From Roseivivax lentus (GTDB lineage Bacteria > Pseudomonadota > Alphaproteobacteria > Rhodobacterales > Rhodobacteraceae), in assembly GCF_900156805.1 (NCBI RefSeq), contig NZ_FTOQ01000003.1:62001-126000 (forward strand): 64,000 bases of DNA, written 5' to 3'. The notes beneath the pieces were generated by a model that was not told where the DNA came from, ran no database searches, and saw only the letters and a list, made by a program, of their open reading frames with translations. The position numbers and the translations under genes were made by a program. How positions within the stretch are numbered: position 1 is the first letter of the stretch; the number at the start of each line of letters is the position of its first letter. Positions 1-64,000 of the stretch are shown here, in pieces.

Positions 1-113
1 ATCTTCATGATGGAGCCCTTGCCGAATTGCCGCTCGATCTGCGCCAGCGCCGAATCGAGGGCCTTCTGCTTGTCTGCCGTCCGCTTGCTGTCCATGGAGA
101 GTAGGTCTGCCAT
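1..113 (-). CDS. recA: RecA recombinase, N-terminal fragment
   Basis: Partial gene; the window holds only the first 37 codons. The translation begins [20 protein letters not shown] and continues into [17 protein letters not shown], the highly conserved RecA N-terminus just before the ATPase core. RecA is the cytoplasmic strand-exchange ATPase that also triggers LexA self-cleavage in the SOS response. The ATG at 113 is chosen because a purine-rich stretch (GGAAAGG) precedes it; an in-frame ATG six codons later is a possible alternative. The upstream region carries a LexA box, which agrees with the identification. Confidence 0.93.
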
Positions 114-168
114 CTTGTGCCTTTCCGTCCTTATTCCACACCCGAAAGGGCGCGGCAATGACTGCGTC

Positions 169-183
169 GTTCACCTCTTGTTC
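169..183 (-). promoter_or_regulatory. LexA (SOS) box of recA
   Basis: On the plus strand the sequence reads GTTC-ACCTCTT-GTTC, an exact match to the alphaproteobacterial LexA operator GTTC-N7-GTTC. It lies 55 bases upstream of the recA start codon. On the minus strand a possible promoter (TTGAAA, 17-base spacer, CATACA) lies just upstream, which would place the box near the transcription start. A weaker GAAC-N7-GAAA copy lies at 207-221. Confidence 0.85.
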
Positions 184-301
184 CGTTTTGTATGAGATCA
201 AAGAGAGAACATTTCAAGAAAATTCGACAGACCTAGCTTTTTCCGCTTTTGGTTAACGGCTAGTTTACGGCGCAACGAAAAACGGCGAGCGGAGCGGGCG
301 G

Positions 302-901
302 ATGTTGGTTTTCTGGAAAGCGCGGCTGGTGCTGCTGGCCGTGCCGAAAACCGGCACTTCGGCCTATGCCCGGGCGCTGGCGCCTCATGCGGGCATGGTC
401 GTCAACGATCCGCCCGAGCTGAAACACGCGCCGGTCTATCGCTACAACCGATTCTTCCGCCCGATGTTCGAAAAGATGGGCGCCGAGCAGATGGATGTCA
501 TGGCGGTCATCCGCGAGCCGATCTCGTGGCTGGGATCGTGGTATCGCTACCGCCAGCGGCCCTTTCTCGACGGCAAGCGCGTGTCGACCAAGGACATCTC
601 CTTCGATGCCTTCGTCGATGCCTATTGCCGGGGAGAGCGGCCGCCCTTCGCCAATATCGGCGATCAGTCGAAATTCGTCGAGCCGCGCCCCAACGGCACC
701 GAGGTCACGCATCTCTTCCGCTACGAGGATCAGGGCCGCATCGTCGCATTCCTCGAAGACCGGCTCGGCGTGACGATCGACCTTCCGCGCGCGAACGTGT
801 CGCCGCGTCGCGACCTCACGCTCAGCCCCGAGATCGAGGCGAAGCTGCGCCGCAAATGCGCCGCCGAGTTCGCCCTCTGGGACCGCATCGGCGACGCCTG
901 A
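302..901 (+). CDS. Sulfotransferase-like P-loop protein
   Basis: 199-residue soluble protein. The N-terminal AVPKTGTSAYARAL resembles the PAPS 5'-phosphosulfate loop of sulfotransferases (PKTGT/S), and VIREPISWLGSWYRYR resembles the 3'-phosphate-binding motif. This points to a small cytoplasmic sulfotransferase-fold protein. Homologues in Rhodobacteraceae are, as I recall, often mislabelled gamma-glutamyl kinase, but no amino-acid-kinase motif is visible. The substrate is unknown. The gene stands alone between recA (divergent) and the SulP transporter (convergent, 10 bases between ends). Confidence 0.65.
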   Translation: MLVFWKARLVLLAVPKTGTSAYARALAPHAGMVVNDPPELKHAPVYRYNRFFRPMFEKMGAEQMDVMAVIREPISWLGSWYRYRQRPFLDGKRVSTKDISFDAFVDAYCRGERPPFANIGDQSKFVEPRPNGTEVTHLFRYEDQGRIVAFLEDRLGVTIDLPRANVSPRRDLTLSPEIEAKLRRKCAAEFALWDRIGDA

Positions 902-911
902 CCGCGCGCGG

Positions 912-2648
912 CTATTGCGCCGCCATGGGCGCGGGTTTGCGTGCCAGCGCGACATGGGCATCGTATTGCGACAGGAAGACCTGCCCGTTCAGATGGTCGA
1001 TGAAATGCGTGCCCTTGAGGCGGTCCATCACCGGGCCCTTCACCTCCGACAAGTGCAGGCCGATGCCAAGCTCTGTCAGCCGCGTATTGATTTCCTCCAG
1101 CGTCTCGAGCGCGGAGTAATCGACGGCGTTCACCGCCGAGAACATCAGCACGACGTTCTTCAGATGCGTATCCTCGGCGACGCGCGCCATCACCATGTCC
1201 TCGAGAAAGCGCGCATTGACGAAATAGAGGTTCTCGTCGACCCGCAGCGTCACCAGCGACGGGCAGCATTCCACCCGGTGGCGCAGGATGTTGCGGAAAT
1301 GCTGGGTGCCGGGCAGGAGGCCCACCTCGGCCACATGCGGCTTCGTCGTCTTGTAGAGATGCAGGAACAGCGACAGGATCACGCCCGAGGCGACGCCGAT
1401 CTCCACTCCGAAGGTCAGCGTCAGCACGATGGTGGCGGCGACGGCGGCGAAATCCTGGCGCGAATAGGTCCAGGTCTTCTTCAGGATCGTGAGGTCCACC
1501 AGCGACAGCACCGCGACGATGATAGTGGCCGCCAGAGTGGTCTTGGGCAGGAAATAGACCAGCGGCGTCAGCGCCACGGCGGCGATGGCGAGGCCCGCCG
1601 CGGTGAAGGCCCCCGCCGCGGGCGTGGCGGCGCCCGCGTCGAAATTCACCACCGACCGGGCAAAGCCGCCGGTGACCGGGTAGCCGCCGGTGAAGGCCGC
1701 GCCCAGATTGGCGGCACCGAGGCCGATCAGTTCCTGGTCCGGATCGATCCGCTGCCGCTTCTTCGCCGCGAGCGTCTGCGCGACCGAGATCGATTCGACG
1801 AAGCCGATCACCGAGATCAGGATCGCGGGCACCAGCAGCGCGCCGATGAGGTCCGGCGACAGGCCGGGCAGGGTCAGGGGCGGCAGGCTTTGCGGCACGT
1901 CGCCCACGATGGCCACGCCGCGCGCCTCCAGCGACAGCCCCCAGGTCACCAGCGTCGTCGCGAAGACGGCGGCCACCGGCCCGGCCTTGGTCAGGATATC
2001 GGCCAGCATCGGCTTCAGCCCCAGCGCCAGAAGGCGCGGTTTCAGCCCCTTGCGCACCCAGAACAGGAAGCCGGTCGCGGTGATGCCGATGAGCAGCGTG
2101 GCAAGGCTGGTCTGGTTCAGATGGGTCGCCAGCGACCAGATCATCTCGGGCAGGGTATGGCCATGCGCCTCGATGCCGAGGATATGTTTCAGCTGGCTCG
2201 TGGCGATCAGGATGCCGCTTGCGGTGATGAAGCCCGCGATGACCGGATGGCTCAGGAAATTGGCGATGAAACCCAGCCGGAAGATGCCGAGGATCAAGAG
2301 GAACCCGCCCGACAGGAACGCGAGCGTCAGCGCCGCCACGGCATAGCCCGCGGTGCCCTGTTCGGCGACCTGGCCCACCGCCGACGCCGTCAGCAGCGAC
2401 ACCACCGCCACGGGGCCCACGGCCAGCGCGTTCGAGGTGCCGAACACGGCGTAAAGCAGGATCGGCACGATCGAGGCGTAGATGCCCGCTTCGGGTGGCA
2501 ACCCCGCCAGAAGCGCATAGGCCAGCGATTGCGGGATCAGCATGATCGTCACGATCACCGCCGCCACGCTGTCATTGGTCAGCGCCGCCTTGTCGTAGCG
2601 CCGCCCCCAATCGAGGATCGGCAGGTATTGGCGCAGCCGCTGGATCAT
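912..2648 (-). CDS. SulP-family anion transporter with STAS domain
   Basis: 578 residues, the usual size for bacterial SulP carriers (sulfate, bicarbonate or other anions) in the inner membrane. The N-terminal part has the SulP signature PQSLAYALLAGLPPEAGIYA followed by about ten to twelve hydrophobic segments; the C-terminal part from about residue 440 is a cytoplasmic STAS domain. It is the third gene of a minus-strand cluster behind the metallo-hydrolase, but an intrinsic terminator sits between them, so it is probably expressed by partial read-through. The sulfur-related neighbours suggest sulfate or sulfite movement. Substrate is inferred only. GAGGCCCGAG precedes the ATG. Confidence 0.88.
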   Translation of the reverse strand: MIQRLRQYLPILDWGRRYDKAALTNDSVAAVIVTIMLIPQSLAYALLAGLPPEAGIYASIVPILLYAVFGTSNALAVGPVAVVSLLTASAVGQVAEQGTAGYAVAALTLAFLSGGFLLILGIFRLGFIANFLSHPVIAGFITASGILIATSQLKHILGIEAHGHTLPEMIWSLATHLNQTSLATLLIGITATGFLFWVRKGLKPRLLALGLKPMLADILTKAGPVAAVFATTLVTWGLSLEARGVAIVGDVPQSLPPLTLPGLSPDLIGALLVPAILISVIGFVESISVAQTLAAKKRQRIDPDQELIGLGAANLGAAFTGGYPVTGGFARSVVNFDAGAATPAAGAFTAAGLAIAAVALTPLVYFLPKTTLAATIIVAVLSLVDLTILKKTWTYSRQDFAAVAATIVLTLTFGVEIGVASGVILSLFLHLYKTTKPHVAEVGLLPGTQHFRNILRHRVECCPSLVTLRVDENLYFVNARFLEDMVMARVAEDTHLKNVVLMFSAVNAVDYSALETLEEINTRLTELGIGLHLSEVKGPVMDRLKGTHFIDHLNGQVFLSQYDAHVALARKPAPMAAQ

Positions 2649-2668
2649 CTCGGGCCTCGGTTCGGTCG

Positions 2669-2710
2669 GAAAAAGAAAGACGGGTCGGCGGGAGGAGAGG
2701 CCGACCCGTC
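2669..2710 (-). terminator. Intrinsic terminator or attenuator between the hydrolase and sulP
   Basis: Read on the minus strand: GACGGGTCGGC, a 10-base loop, GCCGACCCGTC (11-bp perfect stem at 2679-2689/2700-2710), then TTTCTTTTT. This is a textbook rho-independent terminator. It lies in the 115-base gap between the metallo-hydrolase stop and the sulP ATG and ends only about 20 bases before that ATG, leaving no room for a separate promoter. It probably lowers rather than abolishes sulP transcription. Confidence 0.85.
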
Positions 2711-2763
2711 AGAAGAGCCGGCGCGCAGGGATCGCGCCGGCGGAGCAGGACGGTGATCGGAGC

Positions 2764-3639
2764 TCAGAGCCCGTTCACCGGAACCTTCAGCATCGGCCGC
2801 CCGTCGCGGTCCTTGGGCACCTCGCCGGCGCGCATGTTCACCTGCAGCGAGGGAATGATGAGCTTGGGCATGTCGAGGGTCGCGTCGCGCTCGGTGCGGA
2901 ACTTCACGAATTCCTCCTTGGTCTTGCCGCCGCCCACATGGATGTTGTGGGCCTTTTCCTCGGCCACGGTCGTCTCCCAACGGATATCGCGCCCGTTGGG
3001 ACCGTAATCGTGGCACATGAAAAGCCGCGTGTCGTCGGGCAGGGCCAGCACCTTCTGGATCGAGTCGTACAGCGTCTCGGCATCGCCGCCGGGGAAATCC
3101 GCCCGCGCCGAGCCGCCATCGGGCATGAACAGCGTGTCGCCCACGAAGGCCGCATCGCCGATCACATGGGTCATGCAGGCGGGCGTGTGGCCCGGCGTGT
3201 AGATCGCACGCGCTTCCATGGTGCCGATCATGTAGGTGTCGCCATCCTCGAACAGCGCATCGAATTGCGACCCGTCGCGCTGGAACTCGGTGCCTTCGTT
3301 GAAGATCTTGCCGAACGTGTCCTGGACCACGAGGATCTTCGATCCGATGCCGATCTTCCCGCCGAGCTTGTCCTGGATATAGGGCGCGGCGGAGAGATGA
3401 TCGGCATGGACATGGGTCTCGATGATCCATTGCAGATCGCAGCCCAGCTCGCGCACCCGCGCGATCAGCGCGTCGGCATGTTCATAGGTGATCCGGCCCG
3501 CCGCGTAGTCGATATCCATCACCGAATCGATGATGGCGCAGGCATTGGAGGCGGGGTCGCGCACGATGTAGCTGATCGTGTTGGTGGCTTCGTCGAAAAA
3601 GCCCTCGACCTCCGGGTGGAGGGTGGTTGGATCCGTCAT
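2764..3639 (-). CDS. MBL-fold hydrolase, persulfide dioxygenase/Blh-like
   Basis: 291-residue metallo-beta-lactamase-fold protein. The metal motif THVHADH (His76, His78, Asp80, His81) is followed by YTPGHTPACMTHVIGD and the late MCHDY histidine, as in ETHE1-type persulfide dioxygenases and the Blh proteins of BigR-controlled sulfide operons. Probable role: detoxification of sulfide-derived persulfides or glutathione persulfide in the cytoplasm. It follows the DUF2892 gene by 24 bases and precedes SulP. The promoter operator upstream of the operon supports a sulfide link. The exact substrate is not shown by the sequence. Confidence 0.8.
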   Translation of the reverse strand: MTDPTTLHPEVEGFFDEATNTISYIVRDPASNACAIIDSVMDIDYAAGRITYEHADALIARVRELGCDLQWIIETHVHADHLSAAPYIQDKLGGKIGIGSKILVVQDTFGKIFNEGTEFQRDGSQFDALFEDGDTYMIGTMEARAIYTPGHTPACMTHVIGDAAFVGDTLFMPDGGSARADFPGGDAETLYDSIQKVLALPDDTRLFMCHDYGPNGRDIRWETTVAEEKAHNIHVGGGKTKEEFVKFRTERDATLDMPKLIIPSLQVNMRAGEVPKDRDGRPMLKVPVNGL

Positions 3640-3663
3640 GTCGGCTCTCCGTGGTCTCGGGGA

Positions 3664-3879
3664 TCACTTGCGCGGGCAGGTGGACATGCCCAGCATCGTG
3701 TAAAGCGGGCAGGACCTCATCGCGGCGGTGCCCAGCATCACGAGGCCCACGAGCGCCGCGATCCATTTCAGCAGCCCGGCCTCGAAGGCCGGCACGCCTG
3801 ACAGGAAAGCGAGATACAGCAGAACAAGACCGAGAATCCCGCGTGCGATCCGGTCGATGGTCCCGACATTGGTGGTCAT
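3664..3879 (-). CDS. DUF2892 (YgaP-type) small inner-membrane protein
   Basis: 71 residues. The N-terminus MTTNVGTIDRIARGILGLVL is the hallmark of the DUF2892 family, found as the membrane part of the rhodanese YgaP. Two hydrophobic helices (about residues 12-28 and 33-52) would form a hairpin in the inner membrane. It ends with CPLYTMLGMSTCPRK, a short cysteine-containing tail. No rhodanese domain is fused. GGAGAT precedes the ATG. First gene of the sulfur operon; the family commonly accompanies BigR/SqrR-regulated sulfide genes, so a role in sulfur handling is inferred. Confidence 0.85.
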   Translation of the reverse strand: MTTNVGTIDRIARGILGLVLLYLAFLSGVPAFEAGLLKWIAALVGLVMLGTAAMRSCPLYTMLGMSTCPRK

Positions 3880-3944
3880 GGCTAATCTCCGTTGCGTGTG
3901 AGGGGCAGGGGTCGGGAATGGCCTCTGCCGGGGTACTGGATAAC

Positions 3945-3972
3945 TTTGTATTCGTTTTTATGAATATGTCAA
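3945..3972 (-). promoter_or_regulatory. Sigma-70 type promoter with ATTC-N8-GAAT operator in its spacer
   Basis: On the minus strand TTGACA (3972-3967), a 16-base spacer, then TACAAA (3950-3945) form a good vegetative promoter about 70 bases before the DUF2892 gene. Nested in the spacer is the inverted repeat ATTC-N8-GAAT (3950-3965). From memory this is the consensus of the sulfide-responsive repressor SqrR/BigR, which controls such operons. The repressor gene itself is not in the window. Promoter seen directly; the repressor is inferred. Confidence 0.7.
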
Positions 3973-4074
3973 TAGAAAGCGGGCGCCGCCGTGTCGATAT
4001 CCGGGTGGCCGACCTTTGGGTCGGCTCGCGATTTTGCATGACACGTTGCGACGCATTGGCTAACCTGCCGTGCC

Positions 4075-4953
4075 ATGACCGATCAGCCGCGCTTCGAGCC
4101 ATCCGGCAGGCCCCCTGCAGAGGACGCCATCCTTTCCTCGGGGCCGCCACGGGCCACCGCCTTCATCGTCACGATCTACGGCGATGCGGTGGCGCCGCGC
4201 GGCGGGGTCTTGTCCATGCGCAGCCTGATCGAGGTGGGTGCGGTGCACGGGCTCAGCGAAAGCCTCGTGCGGACCGCCGTGTCGCGGCTGGTGGCGGCGG
4301 GGCGTCTGGTGGGCGAAAGGGTCGGTCGAACCTCGTTCTACCGGCTGACGGAGGCCGCCGAGACCGAGTTCGCCGCCGCCGCGCGCGTTCTCTATGACCC
4401 GCCCGCCCCGGCCTCCGGATGGCTACTGGCGATGACCGACGCGCTGCCCGGCGAGGGCTGGGCGCAGATCGCCACGGGGCTCTGCGTGGCACCGGATCGC
4501 AGCGATATCGCGCGCCCTGACGCGCTGACCTTCGCGTCGGAGGTGATCGCGGGGGCCGCCCAGATGCCCGATTTCGCCGCGGCGCATTGGCCGCTCGGCG
4601 CGGTGGCCGAGGCCTACCGGGACTTCCTCGATCGCTTCGCGCCGCTTGCCGCCGATCCGGCCATGCTCGGGGCTGTGCCGCCCGAGGCCGCGCTCGCCCT
4701 GCGTCTGCGGCTGGTTCATGCCTTCCGCGCGGCAGCGCTCGCGGATCCGCGCCTTCCCGCACCGGCCTTGCCCGGGGACTGGCCCGGCGGCCCGGCGCGG
4801 GCGGCCTTCGTGACCGCCTATCTGGCGCTGGCGGACGCCGCCGATGCGGAGATCGCGCGCCGCTTCGAGGATGCAAGGGGCCCGCTTCCGCAAGAGACCG
4901 CGCGGACGCAGGCGAGGCTTCAGCGGCTTCGGCGTGAAAGCATCACGCATTGA
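4075..4953 (+). CDS. paaX: PaaX-family transcriptional repressor
   Basis: 292 residues, close to the usual PaaX length of about 300. An N-terminal winged helix (SLVRTAVSRLVAAGRLVGER, about residues 62-81, followed by GRTSFYRLTEAA) is followed by the PaaX central and C-terminal regions (from about residue 105, ASGWLLAMTDALPGEGW). PaaX represses phenylacetate genes and is released by phenylacetyl-CoA. It lies directly upstream of, and codirectional with, paaABCDE, 75 bases before paaA, which fits. The operator was not identified with confidence. Confidence 0.85.
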   Translation: MTDQPRFEPSGRPPAEDAILSSGPPRATAFIVTIYGDAVAPRGGVLSMRSLIEVGAVHGLSESLVRTAVSRLVAAGRLVGERVGRTSFYRLTEAAETEFAAAARVLYDPPAPASGWLLAMTDALPGEGWAQIATGLCVAPDRSDIARPDALTFASEVIAGAAQMPDFAAAHWPLGAVAEAYRDFLDRFAPLAADPAMLGAVPPEAALALRLRLVHAFRAAALADPRLPAPALPGDWPGGPARAAFVTAYLALADAADAEIARRFEDARGPLPQETARTQARLQRLRRESITH

Positions 4954-4967
4954 TAACGATCTTGAAT

Positions 4968-4996
4968 TTGACCGTGACGCTTTAAACGGGTATACC
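4968..4996 (+). promoter_or_regulatory. Promoter of paaABCDE
   Basis: TTGACC (4968-4973), a 17-base spacer and TATACC (4991-4996) form a sigma-70 type promoter about 32 bases before the paaA ATG, with a strong Shine-Dalgarno GGAGG just before the start. The spacer contains TTTAAA. It is the likely target of PaaX or the TetR regulator, but no clear operator palindrome overlaps it. Confidence 0.6.
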
Positions 4997-5028
4997 TTCG
5001 CCACTCACATCCTTCCCCTGGAGGTCGC

Positions 5029-6021
5029 ATGTACGCGCAGATGGTCAAATCCGAAGCATCCAACGGCGAAATGACGCCCGAGGAGCGCGCCTTTCAGGCC
5101 CGGATCGACGCGGGCGAGAAGATCGAGCCCAAGGAATGGATGCCCGAAGGCTACCGCAAGACGCTGATCCGCCAGATCGGCCAGCACGCGCATTCCGAGA
5201 TCGTCGGCCAGCTGCCCGAAGGCAACTGGATCACCCGCGCGCCCACGCTGCAGCGCAAGCAGATCCTGCTGGCAAAGGTGCAGGACGAGGCGGGGCACGG
5301 CCTCTACCTCTATTCCGCTGCTGAGACGCTGGGTGTCAGCCGGGATGCGCTGACCGAGAAGCTGCTGTCGGGACAGATGAAATATTCGTCCATCTTCAAT
5401 TACCCGACGCTGACCTGGGCCGATATGGGCGCGGTCGGCTGGCTCGTGGATGGCGCGGCGATCATGAACCAGGTGCCGCTGCAGCGCACGTCCTTCGGGC
5501 CCTATTCCCGCGCGATGATCCGCATCTGCAAGGAGGAAAGCTTCCACCAGCGGCAGGGCTACGCGATCATGATGAAGATGGCGCGCGGCACGCCCGAACA
5601 GCGCGAGATGGCACAGGACGCGCTCAACCGCTTCTGGTTCCCGTCGCTCATGATGTTCGGCCCGTCCGACAAGGATTCGGTGCATTCCGCGCAGTCGATG
5701 GCCTGGAAGATCAAGATGAACACCAATGACGAGCTGCGGCAAAAATTCGTCGACGAGACCGTGCCGCAGGCGGAATATCTGGGTCTGACCGTTCCGGATG
5801 AGACGATCCGCTGGAACGAGGAACGGGGCCATTACGACTTCGCCGAGCCCGACTGGGACGAGTTCTTCGAGGTGCTGAAGGGCAACGGCCCCTGCAACCG
5901 CGAACGGATCGAGGCGCGGCAGAAGGCCTGGGATTACGGGGCCTGGTTCCGCGACGGTCTGACCGCCTATGCCGAGAAATCCGCCGCCCGCCGCGCCGCC
6001 GCGCAGACCGCCGCAGAATAG
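5029..6021 (+). CDS. paaA: Phenylacetyl-CoA epoxidase catalytic subunit PaaA
   Basis: 330 residues. PaaA is the diiron monooxygenase subunit that makes the 1,2-epoxide of phenylacetyl-CoA. Diiron ligand motifs are visible: [19 protein letters not shown] (Glu-x2-His) and [17 protein letters not shown]. The N-terminal [20 protein letters not shown] and the NAEIVG-like [20 protein letters not shown] segment are typical of PaaA. First gene of paaABCDE; GGAGG precedes the ATG, and paaB follows after 12 bases. Acts in the cytoplasm in the PaaABCE complex. Confidence 0.96.
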
Positions 6022-6033
6022 GAAGCGCGAGAG

Positions 6034-6333
6034 ATGACCAAATCCCAGACCTCGAGGGAATGGCCCCTGTGGGAAATCTTCATCCGTGGCAATCACGGGC
6101 TGAACCACCGCCATGTGGGATCGCTGCACGCGCCCGACGCCGAGATGGCGATCCGCAATGCGCGTGACGTCTACACCCGCCGCAAGGAGGGCGTGTCGAT
6201 CTGGGTGGTACGTTCCAACGACATCACCGCTTCGAGCCCCTCCGAGAAGGGGCCGATGTTCGACCCGGCGGAAAGCAAGGCCTATCGGCACCCGACCTTC
6301 TACGACATTCCCGACGATGTGGGGCATATGTGA
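6034..6333 (+). CDS. paaB: Phenylacetyl-CoA epoxidase subunit PaaB
   Basis: 99 residues, family size about 95. Begins with a short variable part and then EWPLWEIFIRGNHGLNHRHVGSLHAPDAEM, typical of PaaB, and contains the DVYTRRKEGVSIWVVRS segment. PaaB is a small non-catalytic subunit that bridges the PaaAC pairs in the epoxidase complex. It sits between paaA and paaC, and its TGA overlaps the paaC ATG by one base, indicating translational coupling. Confidence 0.95.
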   Translation: MTKSQTSREWPLWEIFIRGNHGLNHRHVGSLHAPDAEMAIRNARDVYTRRKEGVSIWVVRSNDITASSPSEKGPMFDPAESKAYRHPTFYDIPDDVGHM

Positions 6334-7136
6334 TGGCCGAGGTGGTGGCGCTTGACACCCGTGATCCGCTTTTCGGCGATGACGGCGCGGCGGCCTTCGA
6401 GTGGCTGTGCCGTCTGGGCGATGCGACGCTGATCCTCGGGCACCGCTTGTCCGAATGGTGCGGCAAGGGCCCGGCGCTGGAGGAGGATATCGCGCTTGCG
6501 AATGTCTCGCTCGACCTGATCGGTCATACCGAGATGTGGCTGGCACTCGCGGGCGAGGTCGAGGAGAAGGGCCGCTCCGCCGACCACCTCGCCTATTTGC
6601 GCGACGCGATGAAGTTTCGCAATCCGCTGCTCGTGGAACTGCCCAATCGCGACATGGCCCTCACCACGATGCGGCAATTCCTGTTCGATGCGTGGCATTT
6701 CGAGATGCTGAGCGCGCTGGTGGACAGCCGCAGCCCGCGCGTGGCGGAGATCGCCGCGAAAGCGTTGAAGGAAGTCTCGTATCACATTGAAAGGTCGCAG
6801 GATTTGGTGATCCGCCTCGGCGATGGCACCGAGGAAAGCCGCGCCCGCATGCAGGACGCGCTGGAACGGCTCTGGCCCTATACCGGGGAGCTTTTCGCCG
6901 CGGATGCGGTGGATGCGGCCATCGCCGCGGCCGGGATCGGGCCCGCTGCGGATAGCTTGAAAGCGCCTTGGGAGGCACTTGTGACGGAGACGCTGGCCGA
7001 GGCGACGCTGACCCGGCCCGAGACGAAACAGGACGCGCAGACAGGCGGCAAGACGGGCCGTCACACGGAACATCTGGGTTTTCTTCTGGCCGAGATGCAG
7101 TTTTTGCAGCGCACCTATCCCGGGGCGGAATGGTGA
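6333..7136 (+). CDS. paaC: Phenylacetyl-CoA epoxidase structural subunit PaaC
   Basis: 267 residues from the ATG that overlaps the paaB stop; an in-frame GTG one codon earlier is also possible. PaaC is a ferritin-like protein that pairs with PaaA but has lost the metal ligands. Visible family segments are LILGHRLSEWCGKGPALEED, ALANVSLDLIGHTEMWL and RDAMKFRNPLLVELPNRDMA. It ends HLGFLLAEMQFLQRTYPGAEW, the conserved C-terminus. The stop overlaps paaD. Confidence 0.95.
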   Translation: MAEVVALDTRDPLFGDDGAAAFEWLCRLGDATLILGHRLSEWCGKGPALEEDIALANVSLDLIGHTEMWLALAGEVEEKGRSADHLAYLRDAMKFRNPLLVELPNRDMALTTMRQFLFDAWHFEMLSALVDSRSPRVAEIAAKALKEVSYHIERSQDLVIRLGDGTEESRARMQDALERLWPYTGELFAADAVDAAIAAAGIGPAADSLKAPWEALVTETLAEATLTRPETKQDAQTGGKTGRHTEHLGFLLAEMQFLQRTYPGAEW

Positions 7137-7651
7137 GCACCGTTCTGCCCGATATCGCCACGGTGCGCGGCTGGCTCGACGAGGTGCCGGACCCGGAAAT
7201 CCCGGTGATTTCCGTCACCGATCTGGGCATCGTGCGCGCTATCGACTGGCACGGCGACACGCTCGTGGTGGCGGTCACGCCGACCTATTCGGGCTGTCCT
7301 GCCGCCCGCGTCATCGAGTTGGAGATCGAGACGCATCTGCGCGGCAAGGGAGTGGAGAAGCTGCGCATCGACCGCCGTCTGTCGCCCGCCTGGACCACGG
7401 ACTGGATCACCCCCGAAGCGCGCGAGAAGCTGAAACGATACGGCATCGCCCCGCCCATCGACGGCACGGCCAGCGACGGGCGCCTGCGTTCCCGCGCGGC
7501 GCGGATGGCCGGCGGCAACATGGCCGTCGAATGCCCCCGCTGCGGATCGCACGACACCGAGGAAGTCAGCCGCTTCGGCTCCACCCCCTGCAAGGCGGCG
7601 TGGCGCTGCACGGCATGTCTCGAGCTCTTCGATTACTTCAAGTGCATCTGA
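7130..7651 (+). CDS. paaD: PaaD, iron-sulfur assembly factor for the epoxidase
   Basis: 173 residues. The N-terminal MIP18/DUF59 domain (VPDPEIPVISVTDLGIVRAI, about residues 19-38, then TYSGCPA) is followed by a C-terminal zinc-ribbon-like part with two Cys pairs (ECPRCGSHD and WRCTACLE). The family is thought to help mature the diiron or iron-sulfur centres of PaaABCE. The ATG at 7130 overlaps the last seven bases of paaC. Fourth gene of the operon, 12 bases before paaE. Confidence 0.93.
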   Translation: MVSTVLPDIATVRGWLDEVPDPEIPVISVTDLGIVRAIDWHGDTLVVAVTPTYSGCPAARVIELEIETHLRGKGVEKLRIDRRLSPAWTTDWITPEAREKLKRYGIAPPIDGTASDGRLRSRAARMAGGNMAVECPRCGSHDTEEVSRFGSTPCKAAWRCTACLELFDYFKCI

Positions 7652-7663
7652 GAAGGTCCTGAT

Positions 7664-8734
7664 ATGGCACAGTTTCACCCTCTTGAAGTCACCGATGTCC
7701 GGAAGACGACACGGGACGCGGTGGTGGTCACGCTGCGGCCCAGGACCGGCGCGGCGGCGGCCTTCGATTTCACCCAAGGGCAGTACCTGACCTTCCGCCG
7801 CGACTTCGACGGCGAGGAGTTGCGCCGCTCCTATTCGATCTGCGCGGGGCTCGATGACGGGGTTCTGCGGGTGGGCATCAAGAAGGTCCCGGGCGGGGCC
7901 TTTTCGACCTGGGCCAATGACAACCTCAAGCCGGGCGACGTGCTGGAGGCGATGCCCCCGGCGGGCCGCTTCTTCACCCCGCTCGATCCCGAGGCGGGCA
8001 AGCATTACCTCGGGTTCGCCGGCGGCTCGGGGATCACCCCGGTCCTGTCCATCGTCAAGACCGTTCTCGCCCGCGAGCCCAAGGCGCAGTTCACGCTGGT
8101 CTATGCCAACCGGCAGACCGCCTCGATCATGTTCCGCGAGGAGCTGGAGGATCTGAAGAACACCTATCTCGGGCGCTTTTCGGTCATTCACGTTCTGGAA
8201 AACGAAGGCCAGGAGATCGACCTCTTCTCGGGCCGGATCGACGCCGAGAAGATGGAGGCGCTGTTTCGCCACTGGATCGACGCGGAGGCCGTCGACACGG
8301 CGTTCATCTGCGGGCCGGAACCGATGATGCTGACCATCGCGGAGAGCCTGCGGGCGCATGGTCTCACCGATGACCAGATCAAGTTCGAGCTGTTCGCCGC
8401 CAGCCCGCCGCGCCGCAACGCGCTGGTCCTGACGGATGCATCCGCGGCCGTCGAGGGCTGCGCGGTGGAGGTCACGCTCGACGGGGTGACGCGCAGCTTC
8501 ACCATGCCGATGGACGGCACGCCGGTCCTCGATGCCGCACTCGCGCAGGATATCGAGGCGCCCTGGTCCTGCCGGGCGGGCGTCTGTTCGACCTGCCGCG
8601 CGAAGGTGACCGAGGGCGAGGTCGAGATGCGCACGAACCATGCGCTCGAAGACGATGAGGTGCGCGCGGGCTACGTTCTGTCCTGCCAATGCGTGCCGCT
8701 TTCGGCCAAGGTTTCGCTGACCTACGACGCCTGA
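7664..8734 (+). CDS. paaE: Phenylacetyl-CoA epoxidase reductase PaaE
   Basis: 356 residues. Ferredoxin-reductase module with the FAD motif RRSYSICAG (about residues 52-60) and a pyridine-nucleotide domain (GFAGGSGITPVLSIVK), followed by a plant-type 2Fe-2S ferredoxin domain with Cys303, Cys308, Cys311 and Cys341. It passes electrons from NADPH to the PaaA diiron centre. Last gene of paaABCDE; paaZ follows after 26 bases, so it is probably cotranscribed. Confidence 0.95.
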   Translation: MAQFHPLEVTDVRKTTRDAVVVTLRPRTGAAAAFDFTQGQYLTFRRDFDGEELRRSYSICAGLDDGVLRVGIKKVPGGAFSTWANDNLKPGDVLEAMPPAGRFFTPLDPEAGKHYLGFAGGSGITPVLSIVKTVLAREPKAQFTLVYANRQTASIMFREELEDLKNTYLGRFSVIHVLENEGQEIDLFSGRIDAEKMEALFRHWIDAEAVDTAFICGPEPMMLTIAESLRAHGLTDDQIKFELFAASPPRRNALVLTDASAAVEGCAVEVTLDGVTRSFTMPMDGTPVLDAALAQDIEAPWSCRAGVCSTCRAKVTEGEVEMRTNHALEDDEVRAGYVLSCQCVPLSAKVSLTYDA

Positions 8735-8760
8735 GGCGCGGGGCGGCCCGGGGAGGATTG

Positions 8761-10809
8761 ATGTTCGACGAAAAGGCGACGCCGCGGCGTCTGGAAAGTT
8801 ATGTCGCGGGCGCGTGGCGCCGGAGCGAGGGCGCGCTGAGGCCGCTTCATCACGCGGCCACGGGGCAGGTCGTGGCCGAGATCGGGGCTGAGGGGCTCGA
8901 TATGGCGGCCGCACTCGCCTGGGGCCGGGACGTGGGCGGGCCCGCGCTGCGCCGTCATACGCTGCACGAGCGCGCGCTGATGCTGAAGAAGATCGGCCTC
9001 GCGCTCATGGAGGGCAAAGAGGCCTTCTATACCGAGAATTTCTGGACCGGCGCCACGCGCCGCGACGGCTGGCCCGACATCGATGGCGGCATCGGCACGA
9101 TGCTGACCTTCGCCTCCCGCGCGCGGCGCGAGTTTCCGAACGCGCATGTCATCCCCGAAGGACCCGTGGAGGCGCTGTCGGGCGATAACACCTTCTCCGC
9201 CCAGCATATTCTGACCCCGCGCCGGGGCGTCGCAATCCATATCAACGCGTTCAACTTCCCGGTCTGGGGCATGCTCGAAAAGATCGCGCCAAGCCTGATC
9301 GCGGGCATGCCCTGTCTGGTGAAGCCGGGCTCGCAGACCGCCTATCTGACCGAAAGGGTGGTGCGCGCGATCCTCGACATGGGCGTGCTGCCGGACGGCG
9401 CGCTGCAGCTCGTCTGCGGCTCCGTGGGCGATCTGCTTGATCACGTGGAGGGGCAGGACGTGGTGACCTTCACCGGCTCCGCCGCGACGGGGCGCAAGCT
9501 GAAGGCGCATCCGGCGATCGTCGAGAACGCGGTGCCCTTCACCATGGAGGCCGACAGCCTGAACGCCGCGATCCTGGGGCCCGATGCGGGACCGGACAGC
9601 CCGGAATTCGATCTCTTCATCCGCGAGGTTGTGCGCGAGATGAGCGGCAAGGCGGGCCAGAAATGCACGGCCATCCGCCGGGTGATCGTGCCGCGCGCCG
9701 TGGAGGATGCGGTCGCCGCGGCCCTGTCGGCGCGGCTGTCGGCGCTGACCATCGGTTTGCCCGAGGACGACGCGACGCGGATGGGCGCGCTGGCCTCGCT
9801 CGAGGACCGCGCGACGGTGCGCGACCGGATCGCCGCCTTGCAGGCCGAGACCGAGATCGTCGCGGGCGATCCCGACGAGGTGACGCTGGCGTCGGGCGAT
9901 GCGGAGCGGGGCGCCTTCATGGCCCCGGTCCTGCTGCGCGCATCCGATCCCATGGGCGGCCACGCGATCCACGAGGTGGAGGCCTTCGGCCCGGTCGCGA
10001 CCCTGATGAGTTACGGCGATGCGGAGGAGGCGGTGGCGCTGGCGGCCCGCGGCAAGGGCTCGCTCGTCTCCTCGCTTTTCACCAACGATGCCGCGATCGC
10101 CGCCGAGGTGGTTGGCGGCCTCGCGCCCTATCACGGCCGCGTGCTGATCGGCAGCCGGACCTCTGCCAAGTCCTCGACGGGCCACGGATCGCCGCTGGCG
10201 CCGCTGGTCCATGGCGGCCCGGGCCGCGCGGGCGGGGGCGAAGAGATGGGCGGCATGCGCGGCGTGAAGCACTTCATGATGCGCAGCGCGGTTCAGGGCG
10301 AGCCGGGGCTTCTGACCGCGGTCACGGGCGAATGGAGCGCGGGCGCGCCCGCGCGCGAAGACGTGCATCCCTTCCGCAAGTCCCTGAAAGAGCTGGCGCT
10401 CGGTGACCGGATCACCGCGGGCCCGCGCGAGGTCACAGAGGCGGATGTGGCGCATTTCGCCGCCTTCACCGGCGACACCTTCTACGCGCATATGGACAGC
10501 GACGCGGCCCGCGCGAACCCCTTCTTCGACGACCGGGTGGCGCATGGCTACCTGATCCTGTCCTTCGCGGCGGGCCTCTTCGTCGATCCCGATCCCGGGC
10601 CGGTTCTGGCCAATTACGGGGTCGACAACCTGCGCTTCCGGACGCCCGTCTATTTCGGCGACGCGCTGAGCGTGCAGCTGACCTGCAAGGCGATCAATCC
10701 GCGCGCGGAGGCCGATCACGGCGAGGTGCGCTGGGACGCGGTCGTCACCAATCAGACGGGCGCGGTGGTGGCCGAATACGACGTGCTGACCATGGTCGCG
10801 AAAAGCTAG
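8761..10809 (+). CDS. paaZ: PaaZ, bifunctional oxepin-CoA hydrolase / 3-oxo-5,6-dehydrosuberyl-CoA semialdehyde dehydrogenase
   Basis: 682 residues, full length. The N-terminal aldehyde dehydrogenase domain (about residues 10-515) has catalytic Glu263 (FTMEADSL) and Cys302 (GQKCTAI); the C-terminal MaoC-like hotdog domain (about residues 540-680) contains FFDDRVAHGYLILS, the hydratase motif. PaaZ opens the oxepin ring and oxidises the aldehyde. The ATG at 8761 is preceded by GGGAGGATT. The other beta-oxidation genes of the pathway (paaF, G, H, J) are not in the window. Confidence 0.95.
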   Translation: MFDEKATPRRLESYVAGAWRRSEGALRPLHHAATGQVVAEIGAEGLDMAAALAWGRDVGGPALRRHTLHERALMLKKIGLALMEGKEAFYTENFWTGATRRDGWPDIDGGIGTMLTFASRARREFPNAHVIPEGPVEALSGDNTFSAQHILTPRRGVAIHINAFNFPVWGMLEKIAPSLIAGMPCLVKPGSQTAYLTERVVRAILDMGVLPDGALQLVCGSVGDLLDHVEGQDVVTFTGSAATGRKLKAHPAIVENAVPFTMEADSLNAAILGPDAGPDSPEFDLFIREVVREMSGKAGQKCTAIRRVIVPRAVEDAVAAALSARLSALTIGLPEDDATRMGALASLEDRATVRDRIAALQAETEIVAGDPDEVTLASGDAERGAFMAPVLLRASDPMGGHAIHEVEAFGPVATLMSYGDAEEAVALAARGKGSLVSSLFTNDAAIAAEVVGGLAPYHGRVLIGSRTSAKSSTGHGSPLAPLVHGGPGRAGGGEEMGGMRGVKHFMMRSAVQGEPGLLTAVTGEWSAGAPAREDVHPFRKSLKELALGDRITAGPREVTEADVAHFAAFTGDTFYAHMDSDAARANPFFDDRVAHGYLILSFAAGLFVDPDPGPVLANYGVDNLRFRTPVYFGDALSVQLTCKAINPRAEADHGEVRWDAVVTNQTGAVVAEYDVLTMVAKS

Positions 10810-10816
10810 GGCGGGG

Positions 10817-10952
10817 CCGCATTCCGACGCGGAATGCGGGGCGAAATCCGGCGCGGATTTCGATTGCGGCGGCGTTTGCGGCGCCACATCCGCCCTCCGC
10901 GCGCGCCCGGATTGCGCGTCGCGATCGGGCCCGCAATCGGCGCCCGATTGCG
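10817..10952. repeat. Cluster of GC-rich palindromes in a convergent intergenic region
   Basis: Between the stops of paaZ and the tetR gene are at least three hairpins of the same build: CCGCATTCC-5-GGAATGCGG (10817-10839), CGAAATCCG-3-CGGATTTCG (10842-10862) and CGCAATCGG-3-CCGATTGCG (10932-10952), each with a 9-bp perfect stem. A larger pair CGATTGCGG/CCGCAATCG (10861-10869/10931-10939) could enclose the middle. No T-tracts follow. Probable bidirectional transcription barrier or a palindromic repeat family. Confidence 0.75.
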
Positions 10953-11552
10953 TTACCCGAGCCGGGACACCCCGCCCAGCATCAGCTCCGTGGCCAGCCG
11001 GGCGTAATCGCGGCGGCTGAGCGGTCCGTCGTCGCGAAACCACAGATAGGCCCAGTTGAGCATGCCGAGCAGCGACATGGTCACGGCGGGCAGGGGCGGC
11101 GCGTCGCCGTCCCCGAGACCCGGCGCGATCTGGGACAGGACCGCCGAGAACCGTCCGACGATCCGCCGTTCGATCGCGCGCAGGGCAGCGCGCTGATCCG
11201 CCGACAGGGCGGGGCCCGCATTGATCTGCACCTTGTGCTGATCGTCGGCGCCGCGATAGGCCTCGAGCATGGTCGCGACCAGCGTCTCGAGCCGCGCATC
11301 GGGCGGCGCCTCCGCATCGGTCGCCGCGGCAAGCGCGGCATCCAGCGCCGCGAGGTGATCGTGGATGATCGCGAAGATCAGCGCCGATTTCGACGGATAA
11401 TAATGATAGAGCAGGGACTTGGAGACACCGGCCTCGCGCGCGATCTCGGCCATGGAGGCCTTCTCCATGCCCTGCGCGGCGAAGACCCGCGCGGCAACCA
11501 GCAGCAGCCCATGGCGCTTTTCCTCGAAATCCTGCGCGCGGGGGCGGGCCAT
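10953..11552 (-). CDS. TetR-family regulator of the paa cluster
   Basis: 199 residues. The N-terminal HTH is typical of TetR: ARVFAAQGMEKASMAEIARE then AGVSKSLLYHYYPSKSALIF. The C-terminal part is a ligand-binding helical domain, helix-rich to the end (SRRDYARLATELMLGGVSRLG). It is the last gene of paaI-paaK-tetR and follows paaK by three bases, so it probably autoregulates that operon; the ACCG-N6-CGGT palindrome before paaI is a candidate operator. Proteins in this position are called PaaR in some bacteria; ligand presumably phenylacetyl-CoA (inferred). Confidence 0.82.
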   Translation of the reverse strand: MARPRAQDFEEKRHGLLLVAARVFAAQGMEKASMAEIAREAGVSKSLLYHYYPSKSALIFAIIHDHLAALDAALAAATDAEAPPDARLETLVATMLEAYRGADDQHKVQINAGPALSADQRAALRAIERRIVGRFSAVLSQIAPGLGDGDAPPLPAVTMSLLGMLNWAYLWFRDDGPLSRRDYARLATELMLGGVSRLG

Positions 11553-11555
11553 GAC

Positions 11556-12863
11556 TCAGACGCCGCGATTGTCGACGACGCGCCTGGCCTTGCCTTCCGA
11601 GCGCGCGACGCCGCCCGGGGTCGCGACGCGGATCTCCGCCGTCACGCCGATGACCGACTTGATATGCTGCGCAAGCTCGCGTGCGGAGGTGGCGCGGCCC
11701 GTCTCGTCGGCGGCCTGCGGCAGCGCCTCGGCATGCACGACCATCGCGTCCATGCGCCCCGCGCGCACGAGCTCGATCTGGAAATGCGGCGCGAGGCCCC
11801 GGCATTTGAAGAGCTGTTCCTCGATCTGGGTCGGGAAGATGTTCACGCCGCGCAGGATGATCATGTCGTCCGAGCGGCCGGTGACCTTTTCCATCCGCCG
11901 CATGCTGCGCGCCGTGCCGGGCAGAAGCCGGGTCAGGTCGCGGGTGCGGTAGCGCACCATCGGCAGGCCTTCCTTGGTCAGCGTGGTGAAGACCAGCTCG
12001 CCCATCTCGCCATCGGGCAGCACCGCGCCGGTCTCGGGGTCGATCACCTCGGGGTAGAAGTGATCCTCCCAGATATGCAGCCCGTCCTTGGTCTCGACGC
12101 ACTCATTGGCGACACCCGGCCCGATGATCTCCGACAGGCCGTAGATATCGACCGCGTGCATGTCGAAGGCCTCCTCGATCTCGCGGCGCATGGCGTCGGT
12201 CCAGGGCTCGGCGCCGAAGATGCCCACATCGAGCGAGGTGTCGCGCGGGTCGATGCCCGCGGCGCGGAACGCATCGAGAATGGACAGCAGATAGGAGGGC
12301 GTGACCATGATGATCTGCGGTTTGAAATCCTGGATCAGCATGACCTGCCGTTCGGTCATGCCGCCCGAGACCGGGACCACCGTGCAGCCCAGCTTCTCCG
12401 CCCCGTAATGCGCCCCGAGCCCGCCGGTAAAAAGCCCGTAGCCATAGGCGATATGGGCCACGTCCCCCGCCTTGCCGCCCGAGGCCCGGATCGAGCGGGC
12501 GACCACGTCCGCCCAGACCTCGAGGTCGTTGCGGGTATAGCCCACGACGGTCGGCTTTCCGGTGGTGCCCGAGGAAGCGTGCAGCCGCGCGATCCGGTCC
12601 CGCGGCACGGCCAGCATGCCGAAGGGATAGGTGTCGCGCAGGTCCTGCTTGGTGGTGAAGGGGAATTTCGCGAGATCGGCGAGGCTGCGGAAATCGTCGG
12701 GATGCACGCCCGCCGCGTCGAACTTCGCCCGGTAGAAGGGCGCGTTGTCATAGGCGTGCCGCAAGGAGCGGTCGAGCCGCGCGATCTGCAGCGCTTCGAT
12801 CTCGTCGCGGCTGGCGATCTCGATCGGATCGAGGCTGTCGCGGGGCGGGGTCAGGTCCTTCAT
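11556..12863 (-). CDS. paaK: Phenylacetate-CoA ligase
   Basis: 435 residues, the normal PaaK length. AMP-forming adenylation enzyme that activates phenylacetate to phenylacetyl-CoA, the first step of the pathway. The ATP-binding motif LHASSGTTGKPTVVGYT lies near residues 89-105; YGLSEIIGPGVANECV and the C-terminal hinge-containing part (GRSDDMIILRGVNIFPTQIE) are typical. The ATG overlaps the paaI stop (ATGA), and the tetR gene follows closely. Cytoplasmic. Confidence 0.96.
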   Translation of the reverse strand: MKDLTPPRDSLDPIEIASRDEIEALQIARLDRSLRHAYDNAPFYRAKFDAAGVHPDDFRSLADLAKFPFTTKQDLRDTYPFGMLAVPRDRIARLHASSGTTGKPTVVGYTRNDLEVWADVVARSIRASGGKAGDVAHIAYGYGLFTGGLGAHYGAEKLGCTVVPVSGGMTERQVMLIQDFKPQIIMVTPSYLLSILDAFRAAGIDPRDTSLDVGIFGAEPWTDAMRREIEEAFDMHAVDIYGLSEIIGPGVANECVETKDGLHIWEDHFYPEVIDPETGAVLPDGEMGELVFTTLTKEGLPMVRYRTRDLTRLLPGTARSMRRMEKVTGRSDDMIILRGVNIFPTQIEEQLFKCRGLAPHFQIELVRAGRMDAMVVHAEALPQAADETGRATSARELAQHIKSVIGVTAEIRVATPGGVARSEGKARRVVDNRGV

Positions 12864-13318
12864 GTCGTTCCTCCCTTGGAAACCTCGCGCGGCAGGAGCG
12901 GCTTGCCGAGGCTGCGCGACTGGCCGCGGAACTCCGCGATCACGGTGCCGTCCGCATTGGTGACGCGCACATCGTAGAGCCCGGAGCGCCCGGGCCGGGC
13001 AACCTCGCGGGCGGTCGCAGTGAGCCGCTCGCCGAGACGGCCCGGCGCGAGATAGGTGATCTGGTTCGATTGCGCGACAGTGACGTTGTCATAGCCGTTG
13101 CAGGCAAAGGCGAAGGCGCTGTCCGCGAGGGTGAAGATGAAGCCGCCATGGGCGATGCCGTGCCCGTTCACCATCGCCTGGGTGATCTCCATCGAGAGCG
13201 TGGCACAGCCCGGTGCGACGGCGTCGATGCGCATGCCGAGCCCGCGGCTGGCATGATCCTCGGCCCACATGGCCGCCGCGCAGGCCTCGGCCAGCGCCTG
13301 GGGCTCCGTGTCGGTCAT
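12860..13318 (-). CDS. paaI: Hotdog thioesterase PaaI
   Basis: 152 residues. Hotdog-fold acyl-CoA thioesterase with the motif NGHGIAHGGFIFTLADSAFA, whose HGG and Asp are the active-site features of PaaI. It removes dead-end CoA esters such as hydroxylated or ring-opened phenylacetyl-CoA derivatives and so protects the CoA pool. First gene of paaI-paaK-tetR. A possible TetR operator lies 36 bases upstream. Confidence 0.93.
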   Translation of the reverse strand: MTDTEPQALAEACAAAMWAEDHASRGLGMRIDAVAPGCATLSMEITQAMVNGHGIAHGGFIFTLADSAFAFACNGYDNVTVAQSNQITYLAPGRLGERLTATAREVARPGRSGLYDVRVTNADGTVIAEFRGQSRSLGKPLLPREVSKGGTT

Positions 13319-13353
13319 GGCTTGTCCTCCCTCGGTTGCGGGAGAGTAATTAA

Positions 13354-13367
13354 ACCGTCCGGTCGGT
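13354..13367 (-). promoter_or_regulatory. Candidate TetR operator upstream of paaI
   Basis: ACCG-TCCGGT-CGGT, a 14-base near-perfect palindrome (one mismatch from ACCGACCGGTCGGT), 36 bases before the paaI ATG. Such ACCG/CGGT palindromes are typical of TetR-family operators, and the operon ends in a tetR gene. The rest of the gap (13319-13521) shows only an ACCTCCGGAGGT palindrome near 13440 and a weak hairpin near 13494. Confidence 0.6.
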
Positions 13368-13521
13368 CAATGAATTTTTGGCGGGCGCGTTTCGGGGCGG
13401 CGGATCGCGGCCGGGGGCCGCGCTGGAGGCGCTGCCTCCAGACCTCCGGAGGTATTTCCGGTCCGATCGTGATGGGGGCCTGCGCCTTCGTGCGATCCGT
13501 GCGGGATCGGGGACGCGGCGG

Positions 13522-14082
13522 CTACATCTCCAGCGCCAGCTCGCGGCAGCCAGTCGCCAGAAGCGACGCCACATGTGGTGCGAAGGAGCGCCAGACATCC
13601 ATGCGGAAGGAATGCGCCTCGTCCCGCCACAGCACCACGCCCTGTCCGTCGAACACCGTCCGGCGGCCCTGGCCCACACCGATGCCGTCGAGGTCGCGGG
13701 GCAGGCTGAGGGAGAGCAGGTCGCAGGCCCCGGGCCCGTCGATGGCGAAGGTCACTTCGCGGTCTGAAAGTTCCACGAGGCTGTGCGGCGCCGCATCATA
13801 GGCTGCCGCGCAATCCGCGGCGATGCCGGCCGCGTCGCCTTCGAGCGCGGTGAGCACCCATTCGTCGGGGCCGAGACGCAGCGCCTCGCGGCTTCGGGCA
13901 TGCGCGCGATGGCCGATGGTCTCGGGCAGCGGCAGGTCCAGAACCCGCGCCAGCGTCGCCCGCGACGCGGGTTTGCAGCGCAGGGAAAACCGCGCGACCG
14001 GCGCGATCAGCGTCACGCGCGCAGCGGCGCTTTCGGCAAGGAGGCCGGGCGCGAAATCGGGAGAAAGGGCGAGTTCGGTCAT
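13522..14082 (-). CDS. soxG: Sarcosine oxidase gamma subunit
   Basis: 186 residues from the ATG at 14082, preceded by GGAGGA at good spacing; a GTG overlapping the soxA stop (14100) is an alternative that gives six more residues. The sequence has the SoxG layout (VARFSLRCKPASRATLARVL near the N-terminus, LGPDEWVLTALEGDA in the middle, C-terminal FRMDVWRSFAPHVASLL). SoxG is the small structural subunit of the heterotetrameric sarcosine oxidase. Last gene of soxBDAG. Confidence 0.93.
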   Translation of the reverse strand: MTELALSPDFAPGLLAESAAARVTLIAPVARFSLRCKPASRATLARVLDLPLPETIGHRAHARSREALRLGPDEWVLTALEGDAAGIAADCAAAYDAAPHSLVELSDREVTFAIDGPGACDLLSLSLPRDLDGIGVGQGRRTVFDGQGVVLWRDEAHSFRMDVWRSFAPHVASLLATGCRELALEM

Positions 14083-14096
14083 GGTATCCTCCGCCG

Positions 14097-17087
14097 TCAC
14101 AGCTTCAGCCGGGTGTTGTCGGGATCGTAGAATACGGTGCCCGTTACCTTGGCCGCGATAATGCGGTCGGGCATTGGGATATGGACGATCTCGCCCATCA
14201 GGTCGTGCCCGCCCGCCAGCAGCGCGAGGGCGATGGGGCGGCCCATGGCGACGCTGTCATAGGACGAGGTCACATGGCCCACCATGGTCATCGGCACCGC
14301 CTCTTTCGGATCGCGCACGATCTGCGCGCCTTCCTCGAGCTTGCTGTGATCCTCGGTCAGCAGGCCCACCAGCTGCTTGCGCCCGGGTGCCACGAGGTCG
14401 GGCCGGGCCAGACCGCGCTTGCCGACGAAATCGGGCTTGGCCTTGCCCACCGCCCAGCCGATCCCCGCATCATAGGGCGTGACCGTGCCGTCGGTGTCCT
14501 GGCCCACGATGATATAGCCCTTCTCGGCGCGCAGGACGTGCATCGTCTCGGTGCCGTAGGGGCAGATGTCGTATTGCGCGCCGGCGTCCATCAGCGTCTC
14601 CCAGAGGGCGCGGCCATGGCGGGCGGGCACGTTGACCTCGAAGCCCAACTCGCCGGTGAAGCTGATCCGGAAGAGCCGCGCGGGCAGGCCCGCGATCGTG
14701 CATTCGGCGACGGACATGTGCGGGAAGGCCTCGTCCGAAAGGTCGAGCCCTTCGGTCAGCGGCTCCAGCAGCTTGCGCGCATTGGGGCCGTTGAGCGCGA
14801 TGGTCGCCCATTGCTCGGTCGTGGAGGTCAGCCAGACCTGCAGGTCGCCCCATTCGGTCTGGAGGTAATCCTCCATCATGTTCAGAACCCGCGCCGCCCC
14901 GCCGGTCGTCGTCGTGACGTGGAAGCGGTCCTGCGACATCCGGCCTATGACGCCGTCGTCGCGGATGAAGCCGTCATCGCCCAAGAGCAGGCCGTAGCGC
15001 GCGCGGCCCGGCGCGAGCTTGGTCCAGGGGTTGGTATACATGCGATTCATGAACTCGACCGCATCCGGTCCCACCACCTCGATCTTGCCGAGGGTGGAGG
15101 CGTCGAAGATGCCGAGGCTTTCCCGCGTGGCGCGGCATTCGCGGGCGACGGCCTGATCCATGTCCTCGCCGTTTTGCGGGAAGTACCAGGCGCGGCGCCA
15201 GAGGCTGACGGGCTCGTAGACCGCGCCGTTTTTCTCGGCCCAGCCGTCGATGGGGGTCTTGCGGGTGACCTCGAAATGGCCGCCCTTGTGGTAGCCCGCG
15301 AAGGCCCCGAAAGTCGTGGGCGTGTAGGGCGGGCGGAACGTGGTCAGGCCCACCTGCGGCTGCGGTTTGCCCAATGCATCAGCTGCGATGTTCAATCCGT
15401 TGATATTGGACATCTTTCCCTGATCTGTCGCCATGCCGTTCGTGGTGTAGCGCTTGACATGCTCGATGGAGCGCATGCCCTCGCGCACCGCAAGGCGCAG
15501 GTCCTTGGCGGTCACGTCGTTCTGGTAATCGACGAAGGCCCGCGCGCTGGAGGGGCTGCGATCCGTGGGCAATTCGATCTGCGTGACACCGGTGCCGGTG
15601 CGGTCATGGGTGACGCCGAGCGTGGGCGTCGCGCCGCTTTTGCCGAGCGCCTCGGCTGCCGCCGCGCCCATGGCAAAGCCGTCATTGAGCGCGGCCTCGA
15701 TGCCCCAGAGCCCACGGCCCGCGCCCGCGATCTGGCAGGCCTCGGTCTTCACGTCGGGCAGGAAGGCGGTCAGGTCGTCGTTCCAGGCGAGCTTGCCCAT
15801 CGTGTGGGAAAAGAGGTGTAAGGACGGCGTCCAACCCCCTGACATCAGGACACAATCGCAGAAGATGCGACGGCCGAACGCGGCCTTCCCATCCCTCATT
15901 CGGTTGATGCGGATCGACTTCACGCGCAGACGGCCATCGGTGCCGGAGACCGAGTGGTTCAGATGCATCTCGATGCCGCGCGCCGCGGCGGCCTCGACCA
16001 GGTCGGCGCGCAGATCGGCGCGGGTGTCGACGATGGCGGCGATCTCGCAGCCCTCGTCATGCAGGTCGAAGGACGCATACCAGGCGCTGTCATGGCTTGT
16101 GGCGACCACTGCGCGCTTGCCGACAAGCACCCCGTAGCGGTGCAGATAGGTCTGTGCCGCGCCCGCCAGCATCACGCCGGGCCGGTCGTTGCCGTCGAAG
16201 ACGAGCGGTTTCTCGAGCGCCCCCTGCGCCAGGATCACCTGGCCCGCGCGTACCCGCCACATCCGCTCTCGCGGCATGTCCGGGTCGGGCGCGTCGAGAT
16301 GGTCGGTCAGCTTTTCACAGAGCGCGACCATGTTCTGATGGTAATAGCCGATGGCCGTGGTCCGCGTCATGACCCGCACGCCGAGTGCCTTGAGTTCCGC
16401 CAGCTGCGCTTCGAGCCAGTCCCAGGCGGGCGCGCCGTCGATCACCGCCTGCGGCTCGCTCAGAAGCGTGCCGCCGGCCTCGGCGTTCTCGTCGACGAGG
16501 GTCACGCGCAGACCGGTCCGCGCCGCCGAAAGTGCCGCCGCGATGCCCGCAGGACCCGTGCCCACGACCAGCACGTCGGTGTGATGGTAGCGGGACGCGT
16601 AATGGTCGGGATCGCGTTCCGTGGGCGATCTGCCCAAGCCTGCCGCCTCGCGGATGAAGGGCTCGTAGACCTTGTCCCAGAAGGACTTCGGCCACATGAA
16701 GGTCTTGTAGTAGAACCCTGCGCTGAACAGCATATAGGCCGCATCGTTCACCGCGCCGAGATCGAATTTCAGCGACGGATAGGTGTTCTGGCTGTTGGTC
16801 TTCAGGCCCGGATAGATCTCCTGCACCGTGGCGCGGGTGTTGGGCTCGTAGCGGCCCGTGCCGCGCTTGGTGCCGATGAGCGCGTTGGGCTCTTCGGAGC
16901 CCGCCGAGACCGGGCCGCGCGGCCGGTGATACTTGAACGACCGGCCCATCAGGTGAACGCCGTTCGCGAGCAGGGCCGAGGCCACGGTATCGCCGCGGCG
17001 GCCCTCATAGGTCTTGCCGTCGAAGGTGAAGCTGACCGGTGCGCGGTGGTCGATCCGGCCCTTGCCGTAGACGCGGTAGGGGTTCAT
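14097..17087 (-). CDS. soxA: Sarcosine oxidase alpha subunit
   Basis: 996 residues, standard for SoxA. N-terminal 2Fe-2S-like fold (FTFDGKTYEGRRGDTVASAL), NAD-binding domain with DVLVVGTGPAGIAAALSAAR (about residues 172-191), and a C-terminal folate-binding aminomethyltransferase (GcvT-like) domain from about residue 610 with GYIIVGQDTDGTVTPYDAGI. With SoxB it oxidatively demethylates sarcosine to glycine, H2O2 and 5,10-methylene-THF. Its start overlaps the soxD stop, giving translational coupling. Confidence 0.96.
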   Translation of the reverse strand: MNPYRVYGKGRIDHRAPVSFTFDGKTYEGRRGDTVASALLANGVHLMGRSFKYHRPRGPVSAGSEEPNALIGTKRGTGRYEPNTRATVQEIYPGLKTNSQNTYPSLKFDLGAVNDAAYMLFSAGFYYKTFMWPKSFWDKVYEPFIREAAGLGRSPTERDPDHYASRYHHTDVLVVGTGPAGIAAALSAARTGLRVTLVDENAEAGGTLLSEPQAVIDGAPAWDWLEAQLAELKALGVRVMTRTTAIGYYHQNMVALCEKLTDHLDAPDPDMPRERMWRVRAGQVILAQGALEKPLVFDGNDRPGVMLAGAAQTYLHRYGVLVGKRAVVATSHDSAWYASFDLHDEGCEIAAIVDTRADLRADLVEAAAARGIEMHLNHSVSGTDGRLRVKSIRINRMRDGKAAFGRRIFCDCVLMSGGWTPSLHLFSHTMGKLAWNDDLTAFLPDVKTEACQIAGAGRGLWGIEAALNDGFAMGAAAAEALGKSGATPTLGVTHDRTGTGVTQIELPTDRSPSSARAFVDYQNDVTAKDLRLAVREGMRSIEHVKRYTTNGMATDQGKMSNINGLNIAADALGKPQPQVGLTTFRPPYTPTTFGAFAGYHKGGHFEVTRKTPIDGWAEKNGAVYEPVSLWRRAWYFPQNGEDMDQAVARECRATRESLGIFDASTLGKIEVVGPDAVEFMNRMYTNPWTKLAPGRARYGLLLGDDGFIRDDGVIGRMSQDRFHVTTTTGGAARVLNMMEDYLQTEWGDLQVWLTSTTEQWATIALNGPNARKLLEPLTEGLDLSDEAFPHMSVAECTIAGLPARLFRISFTGELGFEVNVPARHGRALWETLMDAGAQYDICPYGTETMHVLRAEKGYIIVGQDTDGTVTPYDAGIGWAVGKAKPDFVGKRGLARPDLVAPGRKQLVGLLTEDHSKLEEGAQIVRDPKEAVPMTMVGHVTSSYDSVAMGRPIALALLAGGHDLMGEIVHIPMPDRIIAAKVTGTVFYDPDNTRLKL

Positions 17088-17383
17088 GCGCTGCGCTCCG
17101 TATCGTCGAGGACGGGACGCGGTTCGCCCGCCTTGTAGGTGGTCAGGAACTTGTCCGAGACGGTGTGGCGCAGCGCGTTGAAGAAACGCCCGCAGCCATG
17201 GACATGCTGCCAGCGTTCCGCATGCACGCCTTTGACGTTGTCACGGATAAAAAGGAAATCGCGCCATTCCTCGTCGGTCTGCGACGACGGATCCGCGGCG
17301 CGCACCACATGGGCCTGCCCGGCATAGGCGAATTCCAGCTCCGGCAGGGTTTCGTCGCAATAAGGGCAATGAATCAAGAGCAT
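17084..17383 (-). CDS. soxD: Sarcosine oxidase delta subunit
   Basis: 99 residues. Starts MLLIHCPYCDETLPELEFAY and carries a second conserved motif QHVHGCGRFFNALRHT; Cys6, Cys9, the histidine and Cys63 form the zinc site known from SoxD structures. Small zinc-binding subunit of heterotetrameric sarcosine oxidase. Eleven bases separate it from soxB and it overlaps soxA by four bases. The ATG at 17383 is chosen because the conserved N-terminus begins exactly there. Confidence 0.95.
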   Translation of the reverse strand: MLLIHCPYCDETLPELEFAYAGQAHVVRAADPSSQTDEEWRDFLFIRDNVKGVHAERWQHVHGCGRFFNALRHTVSDKFLTTYKAGEPRPVLDDTERSA

Positions 17384-17394
17384 ATCGGGCTTCC

Positions 17395-18648
17395 TTAATG
17401 TGCGACCGCGGCCGCGGCGGCCTCGTCGATGAGGCGACCGGTGGTGAACCGCTCCAGCGTGAAGGGCGCGTTGATGCGGTGTGGCTCGTCCTTGGCGACG
17501 GTCCAGGCCAGCGTGTGCGCGGCGCCCGGCGTGGCCTTGAACCCGCCCGTTCCCCAGCCGCAATTGACGTACAATCCCTGCACCGGCGTCTTGCCGAGGA
17601 TGGCCGAACGGTCGGGCGTCACATCGACGATCCCGCCCCATTTCCTGAGCATCCGCATGCGGTTGAAGATCGGGAAAACCTCGCAGATCGCCGCGACCGT
17701 GTGCTCGATCAAGGGCAGGCCGCCGCGCTGGGAATAGCTGGTATACTGGTCCGTGCCGGAGCCGATCACCAGCTCACCCTTGTCGGACTGGCTGATATAG
17801 GCGTGCACGGTGTTCGACATCACTACGCAGGGGAAGATGGGCTTCACCGGCTCGGACACCAGCGCCTGCAGCGGGTAGCTTTCGAGCGGCATGCGCACGC
17901 CCGCACTGTCCATCAGGACGCTGGTGTGGCCAGCCGCGGAGACCGCGACCTTCTTGGCGCGGATGAAGCCGCGCGCGGTCTCCACGCCCTCGACCGCGCC
18001 GTCGGCACCCCGCCGGATCGCCGTCACCGGGCAGTTCTGAATGATGTCGACGCCGCGTGCGGCCGCGCCGCGCGCATAGCCCCAGGCCACCGCGTCGTGC
18101 CGTGCGGTGCCCGCGCGCTTTTGCAGGGCCGCGCCCATCACCGGATAGCGCGCATCGGGCCGGATGTTGAGCGGCGGGCAGTAGTCCTTGGCCTGCTCGG
18201 GCGTGAGCCAGCGGTTGTCGACGCCGTTCAGGCGGTTGGCGTGGATATGCCGCTTGAAGCTTTGGACGTCATGAACGTTATGGGCCAGCATCATCACGCC
18301 GCGCTGCGAGAACATGACGTTGTAATTGAGCTCCTGGCTCAGCCCCTCCCACAGATCGAGCGCGTGATCGTAAAGCCGCGCGCTTTCGTCATAAAGGTAG
18401 TTCGAGCGGATGATCGTGGTGTTCCGGCCGGTATTGCCGCCGCCGAGCCAGCCCTTGTCGATCACCGCGACATTGGTGATGCCGTGCTCCTTCGCGAGGT
18501 AATAGGCGGCCCCCAGACCGTGGCCACCCGCGCCGACGATGATGACGTCGTATTCATCCTTGGGCTGGCTGTCGGGCCATTGCTCCGTCCAGTTCTTGTT
18601 GCCGGAGACGGCGTTCTTCAGAAGCGACAGGGCGGAGAATCGGGTCAT
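17395..18648 (-). CDS. soxB: Sarcosine oxidase beta subunit
   Basis: 417 residues, the typical SoxB length. [20 protein letters not shown] starts the protein, followed by the FAD Rossmann motif [19 protein letters not shown] (about residues 34-52) and [17 protein letters not shown], the region that carries covalent FMN in the family. It contains the sarcosine oxidation site. First gene of soxBDAG; a divergent AraC-type regulator begins about 100 bases upstream. The cluster implies catabolism of choline, glycine betaine or creatinine-derived sarcosine. Confidence 0.96.
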
Positions 18649-18746
18649 GGGCGGGGCCTCGCGCGACGGGGTGATCCTCTCCGCTCTAGACGAGGCGCGC
18701 AGGCGGGGACTGGAGAAATGCGACGCATCGGTTGTAGCATCGCGAC

Positions 18747-19754
18747 ATGCAGACCACCGATTCCAAGCTTCGCCCCCCATCGCGCCCACCGACGCGCCGC
18801 CTGCGCGTGGGGTTCCTGCTGGCCGACCGCTTCACGCTGTCGGCTTTCGCCAATTTCGTCGACGTGTTGCGGCTGGCGGCGGACGATGCAGATCGCTCGC
18901 GGCCGATTCTGTGCGACTGGGCGGTGTTGTCGCAGGACATGGCGCCGGTGCGCTCCTCCTGCGCGGTCAAGGTGCAGCCCGACATGCGCCTGCGCGCGGC
19001 GCCGCGCTTCGACTATATCGCGGTCGTGGGCGGGCTGATGGGCGAGGGCCGCGCGCTCGACCCCAAGGCTGTCGATTTCCTGCGCGCGCAGGCCGCGGCG
19101 GGCGTGCCGCTGATCGGGCTTTGCACCGGCGTGTTCATCCTGCACGAGGCCGGGCTCCTCGATGGTTACCGCGCCTGCGTGAACTGGTTCCATTACGATG
19201 AATTCGTTGCACGATTCGCTGGCGCGCAGCCCGTCTCGGACCAGATCTTCGTCGTCGATCGCGACCGGCTGACCTGTTCGGGCGGGCAAAGCACCGCGCA
19301 TCTGGCCGCGCATCTGGTGGAGCGCCATGTGGGCCATTCGGCGGCGACGAAAAGCCTCTCGATCATGATCATCGACGAGGCCAAGAGCGGCGAGCGCCCG
19401 CAGCCGGGCCTGCCATCGCGCCGGGAGGCCTCCGACCCGGTGGTGCGGCGCGCGCTCCTCAGGATGCAACAGCATCTCGAGACGCCGGAGACCGTCCCGG
19501 AGATCGCCGCCGCGCTCGAGATCGGGCGGCGCAGTCTCGAACGGCGTTTCCGGCAGGATCTGGGTGTCTCGCCGTCCCGTGCGGGCCTCGAGATGCGGCT
19601 CGATCACGCCCGCGGCCTGTTGCGCCGCACCGGTGCCAGCGTGACCGATATCGCGCTCGCCTCGGGATTCTGCGACGCGCCCCACCTGATTCGCGCCTTC
19701 AAGGCGGAATGGGGCGCGACGCCCGCTGAATTTCGTTCCAAATCAATCGACTGA
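18747..19754 (+). CDS. GlxA/GbdR-like AraC-family regulator
   Basis: 335 residues. N-terminal DJ-1/PfpI (GATase1-like) domain (about residues 18-190, with [20 protein letters not shown]) followed by a C-terminal AraC double HTH (about residues 225-330: [20 protein letters not shown] and [20 protein letters not shown]). This architecture is that of GbdR, SouR and CdhR, which sense glycine betaine, sarcosine or carnitine. It is divergent from soxB with a 98-base shared promoter region, so it most likely activates soxBDAG in response to sarcosine or a related methylamine. Ligand inferred. Confidence 0.85.
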
Positions 19755-19927
19755 CCTCACCCTGTCCGGGAAATCTTGGGTCGAGGATTCAGGTCTTCAC
19801 CGATTCTTAAGGTCGCGTGCGGATAGTTCCGGCAGTCGCCTTGGACGGACTTCGGCCGCGTCCGGGCAGTGGTCGGTCGCGCATGCTTCGGCTGTGCGGC
19901 GGTAATTTGATTTGGGAACGTCTGAGC

Positions 19928-20680
19928 ATGAATGGAACTGCCTTCACCTCCGCGCTGAGCGCCGTCAATCTGCCCGCCGGGGCCACCAACGGGGCCGAGG
20001 CGCCGCTCCACATCCTGGTGCTCGACGATCTGGAAGCCGATCGCGCGCGCCTGCGGCGGTTGTGCCGCAAGGCCGGCCTCGAATTTGTCCTGCACGAGGT
20101 CAGCGATCTCGCGGGGATGCGGGACCTGCTTGATCGGCAGGAAATCGACATCGCCTTTCTCGACTACCACCTCGAAATGCATACCGGGCTCGATGCGCTG
20201 AAGCTGCTGATCGGCCACGAGGATCAGGTCAACGCGATCCCGATCATGATCACCTCGGTCGACCGGCACGACATCGCGGTTGAGGCCATGCGCAAGGGCT
20301 GCGCGGATTACCTCACGAAAGAGGAATTGAGCGTCGATGCCCTGCGCAAATCGGTGACCTCGGCCTTCGAGCGGCGCCTGCTGATCGCCGCGCTGGGCGA
20401 GGCGCAATCGTCCCGGTCCGAGATGCATCTGTCGATCCTGCGCTTCGCGCGGACCTGCGGGCCGCAGATCCGCGAGGTTCTCGGATCGACTCTGATGCAG
20501 GTGCGGGCCCTGAAGCGCGCCCAGGCGACCGATGCGCAGGTCCGCGAAACGCTGATGGTGCTCGAGCAATCTTGCGGGGACATCTTCGCCTTCCTCGACG
20601 ACGTGCAAAGCCTGATGGACGATCAGACGCGGCGGCGCGCCGAACAGGTGCTCGCGGCTCCGGTCGTCCACGACACTTGA
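19928..20680 (+). CDS. Response regulator with C-terminal helical domain
   Basis: 250 residues from ATG 19928; upstream in-frame codons have no better start. A REC domain occupies residues 27-145 with acidic pair Asp33-Asp34, phosphoacceptor Asp79 (AFLDYHL), Thr109 and Lys131. The remaining 100 residues have no DNA-binding motif but look helical (FARTCGPQIREVLGSTLMQV and VLEQSCGDIFAFLDDVQSLM), resembling a histidine-kinase dimerisation hairpin in which the phospho-histidine is missing. Codirectional with three more signalling genes; six bases before the kinase. Output unknown. No motif was found in the 170-base gap before it. Confidence 0.8.
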   Translation: MNGTAFTSALSAVNLPAGATNGAEAPLHILVLDDLEADRARLRRLCRKAGLEFVLHEVSDLAGMRDLLDRQEIDIAFLDYHLEMHTGLDALKLLIGHEDQVNAIPIMITSVDRHDIAVEAMRKGCADYLTKEELSVDALRKSVTSAFERRLLIAALGEAQSSRSEMHLSILRFARTCGPQIREVLGSTLMQVRALKRAQATDAQVRETLMVLEQSCGDIFAFLDDVQSLMDDQTRRRAEQVLAAPVVHDT

Positions 20681-20685
20681 CGTCG

Positions 20686-22983
20686 ATGATCGCGGCCTCC
20701 GCCCTGCCGCGCCCGGGGCTCCGGTTTTCTCTGCGCGGAAAGATCGTCGCGCTCGTGGTGGGATTGGTGCTCGTCTCCACGGTGATGATGTCGCTGAATT
20801 CCTACAACAAGGCGCGCGACCGCGAGCTTCTGATCGCGCTTCAGGGCATCGACGCGGTCGCCGCGTCGGGCGCCAGAAGCCTCGAGCGGGTGCTCGACCA
20901 GATGGTCAGCGATGCCCGCATCCTGGCCGATCTCGCCCCGGTGCCGTACCTGATTGCGCCGGCCGGGGCGGGGGATGCCGTAACGGACCGCCAAGGGATC
21001 ACCGCTGATCTCTGGCGGTCGCGCCTCTCGGAGGTCTTCGTCAACGTGATCGAGAAACGGCCTCATTACACGCATGTGCGCTTGATCGGGCGTAGGGATG
21101 CGTGGCGCGTCGTCGCCCGCGTCAACCAGACCGAACGCGGTGCGGCGATCGTTGCGGCGCAGACGCTGCAATCGACGGGGCGCGCACCCTATATCGCGTT
21201 GTTGCGTGAAGAGACGAGGACCAACGGGTTCTTCGCGCGCGTCACGGACCAAATCGAGTCCGGCTTCGTGACCTCCGGCCCGACCCTGCGCTACGTCCAG
21301 CCGGTGACCGACGCGGCGGGTCGCCTCATGGGCGCGATCGTGATCAACGCCGATTATGCCGCCGTTCTGCGCGCCGCGAACCTGCCGCTGCAGCCCGGCA
21401 CGCGCGTGACCGTCGTGAATGGTTCCGGAGACACCATGATCCTCACCCCCGAAACCCCGCACCCGCGCCTGCTTCGTGCAAACCGCGCTGCGGCGCCGCA
21501 GCAAGGACCGGCTTCGGCGGGTCATGCCTCCGTGGGCGACGAGCGCCGGATCGCCGGCACACCCGACGGCATCGTCCTCTCCAAGATCATTCGCGCTCCG
21601 GAGGACGAGCGCCGCTTCGCCTTGCGCGCTGAGACCGAAACATCGACCGCCACGCTCCTGCAAAGAGCGCAGAGCCAATTGCGCCACAACCTTCTGACCT
21701 CGGCGCTCATGGTGGCCAGCAGCGGGCTCATCGCGCTTGTCGCCGGTATGCGCCTGACGGATCCGCTCGTCTCCCTGCACCGGCGGATCGCGTCGGGCCA
21801 GACCGCGCCGGAAGCCACCGCGCGCTTCTATCAGAACCGCGACGAGATCGGCGATCTGGCGCGCGCATTCTCCTCCCTTTTTGAAGAGCTGATGCGCAAG
21901 ACCCGGCACGCCATGGCCATCTTCGAAAACGCGGCCATCGCCATCGTGGTGATCGATCGGCACGGCAGGCTGGCGGATGTGAACCCCGCGGCCTGCGCGC
22001 TCTTCGGTCGACCGGCGGAGCGCATGGTCGGCTTGCCCTTGGTGGTGGTCCTGCCCGGCGCGGCGACGCATCCGGTCCTCTCGGGGCAGGGAAGAGAGCT
22101 GCCCGACGGTCCGATAGAGATGACCGGGATTGGACCTGGTGGTGCATCCGTAACGCTCGAGGTGACACTGCGGTGCGCCGATGGAGCGTCCGACGGCCAG
22201 TCGATTGCCATTCTGCGGGATGTCACCGAAATCCGCCGCGGCCAGGAAGAGGTCGCGCGGCTTCTGCTGAGGCTGCGTCAATCGAGCCAGGAACTGGATC
22301 AGTTCGCCTATGTCGCCTCGCACGATCTCAAGGCGCCGTTGCGGGTGATCGACAACGCATCGCGCTGGCTCGGCGAGGACCTCGAGCCGTACCTGACCGA
22401 CGATACCCGCGAAAGCCTCGATCTTCTGCGCAGCCGCGTGCACCGGATGGAACGATTGCTCGACGATCTGCTGGCGCATTCCAGGGTCGGCCGCACCAGC
22501 ATCGATACCGAGCTCGTCCGGGGCGACAAACTCATCGACGATGTCATTGCGCTGCTCGACGACAATAGCGGCATCCGGCTCGAGGTGGGCCCGGGATTCG
22601 ACGCGATCGAAGTGCCGCGCATGCCGCTGACGACCGTGCTCACCAACCTTCTCAACAATGCCATCCGCCATCACGACCGGCCGCAGGGCTGCGCCAGGAT
22701 CGAGGTTCGGTCGGTGGCTGATGGCAAGGAGTTCATCGTGTCCGATGACGGCCCCGGGATCGCACCGGACTATCACGACAAGATCTTCCAGATCTTCCAG
22801 ACCCTGAAGCCGCGCGATCAGATGGAATCGAGCGGGATCGGACTCGCCATCGTGAAGAAATACGTCGATCTGTCCGGCGGCCGGATCACCGTGACCTCCG
22901 ACGGCCCGCGCGGCACGACATTCCGTGTGTTCTGGCCGAACGCCGCATCGCTATCACGCGATGCGGAAAGGCTGGCATCGTGA
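20686..22983 (+). CDS. Membrane sensor histidine kinase (HAMP-PAS-HisKA)
   Basis: 765 residues from ATG 20686. TM1 at about 18-40, a periplasmic sensor region to about 335, TM2 at about 336-356, then HAMP, a PAS domain (AIAIVVIDRHGRLADVNPAA), and a HisKA dimerisation domain with His546 in FAYVASHDLKAPLRV. HATPase motifs follow (TNLLNNAIRHHD and VSDDGPGIAPDYHDKIF). The H-box is of the phytochrome/Rcp1-partner kind. The signal is unknown. Its stop overlaps the next gene, a single-domain REC protein that is the obvious partner. Confidence 0.9.
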   Translation: MIAASALPRPGLRFSLRGKIVALVVGLVLVSTVMMSLNSYNKARDRELLIALQGIDAVAASGARSLERVLDQMVSDARILADLAPVPYLIAPAGAGDAVTDRQGITADLWRSRLSEVFVNVIEKRPHYTHVRLIGRRDAWRVVARVNQTERGAAIVAAQTLQSTGRAPYIALLREETRTNGFFARVTDQIESGFVTSGPTLRYVQPVTDAAGRLMGAIVINADYAAVLRAANLPLQPGTRVTVVNGSGDTMILTPETPHPRLLRANRAAAPQQGPASAGHASVGDERRIAGTPDGIVLSKIIRAPEDERRFALRAETETSTATLLQRAQSQLRHNLLTSALMVASSGLIALVAGMRLTDPLVSLHRRIASGQTAPEATARFYQNRDEIGDLARAFSSLFEELMRKTRHAMAIFENAAIAIVVIDRHGRLADVNPAACALFGRPAERMVGLPLVVVLPGAATHPVLSGQGRELPDGPIEMTGIGPGGASVTLEVTLRCADGASDGQSIAILRDVTEIRRGQEEVARLLLRLRQSSQELDQFAYVASHDLKAPLRVIDNASRWLGEDLEPYLTDDTRESLDLLRSRVHRMERLLDDLLAHSRVGRTSIDTELVRGDKLIDDVIALLDDNSGIRLEVGPGFDAIEVPRMPLTTVLTNLLNNAIRHHDRPQGCARIEVRSVADGKEFIVSDDGPGIAPDYHDKIFQIFQTLKPRDQMESSGIGLAIVKKYVDLSGGRITVTSDGPRGTTFRVFWPNAASLSRDAERLAS

Positions 22984-23432
22984 TGCGGGACAGGCACGGT
23001 TTGCTCAACATCATCCTGGTCGAGGATGATGACGGCGATGCCAAGGCGATCCGGCGGGCGCTCACGAAGGCGGGCATCGCCAATCCGGTGCGCCGGGTCA
23101 CCGACGGGGTGGAGGCCCTGGCGCTGCTGCGGGGCGCGCAGGGTGCCGTGCCGGAGACCTTCATCATCCTGCTGGATTTGAACATGCCGCGGATGAACGG
23201 CATCGAGTTCATGGCCGAATTGCGCAGCGATCCCGCGCTGCGGCGGGCGGTCATCTTCGTCATGACCACCTCGCGCGACGATCGCGACCGCGCGGACGCC
23301 TATGATCGGCACGTCGCGGGCTACATCCTGAAAAGCAATGTGGGCGAGGACTTCCTCGATCTCGTCGGCACGCTCGATCGCTACTGGCATCTGGTGGAAC
23401 TGCCCCGGATCGCGCCCCTGGAAGGAGCCTGA
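22983..23432 (+). CDS. Single-domain response regulator (Rcp1-like)
   Basis: 149 residues from the ATG that overlaps the kinase stop; a GTG one codon earlier is possible. Only a REC domain: IILVEDDDGDAKAIRRALTK, phosphoacceptor in FIILLDLNMPRMNGIEF, and the late Lys in GYILKSNVG. This is the CheY-like Rcp1 type that usually pairs with phytochrome-like kinases and relays phosphate without a DNA-binding output. It precedes the REC-kinase fusion by one base, so phosphate could pass between the two kinases. Confidence 0.9.
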   Translation: MRDRHGLLNIILVEDDDGDAKAIRRALTKAGIANPVRRVTDGVEALALLRGAQGAVPETFIILLDLNMPRMNGIEFMAELRSDPALRRAVIFVMTTSRDDRDRADAYDRHVAGYILKSNVGEDFLDLVGTLDRYWHLVELPRIAPLEGA

Positions 23433-23433
23433 G

Positions 23434-24543
23434 GTGGGCGATTATGCCATCCTGATCGTCGACGACGACGATGGTGATCGCAAGATGATCACGCGTCTCC
23501 TCTCGAGGACCGGCCTTGGCTTGGTGATCGAGGAGGCGCGTTCGACCGAAGAGCTGAGCAGTATCGAGACCGAGCATCTCGACGCGGTCTTCCTCGACTA
23601 TTTGCTGCCGGGCGCCTCCGGTCTCAACGTGCTGAGCAAGGTACGGTCGCGCTGGCCGCAGGCGGCGGTTTTCATGATCACCGGGCAGGGCGACGAGGAT
23701 CTTGCGAAAAGCGCGATCCAGCTTGGGGCGGCGGATTACATCTCGAAGGCGTCGATCAACGGCGCGGCGCTGGAACGGATGCTGAAGACCGGGGTCGGTG
23801 CCGCGCGGATGCAATGGAAACTCGACGAACAGCGCCGCGACCTCGCGACCTTCTCCGAGGTGCTGGTGCACGATTTCAAGGCTCCGATCCGCGCGGTCAA
23901 TTACCTTGTCGAGCAGATCGCCGAGGATATCGAGGCCGGGCAGATGGAGGATGTCCAGGAAAGCCTGCGGCTTCTGCAGAAATCCTCGCGTCACATGCTG
24001 GAGACGATCAAGAGCCTGTCCGACCATATCCGCTTCGACCGCGAGGAAGTCTTCACCGACATCGCCGGCAGCGACCTGATCGACCAGGCGCTGAACGCGC
24101 TGTCCCAGGACCTCGCCGAAGCGGGCGCGGTGATCGATCTCGATCAGGTCGACGCCACGTCCCGGATCTATTGTCGCGCACCGCAGATCGCCCAGGTGCT
24201 GCAGAACCTCATCGCGAACGCCACCAAGTTCTCTCGCGACGGGCCGCCGGAGATTTCCCTGCGCCTCGAAAGCGGTCCGAACGGGCATCTCTTCGAAGTG
24301 TCCGATCGCGGGATCGGCATTGCGAAGGACCAGACCGAACGCATCTTCGAACCGTTCAAGCGCGCGCCGGGGACCACCGGGATCGCCGGGACCGGGCTTG
24401 GCCTCGCCACCTGCAAGAAGGTCGTGCTGCGCCATGGCGGCCGGATCTGGTGCCGTTCCGAACCCGGCAAGGGCACGCAGATCGCGTTCGAATTGCCCTA
24501 CGGCCCTGGCTGCGCGGCGGAGGACCGCTCGCGCGTCGGCTGA
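23434..24543 (+). CDS. REC-histidine kinase fusion protein
   Basis: 369 residues from GTG 23434, preceded by GAAGGAG. N-terminal REC domain (Asp10-13 cluster, phosphoacceptor Asp55 in FLDYLLPGASG), then a HisKA domain with His146 in VLVHDFKAPIRAVNYLVEQI and a HATPase domain (LIANATKFSRDGPPEISL, VSDRGIGIAKDQTERIF, GTGLGLATCKKVVLRHGG). No membrane segment, so it is cytoplasmic. The inverted order (receiver first) suits a kinase controlled by an upstream kinase. Last gene of the signalling cluster and convergent with the helicase gene. Confidence 0.9.
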   Translation: MGDYAILIVDDDDGDRKMITRLLSRTGLGLVIEEARSTEELSSIETEHLDAVFLDYLLPGASGLNVLSKVRSRWPQAAVFMITGQGDEDLAKSAIQLGAADYISKASINGAALERMLKTGVGAARMQWKLDEQRRDLATFSEVLVHDFKAPIRAVNYLVEQIAEDIEAGQMEDVQESLRLLQKSSRHMLETIKSLSDHIRFDREEVFTDIAGSDLIDQALNALSQDLAEAGAVIDLDQVDATSRIYCRAPQIAQVLQNLIANATKFSRDGPPEISLRLESGPNGHLFEVSDRGIGIAKDQTERIFEPFKRAPGTTGIAGTGLGLATCKKVVLRHGGRIWCRSEPGKGTQIAFELPYGPGCAAEDRSRVG

Positions 24544-24549
24544 CCTTTG

Positions 24550-26793
24550 TCAGCGCCGCCGCGGCGGCGTATCGCCGCCCCGGGCCTTTGCCCGCGCCGA
24601 GCCGCGCCGCTTTCCCATGGGCTGGGACGGATCCGCCGCGCCGGCGCGCGCGGTTCCGGCCGGTTTGGCGGCCTTGGACTTTGCGAATTTCGACTTCGCC
24701 GGGCCATGCGCCGACTTGGCGTCCTTGCGCGGCGCGCGCTGGTCCTCATGCGACGTTCGCGCGCCTTTGGAGGCCGGAGCCCGCCCGGCGCCCGGCTTCG
24801 CATCGGCCTTTTGCGATGCGGCACTTTCGGATGCTCCGCGCGCAGAAGACGGGGCCTTGGCATCTTTTCGCGAGGCGCGTGCGTCATCGTGCGAAGACGT
24901 ATGCGCGCCTTTCGGGGAAGAGGTCCGCCCGGCATAAGGCTTGGGTTTTGCCCCGGGCGAGGTCGCGCCGCCCGATGCGTCCCGCGGCGCGGACGGCGCC
25001 TTGGCGCGCGGAGCGGCCGGTTTGGCGTACTCGCCGGCATCGCCCGCCGCACGGCGCGGTGCCGGGCGCTTTTCGGATGCGCGCGGCGCCTCGGCAGGGG
25101 CGGATTTGGCCGGCTTGGGCCTGCCAGGACGGGCGCTATCGGTGCGGGCCTCCTTGGCACCCGGGGCCTCCGTCCGGCGCGGACGCGCGGGCGCGGCCGG
25201 AGCACCGGACGCGGCCGCTTCGGCGGCATTCTCCATGCGGCTCGCGCGCACGTCGTTTTCCAGCACGCCGTCCGGGCCGAGCGCGGCCAGCAGGCCGGGC
25301 ATCGCCGCTTCGGCGATTTCCACGCTCGTTTCCGTCTCGCCGACGCGGATCTTGCCGATCTGCTCCTTCTGCAGACCACCCGCACGGCACAGAAGCGGCA
25401 GAAGCCAGCGCGGCTCGGCCTTCTGGGCGCGTCCCACGGACAGGCGCAGCCAGGCCGACGGCCCGAACGGCGCCTTGTCCGCCGCTGGTGCGCGGGCGGG
25501 ACGCGTGTTCAACTCCTCGGGCGCGGAAAGGCCTGCCCGGTAGAGCCGGAGGCACGCTACCGCAATCTGTTCGGGCGTGAAGGTCTCGCGCAGCCGTGTC
25601 GCGAACGCGGCCTCGTCCTCGGTCGCGGCCCCTGTCCAGAGCGGGTCCTCGAGGAGCCGGGCCTCGTCGCGCGCCTGGATGTCCTCGAGCGTGGGTGCGG
25701 CGATCCAATCGGCCGAGATCTTGGCCCATTTCAGCAGCCGGGCGGCCTTGTTGGCCGCGCGGTCCGGCACGATCAGCGCCGAGATGCCCTTGCGCCCCGC
25801 GCGCCCCGTCCGTCCGGAGCGATGCAGCAGCGCCTCGGTGTTCTGCGGCAGGTCCGCATGCACGACCAGTTCGAGATTGGGCAGGTCGATGCCGCGTGCG
25901 GCCACGTCGGTGGCCACGCAGACCTTTGCCCGCCCGTCGCGCAGCGCCTGCAGCGCGTGGCTGCGCTCGTCCTGGCTCAACTCACCCGAAATGCTGACCA
26001 CGGACACGCCGCGATTGGCCAGCCGCGCGGTCAGCCGCGCCACCGCCGCCCGGGTATTGGCGAAGACGATCGCGGTCTGGGCATCGTGAAAGCGCAGCAG
26101 GTTCAGGATCGCGGCCTCGGCGTCGTGCTGGGCCACCTGGATCGCCTGGTAGGCGATATCGGCATGCTGGCTGCCCTTGGATTGCGTGCTGACGCGAACC
26201 GCATCGTGCTGGTAGCGCTTGGCCAGTTCGGCGATGGCGGGCGGCACCGTGGCCGAGAACATCAGCGTGCGCTTGCTCGCCGGCGTTTCGGCGAGCATGT
26301 ATTCGAGGTCCTCGCGGAAGCCGAGATCGAGCATCTCGTCGGCCTCGTCGAGCACGATCGCGCGGATGTCGCCCAGTTCCAGCGCGCCGCGCATGATGTG
26401 ATCGCGCAGCCGGCCCGGCGTGCCCACGACCATATGCGCGCCGCGTTCCAGCGTGCGACGCTCCTGCCGGGCATCCATGCCGCCGATGCAGGTGGCGACC
26501 TGCGCGCCGGTCTTGGCATAGAGCCATTCGAGTTCCCGCGCGACCTGCATCGCGAGTTCCCGCGTCGGCGCGACGATCAGCGCGAGGGGGGCGGCGGGCG
26601 GTCCGAAGGCGGACGCCTCCGCCAGAAGCGTGGACGCGATGGCAAGGCCGAAGCCGACCGTCTTGCCCGACCCGGTCTGCGCCGAGACGAGGAGATCGGC
26701 CGCGGCGAGTTCCGGCGCGGTCACCGCCTCCTGCACATCGGTCAGGGTGGTGTAGCCGCGCTCGCTCAGCGCTTCTGAAAGGGTCGGGATCAT
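24550..26793 (-). CDS. DEAD-box ATP-dependent RNA helicase
   Basis: 747 residues from the ATG at 26793 (MIPTLSEALSERGYTTLTDV), where the conserved Q-motif region begins. Helicase motifs: SAQTGSGKTVGFGLA (I), PTRELAMQVA (Ia), VLDEADEMLDLGF (II), MFSATVPP (III), VATDVAARGIDLPNLEL (V) and HRSGRTGRAGRKG (VI). A DbpA-like RNA-binding domain (about residues 470-545) is followed by a 200-residue Ala/Pro/Lys/Arg-rich disordered tail. Likely role: ribosome assembly or mRNA decay. The Shine-Dalgarno is weak. Unusual: the long basic tail. Confidence 0.93.
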   Translation of the reverse strand: MIPTLSEALSERGYTTLTDVQEAVTAPELAAADLLVSAQTGSGKTVGFGLAIASTLLAEASAFGPPAAPLALIVAPTRELAMQVARELEWLYAKTGAQVATCIGGMDARQERRTLERGAHMVVGTPGRLRDHIMRGALELGDIRAIVLDEADEMLDLGFREDLEYMLAETPASKRTLMFSATVPPAIAELAKRYQHDAVRVSTQSKGSQHADIAYQAIQVAQHDAEAAILNLLRFHDAQTAIVFANTRAAVARLTARLANRGVSVVSISGELSQDERSHALQALRDGRAKVCVATDVAARGIDLPNLELVVHADLPQNTEALLHRSGRTGRAGRKGISALIVPDRAANKAARLLKWAKISADWIAAPTLEDIQARDEARLLEDPLWTGAATEDEAAFATRLRETFTPEQIAVACLRLYRAGLSAPEELNTRPARAPAADKAPFGPSAWLRLSVGRAQKAEPRWLLPLLCRAGGLQKEQIGKIRVGETETSVEIAEAAMPGLLAALGPDGVLENDVRASRMENAAEAAASGAPAAPARPRRTEAPGAKEARTDSARPGRPKPAKSAPAEAPRASEKRPAPRRAAGDAGEYAKPAAPRAKAPSAPRDASGGATSPGAKPKPYAGRTSSPKGAHTSSHDDARASRKDAKAPSSARGASESAASQKADAKPGAGRAPASKGARTSHEDQRAPRKDAKSAHGPAKSKFAKSKAAKPAGTARAGAADPSQPMGKRRGSARAKARGGDTPPRRR

Positions 26794-27040
26794 TGCGGAA
26801 GGTCCATCGTCTGGCGCGGCACGCAGGAGGGCAGGGCACGCGGAAAGATGACCGCATATCCGCTCCGGGCCGAACTGTCCATGCATGGGGCCATGTGCGG
26901 CGTGCATGGGCGCCATGCCCGGGTGCACGGATCGGCCGCCCGGACAGGCCGCGGAATTTTCATGACGCCTAAAATTTACCGTTTGATAAAAAAATTTTCC
27001 GTGCAAAGCTCGGCCTCAAGGATGCAAACGGAGAGAATGC
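26794..27040 (+). promoter_or_regulatory. Divergent promoter region with RutR-like box (26975-26990)
   Basis: This gap separates the helicase gene from preT. An AT-rich stretch at 26971-27000 holds TTTACCGTTTGATAAA (26975-26990), matching 10 of the 14 defined bases of the RutR consensus TTGACCA-N2-TGGTCAA. The box lies about 50 bases before preT. The remainder, nearer the helicase gene, is GC-rich and shows no clear element. Confidence 0.5.
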
Positions 27041-28375
27041 ATGACCGACACGCTGACCCCCGGGATCGTCGCAGGCCGCCTGAGCGCGAAGGAGATCGCG
27101 GCGAATTTCGCCGATCTGCACGCCCCGCTCGATCCGCACGAGGCCGCCGTGGCCGCGGATCGCTGCTATTTCTGCTACGACGCGCCCTGCGTCACCGCCT
27201 GCCCGACCGATATCGACATCCCGCTCTTCATTCGTCAGATCGCGACCGGTCAGGCCGAGGCGGCGGGGCACACGATCTTCGAGCAGAACATTCTCGGCGG
27301 CATGTGCGCACGGGTCTGCCCGACCGAGGATCTCTGCGAAGGCGCCTGCGTGCGGGAAATGGCCGAGGGCAAACCGGTCGAGATCGGCCGTTTGCAGCGC
27401 TACGCGACCGACGCGGTGATGGCGCGCCAGGACCATCCGTTTTCCCGCGCGGCTGCGACCGGCAAGCGGATCGCGGTGGTCGGGGCGGGCCCGGCGGGGC
27501 TCTCCTGCGCGCATGGGCTTGCCCGGCGCGGTCACGACGTCGTCGTCTACGAGGCGAAGGCCAAGCCCGGCGGGCTCAACGAATTCGGCATCGCCGCCTA
27601 CAAGAGCACCGATGACTTCGCCCAGGCCGAGGTCGCCTGGCTGATGCAGATCGGCGGGATCGAGATGCGCCATGGCTGCGCGCTGGGGCGCGACGTCGCG
27701 CTGGCCGAGCTCGAGGCGGACTATGACGCGGTCTTCCTGGGGATTGGGCTCGGCGACGTGAACGCGCTCGACGTGGCCGGCGCCACGCGAGAGGGCGTTG
27801 GGGACGCGGTGGGCTTCATCGCCGATCTGCGCCAGGCCGCCGACCTGACCGCCTTGCCCGTGGGGCGCAATGTCGTGGTGATCGGCGGCGGCATGACCGC
27901 CATCGACGCCGCTGTGCAATCGAAGCTCCTCGGCGCCGAGACCGTGACCGTCGCCTATCGCCGCGGGCAGGACCGGATGGGCGCATCGCGCTACGAACAG
28001 GACCTCGCGACCTCGAAAGGAGTGCGGATCCTGTGCAATGTCTCGCCCGTGGCCATCCACGGCAATGGCGCGGCGGTGGAGATCGAGCTGGAATATACCC
28101 GGGAGGCCGGCACGGACCTGACCGGCACCGGCGAGACGATCCGGCTGCCCGCAGACCAGGTGTTCCGCGCCATCGGCCAGACGCTTGCTCCGCCGGACGG
28201 GATCGCGCGCGCCGGGACCAAGCTCAGCGTGTCGGGGCCCGGGCGGACCACGCGCGACAAGGTCTGGGCAGGCGGGGATTGCACGCCGGGCGACGACCTG
28301 ACGGTCGTCGCCGTGGCCGAGGGCCGCGACGCCGCTGCCGATATTCATGCCGTCCTCATGGGCGATGCGGGCTGA
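27041..28375 (+). CDS. preT: Dihydropyrimidine dehydrogenase subunit PreT
   Basis: 444 residues, homologous to E. coli PreT. N-terminal iron-sulfur motifs CYFCYDAPCVTACPTDIDIP (about residues 45-64) and GGMCARVCPTEDLCEGACVR, then an FAD/NAD(P) reductase fold with IAVVGAGPAGLSCAHGLARR and the second Rossmann motif VVVIGGGMTAIDAAVQSKLL. PreT takes electrons from NAD(P)H and passes them to PreA to reduce uracil or thymine to the dihydropyrimidine. 22 bases before preA; a RutR-like box lies upstream. Confidence 0.95.
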   Translation: MTDTLTPGIVAGRLSAKEIAANFADLHAPLDPHEAAVAADRCYFCYDAPCVTACPTDIDIPLFIRQIATGQAEAAGHTIFEQNILGGMCARVCPTEDLCEGACVREMAEGKPVEIGRLQRYATDAVMARQDHPFSRAAATGKRIAVVGAGPAGLSCAHGLARRGHDVVVYEAKAKPGGLNEFGIAAYKSTDDFAQAEVAWLMQIGGIEMRHGCALGRDVALAELEADYDAVFLGIGLGDVNALDVAGATREGVGDAVGFIADLRQAADLTALPVGRNVVVIGGGMTAIDAAVQSKLLGAETVTVAYRRGQDRMGASRYEQDLATSKGVRILCNVSPVAIHGNGAAVEIELEYTREAGTDLTGTGETIRLPADQVFRAIGQTLAPPDGIARAGTKLSVSGPGRTTRDKVWAGGDCTPGDDLTVVAVAEGRDAAADIHAVLMGDAG

Positions 28376-28397
28376 GCCCGGGAAGGAGACACCTGTC

Positions 28398-29705
28398 ATG
28401 GCCGATCTGACGACCAATTTCGTGGGCATCGAAAGCCCCAACCCCTTCTGGCTGGCCTCCGCGCCGCCGACCGACAAGGAATACAACGTGCGCCGTGCCT
28501 TCGAGGCGGGCTGGGGCGGGGTCGTCTGGAAGACGCTCGGCTCCGAGGGCCCGCCCGTCGTCAACGTGAACGGGCCGCGCTACGGGGTGGTCTACGGCGC
28601 CGATCGCCGCGTGCTCGGGCTCAACAATATCGAGCTGATCACCGATCGCCCGCTCGAGGTGAACCTCGAGGAAATGGCGCGGGTGAAGGCCGATTTTCCC
28701 GACCGGGCGCTGATCGCCTCGATCATGGTGCCCTGCGAGGAAGCCGCCTGGAAGGCGATCCTGCCGCGCGTGGCGGAAACCGGGGCCGACGGGATCGAGC
28801 TGAATTTCGGCTGCCCGCACGGCATGAGCGAGCGCGGCATGGGCTCTGCCGTGGGGCAGGTACCGGAATACATCGAAATGGTCACGCGCTGGTGCAAGAC
28901 CTATTACGACAAGCCGGTGATCGTGAAGCTGACGCCCAACATCACCGATATCCGCAAGCCCGCGGCGGCGGCGCGCAATGGCGGGGCGGACGCGGTGTCC
29001 CTGATCAACACGATCAACTCGATCACGTCCGTCGATCTCGACCGGATGTGCCCTGAGCCCACGATCGACGGCAAGGGCAGCCATGGCGGCTATTGCGGCC
29101 CGGCGGTCAAGCCCATCGCGCTGTCCATGGTGTCGGAAATCGCCCGCGCCGAGGCCACGCGCGGTTTGCCGATCTCGGGCATCGGCGGCGTGACGACCTG
29201 GCGCGACGCGGCCGAGTACATGGCGCTCGGCTGCGGCAACGTCCAGGTCTGCACGGCGGCCATGACCTACGGGTTTCGCATCGTCGAGGAGATGAAGCGC
29301 GGCCTCTCCGCCTGGATGGACGAGAAAGGCTACGCCCGGACGTCGGACTTCGTGGGCATGGCCGTGCCCAACGTGACCGACTGGCAGTACCTGAACCTCA
29401 ATTACGTCACCAAGGCCCGCATCGATCCCGAGGCCTGCATCCAGTGCGGTCGCTGCTACGCGGCCTGCGAAGACACGTCCCACCAGGCGATCGCGATGAA
29501 GCCCGGGCGGGTCTTCGAGGTGATCGACGCGGAATGCGTCGCCTGCAATCTCTGCGTCGACGTCTGCCCGGTCGAGAATTGCATCTCCATGGTCGAACTT
29601 GCGCCCGGGGAAACGGACCCGCGCACCGGCAAAGTAGTGGAAGAGGCTTATGCCAACTGGACGCAGCATCCGAACAATCCGATGGCGGTGAAGGCGGCCG
29701 AGTAG
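28398..29705 (+). CDS. preA: Dihydropyrimidine dehydrogenase subunit PreA
   Basis: 435 residues from ATG 28398 (AGGAGAC upstream). A dihydroorotate-dehydrogenase-like FMN TIM barrel (ESPNPFWLASAPPTDKEYNV at the start, LNFGCPHGMSERGMG) is followed by a C-terminal 2x4Fe-4S ferredoxin domain with CIQCGRCYAACEDTSHQAI and CVACNLCVDVCPVENCISM. It catalyses the first reductive step on uracil and thymine together with PreT. Hydrolysis of the product is handled by the genes at 31-34 kb. Confidence 0.96.
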   Translation: MADLTTNFVGIESPNPFWLASAPPTDKEYNVRRAFEAGWGGVVWKTLGSEGPPVVNVNGPRYGVVYGADRRVLGLNNIELITDRPLEVNLEEMARVKADFPDRALIASIMVPCEEAAWKAILPRVAETGADGIELNFGCPHGMSERGMGSAVGQVPEYIEMVTRWCKTYYDKPVIVKLTPNITDIRKPAAAARNGGADAVSLINTINSITSVDLDRMCPEPTIDGKGSHGGYCGPAVKPIALSMVSEIARAEATRGLPISGIGGVTTWRDAAEYMALGCGNVQVCTAAMTYGFRIVEEMKRGLSAWMDEKGYARTSDFVGMAVPNVTDWQYLNLNYVTKARIDPEACIQCGRCYAACEDTSHQAIAMKPGRVFEVIDAECVACNLCVDVCPVENCISMVELAPGETDPRTGKVVEEAYANWTQHPNNPMAVKAAE

Positions 29706-29814
29706 GTGCAGGCGGTTGTGCGCGGGTTGATCCGGCCAGGTCATGCGGAGGCATCTGTCCTTCGCATGATCGTTCTAAGCTGATGGCAGCAGATTGCGAT
29801 TTCCCGGTCGAAGA

Positions 29815-29863
29815 TTGAGATTATTAATTAATAATCTCAACACGATCTTAATTAAGATCGTGT
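29815..29863. repeat. Two abutting perfect palindromes centred on TTAATTAA
   Basis: Palindrome 1 (29815-29840, 26 bases): TTGAGATTATTAA and its exact mirror. Palindrome 2 (29840-29863, 24 bases): ACACGATCTTAA and its exact mirror. They share one base, and their centres are 24 bases apart. GC is 4/26 and 8/24 in a GC-rich genome. The 8-base word AGATTGCG lies on both sides (29791-29798 and 29865-29872). The pair sits between the convergent ends of preA and a small minus-strand gene: perhaps a bidirectional terminator or a protein-binding site. Confidence 0.85.
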
Positions 29864-29872
29864 AAGATTGCG

Positions 29873-30109
29873 TCAGACCAAGACGGTCAAGTGCCCGGAA
29901 TTGCAGATGACAATCAACTGCCCGCCGCATTCCACCAAGTGAAATCCGCGCATGCGCACCTCGCGCTTGAAGGCTTCCCGACCGATCATCCGATCGACGT
30001 CCCGGACCGAACGCCGCACGACGCCTCCTTTCGCAACGGCCTGGGCCCCGAACAATTGAGCCAGCCATTGCTCCCGGGTCGGAGGAGCTGTGACACGGTG
30101 CATCTGCAT
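29873..30109 (-). CDS. Small conserved-looking hypothetical protein
   Basis: 78 residues (start at 30109, or Met two codons later). TREQWLAQLFGAQAVAKGGV then VVRRSVRDVDRMIGREAFKR and a beta-rich C-terminus (GFHLVECGGQLIVICNSGHL). I recall similar short proteins in Rhodobacteraceae annotated as hypothetical or, doubtfully, phosphoribosylanthranilate isomerase; it is far too short for that enzyme. No signal peptide or membrane helix. It lies downstream of and codirectional with rutR (35 bases from its stop), and the AT-rich palindromes follow its stop by 10 bases. Function unknown. Confidence 0.6.
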   Translation of the reverse strand: MQMHRVTAPPTREQWLAQLFGAQAVAKGGVVRRSVRDVDRMIGREAFKREVRMRGFHLVECGGQLIVICNSGHLTVLV

Positions 30110-30144
30110 GCACCGACGTTACCGTGCGCAGGGTTAAGGCAAAG

Positions 30145-30795
30145 TTAAGCAGGCCGGGGTGTCAGCAGGCTGCGGAACATCTTTTCCACATGCGTCCGGG
30201 CGCGTTCCCACCCGGCGGAGGAATGCCCGACGAGCACGCCGACCTGCGCTTCAAAATCGGCGTAGTGCTGGGTCACCGCCCAAATGGTGAACAACAGATG
30301 CTCCGGATCGACGGCGGCGATCTCGCCTTGATCGATCCATTGCCGGATCAGCGCGCATTTTGCGTCGAACAGAGGCTTCAGCCCGGCCTCCAGATGCGGA
30401 CCCATCCGCGGCGCGCCCTGCAGGATTTCATTGGCGAAGAGCCGGCTTTCGCGCGGCATGCGGCGGCTCATCTCCAGCTTGGTCAGCACGTAGGACATGA
30501 TCGCCTCGAGCGGCTCATCCGCATCGTCCAGGGCCTCGAGCGGGGCCAGCCATTCCTGCATCAGCGTGTTCAGCAGCGCCACGTGAATGGCTTCCTTGCT
30601 GTCGAAATAATACAGCATGTTGGGCTTCGACATGGCCGCACAATCGGCGATTTCATCGAGCGTCGCTCCGCGGAACCCTTGCGCCGAGAACACCTCGAGC
30701 GCGGCTTCCAGAATGCGCTGGCGGTTGCGCTGTTGGATGCGGCTCAGCGGCTTTTCCGCGCCATGAGGGTCTTGCGGCGGGACAGCTGTGGCCAT
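30145..30795 (-). CDS. rutR: RutR-like TetR regulator of pyrimidine catabolism
   Basis: 216 residues from ATG 30795 (E. coli RutR has 212). TetR HTH: RQRILEAALEVFSAQGFRGA, then DEIADCAAMSKPNMLYYFDS, with a C-terminal RutR-type (YcdC) ligand domain (LFTIWAVTQHYADFEAQVGV). RutR is released from DNA by uracil (and thymine). It is divergent from the amidase operon, with a near-consensus RutR box in the shared 200-base region, and a second weaker box precedes preT. The sequence thus shows regulator, target sites and pathway genes together. Confidence 0.9.
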   Translation of the reverse strand: MATAVPPQDPHGAEKPLSRIQQRNRQRILEAALEVFSAQGFRGATLDEIADCAAMSKPNMLYYFDSKEAIHVALLNTLMQEWLAPLEALDDADEPLEAIMSYVLTKLEMSRRMPRESRLFANEILQGAPRMGPHLEAGLKPLFDAKCALIRQWIDQGEIAAVDPEHLLFTIWAVTQHYADFEAQVGVLVGHSSAGWERARTHVEKMFRSLLTPRPA

Positions 30796-30928
30796 GAACG
30801 GGATCCTGGTGATGCGTGAGTGGTCAGAGACTGGGCAGAGGCAGGTCAGTAAGTGCCCGGCACGACGTTCCGGGAAGAAGAGACGGGCGCCGCCGCTTGA
30901 CAGGGGGGCAGACGGTTGCAATCGTGAC

Positions 30929-30944
30929 TTGACCAAATGGTAAA
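30929..30944. promoter_or_regulatory. RutR box in the rutR / amidase intergenic region
   Basis: TTGACCAAATGGTAAA matches the E. coli RutR consensus TTGACCA-N2-TGGTCAA at 13 of 14 defined positions. It lies about 54 bases before the amidase ATG and about 134 bases before rutR, in the divergent region 30796-30997, so both could be controlled. Confidence 0.8.
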
Positions 30945-30997
30945 AAACCAGACGGGGTGCGGTCAAGCGCTCCGCGGCAGATCGACAGGGGCAGGAT

Positions 30998-32248
30998 ATG
31001 GCGGCACCGGGCGAAAATCTCAGGATCAACGGTGACAGGCTGTGGGACAGCCTGATGGAGATGGCCAAGATCGGCCCCGGCGTCGCAGGGGGCAACAACC
31101 GCCAGACGCTGACCGATGCCGATGCCGAAGGCCGCGCGCTGTTCCAGTCCTGGTGCGAAGCGGCCGGTTGCACGATGGGGCTCGACCAGATGGGCAACAT
31201 GTTCGCGCGGCGCGAGGGCACCGAATCCGAGGCGCTGCCGGTCTATGTGGGCAGCCATCTCGACACGCAGCCCACGGGCGGCAAATACGACGGTGTACTG
31301 GGGGTCCTCGGCGGGCTCGAGATCCTGCGCACGCTGAACGATCTGGGCATCAAGACCAAGCACCCGATCGTGGTCACCAATTTCACCAACGAAGAGGGCA
31401 CGCGCTTCGCACCGGCCATGCTGTCCTCCGGCGTCTTTGCGGGCATTCACGATCAGGATTGGGCTTACGCGCGCACCGACGCCGCGGGCAAGACCTTCGG
31501 CGGTGAGCTGGAACGCATCGGTTGGAAGGGCGACGAAGAGGTGGGTGCGCGCAAGATGCACGCCTTCTTCGAACTGCATATCGAACAGGGCCCGATCCTC
31601 GAGGCCGAGGAAAAGGATATCGGCGTCGTGACGCATGGGCAGGGGCTCAGCTGGACCCAGATCACCGTGACCGGCAAGGACGCGCATACCGGTTCCACCC
31701 CGATGCCGATGCGCAAGAACGCAGGCCTCGGCATGGCGCGCATCCTGGAGAAGGTCGAAGAAATCGCCTGGTCGCACGCACCTCACGCGGTGGGGGCCGC
31801 GGGCCATATCGACGTCTATCCCAATTCGCGCAACGTGATCCCGGGCAAGGTCGTCTTCACCGTCGATTTCCGCTCGCCCGAGCTTGCGGTGATCGAGGAC
31901 ATGGAGACGCGTCTGCGCATCGAGGCCCAGAAGATCGCCGACGACATGGGGCTCGAGATCGAATTCGAGAAAGTGGGTGGATTCGATCCCGTGACCTTCG
32001 ATGCTGGCTGCGTCACGGCGGTGCGCGCTGCTGCCGAGCGGCTGGGCTATTCGCATCGCGACATCATCTCGGGCGCGGGTCACGATGCCTGCTGGATCAA
32101 CCAGGTCGCGCCCACGGCGATGATCATGTGCCCCTGCGTGGACGGTCTTAGCCATAACGAGGCCGAGGAGATTTCCAAGGACTGGGCGGCAGCGGGCGCG
32201 GATGTGCTGATGCATGCGGTGGTGGAGACGGCGGAGATCGTGGAGTGA
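30998..32248 (+). CDS. N-carbamoyl-beta-alanine amidase / Zn-dependent hydantoinase-type hydrolase
   Basis: 416 residues, M20 peptidase-type fold. Metal motifs GSHLDTQPTGGKYDGVLGVL and NEEGTRFAPAMLSSG plus DFRSPE are those of beta-ureidopropionase-type (HyuC/AmaB) amidases. It cleaves N-carbamoyl-beta-alanine (or the methyl form from thymine) to beta-alanine, CO2 and ammonia, the third reductive step. AGGGGCAGG precedes the ATG. The stop overlaps the next small gene (GTGA). Confidence 0.9.
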   Translation: MAAPGENLRINGDRLWDSLMEMAKIGPGVAGGNNRQTLTDADAEGRALFQSWCEAAGCTMGLDQMGNMFARREGTESEALPVYVGSHLDTQPTGGKYDGVLGVLGGLEILRTLNDLGIKTKHPIVVTNFTNEEGTRFAPAMLSSGVFAGIHDQDWAYARTDAAGKTFGGELERIGWKGDEEVGARKMHAFFELHIEQGPILEAEEKDIGVVTHGQGLSWTQITVTGKDAHTGSTPMPMRKNAGLGMARILEKVEEIAWSHAPHAVGAAGHIDVYPNSRNVIPGKVVFTVDFRSPELAVIEDMETRLRIEAQKIADDMGLEIEFEKVGGFDPVTFDAGCVTAVRAAAERLGYSHRDIISGAGHDACWINQVAPTAMIMCPCVDGLSHNEAEEISKDWAAAGADVLMHAVVETAEIVE

Positions 32249-32610
32249 AACTGGATGAGTTCGTGAAGCAGACGCTCATTGATATCACAAAGGGCGTTGC
32301 AGACGCTCAGGAAGATGCGCTGCTCTACATCGCGCCTGGATACGTCAATGGAGACAGGCAAGATGCTCAACAAACGGTATCTTTCGAGGTGGCGGTTACG
32401 GTGAATTCTGAAGGCGGGGGTGGAATTTCAGTGTTTTCTCTAGGCGAGCTGAAGGGAAAGCACGCCCAGGAAACTGCAAACCGTATCTCTTTCGAAGTGC
32501 CAGTCTATTTTACCGCTCCGACGATAAAAAATCGTCGACACCCTAAAAATGAAGGGCCGCTTGATCCAATCGACGACTTGCTCCCCATAGCCGAAAAGGA
32601 ATCGAAATAG
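32245..32610 (+). CDS. Small protein of unknown function embedded in the pyrimidine operon
   Basis: 121 residues from a GTG that overlaps the amidase stop; its own stop overlaps the hydA GTG by one base. MKLDEFVKQTLIDITKGVAD, then TVSFEVAVTVNSEGGGG and ANRISFEVPVYFTA with alternating beta pattern. This resembles a family of short proteins near trypsin-like or defence genes (trypco2-like), from memory and uncertain. The base composition differs sharply: 30/60 GC at 32341-32400 and 27/60 at 32521-32580, against 43/60 at 33961-34020 in hydA. No signal peptide. It looks like a recent insertion that kept the operon's translational coupling. Confidence 0.6.
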   Translation: MKLDEFVKQTLIDITKGVADAQEDALLYIAPGYVNGDRQDAQQTVSFEVAVTVNSEGGGGISVFSLGELKGKHAQETANRISFEVPVYFTAPTIKNRRHPKNEGPLDPIDDLLPIAEKESK

Positions 32611-34070
32611 TGTCCAAGGTTATCAAGAACGGCACAATCGTCACCGCCGACCGCACCTGGAAAGCGGACGTCCTGATCGAGGGCGAAACCATTTCCCGTA
32701 TCGGCGAGGACCTCAAGGGCGACGAATATATCGACGCCGAAGGGGCCTATGTGATCCCTGGCGGCATCGACCCGCACACGCATCTGGAGATGCCCTTCAT
32801 GGGCACCACTGCCGCCGAGACCTTCGAGACCGGAACCTGGGCCGCAGCCTGCGGCGGCACCACGATGCTTGTCGATTTCTGCCTGCCCGGCGCGGATGGC
32901 TCGATCAAGAATGCGATCCAGGAATGGCACCGCAAATCCGCGCCGCAGATCTGTTCCGATATCGGCTATCACATGGCGATCACCGGCTGGAACGAGACGA
33001 TCTTCAACGAGATGAAGGACGCCGTCGATATGGGCGTCAATTCCTTCAAGCATTTCATGGCCTACAAGGGCGCGCTGATGATCGAGGATGACGAGATGTT
33101 CGCCTCGTTCAAGCGCTGCAAGGAACTGGGCGCGCTGCCCATGGTGCATGCGGAGAACGGCGATATCGTCGCCGATCTGCAGCAGGAAATGCTCGAGAAG
33201 GGCATCACCGGGCCCGAGGGGCACGCCTATTCGCGCCCGCCGGAGGTCGAGGGCGAGGCCGCCAACCGCGCCATCATGATCGCCGATGCGGCGGGCGTGC
33301 CGCTTTATATCGTGCATGTCTCCTGCGAGCAGGCGCACGAAGCGATCCGCCGCGCGCGCCAGAAGGGCATGCGCGTCTACGGCGAGCCGCTGGCGCAGTT
33401 CCTGACGCTCGATGAGAGCGAGTATTTCAACAAGGATTGGGACCACGCCGCGCGCCGCGTGATGTCGCCGCCCTTCCGCTCGAAAGAGCATCAGGACGGG
33501 CTCTGGGCGGGGCTTCAGGCGGGCAGCCTGCAGGTGGTGGCGACCGACCACGCCGCCTTCTCGTCCGAGCAGAAGCGCATGGGCGTGGGGGATTTCACCA
33601 AGATCCCCAACGGCTCCAATGGGGTCGAGGAACGCATGGGTGTCCTTTGGACCGCGGGGGTCGAGACGGGCCGGCTGACCATGAACGAGTTCGTCGCCGT
33701 GACCTCCTCCAACGTGGCGAAGATCCTCAACATCTACCCCAAGAAGGGCGCGCTCGTGGAGGGGGCGGACGCGGACATCGTCGTCTGGGATCCGTCCATC
33801 ACCAAGACGATCAGCGCCTCGAACCACCATTCGATCCTCGATTACAACGTGTTCGAGGGCTTCGAGGTCAAAGCCCAGCCGCGCTACACGCTCTCGCGCG
33901 GCGAGGTGATCTGGGCCTGGGGCCAGAACAGCCAGCCGCAGCCCGGACGGGGCCGCTTCGTGCCGCGCCCGGCCTTCCCCTCGGCCCATACGGCGCTGTC
34001 GAAATGGAAGGCGCTCACCGCGCCCAAGATGATCCAGCGCGATCCGATGAACATTCCGGCCGGGATTTGA
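32610..34070 (+). CDS. hydA: Dihydropyrimidinase (D-hydantoinase family)
   Basis: 486 residues. Cyclic amidohydrolase TIM barrel: metal motif GGIDPHTHLEMPF near residues 50-62, carbamylated lysine region SFKHFMAYKG, then VHVSCEQAHEAI and VATDHAAFSSEQ. It opens dihydrouracil or dihydrothymine to N-carbamoyl-beta-alanine, the second step of the reductive pathway. Starts with GTG overlapping the previous stop. Usual length. Confidence 0.95.
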   Translation: MSKVIKNGTIVTADRTWKADVLIEGETISRIGEDLKGDEYIDAEGAYVIPGGIDPHTHLEMPFMGTTAAETFETGTWAAACGGTTMLVDFCLPGADGSIKNAIQEWHRKSAPQICSDIGYHMAITGWNETIFNEMKDAVDMGVNSFKHFMAYKGALMIEDDEMFASFKRCKELGALPMVHAENGDIVADLQQEMLEKGITGPEGHAYSRPPEVEGEAANRAIMIADAAGVPLYIVHVSCEQAHEAIRRARQKGMRVYGEPLAQFLTLDESEYFNKDWDHAARRVMSPPFRSKEHQDGLWAGLQAGSLQVVATDHAAFSSEQKRMGVGDFTKIPNGSNGVEERMGVLWTAGVETGRLTMNEFVAVTSSNVAKILNIYPKKGALVEGADADIVVWDPSITKTISASNHHSILDYNVFEGFEVKAQPRYTLSRGEVIWAWGQNSQPQPGRGRFVPRPAFPSAHTALSKWKALTAPKMIQRDPMNIPAGI

Positions 34071-34079
34071 GGCGGCGCT

Positions 34080-34721
34080 TTGCGGGTGGATATAAGCGAG
34101 AGCGCAATCGCAGCGCGCTATGCAGAATGCGGAAACAGCTTGGGCTGGCGGTTGCTGGCTGGCCCCAAAAAAGCAATGTCAGGTGAAAAGATCGCCTTCA
34201 TTGGCCTGAATCCGGGTGGCAGCCGTGATGAACCGGGCCACGCCAGGTATTCTGTGGAGAACGGGAGTGCTTACGAGATCGAGAGTTGGGCGGGGTATTG
34301 TCCAGGCCAAGCGCCGCTTCAAAAACAGGTCTTGGCACTCTTTCGGAAATTGGACGCGTCCCCGAGAGACGTTTTGTCTGGCAACCTCGTCCCCTTTCGC
34401 TCGAAATCTTGGGCAAGCCTCAAGAACAAGCGCGCGGCCTTGGCCTATGGAGAAGCACTGTGGACAAGCATCCTTGCTCAGGCCAAGCCACGCCTGGTGA
34501 TCACAATGGGGGCCGTGGTGAATCGTAGAATCTGCCGGGTTCTTGGGGGCAAACCTGATATGCGCGCTTCCCTCGGATGGGGCACCGTCAAAGGTTTCAG
34601 AAACATTTTCGATGGCGGAATCCATATTGGACTTCCGCACCTTTCGCGCTTTGCGATCATCGACAGACCGGCATCGGAACAAGGCTTGTCCGATCTCTTC
34701 GGGAAAGACTGGATGCAGTGA
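34080..34721 (+). CDS. Uracil-DNA-glycosylase-like protein inside the pyrimidine operon
   Basis: 213 residues from TTG 34080, or from GTG 34086. KIAFIGLNPGGSRDEPGHAR matches motif A (GLNPG) of the uracil-DNA-glycosylase superfamily, and GLPHLSRFAI resembles the late HPS-type motif. A central SGNLVPFRSKSW segment and PRLVITMGAVVNR fit the fold. GC counted at 34321-34380 is 30/60, against 43/60 in the end of hydA. The stop overlaps the GTG of the next gene. Probably nucleic-acid repair or modified-base handling; the active-site Asp is not clear, so activity is uncertain. Confidence 0.65.
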   Translation: MRVDISESAIAARYAECGNSLGWRLLAGPKKAMSGEKIAFIGLNPGGSRDEPGHARYSVENGSAYEIESWAGYCPGQAPLQKQVLALFRKLDASPRDVLSGNLVPFRSKSWASLKNKRAALAYGEALWTSILAQAKPRLVITMGAVVNRRICRVLGGKPDMRASLGWGTVKGFRNIFDGGIHIGLPHLSRFAIIDRPASEQGLSDLFGKDWMQ

Positions 34722-35491
34722 CAATAATCTCCGCGAAAGACCTCAATCTCACTTTCCAGACCAATGACGGTCCGGTTCATGCGCTGAAGGACGTGAACCT
34801 CGATGTCTCGAAGGGCGAATTCGTGTCCTTCATCGGGCCTTCGGGCTGCGGCAAGACCACCTTTCTGCGCTGCGTGGCGGGGCTGGAGACGCCGACGGGC
34901 GGCACGCTTACCGTCGATGGCATGACGCCCGACGAGGCCCGCCGCGCGCGGGCCTATGGCTACGTGTTCCAGGCGGCGGGGCTTTATCCCTGGCGCACCA
35001 TCGGCGGGAATATCCGGCTGCCGCTTGAGATCATGGGCTATTCGGCGGCCGAAAAGGACCGGCGGGTGAAGGAGACGCTGGAGCTCGTGGACCTGGCCGG
35101 GTTCGAGCAGAAATATCCCTGGCAGCTCTCGGGCGGCATGCAGCAGCGCGCCTCGATCGCCCGCGCGCTCAGCTTCGACGCGGATATCCTCTTGATGGAC
35201 GAGCCCTTCGGCGCGCTCGACGAGATCGTGCGCGACCGGCTCAACGAGGAGCTTCTGCGCCTCTGGGCGCGGACGGAAAAGACCATGCTCTTCGTCACCC
35301 ATTCGATCCCCGAGGCGGTTTATCTCTCGACCAAGATCGTGGTGATGTCGCCGCGTCCGGGCCGGATCTCGGACGTGATCGACAGTCCGCTGCCGAAAGA
35401 ACGCCCGCTCGATATCCGCGACAGCCGCGAGTTCATCGAGATCGCCCACCGCGTCCGCGAAGGGCTGCGCGCGGGCATGGAGGCGGCATGA
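34718..35491 (+). CDS. ABC transporter ATP-binding protein (pyrimidine uptake candidate)
   Basis: 257 residues from the GTG that overlaps the preceding stop. Walker A IGPSGCGKTTFLR, Q-loop FQAAGLYPW, signature LSGGMQQRASIARAL, Walker B DILLMDEPFGALDEI, H-loop FVTHSIPEA. Nitrate/sulfonate/taurine-type subfamily, which pairs with NMT1-like binding proteins. Forms an importer with the two permeases and the binding protein downstream; given the operon, a uracil/thymine-type substrate is inferred. Confidence 0.92.
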   Translation: MTIISAKDLNLTFQTNDGPVHALKDVNLDVSKGEFVSFIGPSGCGKTTFLRCVAGLETPTGGTLTVDGMTPDEARRARAYGYVFQAAGLYPWRTIGGNIRLPLEIMGYSAAEKDRRVKETLELVDLAGFEQKYPWQLSGGMQQRASIARALSFDADILLMDEPFGALDEIVRDRLNEELLRLWARTEKTMLFVTHSIPEAVYLSTKIVVMSPRPGRISDVIDSPLPKERPLDIRDSREFIEIAHRVREGLRAGMEAA

Positions 35492-35940
35492 CGCCCGTGA
35501 CCGTCGAAACCGCTGAGCCGGACGATGCGGCAGGCTGTGCGGCCATCGTCAACGATTGGATCGACAGGACCGACTGGATGCCCCGGATCCATACGAGAGC
35601 CGCGGTGGTGGACTATTACCGCAGGCATGTCCTGCCGAAACGGCTGGCGAAAGTGGCGCGCCGTGGCACCTTTGGGACGGTTTCGGGATTTCTCGCGCTC
35701 GAGGAAGAGGCAGGGCTCATCACGGATCTCTATTGCGCGCAGCCGGGCCGAGGCATCGGACGGCGTCTGCTGGAAGCCGCCCGAACGCAGGCAGACGCGC
35801 TGCGCCTCTGGACCTTCGTTGCGAATGAGGGCGCGCGGCGCTTCTATGCCCGCGAGGGGTTCAAGGAAGTCCGCCGGACCGATGGAGACAATGACGAGCG
35901 CCTGCCGGACGTTCTGCTGACCTGGGAGCGCGCGGCATGA
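35488..35940 (+). CDS. GNAT-family N-acetyltransferase
   Basis: 150 residues. Starts at an ATG overlapping the ATPase stop and its stop overlaps the permease start. GNAT signature: LITDLYCAQPGRGIGRRLLE (motif A, acetyl-CoA binding) and FVANEGARRFYAREGFKEVR (motif B). Substrate unknown. It interrupts the order ATPase-permease of the transporter, which is unusual, and its composition is like its neighbours, unlike the two low-GC genes upstream. It may acetylate an amine product or modify a related metabolite (inference). Confidence 0.88.
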   Translation: MTPVTVETAEPDDAAGCAAIVNDWIDRTDWMPRIHTRAAVVDYYRRHVLPKRLAKVARRGTFGTVSGFLALEEEAGLITDLYCAQPGRGIGRRLLEAARTQADALRLWTFVANEGARRFYAREGFKEVRRTDGDNDERLPDVLLTWERAA

Positions 35941-36938
35941 GCGACACCGCGCCCATCGCGGGGCAGGGGGCGGGGGTCGGCCGGTCGGGCCGCGTGGCGC
36001 TCTTCTCGCGCGCGCTGGCGGGCGGGCTTGCCCCGGTGCTGACCGTCGTGGCGGCGCTCATTGCCTTTTGGTATCTTGCCTGCATTCCCATGAACGCCGC
36101 GCAATCGGTCCTCGACGCGTCGCGTGCGGGCGCCGTGGTCAGCCCGGAAAGCCCCGCCGAGCGCCGACAGATGGGTGGGCTCGCGCTGGCCCTGGGCAAT
36201 CCCGGCATCGCGTTCGAGGGGGCCTACAGCCAGGAGCGCGCGCGGCTGCCCGCGCCGCACCAGGTCGCGGCAGAGCTTTGGAATTCCACCGCGCGAATCG
36301 CGCCCACATCCCCGCGCAGCCTGATCTACCATGCCTGGGTGACGCTGTCGGCCACGGGCCTCGGGTTTCTGATCGGCACGGGCCTCGGCATCCTGCTGGC
36401 CGTGGGGATCGTGCATTCCCGCGTCATGGACATGTCGGTGATGCCCTGGGCCATCGTCAGCCAGACCATCCCGATCATCGCCATCGCGCCGATGATCATC
36501 GTCGTGCTCTATTCCATCGGCATCCAGGGGCTGGTGCCCAAGGCGGTGATCTCGGCATATCTCTCGTTCTTCCCGGTGATCGTCGGCATGGTGAAGGGGT
36601 TGCGTTCGCCCGATGCGATGCAACTCGATCTCCTGGCGACCTACGGGGCCAGCAAGCCCGAGACGTTCTGGAAGCTGCGCTTGCCCGCCTCGACGCCCTA
36701 TCTCTTCGCCTCGCTCAAGATCGGCTTCGCCGCGGCGCTCATCGGCGCGATCGTGGGCGAGTTGCCCACCGGGGCGACCGCTGGGCTGGGCGCGCGGCTG
36801 CTGGCGGGCAGCTATTACGGGCAAACCGTGCAGATCTGGTCGGCGCTCTTTGCGGCTGCGATCCTCGCGGCGCTTTGCGTGGGCCTCATCGGCATGATCG
36901 AACGCGCGCTGCTCGGCCGGATGGGCATGCGGCGATGA
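35937..36938 (+). CDS. ABC transporter permease 1
   Basis: 333 residues, inner membrane. Longer than usual, with a 70-residue N-terminal extension containing a first TM segment (VLTVVAALIAFWYLACIPM) and a periplasmic-looking region before the core. Core BPD_transp_1 segments include SATGLGFLIGTGLGILLAVG and the cytoplasmic EAA-like loop ATYGASKPETFWKLRLPAST. Overlaps the GNAT gene. Works with the second permease as a heterodimer. Confidence 0.9.
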   Translation: MSDTAPIAGQGAGVGRSGRVALFSRALAGGLAPVLTVVAALIAFWYLACIPMNAAQSVLDASRAGAVVSPESPAERRQMGGLALALGNPGIAFEGAYSQERARLPAPHQVAAELWNSTARIAPTSPRSLIYHAWVTLSATGLGFLIGTGLGILLAVGIVHSRVMDMSVMPWAIVSQTIPIIAIAPMIIVVLYSIGIQGLVPKAVISAYLSFFPVIVGMVKGLRSPDAMQLDLLATYGASKPETFWKLRLPASTPYLFASLKIGFAAALIGAIVGELPTGATAGLGARLLAGSYYGQTVQIWSALFAAAILAALCVGLIGMIERALLGRMGMRR

Positions 36939-36981
36939 GGGCGTTTGCGTATTTGCAAAGAGGCAAGACAGGGGGCGCGGC

Positions 36982-37827
36982 ATGGGCCTGATCGCGATGG
37001 CGCTGGCCCTTTGGGCGGCGGGATGGATGCTGAACGTGCGGCTGGCCACGGGCCCCGTCGCGCAGACCCGCGCGGCGCAGCTTGCCGTGCCGATCATCTT
37101 CGGCCTGACGCTTCTGGGCATATGGGAGCTGGTGGTGCGGGGCCTCGACGTGCCGGGCGTGATCCTGCCCGCGCCCACCGCGATCGCCGCGACCTTCGCG
37201 GCGCAAATCGACCTGCTCTGGCAGGATTTCGTGCAGACCTTCGTCAAGGGCGCGCTGTCGGGCTTCGCCATGGGCTGTGCGGCGGCCTTCGCGGTGGCGA
37301 TCCTCGCGGACCGGACGGAGTTCCTGCGCCGGGGCATCCTGCCCGTGGGCAATTTCATGGCCGCGCTGCCCATCGTCGGCACCGCGCCCATCCTCGTGAT
37401 GTGGTTCGGCTTCGACTGGCAGTCGAAGGCGGCGGTGGTCGTGGTGATGGTCTTCTTCCCGATGCTGGTGAACACGGTGGCGGGGCTGCAGGATACTGCA
37501 GCCATGCAGCGCGACCTCATGCGCACCTACGGGGCCAGCTACCTGCAGACATTGATCAAGCTGCGCCTGCCCGCCGCGATGCCCTTCATCTTCAACGGCT
37601 TGAAGATTTCCACCACGCTGGCGCTGATCGGCGCCATCGTTGCGGAATTCTTCGGCTCCCCGATCATGGGGGTCGGATTTCGCATCTCGACCTCGGTGGG
37701 GCAGCTTGCGCTCGACATGGTCTGGGCGGAGATTGTCGTGGCGGCGCTGGCCGGCACGCTGTTCTACGGCGCGGTCGCCGCCCTCGAAAAACGGGTCACG
37801 TTCTGGCACCCGTCGCATCGACGCTGA
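36982..37827 (+). CDS. ABC transporter permease 2
   Basis: 281 residues, about six TM helices. The EAA-like loop RTYGASYLQTLIKLRLPAAM is close to the one in permease 1, and IPVxGTAP-type segment ALPIVGTAPILVMWFGFDWQ is typical of the nitrate/taurine subfamily. It lies 43 bases after permease 1 and 40 bases before the binding-protein gene. Confidence 0.91.
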   Translation: MGLIAMALALWAAGWMLNVRLATGPVAQTRAAQLAVPIIFGLTLLGIWELVVRGLDVPGVILPAPTAIAATFAAQIDLLWQDFVQTFVKGALSGFAMGCAAAFAVAILADRTEFLRRGILPVGNFMAALPIVGTAPILVMWFGFDWQSKAAVVVVMVFFPMLVNTVAGLQDTAAMQRDLMRTYGASYLQTLIKLRLPAAMPFIFNGLKISTTLALIGAIVAEFFGSPIMGVGFRISTSVGQLALDMVWAEIVVAALAGTLFYGAVAALEKRVTFWHPSHRR

Positions 37828-37867
37828 GACGTCGGGCGAGAAGCCGGGACCCACATGGAGGTACTAC

Positions 37868-38869
37868 ATGAAGAAGACACTTATCGGTGCGGCTGCGGCC
37901 CTGGGGATGATGGCGCCTGCCGTCCAGGCCCAGGATCTGGACGAAGTCACCTTGCAGCTGAAATGGGTCACCCAGGCCCAGTTCGCGGGCTATTACGTGG
38001 CCGAGGCCAAGGGGTATTACGAGGAAGAAGGTCTCGACGTCGAGATCAAGCCGGGCGGGCCGGACATCGCGCCCGAGCAGGTGATCGCGGGCGGCGGGGC
38101 CGACGTGATGGTGACCTGGATGGCCGCGGGCCTTGCCGCGCGGGAACGCGGCGTGCCGCTCGTGAACATCGCACAGCCCTTCGCCACGGGCGGGCTGCAG
38201 CTGACCTGCCTCAAGTCCACCGGCGTCGAGAGCCCGGACGATTTCCCGGGCCGCACGCTGGGCGTCTGGTTCTTCGGCAACGAATATCCGTTCTACGCCT
38301 GGATGGCGCAGCTCGGCATCGAGACAGACGGCGCGGACGAGAACGGCGTCACGGTGCTGAAGCAGGCCTTCAACGTCGATCCGCTCCTGCAGGGGCAGGC
38401 CGATTGCATCTCGACCATGACCTATAACGAATACGGCCAGGTGTTGGATGCCGGCTATGCGCCGGAAGAGCTGGCCAATTTCAACTATCTCGAACAGGGC
38501 GTCGGCATGCTCGAGGACGGGCTCTACGTGCTCGAGGAAGACCTCGCCGATCCTGCCTTCGAGGACAAGATGGTGCGCTTCGTGCGGGCCTCGATGAAGG
38601 GCTGGAAATACGCCGAGGAGAACCCCGAGGAGGCCGCGCAGATCGTCGTCGACAACGACATGACCGGGGCGCAGACGCTCGATCACCAGACCTACATGAT
38701 GGGCGAGGTGGCCAAGCTGACCGCGGGCTCCAACGGCGCTCTCGATCCGGCGGATTACGAACAGACCGTTGCGACGCTGCTGTCTGACATCTCCGAGGAC
38801 AACCCGGCGATCACCCAGGAGCCCGAGGGCGCCTGGACGCACCAGATCACGGATCAGGCACTGAACTGA
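37868..38869 (+). CDS. NMT1/THI5-like periplasmic substrate-binding protein
   Basis: 333 residues. Signal peptide MKKTLIGAAAALGMMAPAVQ with cleavage after AQA, then VTLQLKWVTQAQFAGYYVAE, the start of the NMT1 domain. The NMT1 family binds pyrimidine-like precursors or aromatic sulfonates. With the ATPase and two permeases it is the periplasmic receptor; in this operon it is the likely pyrimidine or hydantoin receptor. GGAGGT lies 8 bases upstream of the ATG. A strong terminator follows. Confidence 0.92.
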   Translation: MKKTLIGAAAALGMMAPAVQAQDLDEVTLQLKWVTQAQFAGYYVAEAKGYYEEEGLDVEIKPGGPDIAPEQVIAGGGADVMVTWMAAGLAARERGVPLVNIAQPFATGGLQLTCLKSTGVESPDDFPGRTLGVWFFGNEYPFYAWMAQLGIETDGADENGVTVLKQAFNVDPLLQGQADCISTMTYNEYGQVLDAGYAPEELANFNYLEQGVGMLEDGLYVLEEDLADPAFEDKMVRFVRASMKGWKYAEENPEEAAQIVVDNDMTGAQTLDHQTYMMGEVAKLTAGSNGALDPADYEQTVATLLSDISEDNPAITQEPEGAWTHQITDQALN

Positions 38870-38898
38870 TCCCGTCCATCCGGGCAAAGACTGCATGG

Positions 38899-38926
38899 CC
38901 GCCGCGCGGGACGTCCCGCGCGGCGG
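38899..38926 (+). terminator. Rho-independent terminator of the pyrimidine operon
   Basis: A 28-base perfect palindrome, CCGCCGCGCGGGAC and its mirror GTCCCGCGCGGCGG, followed by TCTTTC, begins 29 bases after the stop of the binding-protein gene. It marks the end of the operon. It is symmetric, so it could also act on the opposite strand. Confidence 0.9.
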
Positions 38927-39050
38927 TCTTTCGTGTCTGCCCCCCCGCATCCATCGGCATGTTACAGCCCCCTCGCGCGGCTTTGTTGCCCGGGGCCTTG
39001 CCATTGCGGCGCTGCTCGCCTCTCGTCGGGCTGAGCAATCCGGAGGCCCC

Positions 39051-40664
39051 ATGTCCGACACCCGCACCGCCGATATCCTCGCGCGTCGCCTGCACGATGC
39101 CGGGTGCCGCCACGCCTTCGGCATGCCCGGCGGCGAGGTTCTGACGCTGCTCGATGCGCTGCATCAGGCGGGCATTGCCTTCCATCTCGTGAAGCATGAA
39201 AACGCCGGCGGGTTCATGGCCGAGGGTGTGCATCACGTCGACGGCGCGCCCGCGCTTCTGGTGGCCACGGTCGGACCCGGCGCGCTCAACGCGGTGAACG
39301 TGGTGGAGAACGCGCGGCAGGACCGCGTGCCGATGATCGTCGTCACCGGCGCCATCGATGCCGATACGGCGGCGCGTTACACGCACCAGGTGCTGGACCA
39401 GCGCGCGGTCTTCGGCACGGTGTGCAAGGCGAGTTTCACGATGGTCCCCGGCGCCGCCGAGGTGATCGTCGACAAGGCGCTGGCGATCGCCACGGACGGG
39501 CGCCCGGGTCCGGTGCATATCGACCTGCCCATCGCCGTGGCCGATGCGCCCGCGAAAGCCGCACCCGCCCTGCGCCGCCGCGCCGCCATGCCGCTGGCCC
39601 CCGCGCCGGGTGCGGATCTGGACGCGGCACGCCGGGCTTTGGCCGAGGCCAAGCGCCCGCTGATCGTCGCCGGGGTCGATGCGGTCAATGAGGGCGCCGC
39701 CGATGCGATCCGGGCTGCGGCCGAGACGCTCAACGCGCCGGTCATCACCGCCTACAAGGGCAAGGGGCTCATCGACGAGGATCATCCGCTGGCCCTTGGC
39801 GGGGCGGGGTTGTCGCCCAAGGCCGATACGCATCTTCTGCCGCTTGTGCGCGAGGCGGATGTGGTGCTGCTGGCGGGGTACGATCCCATCGAGATGCGGC
39901 CCGGCTGGCAGGATGCCTTCGATCCCGACGGCCAGATCGTGATCGACATCGCCGCCGCACCCAACACCCATTACATGCATCAGGGCAGCGTGAACGTGCT
40001 GGGCCATGTGGGCCCGAGCCTCGCCGCCCTGACCGGGGGCGCGCCGACCGCGACCGGCTGGGGAAGCCGTATCGCCGAGGTGCAGGCGGCACTGGCGGAG
40101 GCCTTCGCGCCCGAACCCGACTGGGGCCCCGGCGTCGTGATCGACACCTGCCGCCGCGTTCTGCCGCGCGACACCCGCGCCACCGCCGACAGCGGCGCGC
40201 ATCGCATCCTTCTGTCGCAGATGTGGCGCTGTCACGCCCCGCGCGGGCTGGTGCAATCCTCGGGCCTTTGCACGATGGGTTGCGCCGTGCCGCTGGCCAT
40301 CGGGCTGAAACTCGCCGCCCCCGAAGCGCCGGTCGTCAGCTTCTCGGGCGATGCGGGCTTCCTCATGGTCGCGGGCGAACTGGCCACCGCGGCGGAAATG
40401 GGCGTGGCCCCGATCTTCGTCGTCTTCGTCGACCGGTCGCTTGCGCTCATCGAACTCAAGCAGCGCCAGCGGCAGCTTGCCAATACTGGCGTCGATTTCG
40501 GCGGCACGGATTTCGCGGGCCTTGCGCGCGCGATGGGCGGGCAGGGTGCGCACGTGTCGGACCGCGCCGGGCTGGAGGCTGTGCTGACCGACGCGCTTGC
40601 GGCGCGGACCTTCACCGTGATAGCCGCCGAGATCGACCGGAGGGCCTATGACGGACGCCTCTGA
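39051..40664 (+). CDS. ThDP-dependent enzyme, acetolactate synthase-like
   Basis: 537 residues. Three-domain ThDP architecture: N-terminal GMPGGEVLTLLDAL and the catalytic glutamate in KHENAGGFMAEGV, and a C-terminal ThDP domain. The metal motif is unusual: SGDAGFLMVAGELAT, ending in FVVFVDRSLALI, so the usual GDG...NN is GDA...VD. The reaction is unknown; members may decarboxylate a 2-oxo acid. It overlaps the following CoA-transferase gene by 17 bases, which indicates one pathway. CGGAGG precedes the ATG. Confidence 0.82.
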   Translation: MSDTRTADILARRLHDAGCRHAFGMPGGEVLTLLDALHQAGIAFHLVKHENAGGFMAEGVHHVDGAPALLVATVGPGALNAVNVVENARQDRVPMIVVTGAIDADTAARYTHQVLDQRAVFGTVCKASFTMVPGAAEVIVDKALAIATDGRPGPVHIDLPIAVADAPAKAAPALRRRAAMPLAPAPGADLDAARRALAEAKRPLIVAGVDAVNEGAADAIRAAAETLNAPVITAYKGKGLIDEDHPLALGGAGLSPKADTHLLPLVREADVVLLAGYDPIEMRPGWQDAFDPDGQIVIDIAAAPNTHYMHQGSVNVLGHVGPSLAALTGGAPTATGWGSRIAEVQAALAEAFAPEPDWGPGVVIDTCRRVLPRDTRATADSGAHRILLSQMWRCHAPRGLVQSSGLCTMGCAVPLAIGLKLAAPEAPVVSFSGDAGFLMVAGELATAAEMGVAPIFVVFVDRSLALIELKQRQRQLANTGVDFGGTDFAGLARAMGGQGAHVSDRAGLEAVLTDALAARTFTVIAAEIDRRAYDGRL

Positions 40665-41862
40665 CCGCCCGGGCGCGCTTGACGGGCTGATCGTCTGCGA
40701 CCTCACGCGCATCCTTGCCGGGCCCACGGCCACGCAGCTGATGGGCGATCTGGGCGCCACGATCCTGAAGATCGAGAACCCCGGCACGGGCGGCGACGAC
40801 ACCCGCGCCTGGGGGCCGCCCTATGCGGAGACCCGGGACGGGCAGAGCGACCTCTCGGCCTATTTCATGGCCGCCAACCGCAACAAGCATTCCATCGCCG
40901 CGGATATCGCGTCCGAGGCGGGCGCGGCGCTGGTGCGCGAGATCGCCATGCAGGCGGACGTGGTGATCGAGAATTTCAAACCCGGCGGTCTGGCGAAATA
41001 CGGCCTCGATGCCGATACGCTCTGCGCCGCGCGGCCCGATCTGGTCTATTGCTCGATCTCGGGTTTCGGGCAGACCGGGCCGAACCGCCATCTGGCGGGC
41101 TACGATCTGATGGCGCAGGGATATGGGGGCATCATGTCGCTGACCGGTGCCCCGGACGGCCCGCCGATGAAGGTCGGAGTGGGCATCGCCGACGTGATGT
41201 GCGGCATGTACGCGACGGTCGGCATCCTCGCGGCGCTGCGCCACCGTGACCGCACGGGGCAGGGCCAGCATATCGATCTGGCGCTGGTCGATGCGCAGAT
41301 GGCCTGGCTCATCAACGAGGGCACGAATTTCCTCACCTCCGGCACGGTGCCCGAACGGCGCGGCAACGCGCATCCCAACATCGCGCCCTACGACGTCTTC
41401 GCCTGCGCCGATGGGCATGTGATCCTCGCGGTGGGCAATGACGGTCAATTCGCCCGCTTCGCCGGAGCGTTGGGCCGGCCCGACCTCGCGGGGGATCCGC
41501 GCTTCGCAACGAATCCCGCCCGGCTGAAGAACCGCGCGGATCTCACGACAATTATTACAGAAATCCTCGCGCCGCTGGCACAATGCGACATCCTTGAGCG
41601 CCTCGCCGGCGAAACCGTGCCGGCGGGACCGATCCATAACGTCGCGGAAGCGCTCACGTCCGATCAGGCGCGGGCACGCGGTGCGGTGGTGGAAATGGCG
41701 CATCCGGAATGCATCAAGGAATCGGTGCAACTGCTTGGAAATCCGTTGAAGTTTTCCCAGACACCGGTGCAGTATCGCACGCCCCCGCCGCGCATGGGAC
41801 AGGACAGCGCCGCCGCGCTCGATCTCCTGCGTTCGGCCATCCTTCGCCGAAACCGCGGCTGA
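40648..41862 (+). CDS. Class III (CaiB/BaiF) CoA-transferase
   Basis: 404 residues. Family III CoA-transferase with the N-terminal LDGLIVCDLTRILAGPTATQ, DLGATILKIENPGTGGDDTR, VIENFKPGGLAKYGLDAD, and catalytic Asp182 in VGIADVMCGMYATVGI. It moves CoA between carboxylic acids. The overlap with the ThDP gene suggests coupled steps, for example activation of an acid before or after decarboxylation, as in formyl-CoA transferase/oxalyl-CoA decarboxylase. Substrate unknown. Confidence 0.9.
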   Translation: MTDASDRPGALDGLIVCDLTRILAGPTATQLMGDLGATILKIENPGTGGDDTRAWGPPYAETRDGQSDLSAYFMAANRNKHSIAADIASEAGAALVREIAMQADVVIENFKPGGLAKYGLDADTLCAARPDLVYCSISGFGQTGPNRHLAGYDLMAQGYGGIMSLTGAPDGPPMKVGVGIADVMCGMYATVGILAALRHRDRTGQGQHIDLALVDAQMAWLINEGTNFLTSGTVPERRGNAHPNIAPYDVFACADGHVILAVGNDGQFARFAGALGRPDLAGDPRFATNPARLKNRADLTTIITEILAPLAQCDILERLAGETVPAGPIHNVAEALTSDQARARGAVVEMAHPECIKESVQLLGNPLKFSQTPVQYRTPPPRMGQDSAAALDLLRSAILRRNRG

Positions 41863-41950
41863 TCTCCGCTCAAGGCGATTTCACAAATCCGCGTCTTGCC
41901 AGCTATGTGACCTGCTCGAGGGGGCGCCCGGCAATAGGGTGACGCCAGAG

Positions 41951-43336
41951 ATGAACAGCGATGCGGGACAATCGATGACACTGGACACATGCAACGCCGA
42001 AACCGATTTCGACGATCCCGCGGCGATGCCTGCATGGAACGCGATGATCCGTGCCTTCCTGGCCCATGGCCAGAGCGCGCCCGATCACCTGGCGGAGGTG
42101 CTGCGCCTGTCGCCGGGATCGGTGCTGGCGCAATCGGCCAAGGGGCTGTTCTGCCTGATGCTGGGACGGCGCGAGATGGTGGCCGCGGCGCAGGACGTGT
42201 CGCGGCAGGTCGCCGTCCTGCTCGAAGAGGGCGCGGCGCCCGAACGCGCCCGCGCCTATGCCAGTGCCCTGTCCGCGTGGCTCGAAGGGCATCCTTCGGG
42301 CGCGGTTTTCCATCTCGACCGGGTGCTCGCCCGCAACCCCGCCGACACGCTGACGCTGAAGATCGTGCATGGCATCCGCTTCATCCTCGGCGATGCGCCG
42401 GGCATGCGGCTCTCGGTCGAAAGTGCGCTGGCCGCCCATGGCGAGGATCATCCGCTGCGGGGCTTCGCGCTTGGCTGCCATGCCTTCGCGCTGGAGGAAA
42501 CGGGCGCCTACGCGGCGGCCGAACGGGCCGGGCGCGCCGGGCTCGCGCTTGCGCCGGACGACGCCTGGGGGCTGCACGCGGTGGCCCATGTCCACGACAT
42601 GACGCACCGGCCCGATCAAGGCATCGCGCTTATCGAGGAGAACCGGCGCGCCTGGGATCACTGCAACAATTTCCGCTACCATGTCTGGTGGCACAAGGCG
42701 CTGCTGCATCTCGACCGGGGCGAGGTCGACCGGGTGCTGGCGCTTTACGACGACCGGATCCGCGCCGACAAGACCGACGATTACCGCGACATCTCGAACG
42801 CGACCTCGCTGCTGATGCGGCTCGAGCTCGAGGGCGTGGCCTGTGGCGGACGCTGGGCGGAACTTGCGGATCTGGCCGAGGCGCGGCTGTCGGATGCCTG
42901 TCTCGTCTTCGCCGATCTGCATTACATGCTGGCCCTGTCCGGAGACGGCCGGCCCGATGCCGCGCGGCGGCTCGCGGCGCGGGTTGCCAAGAGCGGCGCG
43001 GGCACGCCGGAGACCGCGCGCATCGCGGCGCATCCCGGCGAATTGGCCGCCCGCGGCCTCGCGGCCTTCGGAGAGGGGCAATATGCGCCCGCCTTCGCCG
43101 ATCTGCGGGCTGCGCGCCACCACATGCGCGGCATCGGCGGCAGCCACGCGCAACGCGACGTGTTCGAACGGATCACGGTCGATGCGGGCGTTCGCGCGGG
43201 CGCCCTCGATGCAGCGGCGGCGATCCTGTCCGAGCGCACAGCGCTGCGCGCGGGCCGCCCGGATCGCTTCGCCGAGAGCCGCGGCGCCGCCATCGCCGAG
43301 GCCCGCCGCAACGCCGCCCTTTACGCTGCGCAATAA
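41951..43336 (+). CDS. TTC38-like tetratricopeptide-repeat protein
   Basis: 461 residues from ATG 41951; a GTG four codons upstream is possible. Helical repeat protein without signal peptide. Repeats such as FALEETGAYAAAERAGRAGL, and the segment AVAHVHDMTHRPDQGIALIE with NNFRYHVWWHKALLHLDRGE are characteristic of the TTC38 family. Function of this family in bacteria is unknown. It is codirectional with opgC, 24 bases upstream, and may be cotranscribed. Confidence 0.8.
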   Translation: MNSDAGQSMTLDTCNAETDFDDPAAMPAWNAMIRAFLAHGQSAPDHLAEVLRLSPGSVLAQSAKGLFCLMLGRREMVAAAQDVSRQVAVLLEEGAAPERARAYASALSAWLEGHPSGAVFHLDRVLARNPADTLTLKIVHGIRFILGDAPGMRLSVESALAAHGEDHPLRGFALGCHAFALEETGAYAAAERAGRAGLALAPDDAWGLHAVAHVHDMTHRPDQGIALIEENRRAWDHCNNFRYHVWWHKALLHLDRGEVDRVLALYDDRIRADKTDDYRDISNATSLLMRLELEGVACGGRWAELADLAEARLSDACLVFADLHYMLALSGDGRPDAARRLAARVAKSGAGTPETARIAAHPGELAARGLAAFGEGQYAPAFADLRAARHHMRGIGGSHAQRDVFERITVDAGVRAGALDAAAAILSERTALRAGRPDRFAESRGAAIAEARRNAALYAAQ

Positions 43337-43360
43337 ACCGGTCAGGACCTCCGCATTCCA

Positions 43361-44569
43361 ATGAGCCTTGCAGACCCGACATTGACCGCCCGAAGCCAAC
43401 CCGCGAAGGATCACAGCGTGGCCGCCTCTGCCGCGATCCGCGATCCGCGGCTCGATTTCTTCCGCGGCATCGCGATGTTCATCATCCTGATCGCCCATGT
43501 GCCCGGCAACTGGCTGGCGCTGTGGATCCCGGCGCGGTTCGGCTTTTCGGACGCGACCGAGATCTTCGTGTTCTGCTCCGGCATGGCGTCGGCCATCGCC
43601 TTCGGCAAGGTCTTCGCGCAGCGCGGCTGGGGGCTCGGTGCCGCCCGCGTGGCGTTCCGCTGCTGGCAGGTCTACTGGGCCCATATCGGCCTGTTTCTCG
43701 CCATCGCGATGACCATGGCCGCGCTCAACGCCTCGGGCGCCTTCGAACGCGATTACGTGGGACAGCTGAACCTCTATCCGTTCTTCAACAACCCCGAGCA
43801 GAACCTCATCGGGCTGATGACGCTGACCTACGTGCCGAATTACTTCGACATCCTGCCGATGTATCTCGTGATCCTCGCCATGATGCCCGCCTTCGTGGCG
43901 CTGGTCTGGGTGCATCGGGGCCTTGCGGCGCTGGTGGTGATCACGATCTGGGCCTTCGCGCAGGCCGACATCCTGTATTTCCCGGCCGAGCCCTGGTCGG
44001 CGCGGGAATGGTTCTTCAACCCGTTCGGCTGGCAGCTGATCTTCTTCACCGGTTTTGCGCTGATGTCGGGCTGGCTGCCCGCGCCGCCCGTCGACCGGCG
44101 GCTGGTCGTGCTGGCGCTGGTGATCGTGCTCGGCACCGTGCCTTTCGCGCATTTCCGCCTTATCGGGGCCTGGGATTACGCGCAGCTCTGGCGGGCGCAG
44201 TACGACCTCCTGATCGCCAAGACCGATTTCGGGCTGCTGCGCTACGTGCATTTCCTGGCCCTCGCCTATCTCGCCTGGGTGGCGGTCGGTGCGCGCGGCG
44301 CGCGGCTGATTCCCTCCGAGACCGGCGGCGCGCTTGCGGCGCTCTGGCGGCGGAGTCTCGCCGTCATCATGAAGGTGGGTCAGCAATCTCTCGCCGTTTT
44401 CATCACCTCGATGTACCTCGCGCGGCTCATGGGGGCGGTTCTCGACGTCACCGGCCGGAACCACTTGTCGATGCTGCTGGTTAACCTCTTAGGCGCGCTG
44501 GTCCTGGTGGCCGTGGCCTACGGGGCGGGGTGGTTCAAATCCCAGCCCTGGCGCAAGGCGAAGGGATAA
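43361..44569 (+). CDS. opgC: OpgC, periplasmic glucan acyl (succinyl) transferase
   Basis: 402 residues, about ten TM helices, acyltransferase-3 type. N-terminal IRDPRLDFFRGIAMFIILIA with the typical RxDFxRG motif, then several hydrophobic segments. OpgC adds succinyl groups to osmoregulated periplasmic glucans in the inner membrane. Followed by opgG/D after six bases. The start may also be the in-frame ATG downstream; the one used gives a hydrophilic N-terminus of 25 residues. Confidence 0.85.
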   Translation: MSLADPTLTARSQPAKDHSVAASAAIRDPRLDFFRGIAMFIILIAHVPGNWLALWIPARFGFSDATEIFVFCSGMASAIAFGKVFAQRGWGLGAARVAFRCWQVYWAHIGLFLAIAMTMAALNASGAFERDYVGQLNLYPFFNNPEQNLIGLMTLTYVPNYFDILPMYLVILAMMPAFVALVWVHRGLAALVVITIWAFAQADILYFPAEPWSAREWFFNPFGWQLIFFTGFALMSGWLPAPPVDRRLVVLALVIVLGTVPFAHFRLIGAWDYAQLWRAQYDLLIAKTDFGLLRYVHFLALAYLAWVAVGARGARLIPSETGGALAALWRRSLAVIMKVGQQSLAVFITSMYLARLMGAVLDVTGRNHLSMLLVNLLGALVLVAVAYGAGWFKSQPWRKAKG

Positions 44570-44575
44570 TCCGCA

Positions 44576-46111
44576 ATGCTGCGACGCGAACTCATTCAGG
44601 GGCTTCTGGCGTTGGCGGCCTGGCCGGCCACCCGCGCGGCTGCCGCGACGGGCGACGCGCCCGAGCCGGGCTTGCAGCTGGGCGAGGGCACGCCTTTCGC
44701 GCCGGCGGATGTGGGCGCGCTGGCCCGCCGTATGGCGTCCGAGCCCTATCAGCCGCCGACCCGCATCCCCGAGGCATGGACCGAGATCAGCTACGATCAG
44801 TACCGCAAGATCTGGTTCGATGCGCGCAATGCCCTCTGGGAGGGCGAGGCGGACACGCCCGTTCGGGTCGATGTTTTCGCGCCGGGCCTCTACTTTCCGA
44901 CGCCGATCCGCCTTGACGTGGTGGAGAGCGGAGAGGCGCGGCCGGTTCTTTTCGACATGGGCGTTTTCGACAAGACCGACCAGTTTCCCGATCTGCCCGT
45001 CGACGACACGCTGGGCTATTCCGGCTTCCGCCTGCGCGCCGAGCTTGAGCGGCAGGACATCTACACCGAATTCGCCGTCTTTCAGGGCGCCAGCTATTTC
45101 CGGGGCATCGGCACCGGGCAGACTTACGGGCTTTCGGCGCGCGGGATCGCGATCGACACCGCCGCTCCGGGGGGTGAGGAATTTCCCGAGTTCCGCCATT
45201 TCTGGCTGGAGCGGCCCGCGACCGGGTCGGACCGGATCGTGGTGCACGCGCTGCTCGACGGCCCGTCGGTGACCGGCGCCTACCGGTTCGAGATCGTGCC
45301 CGGCGACACGCTGGAGATCGGCGTCGAGGCCGAGGTCTTCGCCCGCCAGCGGATCACGCATATGGGTGTCGCGCCCTTGACCTCGATGTTCCAGTTCGAC
45401 GAGACCAACCGCGACCGCTTCTCGGATTTCCGCTCGGCCATCCACGATTCCGACGGGCTGCTGATCGAGAATGGCGGCGGCGAGACGATCTGGCGCCCGC
45501 TCGCCAACCCCCGCAACCTGCAGATCAGCGGCTTTCTCGACGAGAACCCCAAGGGTTTCGGCCTGATGCAGCGCGCTCGTGATTTCGAGGATTTCGGCGA
45601 TCTGCAGGCGCTTTATCATCGCCGCCCGTCGCTCTGGATCGCGCCGCGCGAGGGCTGGGGCGCGGGCGAGGTGACGTTGGTGGAAATTCCCACCGATGAC
45701 GAGATCTACGACAACATCGTCGCCTATTGGCGCCCCGCCCTGCCGCTGGAGCCGGGCCAGTCGCGCACCTTTTCCTATGACATGACCTGGGGCGCGCGGA
45801 CGGAATACGGCACCGGGCTTGCGGTCGCCAACACGCGTGCGGGCGCGGATCGGGGCGGCGGCATCCGCTTTGCCATCGACTTCGCCCCCGATGCGGGAAT
45901 GACCCCGGCGCGGGAGCAGATCACGCCGCTCGTGCGCGCCTCGGAAGGAACGATCATCGCGCCCATCATCGAGGACAATCCGCAGACCGGCGGGCTGCGG
46001 CTCGGTTTCACGCTCGATCCGGGCGATGCGACGCTGGTCGAGATGCGGGCGCAGCTGCGCGCCGAGGACGGGCCCCTGTCGGAAGTCTGGCTTTACAGGT
46101 GGACGCGATGA
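44576..46111 (+). CDS. OpgG/OpgD, periplasmic glucan biosynthesis protein
   Basis: 511 residues, family MdoG/MdoD. N-terminal signal MLRRELIQGLLALAAWPATR with an RR pair resembles a Tat signal, which favours OpgD. The family's QLGEGTPFAPADVGALARRM then YQPPTRIPEAWTEISYDQYR is clear, as is the C-terminal part (SEVWLYRWTR). Periplasmic, shapes or branches the glucan backbone. Its stop overlaps the opgH start (ATGA). OpgG and OpgD are hard to separate, so no symbol is given. Confidence 0.92.
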   Translation: MLRRELIQGLLALAAWPATRAAAATGDAPEPGLQLGEGTPFAPADVGALARRMASEPYQPPTRIPEAWTEISYDQYRKIWFDARNALWEGEADTPVRVDVFAPGLYFPTPIRLDVVESGEARPVLFDMGVFDKTDQFPDLPVDDTLGYSGFRLRAELERQDIYTEFAVFQGASYFRGIGTGQTYGLSARGIAIDTAAPGGEEFPEFRHFWLERPATGSDRIVVHALLDGPSVTGAYRFEIVPGDTLEIGVEAEVFARQRITHMGVAPLTSMFQFDETNRDRFSDFRSAIHDSDGLLIENGGGETIWRPLANPRNLQISGFLDENPKGFGLMQRARDFEDFGDLQALYHRRPSLWIAPREGWGAGEVTLVEIPTDDEIYDNIVAYWRPALPLEPGQSRTFSYDMTWGARTEYGTGLAVANTRAGADRGGGIRFAIDFAPDAGMTPAREQITPLVRASEGTIIAPIIEDNPQTGGLRLGFTLDPGDATLVEMRAQLRAEDGPLSEVWLYRWTR

Positions 46112-47988
46112 CCCGGCCGCTCGATCCGATGATGCCGCCGCGCGCGCCGCTCGATCTGGCGCCGCAGCGTTTCGATCGCGCGGGCGCGCAGGACCATGCG
46201 CTGCCGCGGGGCCGCCGACGCGACCTCGCCTGGCGCATCGGCGCGTTCGGCCCGGCAGTGGCGATCACGCTGTCGCTGATCGTGGGGCTAGTGCGCTGGT
46301 TCGATGCGGGCGGGTTCACCTGGGGTGAGGGGCTGGCGACGCTTCTCATCGGGTTCACCTTCATCTGGGTGTCGCTGTCGGTCACCGGCGTGGTGCTGGC
46401 GGTGATCCGGCTCTGGCTCGGACGGCGGCGCGAGGCGCGCGGGCGCGGCCCGGCGCAGCGCATCGCGCTTGTCGTGCCGATCTATAACGAGACGCCCTCG
46501 GACGTGATGGGCAATGTCGCGGCGATGCGGCGCGAGCTGGAATGCGGGCCGCGGCGCGACACCTATGCCTTCTTCATCCTCTCGGACACGCAATCGCCGG
46601 AGATCGCCGCCGAGGAATGGCGCGCGGTCCAGCATCTGCGCGGCGAGGCGGACCGCAGGATCGACGTCCATTACCGCCGGCGCAACGCCAATACCGACCG
46701 CAAGGTGGGCAATATCAACGGCTGGATCGCGGAATACGGCGCGGCCTGGGACGCGATGATCGTGCTCGATGCCGACAGTTTGATGACCGGTGCGGGCATC
46801 CGCCGTCTCGCCGATGCGCTGGCGCGCGATCCCGATGCAGGGCTCATCCAGTCCTTCCCGGTGCTGATCTCCGCCGAGACGCTGTTCGGGCGGATGCAGC
46901 AATTCGCGACCTCGGTCTATGGCTGGCTCGCCGCCGAGGGCCTGTCGCTCTGGTCCCAGAAAGAGGGCAATTACTGGGGGCATAACGCGATCATCCGCAT
47001 CCGCGCCTTCGCCCAGAGCGCGCAGCTGCCGCACCTGACCGGACGGCGCGGCCAGTCCGAGCTGATCCTGAGCCACGATTTCGTCGAGGCCGGCATGCTG
47101 CGCCGCGCGGGCTGGGCGGTGCGCTTTCTGCCGCAGGCCGGCGGCTCGTTCGAGGAAACGCCCGCATCGCTGGTGGATTACGTGCTGCGCGACCGGCGCT
47201 GGTGCCGGGGCAACCTGCAGCATCTGCGGCTTCTGGCGGCGCGCGGTTTCCACCCGATCACGCGCTTTCACCTGCTGCAGGGCGCGTTCGCCTATCTTTT
47301 GTCGCCCGCGTGGTTCGCGCTTCTGGTGCTGTGGTCGGCCTTCCTGCCGATGAGCGCGGGCGAGACCAGCTATTTCAGCCCCGCCAACCCGTTCTACCCG
47401 GTCTGGCCCAGCGTCAGCCGCATCGACGGGGTGTGGTTCCTCGCCTTCATCTACACCATGCTTCTCTTGCCGAAGATCGTGGCAGCGGCACTTCTCGCGG
47501 CCTCTCCGGGGGTGATCCGGCTTTACGGCGGGATCGGGCGCTTCGCGTTGACGACCCTGTTCGAGATCGCGCTGGCGGTGCTCTACGCCCCGATCCTGAT
47601 GGTGCAGCAAAGCATCGCCGTGCTCGCCGCCTGCCTGGGCCGCCCGGTGCGCTGGGATGGGCAGGCCCGTAGCGGGCATCACTATGCATGGGGCACGCTC
47701 CTGCGTTTCCACGCCGCGGAGGTGCTGCTGGGCCTCGGCATGATCGCGGGCATGATGACGGGTGCCCTGTCGCTCTGGCTGGCCCCCGTCGCGCTGAGCC
47801 TCGCCCTCGCGCCTGCGCTGTCGCGGCTGTCGTCGCTGCGCGTCTCGGGGCTGCGCTGGCGGCCCCTGCGGCTCGACACGCCCCTGTCGCTGCGCGAGCC
47901 GCGCGTGCAGGTCCGCGCCCGGGCCGAGCGCGCCCGGCTGCGCGCCGCGCTCGATGCGCCCGCCTCGCCACCCATGGCCGCGGAGTGA
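46108..47988 (+). CDS. opgH: OpgH, membrane glucosyltransferase
   Basis: 626 residues (the E. coli protein is 847; this short form lacks much of the N-terminal region). GT2 catalytic core: VPIYNETPSDVMGNVAAMRR, the LDADSLMTG Asp pair, HDFVEAGMLRR, and DRRWCRGNLQHLRLL, the RxxRW signature. N-terminal and C-terminal TM segments anchor it in the inner membrane. It polymerises glucose from UDP-glucose into periplasmic glucan. Overlaps the neighbours on both sides. Confidence 0.93.
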   Translation: MTRPLDPMMPPRAPLDLAPQRFDRAGAQDHALPRGRRRDLAWRIGAFGPAVAITLSLIVGLVRWFDAGGFTWGEGLATLLIGFTFIWVSLSVTGVVLAVIRLWLGRRREARGRGPAQRIALVVPIYNETPSDVMGNVAAMRRELECGPRRDTYAFFILSDTQSPEIAAEEWRAVQHLRGEADRRIDVHYRRRNANTDRKVGNINGWIAEYGAAWDAMIVLDADSLMTGAGIRRLADALARDPDAGLIQSFPVLISAETLFGRMQQFATSVYGWLAAEGLSLWSQKEGNYWGHNAIIRIRAFAQSAQLPHLTGRRGQSELILSHDFVEAGMLRRAGWAVRFLPQAGGSFEETPASLVDYVLRDRRWCRGNLQHLRLLAARGFHPITRFHLLQGAFAYLLSPAWFALLVLWSAFLPMSAGETSYFSPANPFYPVWPSVSRIDGVWFLAFIYTMLLLPKIVAAALLAASPGVIRLYGGIGRFALTTLFEIALAVLYAPILMVQQSIAVLAACLGRPVRWDGQARSGHHYAWGTLLRFHAAEVLLGLGMIAGMMTGALSLWLAPVALSLALAPALSRLSSLRVSGLRWRPLRLDTPLSLREPRVQVRARAERARLRAALDAPASPPMAAE

Positions 47989-48911
47989 CGGCGCTTCGGA
48001 GGGCAGCGCTGGCCCGGGTGAAGGGGCGCGCCCTGTCGCGCCTCGCCGGTCCTCTGGCCGCCTGTCTCGCGTCCTTTCCGCTGATGGCCCAAGCGGGCTG
48101 CGCCGAGGCCCCAGAGCCGTGCACGCTGCCGGAGGGCGGCAGCTATCACATCGAATTGCCGTCCGCGCCCCGCGCCGACGGGGCCGCGCTCATGTTCCTG
48201 CACGGATGGGGATCGAGCGGACAGGGCACGCTGTCCATGCGCGGCGTTGTGGAGACGGCGCTCGCGCGGGGTTACGCTGTGATCGCGCCCGACGGCATCC
48301 CGCGGCAGGGCCGTAACGGCCGGACATGGGCGTTCCATCCCGACCGCACCGGCCCGCGGGACGAGGTCGCGTTCCTGGCTGCCGTCCGCGACGACGCGGC
48401 CCGGCGGTTCGACCTTTCGGCCGGGGCGATGCTGCTGTCGGGCTTTTCCATCGGCGGATCGATGGCCAGCTATCTGGCCTGCGCCGAGCCTGAAGAATTC
48501 GCCGCCTATGCGCCCGTGGCGGGCAGTTTCTGGCGACCGCATCCCACGGACTGCGACGGCCCGGTGCGGCTGTTTCACACTCATGGATGGCGCGATCAAG
48601 TCGTCCCGCTCGAGGGGCGGCTGTTGCGCGGGCCCGCGCCCGACGCCCCGGGGGCGGTGGCGCAGGGCGACGTCTGGTATGCGATGGATGTCTGGCGCCG
48701 CGCCAATGGCTGCGCGCTGAAAGCCGACCGGTTCGCCGCCGATGCGACCTATATGCGCCGCGGCTGGGACAGCTGCCGCGCGGGCGCGAGCCTTGAATTC
48801 GCGCTGTTCGATGGCGGGCACGCGGTGCCCGAAGGCTGGACGGGCATGGTGCTCGATTGGTTCGAGGGGCTCGATCTGCCGCGCCGGGCTGACGCGGCTG
48901 GCGGGGATTGA
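47985..48911 (+). CDS. Secreted alpha/beta hydrolase (LpqC/PHB-depolymerase-like esterase)
   Basis: 308 residues from a GTG overlapping the opgH stop (GTGA). Signal peptide to about residue 36 (LAGPLAACLASFPLMAQA). Alpha/beta fold with oxyanion segment MFLHGWGSSGQGTL, nucleophile motif LLSGFSIGGSMASYL (Ser in GFSIGG), a later VRLFHTHGWRDQVVPL (Asp) and ALFDGGHAVPEGW (His). Similar to polyhydroxybutyrate depolymerase/feruloyl-esterase family. Tight coupling to opgH suggests deacylation or cleavage of periplasmic glucans; this is inference. Confidence 0.85.
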   Translation: MTALRRAALARVKGRALSRLAGPLAACLASFPLMAQAGCAEAPEPCTLPEGGSYHIELPSAPRADGAALMFLHGWGSSGQGTLSMRGVVETALARGYAVIAPDGIPRQGRNGRTWAFHPDRTGPRDEVAFLAAVRDDAARRFDLSAGAMLLSGFSIGGSMASYLACAEPEEFAAYAPVAGSFWRPHPTDCDGPVRLFHTHGWRDQVVPLEGRLLRGPAPDAPGAVAQGDVWYAMDVWRRANGCALKADRFAADATYMRRGWDSCRAGASLEFALFDGGHAVPEGWTGMVLDWFEGLDLPRRADAAGGD

Positions 48912-49244
48912 GGTCTTTGGGGCCTTCAGCCTCGTCTTGATTATGTCTTCGCACCGATTGCCCGGACCGGGAGGGCCGCGTCGCCTGTTTTCACGTCAAT
49001 ACGCGTGCAGTCCCGCAGCCAAACCGCCTTGCGGACGCTTGTGATCCGCCCGTTTCTCGACGAGAACGTGGCGCATATCCATCGCGCCGCGATGATGGAT
49101 CCGCACGGGAGCGCCACGCGGGAAGCGCGCAGGACGCGAGCACTCCGGATACGCAAAGCGGCCTGAACGCCGGGGAGACGACGTGCAAAGAGAACGACGC
49201 TACAGGCTTCGGTTCACGCCGCTGGCAGGCCGGCGGGGCACGCC
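48912..49244. other. Intergenic region without a recognised gene
   Basis: About 330 bases between the esterase and dgoK. A short plus-strand reading frame (49012-49166, starting GTG CAG TCC) could encode about 50 residues but has no family signature. No palindrome or terminator was seen. It probably contains the promoter of dgoK. Confidence 0.5.
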
Positions 49245-50153
49245 ATGAGCGCGGCTTCCTGGATCGCGGTCGATTGGGGGCTGTCCAATCTGCGGGCTTG
49301 GGTGATCGGCGCGGACGGCGACATCCTGGACAAGCGCGTCTCGGGGCAGGGCGTGAACACGCTGGCCCGCGACGCATTCGAGGCGGCGCTTCTCGATCTC
49401 ATCGGCGATGCGCTGCCCGAGACGGGCCGGATGACCATCCTTGTCTGCGGCAATGCCGGCGCCCGGGAAGGCTGGGCCGAGGCGCCCTATCGCGCCGTGC
49501 CGTCCGCCCCCCCGGGCGTCGCGCAGGCGACCCGCGCGCTGACCCTCGATCCGCGCCTCGACATCCGCATCCTGCCGGGTCTCAAGCAGATGAAGCCGCC
49601 CGATGTGATGCGCGGCGAGGAGACGCAGATCGCCGGTGTCTTCGCGGCCCGGCCCAATTTCGACGGGGTGATCTGCCTGCCCGGGACGCATACGAAATGG
49701 GCGCAGGTCTCGGCCCGGGAGGTGGTGTCCTTCCGCACCTTCATGACCGGCGAGATCTTTGCACTGCTCGAAAAACGCTCGGTGCTGCGCCACGTGGTCG
49801 GCGATGGCTGGGACGATGCGGCCTTTGCCGAGGCGGTGGGCGAGGGCATGTCGCGGCCGGCACCGCTGGCGTCCAATCTCTTTTCGCTGCGGGCCGAGGC
49901 GCTGCTGGCGGGTCTCGCGCCCGATGCCGCGCGGGCGCGGCTGTCGGGGCTGCTGATCGGGATGGAGCTTGCGGGCGCGCGGGCCTACTGGCTGGGCCAG
50001 CCGGTGCTGATCGTGGGCGAGGTCGGCATCGCGCAGGCCTACCGCACCGCGCTCGCGGCACAGGGCGCGATGGTCGAGACGATCGACGCGGAAGCGGTCA
50101 CGCTGGGCGGGCTCGTCGCCGCGCGGGCGGGGATGAAGGACGCCGCGCCATGA
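49245..50153 (+). CDS. dgoK: 2-dehydro-3-deoxygalactonokinase
   Basis: 302 residues. N-terminal IAVDWGLSNLRAWVIGADGD (ASKHA kinase-like phosphate motif) and the DgoK motifs GNAGAREGWAEAPY, CLPGTHTKWAQV and FRTFMTGEIFALLEKRS. It phosphorylates 2-keto-3-deoxygalactonate in the De Ley-Doudoroff route of galactose/galactonate degradation. Stop overlaps dgoA. Confidence 0.92.
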   Translation: MSAASWIAVDWGLSNLRAWVIGADGDILDKRVSGQGVNTLARDAFEAALLDLIGDALPETGRMTILVCGNAGAREGWAEAPYRAVPSAPPGVAQATRALTLDPRLDIRILPGLKQMKPPDVMRGEETQIAGVFAARPNFDGVICLPGTHTKWAQVSAREVVSFRTFMTGEIFALLEKRSVLRHVVGDGWDDAAFAEAVGEGMSRPAPLASNLFSLRAEALLAGLAPDAARARLSGLLIGMELAGARAYWLGQPVLIVGEVGIAQAYRTALAAQGAMVETIDAEAVTLGGLVAARAGMKDAAP

Positions 50154-50752
50154 GCCGCGAGATCATCGCCATCCTGCGCGGCATCACTTTCGACGAGGCC
50201 GTCCCGGTCACCGAAGCGCTGATCGCCGCCGGGATCACCCGGATCGAGGTGCCGCTCAACTCGCCCGATGCCTGGGCCAGCATCGCGGCGATGATCGCGG
50301 TTGCCGGGAACGAGGCCATTATCGGGGCGGGCACCGTGCTCGATCCCGGCGATGTGCTGCGGCTGGCGCGGATGGGCGCTGGGATGATTGTGTCGCCCGA
50401 TTGCAACCCGCGCGTCATCGTGGCGACCAAGAAGGCGGGCCTGCTGTCCTTTCCCGGCGTCTTCACCGCGACCGAAGCCTTCACGGCCCTTCGGAACGGC
50501 GCGGACGGGCTGAAACTGTTTCCTGCCTTCAAGCTGGGCCCGGACGGGATGCGCGCGCTGTCGGCGGTGCTGCCCGCCGGAACGGAATGCTATGCGGTGG
50601 GCGGCGTGGGATCCGCGGATTTCGCCGAATGGCGTGCGGCGGGCGTCACCGGCTTCGGCATCGGCACGGCGCTTTACCAGCCGGGCATTTCCCCGCGCGA
50701 CGTTGCCGCGCGCGCCGCCGATCTGGTTGCGGCATGGGACGCGCTGAGCTGA
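50150..50752 (+). CDS. dgoA: 2-dehydro-3-deoxy-6-phosphogalactonate aldolase
   Basis: 200 residues, KDPG/KDPGal aldolase family. REIIAILRGITFDEAVPVTE at the start, GAGTVLDPGDVLRLARMGAG, then SPDCNPRVIVATKKAG; the Schiff-base lysine is in the GLKLFPAFKLGPDGMRAL segment. It cleaves the DgoK product to pyruvate and glyceraldehyde-3-phosphate. The ATG overlaps the dgoK stop. The dehydratase and dehydrogenase genes of the route are not adjacent. Confidence 0.93.
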   Translation: MSREIIAILRGITFDEAVPVTEALIAAGITRIEVPLNSPDAWASIAAMIAVAGNEAIIGAGTVLDPGDVLRLARMGAGMIVSPDCNPRVIVATKKAGLLSFPGVFTATEAFTALRNGADGLKLFPAFKLGPDGMRALSAVLPAGTECYAVGGVGSADFAEWRAAGVTGFGIGTALYQPGISPRDVAARAADLVAAWDALS

Positions 50753-50904
50753 CGGAGCCAAACACGGGCACCGGCTGATCCCCTGACCAAGCGGCCGCGG
50801 GCAATTAGGACCAGCCCGCCCCACAGCCGCGCCCGACCTGACCCCTTGCGCCCGCCCGTCCGGCTGTCACAGTGCGCCCGACCAGACAGACCGAGGAGCG
50901 CCCG

Positions 50905-51681
50905 ATGAGAGAGACCGACCGAGCCGTGATCGTGACAGGTGCCGCGCAGGGGCTGGGGCTTGCCTGCGCGGAACGCTTTCTGGCCGAGGGCGACCGCGTC
51001 TTCATGGTGGACGTGAAGGAAGAGGCGCTGCTCGCCGCCGCGAAGCGCCTGGGCGCGCGGGCCGTGGCGCATGTGGCGGATCTCTCGACGCTCGGGGCCG
51101 AAGGCGCAGCGGGCATCGTCGCGGCCTGCGTCGATGCCTTCGGGCGGGTCGACGTGCTCATCAACAACGCGGGCATCATCGTGCAGGCCGATTTCCTCGA
51201 TTTTCCCGAGGACGGCTTCGATCAGACCATTGCGGTCAACCTCAAGGCGCCGTTCCTCATGGGGCAGGCCGCCGGGCGGCAGATGAAGGCGCAGGGCGAG
51301 GGCGGCGCGATCATCAACATGTCCTCGGTGAATGCGGAACTCGCGATCCCGAACACCGTCGCCTATGCCTGTTCCAAGGGCGGGATGAAGCAGCTGACCG
51401 CGGTCATGGCCATCGGCCTCATCCCTCACGGCATCCGCGTCAACGCCATCGGGCCGGGCACGATCATGACCGACATGGTGCGCCAATCGGTGATGCAGTC
51501 CGATGCGGCACGCCGGACGATCCTGTCGCGCACGCCCGCGGGACGCTGCGGCGAACCGTCCGAGATCGCCTCGGTCGCGGCCTTCCTCGCGGGGCCCGAC
51601 GCGTCCTACATGGTCGGCCAGACGATCTATCCCGATGGCGGGCGCATGGTCCTGAACTACACGGTTCCCGTGCCCGATTGA
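50905..51681 (+). CDS. Short-chain dehydrogenase/reductase
   Basis: 258 residues. Classical SDR: nucleotide motif VTGAAQGLGLACAERF, NNAG motif (VLINNAGI), catalytic Ser in INMSSVNAE and YxxxK in VAYACSKGGM (Tyr-Ala-Cys-Ser-Lys). The substrate is unknown. Its place after dgoKA suggests a sugar dehydrogenase such as galactose or glucose 1-dehydrogenase, but 150 bases separate it from dgoA. GAGGAGC precedes the ATG. Confidence 0.85.
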   Translation: MRETDRAVIVTGAAQGLGLACAERFLAEGDRVFMVDVKEEALLAAAKRLGARAVAHVADLSTLGAEGAAGIVAACVDAFGRVDVLINNAGIIVQADFLDFPEDGFDQTIAVNLKAPFLMGQAAGRQMKAQGEGGAIINMSSVNAELAIPNTVAYACSKGGMKQLTAVMAIGLIPHGIRVNAIGPGTIMTDMVRQSVMQSDAARRTILSRTPAGRCGEPSEIASVAAFLAGPDASYMVGQTIYPDGGRMVLNYTVPVPD

Positions 51682-51747
51682 CTGCCGCCCCTTGCAAGCG
51701 GCGCCCGCATGCCGTTCCCTGATCGGGCATAGATGACGGAGGGCAGA

Positions 51748-52512
51748 ATGGCGGTCACACGGGTCGATCTGAATTCGGATATGGGCGAAGGCTTCGGCGC
51801 CTATCAATCGGGCGATGACGAGGCGATCCTCGGCATCGTGTCCTCGGCGAACGTGGCCTGCGGTTTCCATGCGGGCGATCCGGAGATCATGGCCCGCGTC
51901 TTCGCCATGGCGAAAGAGCGCGGCGTGGCCATCGGCGCGCATCCGGGCTTTCCCGACCTCTGGGGCTTCGGGCGGCGCAATATCCCGTTCTCCACCGGCG
52001 AGATCGAACGGCTTGTCGCCTACCAGGTCGGCGCGGCGCAGGCGATGGCCGCCTATGCGGGCTACAAGATCACCTATGTCAAACCGCATGGTGCGCTGGG
52101 CAATCTAGGCTCGCAGAACCGCGAGGTGGGCGAGGCGGTGACGCGCGCGATCAAGGCGGTCGATCCGACGCTCGTGTCGCTCTCCATCGCGCTCGGTCAC
52201 CAGGAGCGGGCGGCGCGCGAGGTGGGGCTGACGGTGGCGTCGGAGATCTTCGCCGATCGCGCCTACGAGGAAGACGGCACGCTGGTGAACCGCAAGAAGC
52301 CGGGTGCCGTGATCCATGATCCCGATGCCGCCGCGGCGCGGGTGGCGCAGATGGTGGCCGAGGGCGCGATCGAGACGATCTCGGGCAAGAAGCTGGAAAC
52401 GCCCATCGATTCCATCTGCGTGCATTCCGACACGCCCGATGCCGTGGCACTCGCCCAGCGGGTGAAGGACGGGCTCGAAGCCGCTGGAATCGCTGTCAAA
52501 CCCTTTGCCTGA
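51748..52512 (+). CDS. pxpA: PxpA, 5-oxoprolinase subunit A (LamB/YcsF family)
   Basis: 254 residues from ATG 51748, chosen because GGAGGG lies at the right distance; an ATG five codons upstream is in frame. RVDLNSDMGEGFGAYQSGDD is the LamB/YcsF signature, with ANVACGFHAGDPEIM and TYVKPHGALGNLGS. In the characterised enzyme PxpA acts with PxpB and PxpC to open 5-oxoproline with ATP; those genes are absent here. Followed at once by an FAD oxidase. Confidence 0.92.
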   Translation: MAVTRVDLNSDMGEGFGAYQSGDDEAILGIVSSANVACGFHAGDPEIMARVFAMAKERGVAIGAHPGFPDLWGFGRRNIPFSTGEIERLVAYQVGAAQAMAAYAGYKITYVKPHGALGNLGSQNREVGEAVTRAIKAVDPTLVSLSIALGHQERAAREVGLTVASEIFADRAYEEDGTLVNRKKPGAVIHDPDAAAARVAQMVAEGAIETISGKKLETPIDSICVHSDTPDAVALAQRVKDGLEAAGIAVKPFA

Positions 52513-53650
52513 CCACGTCGTTATCGTCGGTGGGGCCGCCATGGGCAGCTTCACCGCGCTGGCCCTTCGGGACGAAGGCTTCCGCGGTCCCATCACCGTG
52601 ATCGAGCGCGATCCGAGCTATGCGCGCTCCTCGACCGCGCTGTCCGCGGCCTCGATCCGCACGCAATTCGACACGCCCCTGCTGGTCGAGATGTCGCTGC
52701 ACGGCGCGGCGTTCCTGCGGGCCCATGCGCGGGACATGGCCTTTCGCGAAGGCGGTTACCTCGTCCTGTCCGACCCGGCCGGGGCCGAGGCGCGTGCGGG
52801 TCTCGTGGCGATGCAGAACGCCGCTGGGGCCGAGGTCGCGCTGCTGGACCGGGCCGGGCTCGCGGCGCGCTTTCCTTTCCTGAACACCGATGATCTGGCC
52901 TGCGGCGCCTTCGGCCTGCGGAACGAAGGCTGGTTCGATCCCTGGGCGCTTCTGTCTCATGCGCGCGCGGGCGCGCGGAAGGCGGGCGTCGCTTACCTGA
53001 CCGGGGAGGTCGCCGAGATACGCGCCTCGGGCGCCGCGGTCACCGCGGCGGTGCTGACTGATGGTCAGGAGGTCCCCTGCGATTGGTGCGTGATCGCGGC
53101 GGGCGCGTTCTCCGCACCGCTGGTTGCGCCGCTCGGTGTCGACCTGCCGGTCGTGCCGAAGAAACGCACGGCTTTCGCCTTTGGCGCGCCGCTTCCGGGC
53201 GACGGTTTTCCGATGATCTTCGATACGTCCGGGCTGTGGGTGCGGCCCGAGGGCGCGGGCTTCATTGGCGGCATCCAGCCCCCGGCCGAGCGGGATCTGC
53301 ACGACCCGGACGACCTGGAACCCGATCACGATCTGCTGCTCGATGCGTTCTGGCCGCCGCTCGCGCATCGCATTCCGGCGATGGAGGAACTGCGCGTCAC
53401 GCGCGCCTGGGCCGGGCATTACGAGATGTGCACGCTGGATCAGAACGCGGTGATCGGGCCGCATGATCGGTTCGGCAACCTCTTGTTCTGCTGCGGATTT
53501 TCCGGCCACGGCATCCAGCATGCGCCGGCAGCCGGACGCGGCGTGGCGGAGTGGATCGCCCATGGTGCCTACCGGACGCTGGACCTTAGCCCGCTCGGTT
53601 GGCGCCGCGTGGCGGCGGGGGAGCCTTTGCTGGAAGGGATGATTTACTGA
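52505..53650 (+). CDS. FAD-dependent oxidoreductase (DAO family)
   Basis: 381 residues from a TTG at 52505, overlapping pxpA by 8 bases. The very N-terminus VVIVGGAAMGSFTALALRDE is the FAD Rossmann motif, which supports this start. Other DAO segments are AFGLRNEGWFDPWALLSHAR and FCCGFSGHGIQHAPAAGRGV near the C-terminus. It oxidises an amine or amino-acid-like substrate; the coupling to pxpA suggests a cyclic or N-methylated amino acid. Substrate unknown. Confidence 0.88.
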   Translation: MPDHVVIVGGAAMGSFTALALRDEGFRGPITVIERDPSYARSSTALSAASIRTQFDTPLLVEMSLHGAAFLRAHARDMAFREGGYLVLSDPAGAEARAGLVAMQNAAGAEVALLDRAGLAARFPFLNTDDLACGAFGLRNEGWFDPWALLSHARAGARKAGVAYLTGEVAEIRASGAAVTAAVLTDGQEVPCDWCVIAAGAFSAPLVAPLGVDLPVVPKKRTAFAFGAPLPGDGFPMIFDTSGLWVRPEGAGFIGGIQPPAERDLHDPDDLEPDHDLLLDAFWPPLAHRIPAMEELRVTRAWAGHYEMCTLDQNAVIGPHDRFGNLLFCCGFSGHGIQHAPAAGRGVAEWIAHGAYRTLDLSPLGWRRVAAGEPLLEGMIY

Positions 53651-53715
53651 GTGCCGCGCATATGCGCCCGCAAAATGTCTCTACCCCTTTATGGCAAAGG
53701 ACCCCGGCGGCGGCG

Positions 53716-53895
53716 TCAATCGGCAACGCGGGTGGGCGGCGCCGTGCGGTTCGTGCTCAGCGCATCGGGCCAGCCGATCCAGCGCTCCACCGCGTAGAGC
53801 GTCAGGCAGGCTGCGATGATTGCCAGCAGGAACTTGACCTGTTTCTCGCTCTTGGGCTTTTGCGCCCATAACCGCATCCGCATGAGCATCCGCAT
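53716..53895 (-). CDS. Small single-span membrane protein
   Basis: 59 residues. The charged N-terminus MRMLMRMRLWAQKPKSEKQ is followed by one TM helix (VKFLLAIIAACLTLYAVERW) and a short tail. I recall this protein in Rhodobacteraceae as a conserved hypothetical. It is codirectional with and downstream of hpt with a 7-base gap, so cotranscribed. Function unknown. A GCGCATATGCGC palindrome lies at 53656-53667 between it and the convergent oxidase gene. Confidence 0.7.
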   Translation of the reverse strand: MRMLMRMRLWAQKPKSEKQVKFLLAIIAACLTLYAVERWIGWPDALSTNRTAPPTRVAD

Positions 53896-53902
53896 GGTCC
53901 GC

Positions 53903-54454
53903 TCACTCCGTGAACCGCACCTTGCCGATATGCGGCAGGTTGCGGTCGCGCTGGGCGTAATCGATGCCGTAGCCCACGACGAATTCGTCCGGGATCTCGA
54001 ACCCCGTCCAGTCCGCGCGGACATCGACCTCGCGGCGGGACGGCTTGTCCAGCAGCGCGATGGTGCGCAGCTTGTGCGGATTGCGGCTGTTCAGGAGCCG
54101 GATGACGTGGCTGAGCGTGTAGCCCGTATCGACGATGTCTTCCACGACCAGCACGTCGCGCCCCTCGATGCCGGTGCGCAAGTCCTTGAGAATGCGCACT
54201 TCCCGGCTCGATTCCATGCCGTCGCCGTAAGAGGAGACCTCGAGGAAGTCGACCTCGACGGGCAGGCGCAATTCCCGCACCAGATCGGCGATGAACACGA
54301 AGGAACCGCGCAACAGGCCTACGACGACCAGCTTTTCGGTGCCGTGGAACTCCGTCTCGATGAGACGCGCGAGGGCCTCGATCCGGGCGGCGATCGACTT
54401 TGCCGAAATCATCTGGTCGATGACATAGGCAGGCTGAGCGGCTGGCTGAGACAT
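53903..54454 (-). CDS. hpt: Hypoxanthine phosphoribosyltransferase
   Basis: 183 residues from ATG 54454. Type I phosphoribosyltransferase with the PRPP motif [14 protein letters not shown] (about residues 101-114), flexible-loop SSYGD and [18 protein letters not shown] near the C-terminus. It salvages hypoxanthine (and guanine) to the nucleotide in the cytoplasm. Divergent from the START-domain gene with a 70-base region between them. Confidence 0.95.
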
Positions 54455-54524
54455 CCCGTTCCCTTGATTTTCCCGGGCCTCTATACGACATCTGGGCGCA
54501 GTGTCACCACCGGACCGGAGCCCC

Positions 54525-54968
54525 ATGACCACCCATTCCGAGACCAAGCATCTGCCCTACACGGCGGATCAGATGTATGCCCTCGTTGCCGATGTGGGGA
54601 AATATCCCGAGTTCCTGCCCTGGTGTGCCGCCGCGCGGGTGCGTTCGACAACCGACAAGGGCGAACGCACCGAAATGCTCGCCGATCTGGTCATCTCCTT
54701 CAAGGTGTTCCGCGAACGCTTCGGCAGCCGGGTGACGCTCTGGCCCGAGAAGGGGCAGATCGACACCGAATATCTCGACGGGCCGTTCCGCTACATGGAA
54801 AGCCGGTGGAATTTCAAGGATGTGGATGGCGGTTGCGAGGTCTCCTTCTTCGTGGATTTCGAGTTCAAGAACCGCATCCTGCAGGGGGCTGCGGGCATGT
54901 TTTTCTATGAGGCGATGCAGCGGATCGTCCGCGCCTTCGAACGCCGCGCGGCGTCCTTGTACGCCTGA
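54525..54968 (+). CDS. RatA/Coq10-like START-domain protein
   Basis: 147 residues. Polyketide-cyclase/START fold typical of Coq10/Rat[21 protein letters not shown] near the start, [10 protein letters not shown], and [20 protein letters not shown] at the C-terminus. Homologues bind ubiquinone or lipid. Roseobacter homologues are called ubiquinone-binding or ribosome-associated toxin RatA; the role is unproven. The 96-base region after it holds nothing obvious. Confidence 0.9.
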
Positions 54969-55064
54969 GACATTAACCAGCCGTTACGAAATCCGGGCAA
55001 ATGCCCGCTTTTTGCCACCTTGGCATCGGAGATCTCGCCGTGCATCACGTCGAAGGAGCCTCCC

Positions 55065-55304
55065 ATGCCGCCCCGCCGATCCGATGGCCCATCGTCGTCC
55101 CGGACGGGCGGCGCGCCGTCGCCTCAACGAGATTACAAGGCCGTGGCGTGCCTACCCGGACCGGCAAGCGATCCGGGTGAAACGGACAAGGACGCGGGCG
55201 GAACCCGTTCCCCACGCGCATTGGAGGCGGCCCGCAACGGCTACGTGATGGGACAGATCGCATCCGCGCCGCCGGAGGAGCACGAGGTCACGGCGTCGTC
55301 CTGA
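55065..55304 (+). CDS. Possible small hydrophilic protein
   Basis: 79 residues starting MPPRRSDGPSSSRTGGAPSP; low complexity, rich in Pro, Ser, Arg and Gly, no membrane or signal segment. AAGGAG lies at good spacing before the ATG, which is the main support. It sits between the RatA gene and the convergent cinA gene, 39 bases from its end. No family recognised. It may be spurious. Confidence 0.35.
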   Translation: MPPRRSDGPSSSRTGGAPSPQRDYKAVACLPGPASDPGETDKDAGGTRSPRALEAARNGYVMGQIASAPPEEHEVTASS

Positions 55305-55343
55305 TCCTCGAAGCGGGGCGTGCCTGCACCGGGCGCGCGGCGC

Positions 55344-55817
55344 TCACGCACGTAGCGCGGCGAGAAGCAGCCCGAGCGCATGATCGCGGGTGCCCGCGCG
55401 CACCGCGCCGCGCCCGATCGCCCCGAACTCGACCGTCTCGCTCCGCGTGCCGCGGTGATCCGCCAGCGCGAAACAGACGCGGCCCTCGGGTTTGTGTTCG
55501 GACCCGCCGGGGCCCGCGATGCCGGTAACCGCCACGGCGAAATCGGCCCCCGCCGCTTGGCGCGCCCCGTCCGCCATCTCGCGCGCGACCTCCTCGGAGA
55601 CCGCGCCACGGGCCGCGAGCGTCGCCTCGGACACGCCCAGCATCTCGGTCTTGGCCACGTTCGAATAGGTCACGAAGCCGCGTTCGAAGATCGCCGAGGA
55701 CCCGGCGATGTCGGTGATCGCGGCGGAAATCATGCCGCCCGTGCAGCTTTCGGCGGCGGTGACCGTCACGCCGCGCGCGATCGCCGCCTCGAGCAGGTCT
55801 TCGGCCAGCCGGCTCAC
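55344..55817 (-). CDS. PncC/CinA C-terminal amidohydrolase
   Basis: 157 residues from a GTG overlapping the pgpA stop (GTGA). VTVTAAESCTGGMISAAITD is the catalytic-Ser region of the CinA C-terminal family, with VAVTGIAGPGGSEHKPEGRV. Nicotinamide-nucleotide (NMN) deamidase that recycles NMN to NaMN. Last gene of the ispD-ispF-pgpA-cinA operon. Confidence 0.93.
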   Translation of the reverse strand: MSRLAEDLLEAAIARGVTVTAAESCTGGMISAAITDIAGSSAIFERGFVTYSNVAKTEMLGVSEATLAARGAVSEEVAREMADGARQAAGADFAVAVTGIAGPGGSEHKPEGRVCFALADHRGTRSETVEFGAIGRGAVRAGTRDHALGLLLAALRA

Positions 55818-56302
55818 AGGAAGACCACATGCCAGAGCACGCCGAGCGCGAAGGTCGCCAGCGCCGCGAAGACGCCCGCGATCAGGTCGTCCAGCATGAC
55901 GCCCCAGGCCGTGCCCATGCGGTCCGCCCGGCCCACGAGCCAGGGCTTCCAGATGTCGAACAGCCGGAAGAAGACGAAGCCCGCGACCCAGCCGGGCCAG
56001 AGCGCAAGGATGTCGCTTCCAGTGAAGTGCGCGCCGTAAGCCACTGTCAACAAGGCAATCCATTGGCCCGCCACCTCGTCGATGACGATCTCCGACGGGT
56101 CATGCTCGGCCTGTCCGCGGGTTTCGGCGGCGATGGCCCAGGTACCGATGGCGATAACCAGCGCGATGCCGACCAGCGCGCCGTAGAACCCCGCCAGCGT
56201 GTAGAGGCCCCAGAACAGCGGCAGCGCGGCCAGCGACCCCCAGGTGCCCGGGGCCGGGCGCAGATAGCCCACGCCGAGAACGGTCGCGATCATGCGGGTC
56301 AT
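55814..56302 (-). CDS. pgpA: Phosphatidylglycerophosphatase A
   Basis: 162 residues, four hydrophobic segments. Starts [20 protein letters not shown], with [15 protein letters not shown] and a [15 protein letters not shown] catalytic Asp/Glu motif; C-terminal [18 protein letters not shown] and [15 protein letters not shown] are signature parts. Inner-membrane enzyme that dephosphorylates phosphatidylglycerol phosphate. Its ATG overlaps the ispF stop (ATGA). Confidence 0.93.
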
Positions 56303-56778
56303 CGGGCCACCAGCGCCGCGGTGGCGATGGCCGCGATGCCTTCTTCGCGCCCGGTGAAACCCAGCCGCTCCGATGTGGTCGCCTTGACCGAGATGCGGCC
56401 GGGTTCGAGCCCCATGATCTGCGCCATGTTGGTAACCATGTTCGACGATTGCGGGGTGATCTTGGGTTTTTCGCAGATGATCGTCACATCCACGTTCGAA
56501 ATTGAAAAGCCGCGGCTTTTGGCCAGTTCGACCGCATGCCGCAGGAAGATGTCGCTGGCGGCCCCCTTCCATTGCGGGTCCGAGGGCGGGAAATGCCGCC
56601 CGATATCGCCCTCGGCCAGCGCGCCGTAGATCGCATCGGTGACCGCATGCATGGCCACATCTGCGTCCGAATGGCCGTCGAGCCGCTGGTCATGCGGCAC
56701 GTCCACACCGCAGAGCGTCACGTGATCGCCGGGCACGAAGCGGTGCACGTCGAAGCCGTTGCCAAGCCTAATGTCCAT
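56299..56778 (-). CDS. ispF: 2-C-methyl-D-erythritol 2,4-cyclodiphosphate synthase
   Basis: 159 residues. Zn site at the N-terminus GNGFDVHRF (Asp, His), then [20 protein letters not shown] and [19 protein letters not shown] near the C-terminus. Fifth MEP-pathway step. Separate from ispD here (not the fused IspDF of some alphaproteobacteria), and the two overlap by 11 bases. Confidence 0.96.
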
Positions 56779-57430
56779 TCTGCCTCTCGAGGATGGCGGC
56801 CGCGCGGGCGAAATCCGCGGGGCCGGTGATTTTCAGATTGTCTTCGGAGCCGTCCACGATGGCAACGGAAAGGCCCGCCGCCAAGGCCACTGCCACGTCG
56901 TCGGCGGCCTCGGGCGGGGCGTGGCGATGCGCGTCGCGGATGGCATTGTAGTGGAAGCCCTGCGGCGTCTGCGCGCGGAACAGCCCGTCGCGCGGCACAA
57001 GCCCGGTCACCCGGCCATCGCGGCCCGCCCAGAGCGCATCGGTGACCGGCAGGGCCGGTGCCGCGCCGGGGGAATCCTGCAGGGCCATCAATACGTTGTC
57101 GATCGTTGTTGAGGTCACGCAGGGCCGCGCGACGTCGTGGATCAGCACCCGGTCCGGGGCGTCGTCTGCCAGCGCCTCCAGCCCCGCGCGGACCGAGGCT
57201 GCGCGGCTCGCGCCGCCGACGACCACGCGGATATCGGACGAATCGGCCAGCGCCGCCGCGCGGTCGCGATCATCGGCATGAACGACGAGGATGCGCAGCT
57301 CGGCGCCCGCGAACCGCTCGAGCGTCCAGGCGGCGACGGGGCGGCCAGCAATGGGCTGCCATTGCTTGGGCAGAGCGCCGCCCGCCCGGGTGCCCCGACC
57401 GGCGGCAACGATGATCGCGGCGTAGCGCAA
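56768..57430 (-). CDS. ispD: 2-C-methyl-D-erythritol 4-phosphate cytidylyltransferase
   Basis: 220 residues. [20 protein letters not shown] is the nucleotide-binding signature (AAGxGxR...KQ), and [19 protein letters not shown] and [20 protein letters not shown] are conserved IspD parts. Third MEP-pathway step: CTP plus methylerythritol phosphate. First gene of ispD-ispF-pgpA-cinA, divergent from dusB with a 180-base region between. Confidence 0.96.
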
Positions 57431-57583
57431 AGTCCGGTCCTTTCGCCTGACCGCCTATCCTTAGGGGAGCCGCCGGGAGGGCGCAATCTCCGGCCAAATG
57501 CCTAAAAATTGTGCGATGGCTCGGGGCGGTGGCGGCGCAAGCCCCGTTGAGCGTTGATTGATTGCGGTCTGCGGAGTAGCTGA

Positions 57584-57595
57584 GTGCAATTGCAC
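57584..57595. promoter_or_regulatory. 12-base palindrome before dusB
   Basis: GTGCAATTGCAC is a perfect palindrome, with a partly symmetric extension (GCTGA on the left, AGC on the right). It lies about 20 bases before the dusB GTG in the ispD/dusB divergent region and could be an operator for the ntr operon. No regulator is assigned. Confidence 0.35.
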
Positions 57596-57614
57596 AGCAA
57601 ATAGGCGTTTTCGA

Positions 57615-58592
57615 GTGAAGCTCGGCTGCACGGTCATTTCCAATCGGGTCTTCCTCGCCCCGCTGGCGGGAATCACGGACCTGCCGTTCCGAAATCTCGT
57701 CTCGCGCTTCGGGGCGGGCCTCGTGGTCAGCGAAATGGTCGCGAGCCAGGAGCTTGTGCAGGGCAAGTGGGCCACGCGCGATAAGGCTGAGTTGGGTTTC
57801 GGGATCGATAACACCTCCGTGCAGCTGGCGGGCCGCGATCCGCACTGGATGGGCGAGGCGGCGCGCCTGGTGGAAGCCTCGGGCGCCCGGGTCATCGACA
57901 TCAACATGGGCTGCCCCGCCAAGAAGGTGACGGGCGGCTATTCCGGCTCGGCGCTGATGCGCGACCCCGATCACGCATTGCGGCTGATCGAGGCGGTAGC
58001 GCAGGCCGTTTCCGTCCCGGTGACGCTGAAGACGCGGCTCGGCTGGGACGACGATTGCCTGAACGCGCCGGAGCTTGCGCGGCGCGCGGAGGGGGCGGGC
58101 GTGCAGATGGTGGTCATCCACGGGCGCACGCGCTGCCAGTTCTACAAGGGCCGCGCCGATTGGGATGCGATCCGGGCCGTGACCGACGCAGTGGAGATCC
58201 CGGTCATCGCTAATGGCGATATCGTCGATATTGGCAGCGCCGTGCAGGCGCTCTCGCGGTCGGGTGCGGCGGGCGTGATGGTGGGCCGCGGGGCGCAGGG
58301 CGCGCCCTGGAAGCTCGCGGAAATCGCCGCCGGGCTGGGATACGGGCCGGCGCCGGACATTCCCGTGGGGCAGGCATTTCTGGACATGGCTTCAGAGCAT
58401 TACGAGGCGATGCTCGGCTTCTACGGAGCCAATCTCGGCCTGCGGGTCGCGCGCAAGCACCTGGGCTGGTACATGGACGGCGCCGGAACGCCCGCGGCGC
58501 TGCGGCGCGAGGTGCTGACCGCCAGGACACCGGCGGAGGTTCTGCGCCTGCTGCCCGCCGCGCTGGTCGGGGCGGAGGTCCGGGCCGCATGA
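57615..58592 (+). CDS. dusB: tRNA-dihydrouridine synthase B (NifR3)
   Basis: 325 residues from GTG 57615. FMN TIM-barrel Dus family: VFLAPLAGITDLPFRNLVSR, DINMGCPAKKVTGGYSGSAL with the catalytic Cys in the NMGCPAKK motif, and MVGRGAQGAPWKLAEIAAGL. Reduces specific uridines in tRNA. In Rhodobacteraceae it heads the ntrBC operon, hence the old name nifR3. The stop overlaps ntrB (ATGA). The start codon is uncertain. Confidence 0.94.
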   Translation: MKLGCTVISNRVFLAPLAGITDLPFRNLVSRFGAGLVVSEMVASQELVQGKWATRDKAELGFGIDNTSVQLAGRDPHWMGEAARLVEASGARVIDINMGCPAKKVTGGYSGSALMRDPDHALRLIEAVAQAVSVPVTLKTRLGWDDDCLNAPELARRAEGAGVQMVVIHGRTRCQFYKGRADWDAIRAVTDAVEIPVIANGDIVDIGSAVQALSRSGAAGVMVGRGAQGAPWKLAEIAAGLGYGPAPDIPVGQAFLDMASEHYEAMLGFYGANLGLRVARKHLGWYMDGAGTPAALRREVLTARTPAEVLRLLPAALVGAEVRAA

Positions 58593-59674
58593 ACACCGCG
58601 CTTGCCCTGTCGCTCTGGTCCTCGCTGCCGATTCCGGCGCTGCTGATCGATGCATCTGACAACATCGCCGACATGAATCCCGCCGCCGAGGGTTTCATGA
58701 ACAATTCGGCCAAGTGGATCACCGGGCAGCCGATCTGGGACCGGCTCGCCGTGGACGCGCCGATCGAGGACAGCTTCGCCCGGGCGCGCAAGAACGGCAC
58801 CCCGCTTTTCGTGAACGACGTCGATGTCGGCACCGGATCGCGCCCGCCTCGGACCTGCTCGCTGCATATCTCGCCGCTGCAGGGCCAGATGGACTGGATG
58901 ATCGTGCTGATCTCGCCGCGCGAACTGGCCGGGCGGATGACGCAGAACAACTCGGTGAAGGCTGCGGCGAAATCCGCCATCGGCATGGCCGAAATGCTGG
59001 CGCACGAGATCAAGAACCCGCTCGCGGGCATCGCGGGCGCGGCGCAACTTCTGTCCATGGGGCTCAGCAAGGACGACCTGGAATTGACCGACCTGATCGT
59101 CAGCGAGACCCGGCGCATCGTGAAGCTGCTCGAGCAGGTGGAGCAGTTCGGCAACCTCTCCGCGCCGGAGCGCAAGCCGGTGAACATCCACGACGTTCTG
59201 GACCGCGCGCGCCGGTCCGCGCTCCTGGGCTTCGGGGCGCACATGACCATGATCGAGGATTACGACCCCTCGCTGCCGCTGGCCCATGGCGATCCGGACC
59301 AGCTTCTGCAGGTGGTTCTGAACCTCCTGAAGAACGCCTCGGAAGCCGCCGACCAGAAGGAGGGGGGCCGGATCCGCCTGCACACCTTCTACGAGCACAG
59401 CTTCAAGCTGCGGCGCGCGGATGGCTCGGGTCAGACGCTGCCCCTGCAGATCGAGATCATCGATGACGGGCCGGGCCTGCCCGAAGAGATCCGCAGCGAC
59501 GTCTTCGAGCCCTTCGTTTCGGGCCGCGAGAACGGCACCGGGCTCGGGCTCGCGCTCGTCTCGAAGATCATTTCCGACCATGACGGCTGGATTTCCGTCG
59601 ACAGCGTGCCGGGGCGGACGATGTTCCGCATCTCGCTGCCGCTGGCCCCCAAGGACGCGAAGGAGAAAGAGTGA
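58589..59674 (+). CDS. ntrB: Nitrogen regulation sensor kinase NtrB
   Basis: 361 residues, soluble. N-terminal PAS-like domain ([20 protein letters not shown]), HisKA with the phospho-His in [20 protein letters not shown], and HATPase boxes [11 protein letters not shown] and [12 protein letters not shown] and [13 protein letters not shown]. It phosphorylates NtrC under nitrogen limitation and is controlled by PII proteins. Overlaps dusB and ntrC. Confidence 0.95.
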
Positions 59675-61044
59675 TGGATGGCACGGTACTTGTTGCAGAC
59701 GACGACCGCACGATCCGCACGGTCCTGACCCAGGCGCTGACGCGGGCGGGCTGCAAGGTCCACGCGACCTCGTCGCTGACCACGCTGATGCGCTGGGTCG
59801 GCGAGGGCAAGGGTGACGTGGTGATCTCGGACGTGGTCATGCCGGATGGCAACGGCCTGGAAATGCTGCCGAAAATTCAGCAGGATCGGCCCGATCTGCC
59901 GGTGATCGTGATCTCGGCGCAGAATACGATCATGACCGCGATCCAGGCCGCCGAGGCCGAGGCCTACGATTACCTGCCCAAACCCTTCGATCTGCCGGAC
60001 CTGATGAAAAGAACGGCGCGGGCGCTGGAGAACCGCAACCGCACGCCGCGCCGGGACGAGCCGGTCGAGCATGCCGATGGCCCGGACGAGCTGCCGCTCG
60101 TGGGCAAGACACCGGCGATGCAGGCGCTCTACCGGCTGGTCGCCAAGGTGATGAACACCGATCTGCCGGTCCTCATCTCGGGCGAATCCGGCACCGGCAA
60201 GAGCCTGATCGCCCGGGCCATCCACGACTTCTCGGACCGCCGGACGCTGCCTTTCGTGATGGTCACGGGGTCCGAGCTTTCCGATCTCGAAGGCCCCGCG
60301 CGGGTGCTGGCGCGCGTCAAGGGCGGCACGCTCCTGATCGAGGAGGTCGGCGATATCGACGAAGAGGTGCAGGCCCGCATTGTGCGCATGATGGACGTGC
60401 CGGGCGAGCATGTGCCGCGCTTCATGGCCACCTCGCAGGGCGAATTGTCGGCCGAGATGGAAGAGGGCAGGGTGCGCCGCGATCTCTATTACCGCCTGTC
60501 GGGCGCGACGATCCAGGTGCCGTCGCTGCGCGAGCGCGTGGACGATATCGCGCTCCTGACAGAGCATTTCCTGACGCGGATCGACCGGGAGGGCGGCTCG
60601 GCCCGCTGGCTGTCCAAGGAGGCGGCGGAGCTCTTCCGCGCCTATTCCTGGCCCGGCAACGTGCGCCAGCTGGAAAACGCGCTGCGGCGTCTGTCGCTGA
60701 CCGCCCGGACCGAGGAAATTTCCCGCTCCGAGGTCGAGGCGGTTCTCGGCAATCAGCCCGAGACGGGCCCGATCCTGCGCGGCGGCGACACCGAAAAGCT
60801 CGGCACCTCGGTCGCCCGGCATCTGCGCCGCTATTTCGACCTGCACGGCAACATGCTGCCGCCACCGGGCCTTTACAGCCGCATTCTGCGCGAAGTGGAG
60901 GCGCCGCTGATCGAGATCGCCCTCGATGCGACCGGCGGAAACCAGGCCAAATGCGCGGATTTGCTGGGAATCAACCGCAATACCCTTCGGAAAAAGATCA
61001 CCGACCTCGATATCCGCGTGACACGCCGACGCAAATTGATGTAA
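59674..61044 (+). CDS. ntrC: Response regulator NtrC (GAFTGA-less type)
   Basis: 456 residues from ATG 59674, which overlaps the ntrB stop; a GTG just upstream is possible. REC domain with VADDD and [15 protein letters not shown], an AAA+ domain with Walker [21 protein letters not shown] and Walker [13 protein letters not shown], and a C-terminal Fis HTH ([20 protein letters not shown]). Between the Walker A and B motifs the GAFTGA sigma-54 contact loop is missing, as in the Rhodobacter capsulatus protein, which works with sigma-70 polymerase. The ATPase may not remodel sigma-54. Confidence 0.95.
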
Positions 61045-61144
61045 AACCGCAACATAACCGTGGCCCCGTTGCCCAGTGCAGCGGTGAGACCACAACATAT
61101 GGCGGTTGGTCGCATCACGCGATCGCAGATTACGAGGGGCGGCT

Positions 61145-63421
61145 GTGGCCACTCGGGCACGGACTTGGTCCTGGGCGCGCATCGCGCAGCTCAGGCGCAT
61201 GCGGCGCTTGCGGAACGCCGCGACCCTGGGGCTGGTGCTTCTGGGGCCCGTGCTGGCATTCGCGACCTATCTCGTTCTGGGGCCTCTGCAGGGGGCCGAG
61301 CGGACCGATCTCAGCCTCCGGCTCGTGCTGCTGGCCGATCTGGTCTACGTGCTGTTGCTGGCGGCGCTGGTATTGTCGCGCGTGGCGGGCCTGGTCGCCG
61401 CGCGACGGGCGAAATCCGCGGGATCGCGGCTGCACCTGCGGCTGACCGGGGTCTTCGCGCTGATGGCGCTGCTGCCGACGATCACTGTGGCGGTCTTCGC
61501 CGTCCTGACCATCAATATCGGCCTCGAGACGTGGTTCTCGACCCGCGTGCAGAACGTGGTGGGCGCTTCCCTCTCGGCCGCCGAGGCCTACGAGGAGGAG
61601 CATCGTGCCGACCTGATCGAGGACGCGACCGCGCTCGGGCGGTTTCTCGATGCAACCCGCCGCGCGCAGCCTTTCATGAATGACGGGGAGCTGCGCCAGC
61701 TTCTGGGCAGCGGGCAGGCGCAGATCCAGCGCGGCCTGCGCGAGGCCTACGTGATCGACAGCGACCGCGAGATCCGCGCGCGTGGCGAACGCTCCTATCT
61801 TTTCGATTACGAACGCCCCTCCACCGGGCAGATGGCCCGCGCCCGCGCCGAGGGTGTCGCGGTGATCGAGGATTGGGACAACAACGAGTTCCGCGCCCTC
61901 GTGCCGCTTTCGGCCTTCGTGGACCGCTATCTTTATGTCAGCCGCGAGGTGGATGGCGGCATCCTCAACCTTCTCGACGACACGCAGGAGACCGCGCGCT
62001 TCTACCAGCAGCAGGAAACCGAGCGGGGCCGGCGGCTTTTCGACTTCGCGCTGCTCTATCTGGGCTTTGCCGTGCTGCTGATCCTCGCCGCCGTCTGGCT
62101 CGGGCTGTGGTTCGCCGAACGGCTCTCGCGGCCCGTGGGTCGGCTGGCGGGTGCGGCGCAGCGCGTCGGCGCGGGCGATCTGGACGTGCAGGTCAAGGAG
62201 GATGTGGGCGACGACGAAATCGCCATGCTGGGGCGGTATTTCAACCAGATGACCCGGCAGCTGAAGGGCCAGCGCGAACGCCTTCTGGAAAACACCCGTC
62301 AGATCGAACGGCGGCAGCGACTCTTCGATTCCGTGCTGAGCTCGGTCACCTCCGGGGTCGCCGGGCTCGATGCCGAGGGCCGGGTGACCTTCGTCAACCG
62401 CTCCGCAGAGCGGCTTCTGGGCATCGGTGCCACGCGCGCCGATCACCCCATCCACGTCGTGGTGCCGGAATTCGGCCCGCTTTTCGACCGGCTGATCGAG
62501 ACCGGCGCGGAGGTGGCGCAGGAAGAGGTCAAGGTCAGCCGCGACGGGCGGCTCGAGAACCTGCTCGTGCGGATGTCGACGCGGCGGCGCGAGGATGGCG
62601 GGCTCGAGGGCTACGTGGTGGCCTTCGACGACGTGACCGATCTGGTCTCGGCCCAGCGGATGGCAGCCTGGGGTGACGTGGCCCGCCGCATCGCGCACGA
62701 GATCAAGAACCCGCTCACGCCCATTCAGCTCTCGGCCGAGCGGATCAAGCGCAAGTTCGGCCGCGCGTTGCCCGAGGAGGATGCCGAGAAGCTGGAGCAG
62801 ATGACCGGCGTGATCATCCGCCAGACCGGCGACCTGCGCCGGATCGTCGACGAGTTTTCCAAGTTCGCCCGGATGCCCGAGCCCGAGCGCAAGCCCGAGG
62901 ACCTGGCCGAGATCCTGCGCGGCGTGATCCTGCTTCAGGAGGCGGGCCAGCCCGAAGTGCGCTTCACCGCCGACCTGCCGGAGGGCCCGGTCGCGGCCGA
63001 GCTCGACGCCACGATGATCAGCCAGGCGCTGACCAACCTGGTCAAGAACGCGGGCGAGGCGACCCTGAGTGTCGTCGAGGCGGGGCGCGCGCCGGACGGC
63101 TACATCCCCGAGATCCGCGTCGCGCTGCGGCTGGCGGAAGATTCCCGCGCCGAGATCACCATTGCCGATAACGGCATCGGCCTGCCCGAGGACCGCGCCC
63201 GGCTTTTCGAGCCCTACGTGACCACCCGCGACAAGGGCACCGGCCTCGGCCTGCCCATCGTCAAGAAGATCATCGAGGAGCATGGCGGCACGCTGGCCCT
63301 CGAGGATGCGCCGTGCTTCGGCGACACCCCGCATTACGGCGCGCTGGCGGTGATCCGTCTGCCCGCCATGCCGGCTCCGGAGGGACAGCCCCCGGATGCG
63401 CGCGCCACCGAAACGGTTTGA
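61145..63421 (+). CDS. ntrY: Membrane sensor histidine kinase NtrY
   Basis: 758 residues from GTG 61145, preceded by GAGGGGC; an ATG at 61106 would give 13 more residues. About two N-terminal TM helices, a third (MALLPTITVAVFAVLTINIG), a periplasmic sensor, a TM before HAMP (LSRPVGRLAGAAQRVGAGDL), PAS, HisKA ([20 protein letters not shown]) and HATPase (ADNGIGLPEDRARLFEPYVT). Partner of NtrX in nitrogen and envelope/redox regulation. A 100-base gap after ntrC could hold a separate promoter. Confidence 0.94.
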   Translation: MATRARTWSWARIAQLRRMRRLRNAATLGLVLLGPVLAFATYLVLGPLQGAERTDLSLRLVLLADLVYVLLLAALVLSRVAGLVAARRAKSAGSRLHLRLTGVFALMALLPTITVAVFAVLTINIGLETWFSTRVQNVVGASLSAAEAYEEEHRADLIEDATALGRFLDATRRAQPFMNDGELRQLLGSGQAQIQRGLREAYVIDSDREIRARGERSYLFDYERPSTGQMARARAEGVAVIEDWDNNEFRALVPLSAFVDRYLYVSREVDGGILNLLDDTQETARFYQQQETERGRRLFDFALLYLGFAVLLILAAVWLGLWFAERLSRPVGRLAGAAQRVGAGDLDVQVKEDVGDDEIAMLGRYFNQMTRQLKGQRERLLENTRQIERRQRLFDSVLSSVTSGVAGLDAEGRVTFVNRSAERLLGIGATRADHPIHVVVPEFGPLFDRLIETGAEVAQEEVKVSRDGRLENLLVRMSTRRREDGGLEGYVVAFDDVTDLVSAQRMAAWGDVARRIAHEIKNPLTPIQLSAERIKRKFGRALPEEDAEKLEQMTGVIIRQTGDLRRIVDEFSKFARMPEPERKPEDLAEILRGVILLQEAGQPEVRFTADLPEGPVAAELDATMISQALTNLVKNAGEATLSVVEAGRAPDGYIPEIRVALRLAEDSRAEITIADNGIGLPEDRARLFEPYVTTRDKGTGLGLPIVKKIIEEHGGTLALEDAPCFGDTPHYGALAVIRLPAMPAPEGQPPDARATETV

Positions 63422-63439
63422 GAAGGAGAGGATTGAGAC

Positions 63440-64000
63440 ATGAGCGACATTCTGATCGTCGACGATGAACGCGATATCCGCGAACTGATCGGGGACATCC
63501 TCGAGGACGAGGGGTTCACCATCCGGCTCGCGGGCAATTCGAACGAGGCCATGGCCGAGATCAACAGCGAGCCGCCGGCGCTCATCATCCTCGATATCTG
63601 GCTGAAAGACAGCAAGATGGACGGGATCGACATCCTCAAGACCGTCAAGCGCGACAATCCCGACATCCCCGTGGTCATCATCTCGGGCCACGGCAATATC
63701 GAGATCGCGGTCGCCGCGATCCGGCAGGGCGCCTATGATTTCATCGAGAAACCCTTCAACATCGACCAGCTTCTGGTGGTGATCCGCCGCGCGATGGAGA
63801 CCTCGCGCCTGCGCCGCGAGAACCACAAGCTCAAGCGCCGCGAGGCCGACGTGGCCGAGATGATCGGCGACAGCCCGGTCTACCGCAACCTCGTGAGCCA
63901 GCTCGACAAGGTGACGAAGTCGAACGGGCGCGTCATGCTGACCGGCCCCGCGGGCTGCGGCAAGGAAGTGGCGGCGCGCTACATCCACGCCAATTCCGGC
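63440..64000 (+). CDS. ntrX: Response regulator NtrX, N-terminal part
   Basis: 187 codons, cut by the window edge. REC domain: ILIVDDERDIRELIGDILED, phosphoacceptor in IILDIWLKDSKMDGIDIL, and DFIEKPFNIDQLLVVIRR; then the AAA+ domain starts, with MLTGPAGCGKEVAARYIHAN (Walker A). AGAAGGAGAGG lies upstream of the ATG. Follows ntrY by 18 bases. The DNA-binding C-terminus lies beyond the window. Confidence 0.94.
   Translation, partial: MSDILIVDDERDIRELIGDILEDEGFTIRLAGNSNEAMAEINSEPPALIILDIWLKDSKMDGIDILKTVKRDNPDIPVVIISGHGNIEIAVAAIRQGAYDFIEKPFNIDQLLVVIRRAMETSRLRRENHKLKRREADVAEMIGDSPVYRNLVSQLDKVTKSNGRVMLTGPAGCGKEVAARYIHANSG

Follow-up and report, generated by a model that had tools for sequence, protein, structure and literature searches.

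RESULTS

Two adjoining palindromes lie next to a small gene

The window analyzed here is a 64,000-nucleotide stretch of the Roseivivax lentus genome (contig NZ_FTOQ01000003.1) with a GC content of 67%. Two adjoining palindromes occupy the gap between a preA-like gene and a gene for a 76-amino-acid protein, as follows.

28347-29705, + strand: convergent preA-like gene with a dihydroorotate-dehydrogenase fold and 4Fe-4S; its stop codon precedes hairpin 1 by 109 nt, and its start codon is uncertain
29815-29840: palindrome (hairpin 1), apex TTA-AT-TAA
29840-29863: palindrome (hairpin 2), apex TTA-AT-TAA, having base 29840 in common with hairpin 1
29873-30103, - strand: gene for a 76-amino-acid candidate partner protein (MHRVTAPPTREQW...), with 9 nt from its stop codon to hairpin 2
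30145-30819, - strand: TetR regulator, RutR-like, located upstream of the small gene

Both palindromes are perfect, the first (TTGAGATTATTAATTAATAATCTCAA) over 26 bp with 4 G+C and the second (ACACGATCTTAATTAAGATCGTGT) over 24 bp with 8 G+C, and their centers are 24 bases apart, all as the first-pass annotation had reported. Its total of fifty bases becomes 49, since base 29840 is common to the two. From the composition of the window, 0.014 perfect palindromes of at least 24 bp and 0.004 of at least 26 bp would be expected. The pair has a strong predicted fold, consisting of two neighboring hairpins, on either strand (z of -5.6 and -5.8), and no Rfam model matched positions 29700 to 29900 at an E value of 5 or below. 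The convergent setting was correctly recognized at the outset, except that the nearer gene on that side is the 76-amino-acid gene and not the TetR/RutR-like gene at 30145; rutR, the small gene, and preA are grouped together in six species. A flanking direct repeat that had also been pointed out, AGATTGCG, is indeed present at 29791-29798 and 29865-29872, but such repeats occur at control level over 49 related elements (k = 8, 1 versus a control mean of 1.07; k = 7, 2 versus 3.06; k = 6, 7 versus 9.5). Elsewhere in the window, positions 38899-38926 hold a GC-rich perfect palindrome of 28 bp (CCGCCGCGCGGGACGTCCCGCGCGGCGG).

The pair belongs to a dispersed class of hairpins

A search of the genome and its relatives, as the first-pass annotation had proposed, found no second copy of the exact 26- and 24-bp dyads in their own genome. 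Unlike the exact dyads, their motif class recurs: its copies are scattered, frequently come in pairs, and are linked to the adjoining small gene. Among nine genomes of the genus, hairpin pairs were found at the orthologous locus and at others, with a constant TTA-NN-TAA apex and differing stems. A lack of conservation had been named beforehand as grounds for discounting the palindromes; the locus is conserved. In a sample of about 1.25 Mb, at least five further perfect pairs outside the core were present at 14 of 40 TTA-N1-4-TAA sites, compared to 0.1 to 1.8% of sites for the other eleven comparison cores listed.

A covariance model of single TTANNTAA hairpins (R1) was built on an alignment (A1) of 31 of 32 hairpins, one with a 3-nt center being left out. 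The model had matches in six of the nine genus genomes, where strand matches at an E value of 1 or below numbered 19 (G000), 21 (G002), 86 (G005), 9 (G006), 20 (G007), and 6 (G008), and none in G001, G003, and G004. With both-strand matches merged, a genus genome has roughly 3 to 23 loci. By a strict count, 34 of 59 loci contain two TTANNTAA hairpins and 25 contain one; several of the latter have, by eye, a second hairpin whose apex is different or broken. Loci repeating an identical hairpin were dropped from this count, which removed the distinct locus L132 besides true duplicates; L132 and L130, both in G005, have one identical hairpin. Spacings between centers fall into clusters of 24 to 28 and 41 to 51, with a few at 60 to 89. 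Helical phasing of the paired dyads was rejected because spacings of 24, 28, 42, and 48 have no common phase. Kissing of the two apices was also rejected, as they are complementary in some loci and, by eye, not in many others.

Stems covary and loops vary in length

Within the 31 aligned hairpins, 11 of 13 stem pairs vary on both sides. Cells with changes on both sides numbered 117, compared to 40.5 in shuffles, and the true structure performed better than every slid version. The set was partly chosen by sequence pattern, and the invariance of the TTA/TAA apex is thus built into it. G-U pairs are nearly absent from the stems. We considered a G-U bias as proof of RNA and rejected it, since the mismatches of 97 hairpins displayed no sense-strand preference for G-U: codirectional loci had one G-U, two A-C, and seven other mismatches on the sense strand, and convergent loci had five, five, and seven, respectively.

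The hairpins beside small genes have loops of variable length, many of them nonpalindromic. Unpaired centers of 3 to 7 bases were observed in 33 of 79, and half of the even-length hairpins (20/40) are palindromic to the very center. Of the four stem positions on the 5' side of the loop, three or more are pyrimidines in all but one of the hairpins (78/79); a coin flip, the reference used here in place of a hairpin control, would give 31%. A run of four T's within 10 nt after the pair, our test for the U-tract of a canonical terminator, was found at just one locus of 49 for either strand, in keeping with the initial judgment that these are not ordinary terminators. When 20 loci were searched against Rfam, the gathering score was reached by tmRNA models and by a single chrB-a match (L243, positions 404 to 486), and by nothing else. 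Small-gene copies at L205, L206, L207, and L243 adjoin a tmRNA gene and have up to four hairpins.

Elements follow stop codons and persist at orthologous sites

The 59 loci comprise 26 in convergent gaps, 31 in codirectional gaps, one in a divergent gap (L127), and one inside a called gene (L098, a single hairpin that may be chance). Relative to a background of 171 convergent, 608 codirectional, and 177 divergent gaps, Fisher P values were 9e-6 for convergent and 2e-4 for divergent gaps. The gene calls came from a basic script relying on codon usage, which does not detect the small gene. Further loci follow genes recognized by eye as aroC, argF, and an Lrp-type regulator. Given the variable self-complementary stems, the variable loop length, the place after stop codons, and the avoidance of divergent gaps, a stem-loop at transcript ends is the form that these elements suggest.

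Orthologous sites were common. A comparison of 58 loci placed 31 in ten groups, each spanning two to five species; nine of the ten are linked on both flanks, and the stems have changed between species. The remaining 27 loci have no orthologous partner, and 19 of these belong to G005. In that genome 19 of the 23 element loci examined are without a partner, reflecting either a lineage-specific expansion or sampling. At two loci (L154 in G007 and L170 in G002, about positions 2970 to 3050), a lone perfect TTANNTAA hairpin lies, by eye, between rpoB- and rpoC-like genes. Because a single hairpin separates rpoB and rpoC in two species, strong termination is unlikely at this site.

The small protein is a family of the Rhodobacteraceae

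In a profile search, the 76-amino-acid family was present in 123 of 295 Rhodobacteraceae genomes, taken as one per genus. A class-wide sample gave matches in 4 of 385 genomes, three within the Rhodobacteraceae and one outsider (L300), whose small-gene match has no hairpins. Within the genus, six of nine genomes carry the protein at E values below 1e-12, and all other matches had E values of at least 0.03. Three of these six have a second, distant copy of the gene, which is likewise followed by at least two hairpins of different apex; at one such copy (L205) the stem of the second hairpin is 7 bp.

Searches of Pfam, PHROGs, and NCBIfam with 21 family members produced no credible match. The best, Calici_coat_C (E value of 0.005, 3 of 21 members), looks like chance, as do matches to capsid chains at E values of 0.06 and above. 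The protein has a basic conserved block, RR..RDV.R, and a model predicted from one sequence (pLDDT 75) places helices and strands in the order of a winged helix, in a fold that is not firm. A fold search gave weak matches that include winged-helix domains (best Z of 3.8) and no Foldseek match at an E value of 1e-3 or below; this search says nothing against families absent from the searched list. Since the basic block and the winged-helix-like order of elements suit such a role, the small protein is probably nucleic-acid binding, and on the same grounds we propose it as a candidate hairpin-binding 3'-end factor. One family member of about 70 amino acids, on a Tropicibacter oceani plasmid (L289, positions 2552 to 2761), is annotated as 'aspartate aminotransferase', probably a misannotation.

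Hairpin pairs stand downstream of the small gene

We compared the surroundings of the small gene at 38 loci, of which nine belong to the genus, 28 to other genera (best-scoring profile matches only), and one to the T. oceani plasmid. A 39th locus with no motif found (L247) was left out. Within 200 nt after the small gene, a tandem pair was present at 33 of the 38 loci and at least one hairpin at 37. The 200 nt before the gene contained no tandem pair (0/38) and at least one hairpin at 4 loci, and a distal stretch 400 to 600 nt further on contained none (0/38) and at least one hairpin at 2. The tandem criterion misses L198, where the second hairpin overlaps the first. The small-gene hairpins of G006 are degraded, and none were found there (L200). 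Three loci seen later had no pair: of two in the Rhodobacteraceae, L298 has no clean stem and L299 one hairpin, and the outsider L300 has none. In other genera these hairpins differ in both stem and apex, the second often having another apex than the first. In at least 12 genomes, among the matches listed, a second apex type (type 2, pattern CGAAATCTTTCAAAGATTTCG) lies 28 to 132 nt downstream of where the small-protein match ends.

Elements and protein also co-occur across genomes. At E values up to 0.02, R1 matched 14 genomes, all of which are among the 123 protein carriers; seven of them had only one or two strand matches. At least three forward copies of the type 2 pattern (three or fewer mismatches) were found in 11 genomes, and all 11 carry the protein. 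Treating genomes as independent, although this is not the case, the R1 and type 2 overlap would have a chance probability of 7e-11; the genome lists were compared by eye, with phylogeny uncorrected. Any match to CGAAATCTTTCAAAGATTTCG was found in 51 genomes, 32 with the protein and 19 without, the latter having at most two matches per strand. Within the genus, the protein is present in all six element-bearing genomes and in none of the three without elements. Among 200-kb samples, two tandem pairs were found in G011 and none in G042, both protein carriers, and none in G021 and G004, which lack the protein; strict counts on such samples missed several known pairs, the G000 sample giving one hairpin and no pair.

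DISCUSSION

The two palindromes appear to be a single member of a tandem stem-loop family that Rhodobacteraceae carry just past stop codons. Of the options listed by the first-pass annotation, paired RNA hairpins agree best with these data, with a dimer-binding site as a less likely alternative. We favor, with a probability of roughly 0.45, a bidirectional stem-loop pair that acts at transcript 3' ends together with a cognate small protein. Behind it stand the anatomy of the hairpins, their covariation, their 3'-end position, their conservation at orthologous sites, and the fact that they adjoin the protein gene and co-occur with it. RNA would be the acting form: the mRNA 3' end from either convergent gene would fold into two adjacent hairpins, and proteins of the 76-amino-acid family would recognize them. 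The resulting complex might set the position of the transcript end, or protect and process that end, and at the small protein's own gene it could provide autoregulation. Convergent genes require a structure that is symmetrical between the two strands, and such symmetry could also explain the missing G-U pairs. Two observations count against an RNA reading: there is no sign of the G-U tolerance that RNA would allow, and half of the even-length hairpins are palindromic to the center, a symmetry unnecessary for an RNA loop.

More tentatively, the arrangement could extend to a family-wide cis/trans system. Each genome would have one to four paralogous 76-amino-acid candidate hairpin-binding proteins, each tied to tandem stem-loops that would mark as well as control selected mRNA 3' ends on both strands, with apex types diverging along with the protein by lineage. 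How transcripts are ended and protected in GC-rich alphaproteobacteria is poorly known. The elements offer a candidate class, and the protein carried by 123 of the 295 genomes a candidate factor, for this process. No description of the elements or of the small protein was found in the open-licence literature, searched mostly by title and abstract opening. That the twin hairpins usually follow the gene of this unstudied 76-amino-acid protein suggests a hairpin-plus-protein partnership that has so far gone unrecognized.

The main rival is a DNA-bound dimer or cruciform binder. A winged-helix dimer would bind the duplex or cruciform dyads at gene ends, acting either as a roadblock or, between convergent genes, as an anchor for supercoiling. 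The near absence of G-U and the apices that are palindromic to the center would be at home in such a site, as would the modeled element order of the protein and its weak fold matches. We nevertheless consider it rather unlikely, because the stems vary yet stay complementary, which a dimer reading sequence does not need, and because unpaired centers are common, the spacings have no common helical phase, and divergent loci are only 1 of 59.

A stem-loop pair with its own protein must also be weighed against ordinary, if atypical, intrinsic terminators, that is, hairpin clusters without a U-tract, with the small gene ending in one by happenstance in most genera. The place after stop codons agrees with this. 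Moreover, RNA sequencing in 13 genomes is reported in PMC8355165 to have identified two-hairpin clusters, mostly without a stem-adjoining poly-U, as terminators; like the elements here, these are adjacent hairpins shortly past a stop codon that do not need a U-tract. Unlike the clusters as that report describes them, our elements have an apex conserved within a lineage, are low in copy number, and are tied to a specific protein gene. With so few copies (about 3 to 23 in a genus genome), they are not the general terminator. Since a pair also follows 33 of 38 small genes, presence or absence in the genus tracks the protein, and a lone copy lies between rpoB and rpoC, we find this explanation unlikely.

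In layout, the partnership of hairpins and small protein comes closest to extragenic palindromes with a dedicated gene. REP, BIME, and REPIN elements with their RAYT genes, as presented in PMC3116915 and PMC3733652, are likewise short, dispersed, extragenic palindromes, often in doublets, that flank one co-occurring gene. Here, in contrast, the stem sequence is unconserved, the GTAG tag is absent from the palindrome base (0 of 69 hairpins), and the 76-amino-acid partner has no Pfam match to the Y1 transposase domain (PF01797). Nor was a RAYT found in the genus: the PF01797 search matched none of the nine genomes at an E value of 0.001 or below, and the identical search was positive in 5 of 14 control genomes. 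In a REPIN-like reading, an unknown enzyme would spread miniature elements of a mobile or selfish kind, and the small gene would be the parental copy. In its favor, extragenic palindrome doublets flank one special gene, 19 of the 27 partnerless sites are specific to G005, and L130 and L132 repeat one hairpin. We regard it as very improbable because neither the tag nor the transposase was found in the hairpins and genomes searched, target duplications are at chance level, alignment of one G005-only site with four relatives revealed no clean insertion, and old sites are kept. The same absence of Y1 transposase and of target duplications, along with the ten orthologous groups, weakens the early suggestion of a mobile-element remnant. 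Should the preferred reading of stem-loops with a cognate protein be true, it would be a palindrome-plus-gene partnership resembling REPIN-RAYT without a known transposase. The words Rhodobacter, Roseobacter, and Ruegeria are absent from the main text of PMC3733652. That paper's account of CGTC-tagged REPs, which are also alphaproteobacterial palindromes, commonly dimeric, and given there without a known dedicated transposase, assigns them the CGTC tag and a conserved family consensus. In the elements described here, by comparison, stems differ between loci, and CGTC or GACG lies near the base of 13 of 69 hairpins, which we estimate to be roughly what GC-rich flanks yield.
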